Of a stretch of 19,165 bases of DNA, positions 1 through 19,165 are shown in pieces; position 1 is the first letter of the stretch, and each line of letters starts with the position of its first letter. The stretch is from positions 1 through 19,165 of the forward strand of contig NW_013654570.1 of assembly GCF_000499385.1 (NCBI RefSeq). Reading direction: 5' to 3'. The notes beneath the pieces were generated by a model that was not told the origin of the DNA, made no database searches, and saw only the letters and a list, made by a program, of their open reading frames with translations. Origin of the DNA: Eimeria necatrix (Eukaryota > Apicomplexa > Conoidasida > Eucoccidiorida > Eimeriidae). The position numbers and the translations under genes are program-made.

Positions 1-477
1 TGGTCCTTAAATTATACTGGCAGGGCCAACTTATTTCAAGTGTGAGTGGCAGAAAGTAGCTACATGTTCGCGAAGTCGCGGCAGCACGCTAAGCCTGATC
101 ATCCGTATGACGTCCTTGCCTCTTATGATATGCGACATCCTTGGCCCTTTTCGTGCTTTCAAGACTTTCTGAATAACGAATAAAGCAATAGTATGCATTT
201 GGATGACAGCGTCGTGTGCGAAGAGTTCGTTTGTGGTCTAAGCTATGCCTAGAGTTCCTGACTTCGAGGCGTCTCGATGCTGTGATGCATTTCTATTGAA
301 GTAAATGCAAGAGAGTGTCTGGTGCACACAAAAATGACAGCGTCGCAGTTGTGGGTGTACATTCTTTGACACACATTCACGCTCACATCCGACTACATCT
401 CTTTTCTTTTGCCTGAAATATATATTTTGGGCCATGCGCCACTTGTAGAGTGTTGAATGCCGCTTTCTATGCACCAG
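1..477. other. Left end, no confident unit
   Basis: No recognisable gene. Weak candidates on the + strand are AAA at 53 (CAG acceptor, donor GTAGCT with C instead of G) and a 4-base spacing at 210-213 (CAG, then GTGTGC). Neither meets the standard used elsewhere. Confidence 0.5.
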
Positions 478-2733
478 CAAGTATGTCTAGCGGCTGTAGC
501 CCTCGACCCAAACGTTTAACTGAATGAAATCTTGTGTTATTGGTTCGATTTTGCAGACGCGTAGATGTTCGTGTTTGTGTGCGAAACCGCGAAACCGTCA
601 GATGAACAAGAGAACAAGTGCATTGAAGGAAGCCCTTCTTGCTACAGCTGGTTCCTGGAAGCTTTTGCTTCCCGGGACCAGTTCTAGCAAGAAGGGCTTC
701 CCTGAAAGCCGCCTTCAGGTGAAACGGGTCACATTTTTGATAAACGACAGGTAATTATATTTTCTGGCTAGATTATATTTCCATAAATAAGGGAGTATGC
801 TTGGGGCTTCTGCACATTGCACATTCACAGTTTTTTTGATGCATTGAAGAACCTTTATGGGGTGTACCAGCATACTTTTTTTTTCGCATTGTAGGCTGTG
901 ATCTGATTCAAAGGGGGCGATTTACTTCATGCAGCGCCTCCTTCTGTAAACTTTAAGAACAGTTTGGCTGGCGATGTGAATGTTGCGCTTACCAACCAAA
1001 ACAATTGGCTCCTAGTAACTGGATTGAAGTGCCGAACATAAGCCTGTGAGTCTATGCTTTACGTTAAGCACATCTGTAGGCCAAATATAGGCGACCGCTG
1101 GTTGTTCTTCAATAGCTGTGCCACATAGCGTTGATTACTGAAGCGGCATTCACCCGCCTGAGCTATATTATTTTGTGGCAGGGCCTTTTTGAAAATTCAG
1201 CGATCTTTTCTAGGCCCGTGCGCGTGTGGCTTTGAGGCTAGAGCCCACCGTAGTCCCCTACGCGTGCTGAGTATCTGTACGTGGTGTGTGCTTTTTCCAG
1301 GCAGTAAGCTTCGCACTTGGCCATTTTCCGTTGTAGAGTTTAAGAAATGGTCTTCGGCTTCGTTTTTCCAGTTGTGTAAGAGCTCTCCAAAACCATTTAT
1401 TTACACAGTAAAAGCCATACCGCCCTCCTTCTCATAAGTGAGGACAAGAGCTGTTATCTTGTCAGGCGGTGTGTTAAACCGATCAAAATGATTTTTGTAC
1501 TAAACGTGCAAGACCTTGCGTCCAAAAGAAATCATGAACAATGCTGGGAGTAGCAGCCAGTTGCATGCAGTGGCAAAACACATCCCCTTGAACTGGCACG
1601 CCTGTCCTGCGTCGCTTCAAAGCTTAAATTTTTATCGAACAGGTGCCTGCCAAGGCAAACATTGGCATTGGCATCATTTTGCAGCGTGGCAGTGCAAGGT
1701 TTGCATGCATTAGGACGTGAGCGGGCTAGCATAAGAGCAAACATGCCACATGCAACTTGTCGGTTTTATCGGAAGTAGTTGAACAATCCTGGGCACTGAA
1801 ATGCAAGGCTAGCAGTGAGGTGGTAGACTATTGCTGCGTTATGCAGACCCACCGGGTTTTTCCTGCTTGCTTGCAATTGAACATTTTGGAAAAGGTTTCC
1901 AGCTGATACGGTTACTCTCAGTAGTCTCGCTATGTGCGAAGAACATTGTCTGTTGTTTGAATTTACTGATCTGTCATTTACAAGCATGTATGTTTGCTAC
2001 ATGGAACTCGTGGACAAGCGGTAACTGAAATTGAAAGAAGATTCCTAAAGGATCGCATTCGATACTCAAGAACGTGAATGCTTGATACTCAAGAACGTGA
2101 ATGTTTGTGGTGACATCTGGTCAACGATTAAGTACTGCTAATGTGGTTTTTCAAGGTCAAACTTCCATCAGGCGGTATGAGATGCCTGCAAATGGCACTC
2201 ATGAGGCTGAACGTCGTAGCGCTGCGTCTTACGGTGCACTCAGTCAGAGCTAGGAAACGAACAAGAGCGCAACTCGTTAGGCCGCACGAGCAGGCGCGTC
2301 TAAGCAGGTTTTGCCCTACGCTTTAGTTGCAGTGCAAGCGTTTCTTTATTACTCTAAACGGCGTTGACCAAGCGGCCGTAGCTGGCATCGTGCGAGCGCC
2401 CCTCAATTTCACTATTTAAAATTTTTGTGAGCTAGGCTGTAAGCTCAATTTAAAGATTCCATGCAGTTCTGGAGCGATGTATATGAATTCTTGCATGGCG
2501 TTTCGCTAACCAAAAAATATTAGGAATGAGTCTGTGTTGCATGCGCTACGGCGCCTTCGTTTTAGGCAATGTGGCTCAAAGTTGGTTGGGATGCATGACT
2601 GGCGGGAAAGGTGGATGCGTACACCCATTTACCCCTCCTTAGATACAACGGCACTCAAAAACGGTGAAGGTTTTTGGCTAGTTGATGAAAGCAATTTCTG
2701 CCATGACATTCTACGTTTGTTTCGCGCAAGAAA
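478..2733 (+). CDS. Microexon block A: ten candidate single-codon exons
   Basis: Candidate exons by first base, with acceptor and donor: CAA 478 (CAG, GTATGT); GGA 792 (AAG, GTATGC); CCT 1043 (AAG, GTGAGT); GCA 1301 (CAG, GTAAGC, after a run of pyrimidines); GCG 1466 (CAG, GTGTGT); GAC 1714 (TAG, GTGAGC); CAT 1985 (AAG, GTATGT); GCG 2172 (CAG, GTATGA); GCT 2436 (TAG, GTAAGC); AAA 2731 (AAG, GTATGC). Intervals are 314, 251, 258, 165, 248, 271, 187, 264 and 295 bp. Conceptual residues are Q, G, P, A, A, D, H, A, A, K. The AAG-acceptor members (792, 1043, 1985, 2731) are the weakest individually and are supported mainly because they fall where the spacing expects a unit. Confidence 0.6.
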
Positions 2734-5700
2734 GTATGCGACAAACACTGCTGCGTTAGGCAAGAGTAGTTTCAAGGAGCTAAGGATTTCTATGCTAAAG
2801 TAGGAAGAGGACATGGCTTATATAGAATTGGACAGAAAAGAGACACGATAAAAATGAACTGATGGTCCTACCAGAACATTGCATCCCTGGAAGTGTTCCT
2901 TCTGCAGGTGCCTCTGCTTTCGGTGAAAATTCTAACTGATGAATGAAACTGGCAACAATTTAAGAAAAACGCTCTGCTGGCTGTGTTCATATGCAAAAAG
3001 TGATGTTCGTTTTGATGATTTTAACCGAGGCTGGCGGGCGAATCTGTGGATACCACATGAGACTGTGCAATGCGTTAAGTGCTGAAAAACTGCCACGCAA
3101 TAGGCCGTGAGCTCAATCTTGCAGCTTTGAGATTTGACCGTTACCTAAAGCGACCTAGAGAGCTGGCAGAGCAACGAATGATTTACTCAAATGTTTTTGA
3201 GGGCGTATCAGACACGCAGTCACTTAAGAAGACACTGAGAGGCTATCATGCGGGCAATCTGCACTATCTACAAGGCGGTGCGTTTGTTGTCAGAAGAAAG
3301 CAGACAGGTTTCGATGCGTAGGTCTTCATGGTGCTCGGCAGCAGGAGGATCTGAGCAGAGTCATGAACAAATGTTGCTTTTATTACTTATGCCTAGTTTT
3401 TGTTCACTGCCCTTCTTCAGAACCGCATTTGCTGCAGTGCGTCAACAAGACGATTTTCGATGCACTACCTCAGTATGTTAATATCTGCTTGTTTCAGGTT
3501 GTGAGTTTGATGTTTGCTTAACTCATTTTACATTGTGCACGAAGGGGACCAGCAATACTCCTTGTGTGATAGTAGTTAGCAGCTGAGAAGGTACTGCGCG
3601 GCTGCCACAACAGAAAAAAATACGTGAATGACAAGCACTTCAAGAAACTGACAAACTGTGTTTTGCTCTTTGCTCGTGTTCCGAATAATGTTTGGCGGAA
3701 CAATACACGAGTTTTTCACACCGCTTACGGTTGATTAACTTGTACACATCGTCTCAGAGTTGAAGGTTACTCAATCAGGAAGTGAGCTTGGCTCACTGCA
3801 TTTCACGTTTTTACTGCTTTGGCTTTTTGCATATAATATATACGCATAACGTCGGAAAAAAGGGTGAAAAAATGTAGCAAGCTTGACGGCAGTGTGTGGC
3901 ATCTCATACCCATATATCCTCCCCACAGTTACGTTTCGTTGCATACTGCCTTCTAAATTTCGCTAAATTACAACGCATTGCCTGCATGAATGAAAACGGT
4001 ATGCATCTTATTGGGTTTTCTGTGCACTACCTTAGACCGTGCGGTATACTGAACTATAGTACATGCCTCTGCGATTGTCAGCAGACTTGTTACACTTTTG
4101 AAAAAAAGCCACGCATGTAAAACAAAGTGTTGTGATATTGCCATCACAGGGTCATGTTTTGAGTTCACCTGACATGTTACTTCTCATTACAGCTCTTTAG
4201 GTGTAATACGCGGTCATAGGCCTTTAAGTCGGGCACGAGCTGAAGAACTCGAACAACACACACATTCATATGCAGGCTCATGATTTGGCAAATTTCTGCA
4301 ACAACCTATTCAGTCACTGTGAGGCGAAGTGGGTGAGTCAAGAAGAGGGCGACAGCGCGCTTGAAATGTTTGAGTGGAAAATCTGTACAATCGTGGCCCT
4401 CTAGGTATTTGGTCTTCTACTGCTTTAGGTTTTACAACAGCACGAAATCTTTTTGACGACGTCTAGGGGACGCGTCTTTTATGCTTTGTTACGACAGTAC
4501 GTACGCTCATCAGAAAGTGCGCTACCAACAGTTTGCGTAGCGCCGTTGTATAAAAGGTCAAAGCTGCAAATTCACAAGAAGGCGCATTATTGTCTCCTAG
4601 AGATGCGTCGGAACCATGCGACTTAAAATGACCGGTGCATTCCCCACAAAAAGCTCGCAACAGTGACGTTGATCAAGCAGGCAGTAGGCTTGAACCATCA
4701 CTTTGCGCCCATGAAGAATGTATCTGAGTGTGCCAGAAATATAAAACAAGTTTGTATTTGCGTATGAATTTCAACGCTCATGCACACGCTTGCTGAAAGT
4801 AATGCCTGTCAGAAAGTTTCGTCTCGTGTTAGCTGCGCACGTTGTAATGCGCCATAGTGATAATGACTGCCTGCGCGAAAGTCAAATTCCACGTATCTGC
4901 TAGTTTGATTTCTAGCCGCGCACGTTATAACATGACACATAATGACAGCTGCTGGGATATCAATTAATACGAAGGTGCAGGTAATGGGCACAATGGCGCG
5001 GAGGCGGCTGAAATAAGGAAGTAAGTGATTTAACCGCAAGCAAAGCACATTCATCTTTCTGAGGACAGCTGAGAAAGGTTAGATTTCTGTCTTAACGTAT
5101 GCAGGTTTTTAAGACCTTTGAGCCTTGAGAAACTAGAATTATGTTCAAAAATTGGAGGGTCTTTTCGAAGAGGCGGAGGCTGAATTCTTCTAAAAATACA
5201 AGCAAGTATGTTGCAATCGCACTGAAGTTGACAGCTTGTGGGAACACGTTGAACAAAATATGGCAGGGTTCCACATCCTAGTGCTGGAACAGCCATAATG
5301 TGTAAGCTATTGGTGCCACATATAGTATGGAATAAAGGTGCTTCAACGGTGCATCCTGTGCGTGGCAGCTACTGCTGTTTCTTGAGTCGTGCCGACCTCT
5401 GCCTTTTCAAAATTCGCTTAGTCTTTGTTACACGAAACTAAGGTAGCGTATGATTATACAGTTAGGCAACGAAGCGACACGCACCAGGCTGTGAGCTTGA
5501 AGCCTACTCCCATGTACAAGCAGCAATTTACATTTGAGCTCATCCATAGCTTTACTTGGGCCGTCTTCAAGTTGTGTTGAGCTGTGGCACCGACAGATAC
5601 TGCGGGTCACCAACGATGGAACAAAATTGGTGGTGCACTGTGAACAAAATAGCTGGCTTGCAGCTCTTAACTACGCTAAGTCTTCTCAATGTATTTCGTG

Positions 5701-8700
5701 GAATAGGCAAACAGTGGAAAGTAGCATTCGCCAACCTAGATGCAGCAGCGTTTTTTTGAACTAGCTAGTAAGCCAGTGTCCTGTTCAAGTGCTGGTAGCC
5801 TACAAGCGCATTTTTACAAGCGCGTGCTGCTTACAACCGCTGCTAGAAACTCACGGGTTTATCCACTAGCCCTTCAACATCTTCGAAGTTGCACAGAAGA
5901 AAGAATGACGCCTTGTCCAGAATCCGATATGCCGCTCTATAGAAAAGTAGCTCTCCTGTGCACGCCTTGTAATACTGCAACTAATTTTCGGGTGGATAAA
6001 GTGGCTGTGCGGCGCAAAGCAAGTGAGCGATCATTTAGTTGAGTCGTTAGTGACAGGTAGTCTTCCTGTTCTAGGGTCTGCCCTGAATCTTTTATTGATT
6101 TTTCCCGAGAATAGATATTTTGAGGTTTCTTTAAGTATATCGTACTTTGCCACTGTATCAAAAACTTGAAGTGAAGAAAGCGCTACGAAGTACAGTCAGC
6201 AGCTTTTCGAGAGAATGCTGAAACACAGCGTTAAAATGTCATGATATTGCACTTGTGGTAGCGTGGCATGTACATTCACAGATAGATGCAAGCGTATAGG
6301 TTGCGTCTAAGACGTGCAAAAATCGTGATAGCGGCCTGCACTAGCAAGTACGCTGTGAAGATTCAAGCATGCATAGTGTTCCCATGCTAGTTACAGAAAC
6401 GCCGGAAAATTAGTGAAGAACTGAAGAGATGCCTTCGACATTGAGTGAGCAGGTAGCTACTGAAGAATCCCACCGCATATAACCGAAGTCACAGTTTGCA
6501 TTTGCCGACTTCCTGGATTTGTGAGCCGCCTGTTTTTTCTGCACTGTTCAGCAAGTTACGGGTAGGCGTGCCGTTCCTATCGAGTACTGCGCCTCAGGCT
6601 GTACGCTAGATCATGCCTGCGCAAGAAATTGCTGAGAAAACGACTACTGGAGTTATATTATAAAAAACAAAGCTACATTACCCCATTTTTCCTATGCAGG
6701 CTTGCACGAGCACCAGCAAAAGTTTCTTTTAATGTTGCAGCAGCCGCAGCAATTTGGTGTTGCTACTCAAGGGGCCTGGAGCAGCAGCAGGCGGCAGCAA
6801 GTTACCGTGTACGCAGAGCAGACAGCAAGGCTGCTCCTGCTGTTGCACCAGCAATGCTTCTACTTGCTGCTGCTTTTGAGAGCCGGCTTGATACAGGCTC
6901 GCCTAAACGTAAACAAGTCCTTCGTACCTTCATACATTCGCAGAAATTTCAGCATATCAAATGAGCGCAAGTGGCAAAAACGGGCTAACTTAGAAGTTCT
7001 CCAGACAAACAGTTAACTAACCAGAAAGTAAGTAAAATTTCAAGCGTTGACCAATTATCATAATAACCGTAAACGAACATATTGATATAAGCCAACGCGT
7101 AACAGTGGCATGATCCCCTTCACGATGATGTCTGTGAATCACAAGGCCCCCACACATGCACTTTTGCTCCCATTATCACTTCCGTCAACTGGCATGTGCT
7201 GTGGCTGCTATTAAAAATGTGGTTAAAAATGTGGTTTTGTGACCATGGGAAACCAGGGAGTAGGAAAAAAGCAAAGTGGGCTAAGGCAATATGCACGGTT
7301 GCTTCAGGGACGACATAATGACCCCACGCTTCAAAACAGATTGCAAGGATGTAAAATTATATGGTGCATGCACTACAGCAGGAGTTTGCTACTGCATACG
7401 CGCTCAACCATCGCAGTGATTAAATCCAGTTTTTTGATGAAGTGGCGGGCATAAAAAAGCTTACCAACACATGAGCGACAAAACTGCATGGGAATGTTGC
7501 AGGCAGTACGACTGTTTTTTCACACGCACTTAATGATGAAACATAATGATGTAGTGGAATTGCGCTAATTGAAATTTGCAATACATTGTATTCAGGCAAT
7601 TATCAAGATCTCTTTCTGGCTAAACCGCATAAAGTGAGCTTGGTCCAGACGAACTGAAGTGTGCGCCGACTGAGATAGCCATTGATGTGGTAGAGATTTC
7701 GCGAGTCAGCCAGTATGCATTATTCCTTCTACATACAGCGGGAGAAAAAGAAGCTGGAGCACGCAGCAAAACCTACACACCTGCGCGAGCGCTCTTGGCC
7801 TGCGATACGACTAATCCATTTGTCAAAATCCTCCAGCACGGTGGTTAAGGTAGTTTTGGACTTCCGCTACGGACTTAACGCGTTTCAGACGGTACGCGCG
7901 GAGCGGTTCCTACACAAGGTCATGGGCATTAAGAACATTTGTGGCTTTGCCAACGTAGACGTAACGCTTGCATAGAAGGCGCAGAAGCTTTGTAGTAAAA
8001 CACTTTTTAGGAAGCAACATATGCCTGGCCCTTTCTGTAGCCTCTCGCCTTTTCAGGCTTAACGATTCGCGCGTCGATGTCTGCGCCGCATGGATCTGAT
8101 TGACGTGTATGCAGCTTCTATGATTGCAGCCAAACAGAAATCCCACCTTCCAGGCAGTACGACCATTCCTTAAAAGGGCAACAAGGGCCCTGTTGTTGAG
8201 TTGTTTCTAGCGGCAGTGCATTGTCGAAAGTGCAGAAGAAATGAATAAAGCAATGCTGTGGGGAACGAGATGCAGGTTTCTGGTAGGACAGCCACTTAAG
8301 CAACGCTTATAATGCAAATCCTTTTATAATACAAGTAGAATCACCGTTAAATTCATGTATATCTAGTAATTTTCTTACCTCTAATTCTACTTATTCTAAT
8401 AATTCATTACCTTCTACCATATCTATTTTATTTAAAACAGAATTATATTAGGAGCTCCTACTTGTTTTATCCCGTCTGATTTTACAGTCTTCCACATATC
8501 TTCTGGTGCTTTGATATTTGACTCAACTTTTATAAATTTTAGTACCAAATTGCTTCGCCAACAGGAAGTGCGCTTGATATCTGGGTACAGCCGGCAAACT
8601 GTGAAGCCACGCCTGTCCGCTCCTCAATGTAATTTTAAGGTCGTCGGATTTTAATGAGGCGAACTAAAAAAGCTGGCACATGTTTCAAAGATGTCGCAAG

Positions 8701-11700
8701 TAATCAAATGACGTGTTGCTCTCTGATGCATGCTTGCAGACGAGTTACATTGATACAGGCATATTAGAAAGCGACTTCGTGAAAGAAGGCTCTACTGCAC
8801 CATTGTGCCTCAGGAAGTATGCATGATGCGCATGCGCATCTGACACTGCCCCAAGTCTACGTTTACTGTTTGTTCACAGGCCTGGTCATTCAATTAAAGC
8901 GCTTGTCACATAAATGCGGTCCTCACGAACGGGGTGTATTCATAGGTACACTTTGGATTTGCACTGCAACAGGCAGTATGCTAAGTCCTCGACTAAGATC
9001 ATGAACGGTGAATGGAGTGGACTGAGGAGTGTCAAGCTGATCCGCGCCAGTTCGTGGCTAGTTGCTCTGGAAGCAAGTATGATAAGTAACAAGACGAATC
9101 TAGGGGGAGCAAACAGTGTCTGGGCTATAACAAAATGAGAATATGTCGTGTCAGCATGTATGTTCGAGTAGCGACGTGACTTCACTATATGTGTAAAGGC
9201 TTCTGTAGAAACATAACTTTTTTGAATGCGATGCACGTTTACTGGATTCTACATGATATGCAGAAAACGGACAAGTGCCGTCTAGCAGAGGGCATTAGAA
9301 CTCATCTCAAGCGTGTTGGTAATGCTTCTCTTTGGCAACCATGCTTGGAAAGGACGTCGGGAGTTATTATTTGATTCGCAGGTTAGGGTCAGTATATATG
9401 TATCAGTCCTGCTCTCTACATCCTACTTCAAGGAAGTACGCATTACGTTTGCTGTTAATGGCCTGAAGCTAACTTCCGCTTCGTAAACGGCAAAAATCTT
9501 AAAATGCGGAGACATATTCGTGAGTACGAAAAATCGAAGTTTCTTAGCTTGTTGCTAAGTGACGAAGTAGCACACCAACCTTTAGTGATAGCAGTGAGCG
9601 GGCGCGTTTGCTACTGCTTCTGGACTCAGGAAGCAGAGTAGTGTGCCGAATTCGTTTTGTCTAAATATACTTAATCATGCAGTGTGACAAGAGAGCATCG
9701 CCATGCATCAGTGCGTGAGTGAAGCGTAAAACAGAAAAATGTCGGTTTACAGTGGCAGAATTGAGCAACTAGAAATTGGTCCAATCGCCATAGTATTAAG
9801 GTTCCTGCTGCACAAAATGAAATAAGTCAAATGTTGCATGAATTTAACTCTATCAGAATAGCTGGATTTCAACATTACGATAAGTGGTAGCTGCTCCAAT
9901 GAAACAAGAGAAAAATAGCCTCTCCTTTGCATGCATATGGCCCCAAATTCCACATATATTGCCTACTCTCATCAAGGTCACGTAAGTGCAACCAAATAAG
10001 AGAGAGGAAGAACAATAATAGAATGATGGGGCCTGAGATGCGACGGAGAGAGACGGGGCCCTCTTGCCGATGGACTGAAAAGCAGACAAGGAGACGTTAT
10101 ATCATGTTGTTTCCTTCCAAAACCAAGCATGAGAGAGCTGGGGTCGAGACGCGGAACGAACACACGTGCATTCGACACACGCTGTACAATCTACGGCCCC
10201 ACAGTCCTAGTATACTCATTCATTTGGCTTATTCCAAACATGATATTGTGTGGAGAAGACTACAGTGATTGCCGCAGCAGCCATACGCATGCGCATATGG
10301 ATCTGCTGCCCAATCATCTACCTCAACACACTCGCCACCCCAATACAAAGCGGCTGCTTGCTCTACATAGTGTTCAATGCTGTCCCATCAGCAACACCTA
10401 TTTCTAAGCGCCGAGATAGATCTTCTCTCCCGGTAACTTACGAAACCCACAGTGCAGCCGAAGGACAGCATCGCTGACAACGGAAGCAGCAAACAACCTC
10501 CAACCAGCACGGAAACACCTTGCCAGTCTGTCCCATTGTCCCTTCGTTCAAAGTGGGAATAGTGACGCAAGAGCAAAACCTACACAAAACGTCCTGTCGT
10601 GCCCTTTGCTGCTTTCCCACATCATTTCGTCTACAAAACGCACCAGTGCGTGCTTCAGTTAGTACGTTTTACTTGTGTACAATGCAGATTCAGTGAGTCA
10701 GAATCTCATTTGTTATCGTGCACGTACTTTTGCGCTAAAGTATCTATTGTTCAGTAATAGCTATGTTGAACTAGTGCGCTGCCGTAAGCAATAACTTCGT
10801 TTTGGAAGCGCGGATATGTGCGGCATGCTTGAAGCCGACTTACATTTCGAGACAAGCCCACTGGCACGCGATAGGAAGTACGCTTATTGAGAGAACAAAC
10901 ATGAAAAACTGTTGAAAGTCATTTACTAAATTTTAAGCCTATCATGCATGCAGCAGACCTGCAGAATGTCAGGCCTGTGGACAGTTTGTAGGCAGTGGCT
11001 TTGGAATGTTCCGCCGGCACAGTTTTGCTTCCAGCTGCTTCGGCTGATTTCCATTGCTTAGGAGGGGAGAGAAGAAAACGTTAAGGGAAAACCGTCGATA
11101 AAAGTGCAATAAGACGCTGCCTATACAGTGTCCCGTATCTCAGAGAGTATGGCTTTTGTGGGCAAAGCGAGGGATCATGGTTCTCAGGAGAAATGCCGAT
11201 TACACAAATATTTTTTGACACAATCGCATCGCTTGTGTGGCAGCAACTTTTGCCTTGGAATTTCTATGGCGAGGGTGCATCGCTTGTAAAGCGCTAATTG
11301 GAGCTCCCTATACATCTGTTTGGGTACCAGAGAGGAAAAACCTTTGAAGCAGAAAATGCTCCACGCTATTAATATGAGTTTGCTGTGGCAGTTCGGCCTT
11401 ATTACGTCTCATTTGTGAATCGGAGGTCTGAGTAGACGACGGATAAAACGAATCGTTATGAAACTGCACGCCGCAGGAATGCACCACTTTCCTGAACCAG
11501 GCAGTATGTTTGTTGTCAGGAGCACAGGGGTGCATGACTTCTAGAACAAATCAGTGCTTCGCTTAAATAAGGCCCCCACTAAGCGTATACCACACACAAG
11601 GAGACATGGCTTGAGCAGAAGCTGATGCTCCGGTGACGTGAATGCTGAGAAGATATTCAACAGGAAGTTTCTTCTCATATGTTCCCTCTATACTTAAAGC

Positions 11701-14700
11701 AACAAACGGTAACCGGCCTATGCTTGTTTAGGTGGCAAATGGTTGCGAAACGCGACTTAGGGTGGAGCTTCGCTGCTTCGTACTAGTCTGTACGTAAACA
11801 TTGCACAGTAAGGAATTAAGCAATAATCAGAACTTACCCAGTAAATCTTTGGCGATGATCAACGCGGCATTTTGGTAGGTCAAAGCTTCTGGCTTGCGCC
11901 AGCGTCAGCGCTGCGTTCGATGAATTTTGCAAAGCACACGCTGAAAGACAGCTGCGCCTATCAGGAAGTACGTCTTTTGTGTGGACGTCATACATAAATG
12001 CATTAACTGCGGAAAGAAATCGCTGCTTAGAAAACGGAACGGTTTCTCGTCAAAGACGTCTTTTTGAACTACTTTGCCGCTGCACATTGAGACTTTGGAA
12101 TCTGATGGGCTTAGTCGGGCTGTGGAATATTCACGTACATGTAATAATTCTGCCCGGCAGGCGGTGAGCTTGATCTCTTAAGCAGCACCCGGGCAGTCTC
12201 AGAAATATCGGCTCCTGTGCGTTTCGAGTGTATGGCAACTTTTACGCACTTGTATAATAGCTTTCTTGTCGACCATACGCCAATGGAGTACCCTCAGCCG
12301 CTATCAGAGAAGCATCCTGGTGGAGTCATTTACTGCATGTACAAATGTTACGAGGCTGCTGACAATGCTTTGTGCGTATCCGCAAAGACTGAGCATGTTC
12401 TTAACACTATTCTAAGAACTTAAAATAATTTATTTTCCCGCAATGAGCTCATCATGAGTTCTTTCAGACATCTGAGAATATAAACAGTTACTTGTAGTGG
12501 CTAATAGACTTAGCAATGCACGTTATCATGCAGTGAATTTGGTTTTTTTTTAGCATTACGCTGCCAATTGCCTGAAACTGAAAAAGTGCCGTTTTATGAA
12601 TAAATCTGTGCAGCTCTCGGAGCAGAACGCATTGAATGACAGAATGACCGGGCCATGCAACAGGCAGTGCGGATTCCAATCGTGTCCACTACATTCGAAT
12701 ACTGATAAAACACAACCGCTCCGACTTCTGGCCGGAATACCTGGAAAATTTTTGTCGCACACGCACGCCCTAGTAAAACTTTGTGGAGGGAATTTTGCTC
12801 TTAATGTTATCAGGCAATTCACTTGGAGGAGCTGCATGTTCGGAAATATTTTGCGTGTTCTGTTAAAGTGGTAATTGCCTACATAGCCGTGCTGATATCT
12901 TTATAGCATGAAGGTTTTGACGCAACAGGCAGTGCGCTTCTTTTTTAGGCAGTTTTCTTTAGTACTGTGTCTTGATCCATCGAAAAAAGCTGCAGTAAAT
13001 GAATGCCACAGCATGACACGGTCAAATGCCACCAGACTGAAAATAATAGACAATTTTTGGGAAGGCGTTTTTGCAGTGTGTTCAGTGTTGGAATACACAA
13101 TTGCAGCTGGCATACACTTTGCCGGCAAAATGGGGCTGGTTAACAAAAATGGCGCGCAGTAGGCTGCTAAAGGAGCGTCTTGTGCCAGGCGGTACGTCTT
13201 TCATGCGTTAAGAAGTGAAACCAAATGTCGCAGAAGAAGAAAACGTGGCATTAACCTTACATTTGTGCGTGCAGCATTGTCTAGGTCGTGTGCATTGCCC
13301 GCAAAGACTCAGTTACCCTTGGGTTGCACTTTCCAGCTGCGTGTGTTTTGTAAGATTGCATGAGAAACGTCAGATAAGCTTTTGTCAAGTGGTCGAACCA
13401 AAGTTTTGCCTGATGAATTAGAACTCCAAAACGTTTCATATGCGTGTGTCCTCGATGGATCAGGCTGTTCGTTAGATATGAGTGCAGCACAAACCCTGGC
13501 GTAGCACGAAGTGATTTAGTGGTATTGTTCATTCTCGACACTGCAATTAGCACGTGACCAATCACATTCGAAGAAAACTGAAAATTTCATGTGTTTTCCC
13601 TACAGACATTGGCGTTGGTCAATGAATGAAATGCTTGCCATGGATGGGTGAATATTAGTTCACAATTTGGCATGCATTGCGACAAATGAGGACCATATTT
13701 GCTCCAGGTTGTACGAAGGACCCTTATTGCTGCTAAAACGCACAATCCCTTATGAGTTAGTGTTTGCTCAGGAAATATGCTTGATGAAATAAGGCATGCT
13801 TTTGCTATTTTCTGAGGATCATTATTGAGCGTTATTTGAGTGCCATCCTTGGTTTCGACCCTGTGAGTACATGCCCATCCAGTCTTGCCCTATAGAAAAA
13901 TTCTGTTTTATTTGTAAAATAAAACAGAATTTTTCATGTAGATGCCGCAACAAAAGTAAACGTGGTTTTGTTGCGGGGTTCACCAGGTAGTATGTCTTGT
14001 ATAAAGGCTTGTGCCAGCAGTGCTGAGTTACAAAAACAGTGATAAATTCTGTCCTCCTGGTGATGCGTGCAATAGTGCCGGAGTCTTCCAGTCATGAATG
14101 GGTGGGAACTATATTGTGTCCAATAAGTGTACCTGTGCGCCGATGCACGCAATTTTCTACGGCTGCTCGAGTGGAATGACATTTGTTCGCTGTTACAATG
14201 ATGATGCCAGAGCCACAAACCGACCGTTGGTGGAGGAGTGGGGATCACGCGGATAATAAGTGGTGATCACCTCAGGCAGTAAGCTGAATCCTAAAATCAA
14301 GCGTAATGATCAGGTCACGCAAAAGAATCTAACGCATTAGAAATGTGCTTTTTACCTCTCAGGCAAGGAGAACTACTGAAATGTGCTGAGCAACCCCGGA
14401 ACATGAAATATCAATTTTTCACATCCCCCTGCAGTGCCAAGGCACGTCTTTCTTTTAGTGATTAGTCGCTGTACATCAGGCAGTATGTCTTTTCCTAAAT
14501 TGCTGAGTGCACACAGTTGAAGGAGAACGCGAACTGGAAAATGCGATTCGGGCGGCGTTGACACGTGACGTGTGTTGTCGTGCAAAGTGCCACTGTGATC
14601 TGCGAGACAATCAAATATGACTTTTATCATAACTCCGACATTACCAAACTATACGCATTATGCTTGTTATATTTGGTGTCTAACACAGAGCCATTAGGTG

Positions 14701-17700
14701 ATGAGCTGGAGCAGCTGCTTCTACGTTTACTTGGGACTGTAATGCTTTAGTCAGTACGCTATTAGTATTCGATTGTAAAAGCATCATAGATACAAGTGGA
14801 GATTGGAGAAGGCGTGCACATTGAGTAGTGCACTTGCTGGTTAAATCTTGAAAGCCCCTGAAAAACAATTGTATCGATAGATCAGCGATAGATCAGATGC
14901 ATGCCACAAGGTGCTGCCGCAGGAAACACTTTCTGGCCAGGATGTGCGCCTTTATAAAAATGGTGAAGACAGTAGTGTGAAGAGCTTTACGATGACATCA
15001 GATGACTTTAACATGCTCAGAGCCGTAGCCAGGACGAAAAGGCGCTTTTACAAGTGCTGACAAACCCTTGCCGAACTTGCATTTCCTTATGATGCGTCCC
15101 CTCTCTGGTAACCCTATTTTTCGCTGCTGCGGTTGGTTCGAGCTAAAATATGAACGCCGACGTAGAAAAAGCACTCCAATGTTTCGTTTGTAATATTTGT
15201 TTATGCGGCAGGCAGTAAGATTGGCGTGCTGAACATCATCAGGAAGACGTTTCGGATTATATTAAGTTTGCCCAGCCGGTAAATAGCAGCAATATATTTG
15301 GATGCTCACTATGAAACAGTTTTTGCATGAAGGGGCCCTCAATTTTGAGTTTCTGACGGTGGTGCCATGCTCGACGGAATGTGAATATGCAACAGTGGCA
15401 CTGCAGTTGTGCTTTGTCGGACAGCTGTTTGCAATCTTCCTCGTAAAACAAAATTGAGCGCTCTGAGTTACACATCAACAGTTTTTTTCCTGTAAAATGA
15501 CAAGGCCCTTTCAGCAAACAATGCAACTAGACGATGTAAAAGCATTGTGGTTTTTTTCACGAAAATACGTTTACATTGTCTAGCTGCATTGTCTGCTGGA
15601 AACGCCTGTCTATGGAGGCGCGCGCATGTGAAAAATTGATTTGGCAGTTTGTCAAAAGAAACAATATACCGTTGTGGGATGTAACTGCAAGGCATTAGGT
15701 AGTACGCCTGACTGGCTGTGTAAACGCAGAATGAGTGTGCAGTGTAACCCCTGAACGCTTGCTCGGCGCAGTTTATGTTCTTGCTTGTTTTGTTTGAATT
15801 GTATAAAGTTTCTAAGGGAGCTCTGTGAGCTATTTTGCAAAAGTAGTCAAATAGCGTGTTCATGATGGGCCCTGTTCGCGCAGCAATGCATGCTTTCCCG
15901 AGAAACTGGAAATTAAAGAGACTCAACACAGATGGCGGCTTTTCCAGTCTGTGCACCATGAATTATCACTTCTTGTTGAGATTCCAACAAGTGATGCATC
16001 CCAAAAGTCCTCTTTTCGACGAGAAGAGTGCTAGGAAGCGCGCATTTGGGGGTGACAACATGTTTGTGTCTGATATGCTGCACGTGATATGCATTTCCTA
16101 CTTCGTAGAAAAGCAAAATAAGCAACACAAATCGGCTATGCAAGCAAAGGCCGGTGCGCTGCGAAGCACCAGCGGTTTAATTCGTGCTATGGCGCTAGAA
16201 CGCTTTTTGACTCTGTTTGCCTCTGCTACCTTAAGCATTTCAATAGACAAAAATCTGCTCCGGCACGCATACCGGCCAGCAACAACAAGAGAACGACAGC
16301 AGCAACATTCGCGTTTTCAAAAGCAGGCTAAAGCCACGAACGAAAAACAACTGTCTGTGCAAGAAAGCACGCTGATCGGAGATTGCTCTGTTAAGATAAT
16401 AATGCTTGTAGCAGTGGGACTAACGTCAATACATTGGGTGTGCAGCAGCTGGAACTGTATTTTTTTGTGGCTGAGAAACGAAAGGAAAGCCGATCGAGTT
16501 TTGTCTTGTCGCTGCTTGTCCAAAGTAATTTTTTGCACAGACAATGCTGCACTGTGTCAAAAACAAAATATGCATGCCATGGGCTTCGCCACGTAATTAA
16601 TAGGGTGTGTACTAGCAGGTGCGCACAGCTCTTGGGGTAGTGACCATTGGAGTTCTAAAGTATAAATTCAACTACTTGGAGAGCTTCCTACCAGCCGCCA
16701 TTGCTCTTGAGAGGGAGCCGCGAGGTGGAACAAACTAATGGCCTTACCATTAGGGTGATGTTTAAAAATTTTTTTCTTGATTGCAGCATTCTCGCCGAAA
16801 GTGCGATTGCGACGCTATGGCTGCCCATGGGCTGCTGAGCCGAAACACAGCAGTCTTACTCAGGAGGTGCGCTGCCTTTCAAAATTACGTCAAGAGCAGT
16901 TTTCGGCTTATCACTGACAGTCCATGTTGCATGACTAAAGCCAAGAAAGAAGTGGCCCTCGAGAAGCACAACTCGGCAATTTGCAACGCGGTTATGCATG
17001 CGAACGTGCTTAGCACTTTACTATTATTGATCTAGATTGCCCAATTTCTTTGCTAAATGTAGCCAAGACAGCTTCCCAACCTAATAACGAAGCGTTGCGC
17101 CAGCCAACGTAGCTGTGCCTTTCGTACCGTAGGCAGTGCGTTTTGTACACGAAGATTATTTATCTATAAATGCACGTTCACCCGTAAAGAAACCCTTTAG
17201 AATGTTTAGATTGTAGAGGCGTTTTGCAGGATCAACGATATAATACATCAGGCAGTACGAACGTTCCCCAGGCGCCACTGCTAAAGTTATACTATGCGTA
17301 ACGCTAGCACTCTATATATACTTTCCAAACCTGTTGAACGTGCATGGGGGGCAGTTCGCAAAGCGTTGCTGCAGTACGAGTGGCGTTCGTGCATAAAACA
17401 GGCATGAACGTTGCTCGTGAGGTGAGCATGCGAGAAGCACACAGCTCTGCTGAAAATTCCTTTCAAGAAGGAGGATCTCCAAAGGCTCTATACAGTGCTA
17501 GATGGAAACGCCAGCGTCTTAGTCGAAGAAGGTTGGAGCATTGTAGGTGAGATTAAGGATGTGTAACAGTCTAATAGAGCCGCGGGTTTTTTTACACCAG
17601 GCAGTGCGTCACGTTTCTAGAAACAGACAGTGAAGACGCTTGAGCAGAAGTGTATGCATATCAACTCATTCTGAGGTTGTGTAGAGATTTTCACAAAGTG

Positions 17701-19025
17701 CAGCTGGTTAAACAAAGAGGGTCACTCATCGGAAACTGATATCTGGAGCAGCAGACTCCGCTGCAACGCTCACCAGAGTGCAAGATAATTTGTTAAAACA
17801 CCTTCCACGTTATTGCATGTGTGCATCTTTTGTTCAAATTTGGAATATCAGGCTTCATGCGTGCTGTTAGTAGCAAAATGCAGAAAACAAATTTGTGACT
17901 TGCACTGTGCCACTCTAGGGCTCCATCCACCAGTTATAACTTTTGATGCCATGGTAGAGTTCTCCACCGTTTGCGTGGTCTCATTCGTTAATGCCGATGC
18001 CTTGACAGAATTACTGTGCGACTGACTTGAGCTCTGGGCAATATTTGTCAGGTCTCCAATGGCTTCTAAGCGCCAGCGCCTGGTGATAGTAGACTGTGGA
18101 GACATTCCACCCCTCCCACCCACGTGCTAAACACAAAAAACCACCATCACAGAAAAACCGCGATGCGTTCAACTACAGAGAATTGTACAATCTAACGTTC
18201 AGGCCGTCGATACCGCAACGGTTGCACACGGCATGCCGGTGACTAATTCACAAAAGCAGAACTCCGGGTCTTCACACTTTATCTGTAACTACCGTTTTCA
18301 TTCCATAAAAATGCCCCTTGACTGCACCACGCTTGCACAGGGCTACAGAAAGGCCTTTGTTATTGCATTTGATGGCACAAAAGAATCCCGTATCCATGCT
18401 GACACATTGTAATGTGTCACCTGTACACGGCGCTCGTTCAGCGGGTTGAATAAACGCCTGCTGTACTAGGATGTTGAATAATTGGTTGGGCACCAGTTGC
18501 TTTAGGTCACCTGTGCATCAAGTTTGCAGTTTGCAGCATTTGTGGAAGGCACGTGATCGCCCCATAATGCGTGGGCCGGCAAACTTCAAGGATTGATTTT
18601 GGGACGTTTTGCTGTTACGGGCGTGAAATTCGAAGTGCCTGGTCACACACCGGTATGTCGTGAGAGGCAACCAAGTTGATGATTTGCTTGCAACGTGCTT
18701 CTGCGAGGTGGTGCATGTGCCAGGAAGTAAGCCTGACTGGCCATCCACTCAAACTCTATTCCGGCTATATGCCAAAAGAGAAATATGCGCAGACGTCTCT
18801 GCTGTCCAGCGAAAATAATTTCTACATGCCCTGCATCTACGTTGGTTCGATAAACAGAGCAACGATTCAGTTTGGTTAGAAGTCTGCGTTTGAAATTGGC
18901 AAGGCCACACTTTACAGACTCTCGCTGACTGCCAACGGCACGCAGCATGCTTGGCATATTGCAATGCTTAGATCTGAGAACTAGGTGCGTCTGCTCACAA
19001 CTAAATGCTGCAGACACCAAAGAAG
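478..19025 (+). CDS. Candidate gene built of serial single-codon (3-nt) exons; internal part only
   Basis: I do not recognise the product. About 62 elements of the form acceptor AG, three bases, donor GTRNGY lie in order on this strand, and the listed blocks give each one. Acceptors are mostly CAG, then TAG, with about ten AAG. Donors are GTA or GTG, any base, G, then mostly C or T. Spacing is about 160-430 bp, fitting short introns. Read as codons the triplets hold no stop: GCA about 14 times, GAA 8, GCG 5, GCT 4, CAA 4. Phase 2 is closed by GCT-AAA junctions (2436/2731 and 6598/7025). Phase 1 is closed by TTA-GAA (10659/10875) and by GTT-GTA (13708/13987). Only phase 0 stays open. The conceptual product is Ala/Glu/Gln/Lys rich and probably helical. 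No start codon exon, stop exon or poly(A) signal was identified, so both gene ends lie outside. Alternatives are recursive splice sites or an unknown directional RNA signal. Confidence 0.6.
628..701. ncRNA. Long near-perfect hairpin, miRNA-precursor-like
   Basis: A 17-bp perfect arm pair (628-644 with 685-701) continues inward from 646-655 with 674-683 and 657-662 with 667-672. The only interruptions are one C/C and one T/C mismatch and two G-U wobbles, closing on a TTTT loop at 663-666. The total is about 33 paired positions in 74 bases. It lies in the putative intron between the units at 478 and 792. Toxoplasma is known to have an Argonaute and miRNA-like RNAs, so an intronic small-RNA precursor is possible; a short terminal-inverted-repeat relic is the alternative. 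Strand is unknown because the structure folds either way. Confidence 0.55.
2061..2103. repeat. Tandem duplication, 23-bp period
   Basis: A 20-base string (2061-2080) is repeated exactly at 2084-2103. It lies within the putative intron 1988-2171 and looks like a recent local duplication. Confidence 0.85.
3104..5490 (+). CDS. Microexon block B: eleven or twelve candidate single-codon exons
   Basis: Candidate exons: GCC 3104 (TAG, GTGAGC); GCG 3275 (AAG, GTGCGT); GTT 3498 (CAG, GTGAGT); GAA 3779 (CAG, GTGAGC); ACC 4036 (TAG, GTGCGG); TGG 4330 (AAG, GTGAGT); TAC 4498 (CAG, GTACGC) or AAA 4514 (CAG, GTGCGC); GCA 4681 (CAG, GTAGGC); GAA 5018 (AAG, GTAAGT); CAA 5203 (AAG, GTATGT); GCT 5488 (CAG, GTGAGC). 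The pair at 4498 and 4514 is too close for an intron. Either they are alternative exons, or one is chance, or a single 19-base exon 4498-4516 uses the first acceptor and second donor. TGG at 4330 has a poor upstream pyrimidine tract and is the least certain. Conceptual residues are A, A, V, E, T, W, Y or K, A, E, Q, A. Confidence 0.58.
4832..4953. repeat. Degenerate direct repeat
   Basis: Positions 4832-4870 and 4915-4953 share the core GCGCACGTT plus a related tail ending in ATAATGAC and a G/C-rich triplet. There are several substitutions and a small gap between copies. No function is evident; it lies in the putative intron 4684-5017. Confidence 0.5.
5765..8156 (+). CDS. Microexon block C: ten candidate single-codon exons
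   Basis: Candidate exons: CTA 5765 (TAG, GTAAGC, preceded by seven T); CAA 6020 (AAG, GTGAGC); CAA 6345 (TAG, GTACGC); GCT 6598 (CAG, GTACGC); AAA 7025 (CAG, GTAAGT); GGA 7257 (CAG, GTAGGA); GCA 7503 (CAG, GTACGA); CCA 7710 (CAG, GTATGC); ACG 7889 (CAG, GTACGC); GCA 8154 (CAG, GTACGA). Intervals are 255, 325, 253, 427, 232, 246, 207, 179 and 265 bp. Conceptual residues are L, Q, Q, A, K, G, A, P, T, A. The long 427-bp interval contains the CAG/CTG-rich patch. Confidence 0.62.
6735..6875. repeat. CAG/CTG triplet-rich patch
   Basis: Interrupted CAG/GCA triplets at 6735-6750 and 6780-6825 are followed by GCTGCT and TGCTGC runs to 6873, so the halves can partly fold back. Both + frames are open here (Gln/Leu-rich and Ala-rich), but this follows from triplet composition and does not establish a gene. 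Such triplet runs are typical of Eimeria-type coccidian genomes. It lies in the putative intron 6601-7024. Confidence 0.6.
7211..7234. repeat. 12-bp tandem duplication
   Basis: TTAAAAATGTGG occurs twice head to tail (7211-7222 and 7223-7234) in a putative intron, just upstream of the GGA unit at 7257. Confidence 0.8.
8310..8540 (-). pseudogene. tufA: AT-rich insert with a broken tufA (EF-Tu) fragment, probably organellar DNA in the nucleus
   Basis: This block is sharply AT-rich compared with its flanks. On the minus strand, 8435-8310 reads as the end of the EF-Tu G domain. It begins with the GTPase G4 signature NKID, followed by an ELLE...VELEVR helix and a GD...IIKG segment, then meets a TAA at the likely breakpoint. 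The frame just upstream, about 8467-8438, gives KQVGAPNIIL, the EF-Tu strand before NKxD. The two frames are joined by a 1-base deletion near 8433-8437, and an in-frame TAA sits at 8393-8391. The part from about 8540 to 8470 is open but does not look like EF-Tu, so the insert may be a mosaic or carry an internal deletion. tufA is on coccidian apicoplast genomes, so a nuclear apicoplast insertion is the favoured origin; mitochondrial or bacterial origin is not excluded. Confidence 0.75.
8565..9714 (+). CDS. Microexon block D: six candidate single-codon exons
   Basis: Candidate exons: GAA 8565 (CAG, GTGCGC); GAA 8814 (CAG, GTATGC); GCA 8973 (CAG, GTATGC); CAT 9155 (CAG, GTATGT); GAA 9433 (AAG, GTACGC); TGC 9712 (CAG, GTGAGT). 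Intervals are 249, 159, 182, 278 and 279 bp. The interval before 8565 is 411 bp because the tufA-like insert lies in it. Conceptual residues are E, E, A, H, E, C. This is the end of the first unbroken run of units. Confidence 0.63.
8825..8840. repeat. 16-bp perfect palindrome
   Basis: GATGCGCATGCGCATC is its own reverse complement. It begins three bases after the donor hexamer of the GAA unit at 8814 and contains a GCATGC core of the kind recognised by ApiAP2 factors. Confidence 0.6.
9721..10655. other. Unit-free gap with distinct composition
   Basis: No strict unit occurs between 9712 and 10659. The only candidate is a 5-base spacing at 9977-9981 (AAG acceptor, GTAAGT donor). From about 9990 to 10620 the sequence changes character: purine-rich (GAGAGAG-type) near 10000-10140, then C-rich to 10620. 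Overlapping + frames of 75 to 113 codons are open, one with a hydrophobic stretch, but I recognise none of them. It could be an inserted element or an ordinary longer intron. Confidence 0.5.
10659..12163 (+). CDS. Microexon block E: seven candidate single-codon exons
   Basis: Candidate exons: TTA 10659 (CAG, GTACGT); GAA 10875 (TAG, GTACGC); AGA 11144 (CAG, GTATGG); GCA 11501 (CAG, GTATGT); TCT 11787 (TAG, GTACGT); GAA 11965 (CAG, GTACGT); GCG 12161 (CAG, GTGAGC). Intervals are 216, 269, 357, 286, 178 and 196 bp. Conceptual residues are L, E, R, A, S, E, A. The join TTA-GAA places TAG in phase 1, and TCT-GAA places TGA in phase 2, so only phase 0 is open here. Confidence 0.62.
12167..12660. 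other. Double-length interval without a unit
   Basis: The 503-bp interval is about twice the local average, so one unit may be missing or diverged. I searched around 12320-12500 and found no acceptable AG-NNN-GT site. A GTGCGT at 12372 lacks a nearby YAG acceptor. Confidence 0.4.
12664..15214 (+). CDS. Microexon block F: eleven candidate single-codon exons
   Basis: Candidate exons: GCA 12664 (CAG, GTGCGG); GCA 12929 (CAG, GTGCGC); GCG 13189 (CAG, GTACGT); GCT 13464 (CAG, GTTCGT); GTT 13708 (CAG, GTACGA); GTA 13987 (CAG, GTATGT); GCA 14276 (CAG, GTAAGC); GCA 14480 (CAG, GTATGT); TCA 14751 (TAG, GTACGC); GAT 14941 (CAG, GTGCGC); GCA 15212 (CAG, GTAAGA). Intervals are 265, 260, 275, 244, 279, 289, 204, 271, 190 and 271 bp, the most even stretch in the window. 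GCT at 13464 has a GTT donor and is accepted because it divides a 519-bp gap evenly. Conceptual residues are A, A, A, A, V, V, A, A, S, D, A. Confidence 0.65.
13895..13935. repeat. Perfect 19-bp hairpin with 3-base loop
   Basis: Arms 13895-13913 and 13917-13935 are exact reverse complements around the loop GTA, and are AT-rich. The structure lies in the putative intron 13711-13986, ending about 50 bp before its acceptor. A perfect inverted repeat suggests a recent origin or strong structural constraint. Confidence 0.85.
14875..14896. repeat. 11-bp tandem duplication
   Basis: CGATAGATCAG occurs twice head to tail (14875-14885 and 14886-14896) in the putative intron before the GAT unit at 14941. 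Confidence 0.8.
15509..15602. ncRNA. Imperfect long hairpin, pre-miRNA-like
   Basis: The arm 15509-15546 pairs with 15564-15602. Pairing is interrupted at spaced single positions: one bulged G (15598), A/C mismatches at 15517/15593 and 15526/15584, a G-U wobble at 15533/15577, and mismatches near 15541 and 15543. About 33 bases pair, and a T-rich loop of about 17 bases closes it. Evenly spaced single mismatches in a 94-base hairpin are typical of miRNA precursors and unlike a fresh inverted repeat. It lies in the 487-bp putative intron 15215-15698. Confidence 0.55.
15699..17603 (+). CDS. Microexon block G: six candidate single-codon exons around a gap
   Basis: Candidate exons: GTA 15699 (TAG, GTACGC); CAG 16616 (TAG, GTGCGC); GAG 16864 (CAG, GTGCGC); GCA 17133 (TAG, GTGCGT); GCA 17252 (CAG, GTACGA); GCA 17601 (CAG, GTGCGT, after a seven-T run). 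The first interval is 917 bp and holds a weaker candidate TCT at 15948 (CAG acceptor after a pyrimidine tract, donor GTGCAC lacking the usual G). The 119-bp interval 17133-17252 is unusually short, so one of these two may be optional. Conceptual residues are V, Q, E, A, A, A. Confidence 0.55.
15708..16612. other. Unit-poor gap
   Basis: It contains the long open frame at 15862-16596 and only one near-match unit (TCT at 15948). The sequence otherwise resembles the surrounding putative introns. Confidence 0.45.
15862..16596 (+). other. Long open reading frame of unknown status
   Basis: From the first ATG at 15862 the frame is open for 244 codons to TAA at 16594; the previous in-frame stop is at 15844. 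I recognise no domain. A Gln/Arg/Lys-rich middle is followed by a hydrophobic stretch, including IIMLVAVGL, near codon 175. A frame this long is unlikely by chance in about 19 kb, and it fills most of the 917-bp gap between units at 15699 and 16616. It could be a retained coding exon, a gene nested in an intron, or chance. A minus-strand frame of 163 codons (15959-15468) overlaps its start, which weakens the case. Confidence 0.25.
17610..18720. other. Gap with possible decayed units
   Basis: There is no strict unit here. Weak look-alikes are GCT at 17852 (CAG acceptor but TC where GT is expected), GCC at 18203 (CAG acceptor, GTCGAT) and GAT at 18467 (TAG acceptor, GTTGAA). Intervals would be 251, 351, 264 and 257 bp, matching the array, but these sites were found by relaxing the pattern. 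From about 17900 to 18200 the sequence is C-rich, and a 91-codon minus frame (18123-17848) is open; I do not recognise it. Confidence 0.35.
18724..18726 (+). CDS. Single-codon exon candidate GAA
   Basis: CAG acceptor at 18721-18723, GAA, then donor GTAAGC. It follows an 1123-bp gap without a strong unit. The first bases of the following intron share an 11-base string with the intron after 15701. Confidence 0.55.
19014..19025 (+). CDS. Candidate 12-nt exon (four codons)
   Basis: A CAG acceptor ends at 19013 and a strong consensus donor, AAG then GTGAGA, begins at 19026. Between them are four codons, ACA CCA AAG AAG (T, P, K, K), open in phase 0. It lies 290 bp after the GAA unit at 18724, an ordinary interval for this array. 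It suggests that some exons are larger than three bases but still multiples of three. A TAG directly followed by GTGCGT at 18982 could compete as a splice site. Confidence 0.4.
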
Positions 19026-19165
19026 GTGAGAACCTTACTAAAGCAGGTGTTATTAACTTTCTAGGTACCTATAGGGCATAAACCGCGATCTTTGTTTGCG
19101 CTACTCCCCAGCGTTTTTTGGATGGCCACTAGAGCCAGCTAGGCTACCTTTCGGATGCTGCAACT

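Follow-up and report, generated by a model that had tools for sequence, protein, structure and literature searches.

In the window, by which we mean the whole 19,165-nt stretch of DNA analysed here, an acceptor AG, exactly three bases and a donor GT recur in series along the plus strand. We consider it likely that this is a spliceosomal gene whose exons are each exactly one codon long and which is probably spliced stepwise. What is directly established is the presence of AG-3nt-GT units on one strand and at an exact spacing, the lack of stop triplets among them, and the conservation of units between diverged copies of another array. The array and its predicted exons, with their splice-site matrix scores, are as follows.

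478..18726, +, array of about 60 predicted single-codon exons with GT-AG introns between them, median spacing 265 bp
478..480, +, predicted exon CAA, score 16; same in C961
792..794, +, predicted exon GGA, score 16; C961 has a GGA unit at a similar distance in diverged sequence
1043..1045, +, predicted exon CCT, score 14
1301..1303, +, predicted exon GCA, score 17
1466..1468, +, predicted exon GCG, score 14
1714..1716, +, predicted exon GAC, score 15
1985..1987, +, predicted exon CAT, score 17
2094..2096, +, doubtful exon AAC, score 10; within a 23-bp tandem repeat
2172..2174, +, predicted exon GCG, score 10
2436..2438, +, predicted exon GCT, score 18
2731..2733, +, predicted exon AAA, score 13
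3104..3106, +, predicted exon GCC, score 17
3275..3277, +, predicted exon GCG, score 16
3498..3500, +, predicted exon GTT, score 20
3779..3781, +, predicted exon GAA, score 18
4036..4038, +, predicted exon ACC, score 11
4498..4500, +, predicted exon TAC, alternative to 4514, score 15
4514..4516, +, predicted exon AAA, alternative to 4498, score 17
4681..4683, +, predicted exon GCA, score 14
5018..5020, +, predicted exon GAA, score 10
5203..5205, +, predicted exon CAA (weak), score 9
5488..5490, +, predicted exon GCT, score 18
5765..5767, +, predicted exon CTA, score 15
6020, +, weaker site, a residue in the earlier peptide, score 7
6345..6347, +, predicted exon CAA, score 16
6598..6600, +, predicted exon GCT, score 16
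7025..7027, +, predicted exon AAA, score 14
7257..7259, +, possible exon GGA, exact consensus, low matrix score 8
7503..7505, +, predicted exon GCA, score 15
7710..7712, +, predicted exon CCA, score 17
7889..7891, +, predicted exon ACG, score 14
8154..8156, +, predicted exon GCA, score 14
8565..8567, +, predicted exon GAA, score 17
8814..8816, +, predicted exon GAA, score 17
8973..8975, +, predicted exon GCA, score 17
9155..9157, +, predicted exon CAT, score 14
9433..9435, +, predicted exon GAA, score 12
9712..9714, +, predicted exon TGC, score 18
10659..10661, +, predicted exon TTA, score 18
10875..10877, +, predicted exon GAA, score 15
11144..11146, +, predicted exon AGA, score 13
11501..11503, +, predicted exon GCA, score 19
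11787..11789, +, predicted exon TCT, score 12
11965..11967, +, predicted exon GAA, score 20
12161..12163, +, predicted exon GCG, score 18
12664..12666, +, predicted exon GCA, score 13
12929..12931, +, predicted exon GCA, score 19
13189..13191, +, predicted exon GCG, score 19
13285..13287, +, predicted exon GTC, score 12
13464..13466, +, predicted exon GCT, score 14
13708..13710, +, predicted exon GTT, score 12
13987..13989, +, predicted exon GTA, score 17
14276..14278, +, predicted exon GCA, score 16
14480..14482, +, predicted exon GCA, score 16
14751..14753, +, predicted exon TCA, score 18
14941..14943, +, predicted exon GAT, score 14
15212..15214, +, predicted exon GCA, score 16
15699..15701, +, predicted exon GTA, score 16
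15948..15950, +, predicted exon TCT (weak), score 10
16616..16618, +, predicted exon CAG, score 15
16864..16866, +, predicted exon GAG, score 13
17133..17135, +, predicted exon GCA, score 17
17252..17254, +, predicted exon GCA, score 12
17601..17603, +, predicted exon GCA, score 17
18724..18726, +, predicted exon GAA, last strong unit before the contig end, score 18

Controls on the array and related arrays in the assembly

The exact pattern YAG-NNN-GTRNGH occurs 52 times on the plus strand of the window and twice on the minus strand; the preliminary description, counting by eye, had arrived at about 50. Dinucleotide-preserving shuffles of the window (n = 200) gave a mean of 6.1 matches on both strands together and a maximum of 12, and none reached the observed 54. 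At spacing 4 the same pattern occurs 10 times on both strands against 6.3 expected, and on the plus strand each of the spacings 0-15 other than 3 gives 1-7 matches. With H tightened to Y (YAG-N-GTRNGY) and the number of intervening bases varied from 0 to 120, 44 matches fall at spacing 3 on the plus strand, and the remaining spacings yield 0-9 each. This single peak indicates one exon length only, 3 nt, so that other exon lengths were rejected and the earlier claim that the three-base spacing is specific holds over the whole range. Neither other spacings, nor the minus strand, nor shuffled sequence, which that description had proposed as controls, matched the density at spacing 3.

We also trained a splice-site position matrix on sites from the window and from contigs C3 and C5. 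Above a threshold of 9 bits it finds 63 sites in the window at spacing 3, compared with 5, 2, 1, 6, 1, 1, 7 and 2 at spacings 0, 1, 2, 4, 5, 6, 7 and 8, and zero-length ratchets were rejected on this count (5 against 63). Since the units at 4498 (TAC) and 4514 (AAA) lie 13 nt apart, both cannot be exons, and the unit at 2094 (AAC) sits within a 23-bp tandem repeat; an honest estimate of the real units is about 60, the number first proposed, and the observation is stronger than initially described. The peptide given earlier for 4514-9435 was reproduced, except that two of its residues (6020 and 7257) stand on weaker sites with scores of 7 and 8.

The GT-AG motifs of the window are arranged in one orientation, on the plus strand, and it is very unlikely that the array arose by chance. 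Mimicry of splice sites by base composition, a DNA repeat or a protein-binding motif seems to us extremely improbable. An extended consensus does surround the units, and a CAG-containing repeat in another contig (C100, locus L009) does make AG..GT matches, at other spacings; but composition is excluded by the shuffles and by the controls for spacing and strand, and a binding motif would neither avoid stops nor keep exactly three bases free. As for repeats, a tandem-repeat scan of the window returned three trivial rows, and comparison of the window with itself at E 1e-3 found no direct repeats, dispersed or otherwise, and three hairpins only.

Eight other contigs carry spacing-3 arrays, one of them weakly (C1140, 9 units against 0-6 at other spacings). 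Units above 9 bits at spacing 3 number 48 in C961, 31 in C102, 28 in C3, 22 in C5, 20 in C6 and 13 in C2, and 11 in the 4 kb of C303. C961, which lay outside the matrix training, has its 48 against 1-9 at other spacings within 0-8, while the corresponding figures for C6 (20 against 0-5) and C102 (31 against 0-3) come from relatives of training contigs. The arrays fall into four families: C3/C102 (about 93% identical); C5/C303/C6 (C5/C303 89% identical; C5/C6 about 72-73%, with 72% over about 10 kb); C2/C1140 (78% over 3 kb, among the matches listed); and C961 with the window. C2 and C1140 share few aligned units, some of them lost, and this pair was left out of the copy tests below.

Sampling 16 loci (L005-L020, some half masked) regardless of the pattern gave a single peak at spacing 3, a weak one, in L020, the C1140 locus. 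Three of the four loci chosen after a whole-assembly count of the pattern (L001-L004) peak, as does the later-chosen L024. At L014, the matches at other spacings are unrelated sites.

C961 is joined to the window by one close match:

2..647, +, window segment 95% identical to C961:17697-18342, sequence alignment of about 650 bp

This match breaks at an inverted repeat in the window (620-709) and stops 447 bp short of the end of C961. Over the remaining 447 bp the alignment to the window is loose (317 of 400 aligned bases match, with 199 gap columns); we therefore dropped C961 as a plain overlapping neighbour and consider that it may be a sister copy. Two readings of C961 thus stand: a sister copy, or a neighbour lying upstream whose end has diverged or was misassembled, in which case the gene would extend over about 37 kb and comprise about 110 codons. 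Under both, the 48 units of C961 add to the evidence. The inverted repeat has 43-nt arms that are 84% complementary and 4 nt apart, and hairpin-like inverted repeats also occur in the window at 13895-13935 and 15503-15607.

Several repeats were seen in passing. Window 9966-10603 is 73% similar to C737:2349-2997, and may be an intronic repeat; the 3.6 kb of C737 examined hold no single-codon array. In C2 (L003), two segments about 1.45 kb apart are 88% identical (among the matches listed) and contain one AG-3nt-GT unit each, with differing codons. In C5 (L002 5926-6015) a mobile or satellite-like insert of about 90 bp, which neither the C303 nor the C6 copy has, recurs across dozens of contigs.

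The window makes up the whole of contig C929, in a 44.0-Mb assembly of 1,148 contigs. Other contigs encode runs of alanine, glutamine and serine and contain TTTAGGG arrays, and an open reading frame on C800 is 55% identical, over 64% of the query, to an Eimeria maxima protein; the window presumably comes from the same Eimeria-like organism. YAG-NNN-GTRNGH occurs 16,109 times in the whole assembly, against 9,607 at spacing 4 and 10,530 at spacing 6. The difference, about 5,600-6,500 sites, should be read as an upper bound, as CAG repeats next to ordinary donors probably contribute to it, and for this reason we rejected the whole-assembly counts as direct proof; a reversed-pattern control (6,800 in the assembly) was dropped as background. 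There are 214 TAA/TGA triplets where the reversed control has 231, and 652 TAY/TGY triplets where it has 560, a weak fit to stop avoidance. The window itself has almost no CAG repeats and a CpG observed/expected ratio of 0.85; among 14 CAG-rich loci this ratio is 0.40-0.54 in ten and 0.72-0.83 in four. Arrays of this type are found where repeats are few, in the sort of DNA that gene finders class as gene-poor.

Probable coding content of the triplets and conservation of the units

No stop occurs among 203 triplets from seven contigs, or among 245 when the near-copies C102 and C303 are included; within the set of 203, C5/C6 and C2/C1140 are relatives, so that not all triplets are independent. 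Permuting bases within codon positions predicts a mean of 5.5 stops in 203 (P = 0.0013 for none), and reading the same codon strings in frames 1 and 2 brings up 12 and 14 stops. In the window alone, none of the 63 triplets is a stop, and the shifted frames have 2 and 6. The background rate of stops is 4.8% of triplets after other YAG sites and 5.7% before other GTRNGY sites. We conclude that the triplets are likely to be coding.

The order of residues has a weakly significant helix-like periodicity. The joined peptide of C961 (from residue 18) and the window gives a hydrophobic peak at 100-110 degrees per residue, which is the value of a helix, with P of 0.02-0.05 without the first 17 residues, a cut chosen after looking, and of 0.055-0.17 for all residues; the window peptide alone gives 0.059-0.105. 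Searching the joined peptide against about 5.8 billion proteins returned 230 candidates (lengths 63-199 only), none of which matched at E up to 10. Pfam and PDB gave no relative of the predicted peptides (best hits DUF2616 at E 0.087, and PDB entries at E 1.1 and 1.2), and Rfam gave nothing useful. The third base of the triplets, directly before the donor, is rarely G (14 of 135 in the window, C3, C5, C2 and C1140 arrays). G is usual before a GT donor, unlike in these triplets, and the scarcity may reflect a splicing constraint.

Absence of stops also bears on the proposal of ratchet (recursive) splice points or decoy splice sites, units that would subdivide very long non-coding transcripts and whose three bases, whether they remain or are removed, would encode nothing. 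The near-juxtaposition of AG and GT, as at ratchet points, the lack of a protein relative and the rapid change of codon bases described below speak for it. A non-coding triplet, however, has no reason to avoid stops, and zero-length AG|GT sites are not enriched, so that we judge this proposal unlikely.

Diverged copies retain the units. From C5 to C6, 19/21 spacing-3 units are kept, whereas AG..GT pairs with some other spacing are kept in 11/37 cases (Fisher P 7e-6); in the opposite direction 18/20 units and 12/39 chance pairs are kept. From C5 to C303 all 12 units are kept against 4/8 control pairs, which are too few to weigh. Because the introns of C5 and C6 also align, at about 70%, the two count only as diverged copies, and their peptides were dropped as independent evidence.

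Codon bases are no more alike than the introns (identity 0.65 versus 0.73 in C5/C6, 0.86 versus 0.89 in C5/C303), and C5/C303 amino acid identity is 7/12 against 0.78 for pseudo-codons. The codons that changed between C5 and C6 have higher BLOSUM scores than pseudo-codons drawn from the introns of this pair (P 0.010); in C5/C303 the changes are not unusually conservative (P 0.35). Pooling with C3/C102 gave P 0.016; this excluded one shifted C5/C6 pair, entered a shared change a single time, and set four C3/C102 changes, of which one falls in a unit that is broken in C102, against the C5/C303 control. A separate test for conservative change, based on counts of changed bases and including the shifted C5/C6 pair, gave P 0.043. 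Synonymous changes are not in excess (P 0.29). With codon bases changing as fast as introns and no synonymous excess, the protein would evolve fast or be little constrained.

The C3/C102 pair contains several units that are intact in only one of the two copies. Such losses between copies about 93% identical, and the resemblance of these regions to gene-poor DNA, would suit decaying pseudogene copies, in which the layout was once coding and the copies are no longer expressed. We regard this as improbable, given that C5/C6 keep their units at 72% identity and that stops are absent from the triplets of all copies; decay of this kind itself grants that single-codon-exon genes exist or existed. Stop-free triplets, conserved units and peaks in contigs outside the training set together favour a gene of consecutive single-codon exons, as the preliminary description had proposed.

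Introns and the proposed mode of splicing

The 176 introns measured across the arrays start at 75 nt and have a median length of 268 nt (two impossible spans of 13 and 18 nt were left out, and spans over missed units inflate the upper end); no length class modulo 3 is favoured, and they look ordinary. A mobile-intron (introner-type) origin was rejected, as the window introns are not copies of one another. No convincing branch-point motif was found in array introns, and no convincing start or stop exon in C5/C6 (scanned) or C3/C102 (by eye). Directly upstream of the first shared unit of C3/C102, an ATG-started open frame of about 45 codons was seen by eye to run into a strong donor; it has no indels between the copies, and its phase would bring a stop among the following codons. 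TTTAGGG arrays precede the C3 (L001) and C102 (L034) single-codon arrays by a few hundred bases, and this TTTAGGG stretch of 500 bp has relatives in dozens of contigs.

From the DNA alone we infer that the array is transcribed, spliced, read in phase 0 and translated, and that it would still be spliced codon by codon today. The window would be part of a protein-coding Eimeria gene with about 60 GT-AG introns, its codons joined in phase 0 by the ordinary spliceosome. Splicing factors cannot easily be bound at once to an acceptor and a donor 3 nt apart. U2AF and U1 would hardly be able to occupy an acceptor and the next donor together, which makes exon definition unlikely and intron definition the simplest model. 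Introns would then be removed stepwise, one at a time, each step lengthening the upstream exon by one codon and handing on the following donor, in a process akin to recursive splicing with a step of one codon instead of zero length. The unit losses in C3/C102 suggest a reason for keeping exactly three bases: skipping or losing a unit would cost one residue and never the frame. The predicted product is an alanine- and glutamate-rich, helical, coiled-coil-like protein.

If this is true, the spliceosome can build a protein out of dozens of one-codon exons in succession, something that exon-definition models do not permit, and what looks like gene desert holds genes missed by gene finders, six-frame searches and standard read aligners. 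The three-base step would also make the minimum exon, the order of splicing and the protection of frame directly testable. More speculatively, and on balance we doubt it, Eimeria and perhaps other coccidia might harbour in "gene-poor", repeat-poor DNA a hidden class of genes with thousands of one-codon exons across the genome, in which codon-by-codon ratchet splicing, with skipping of exons that are each one in-frame codon, would generate vast numbers of protein variants from a single locus.

Comparison with known systems

Our literature searches, in open-licence papers, found no gene of serial single-codon exons. Schistosome micro-exon genes likewise have serial short exons that keep the frame, with many lengths in multiples of three and longer exons flanking them; in the window, by contrast, 3 nt alone is enriched among 0-120 nt. 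Its introns differ from introner-type mobile introns in not being copies of one another. Genes with isolated microexons, such as homothorax and APC11, have a single tiny exon among otherwise ordinary ones, whereas every detected exon over 18 kb of the window is one codon. The 3-bp micro-exon of Drosophila homothorax (PMC7392893) and the single-nucleotide exon of Arabidopsis APC11 (PMC4674806) share with the array a spliceosomal exon of at most one codon between GT-AG introns.

Within the coccidia, gene-poor, CpG-rich and stop-rich subtelomeric regions are described in E. tenella (PMC9131526), which the window resembles in its high CpG and few repeats of CAG. Toxoplasma has subtelomeric-like (TAS-like) regions of about 30 kb, almost without annotated genes (PMC4008256). 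Both sets of regions likewise have few annotated genes and high CpG or many stops, and the Toxoplasma copies, at about 70% alike, recall the diverged arrays; hidden tiny-exon genes do not figure in the portions of these two accounts drawn on here (PMC9131526, PMC4008256). Exons of E. tenella average 350 nt (PMC8515493), so that single-codon arrays are not the normal gene layout of the genus.

At the ratchet points of recursive splicing, acceptor and donor are juxtaposed with nothing between them (PMC8605326). The array resembles them in that acceptor and donor nearly touch and splicing is probably stepwise, and differs from them in that spacing 0 is not enriched and three bases, one predicted codon, stand between acceptor and donor.
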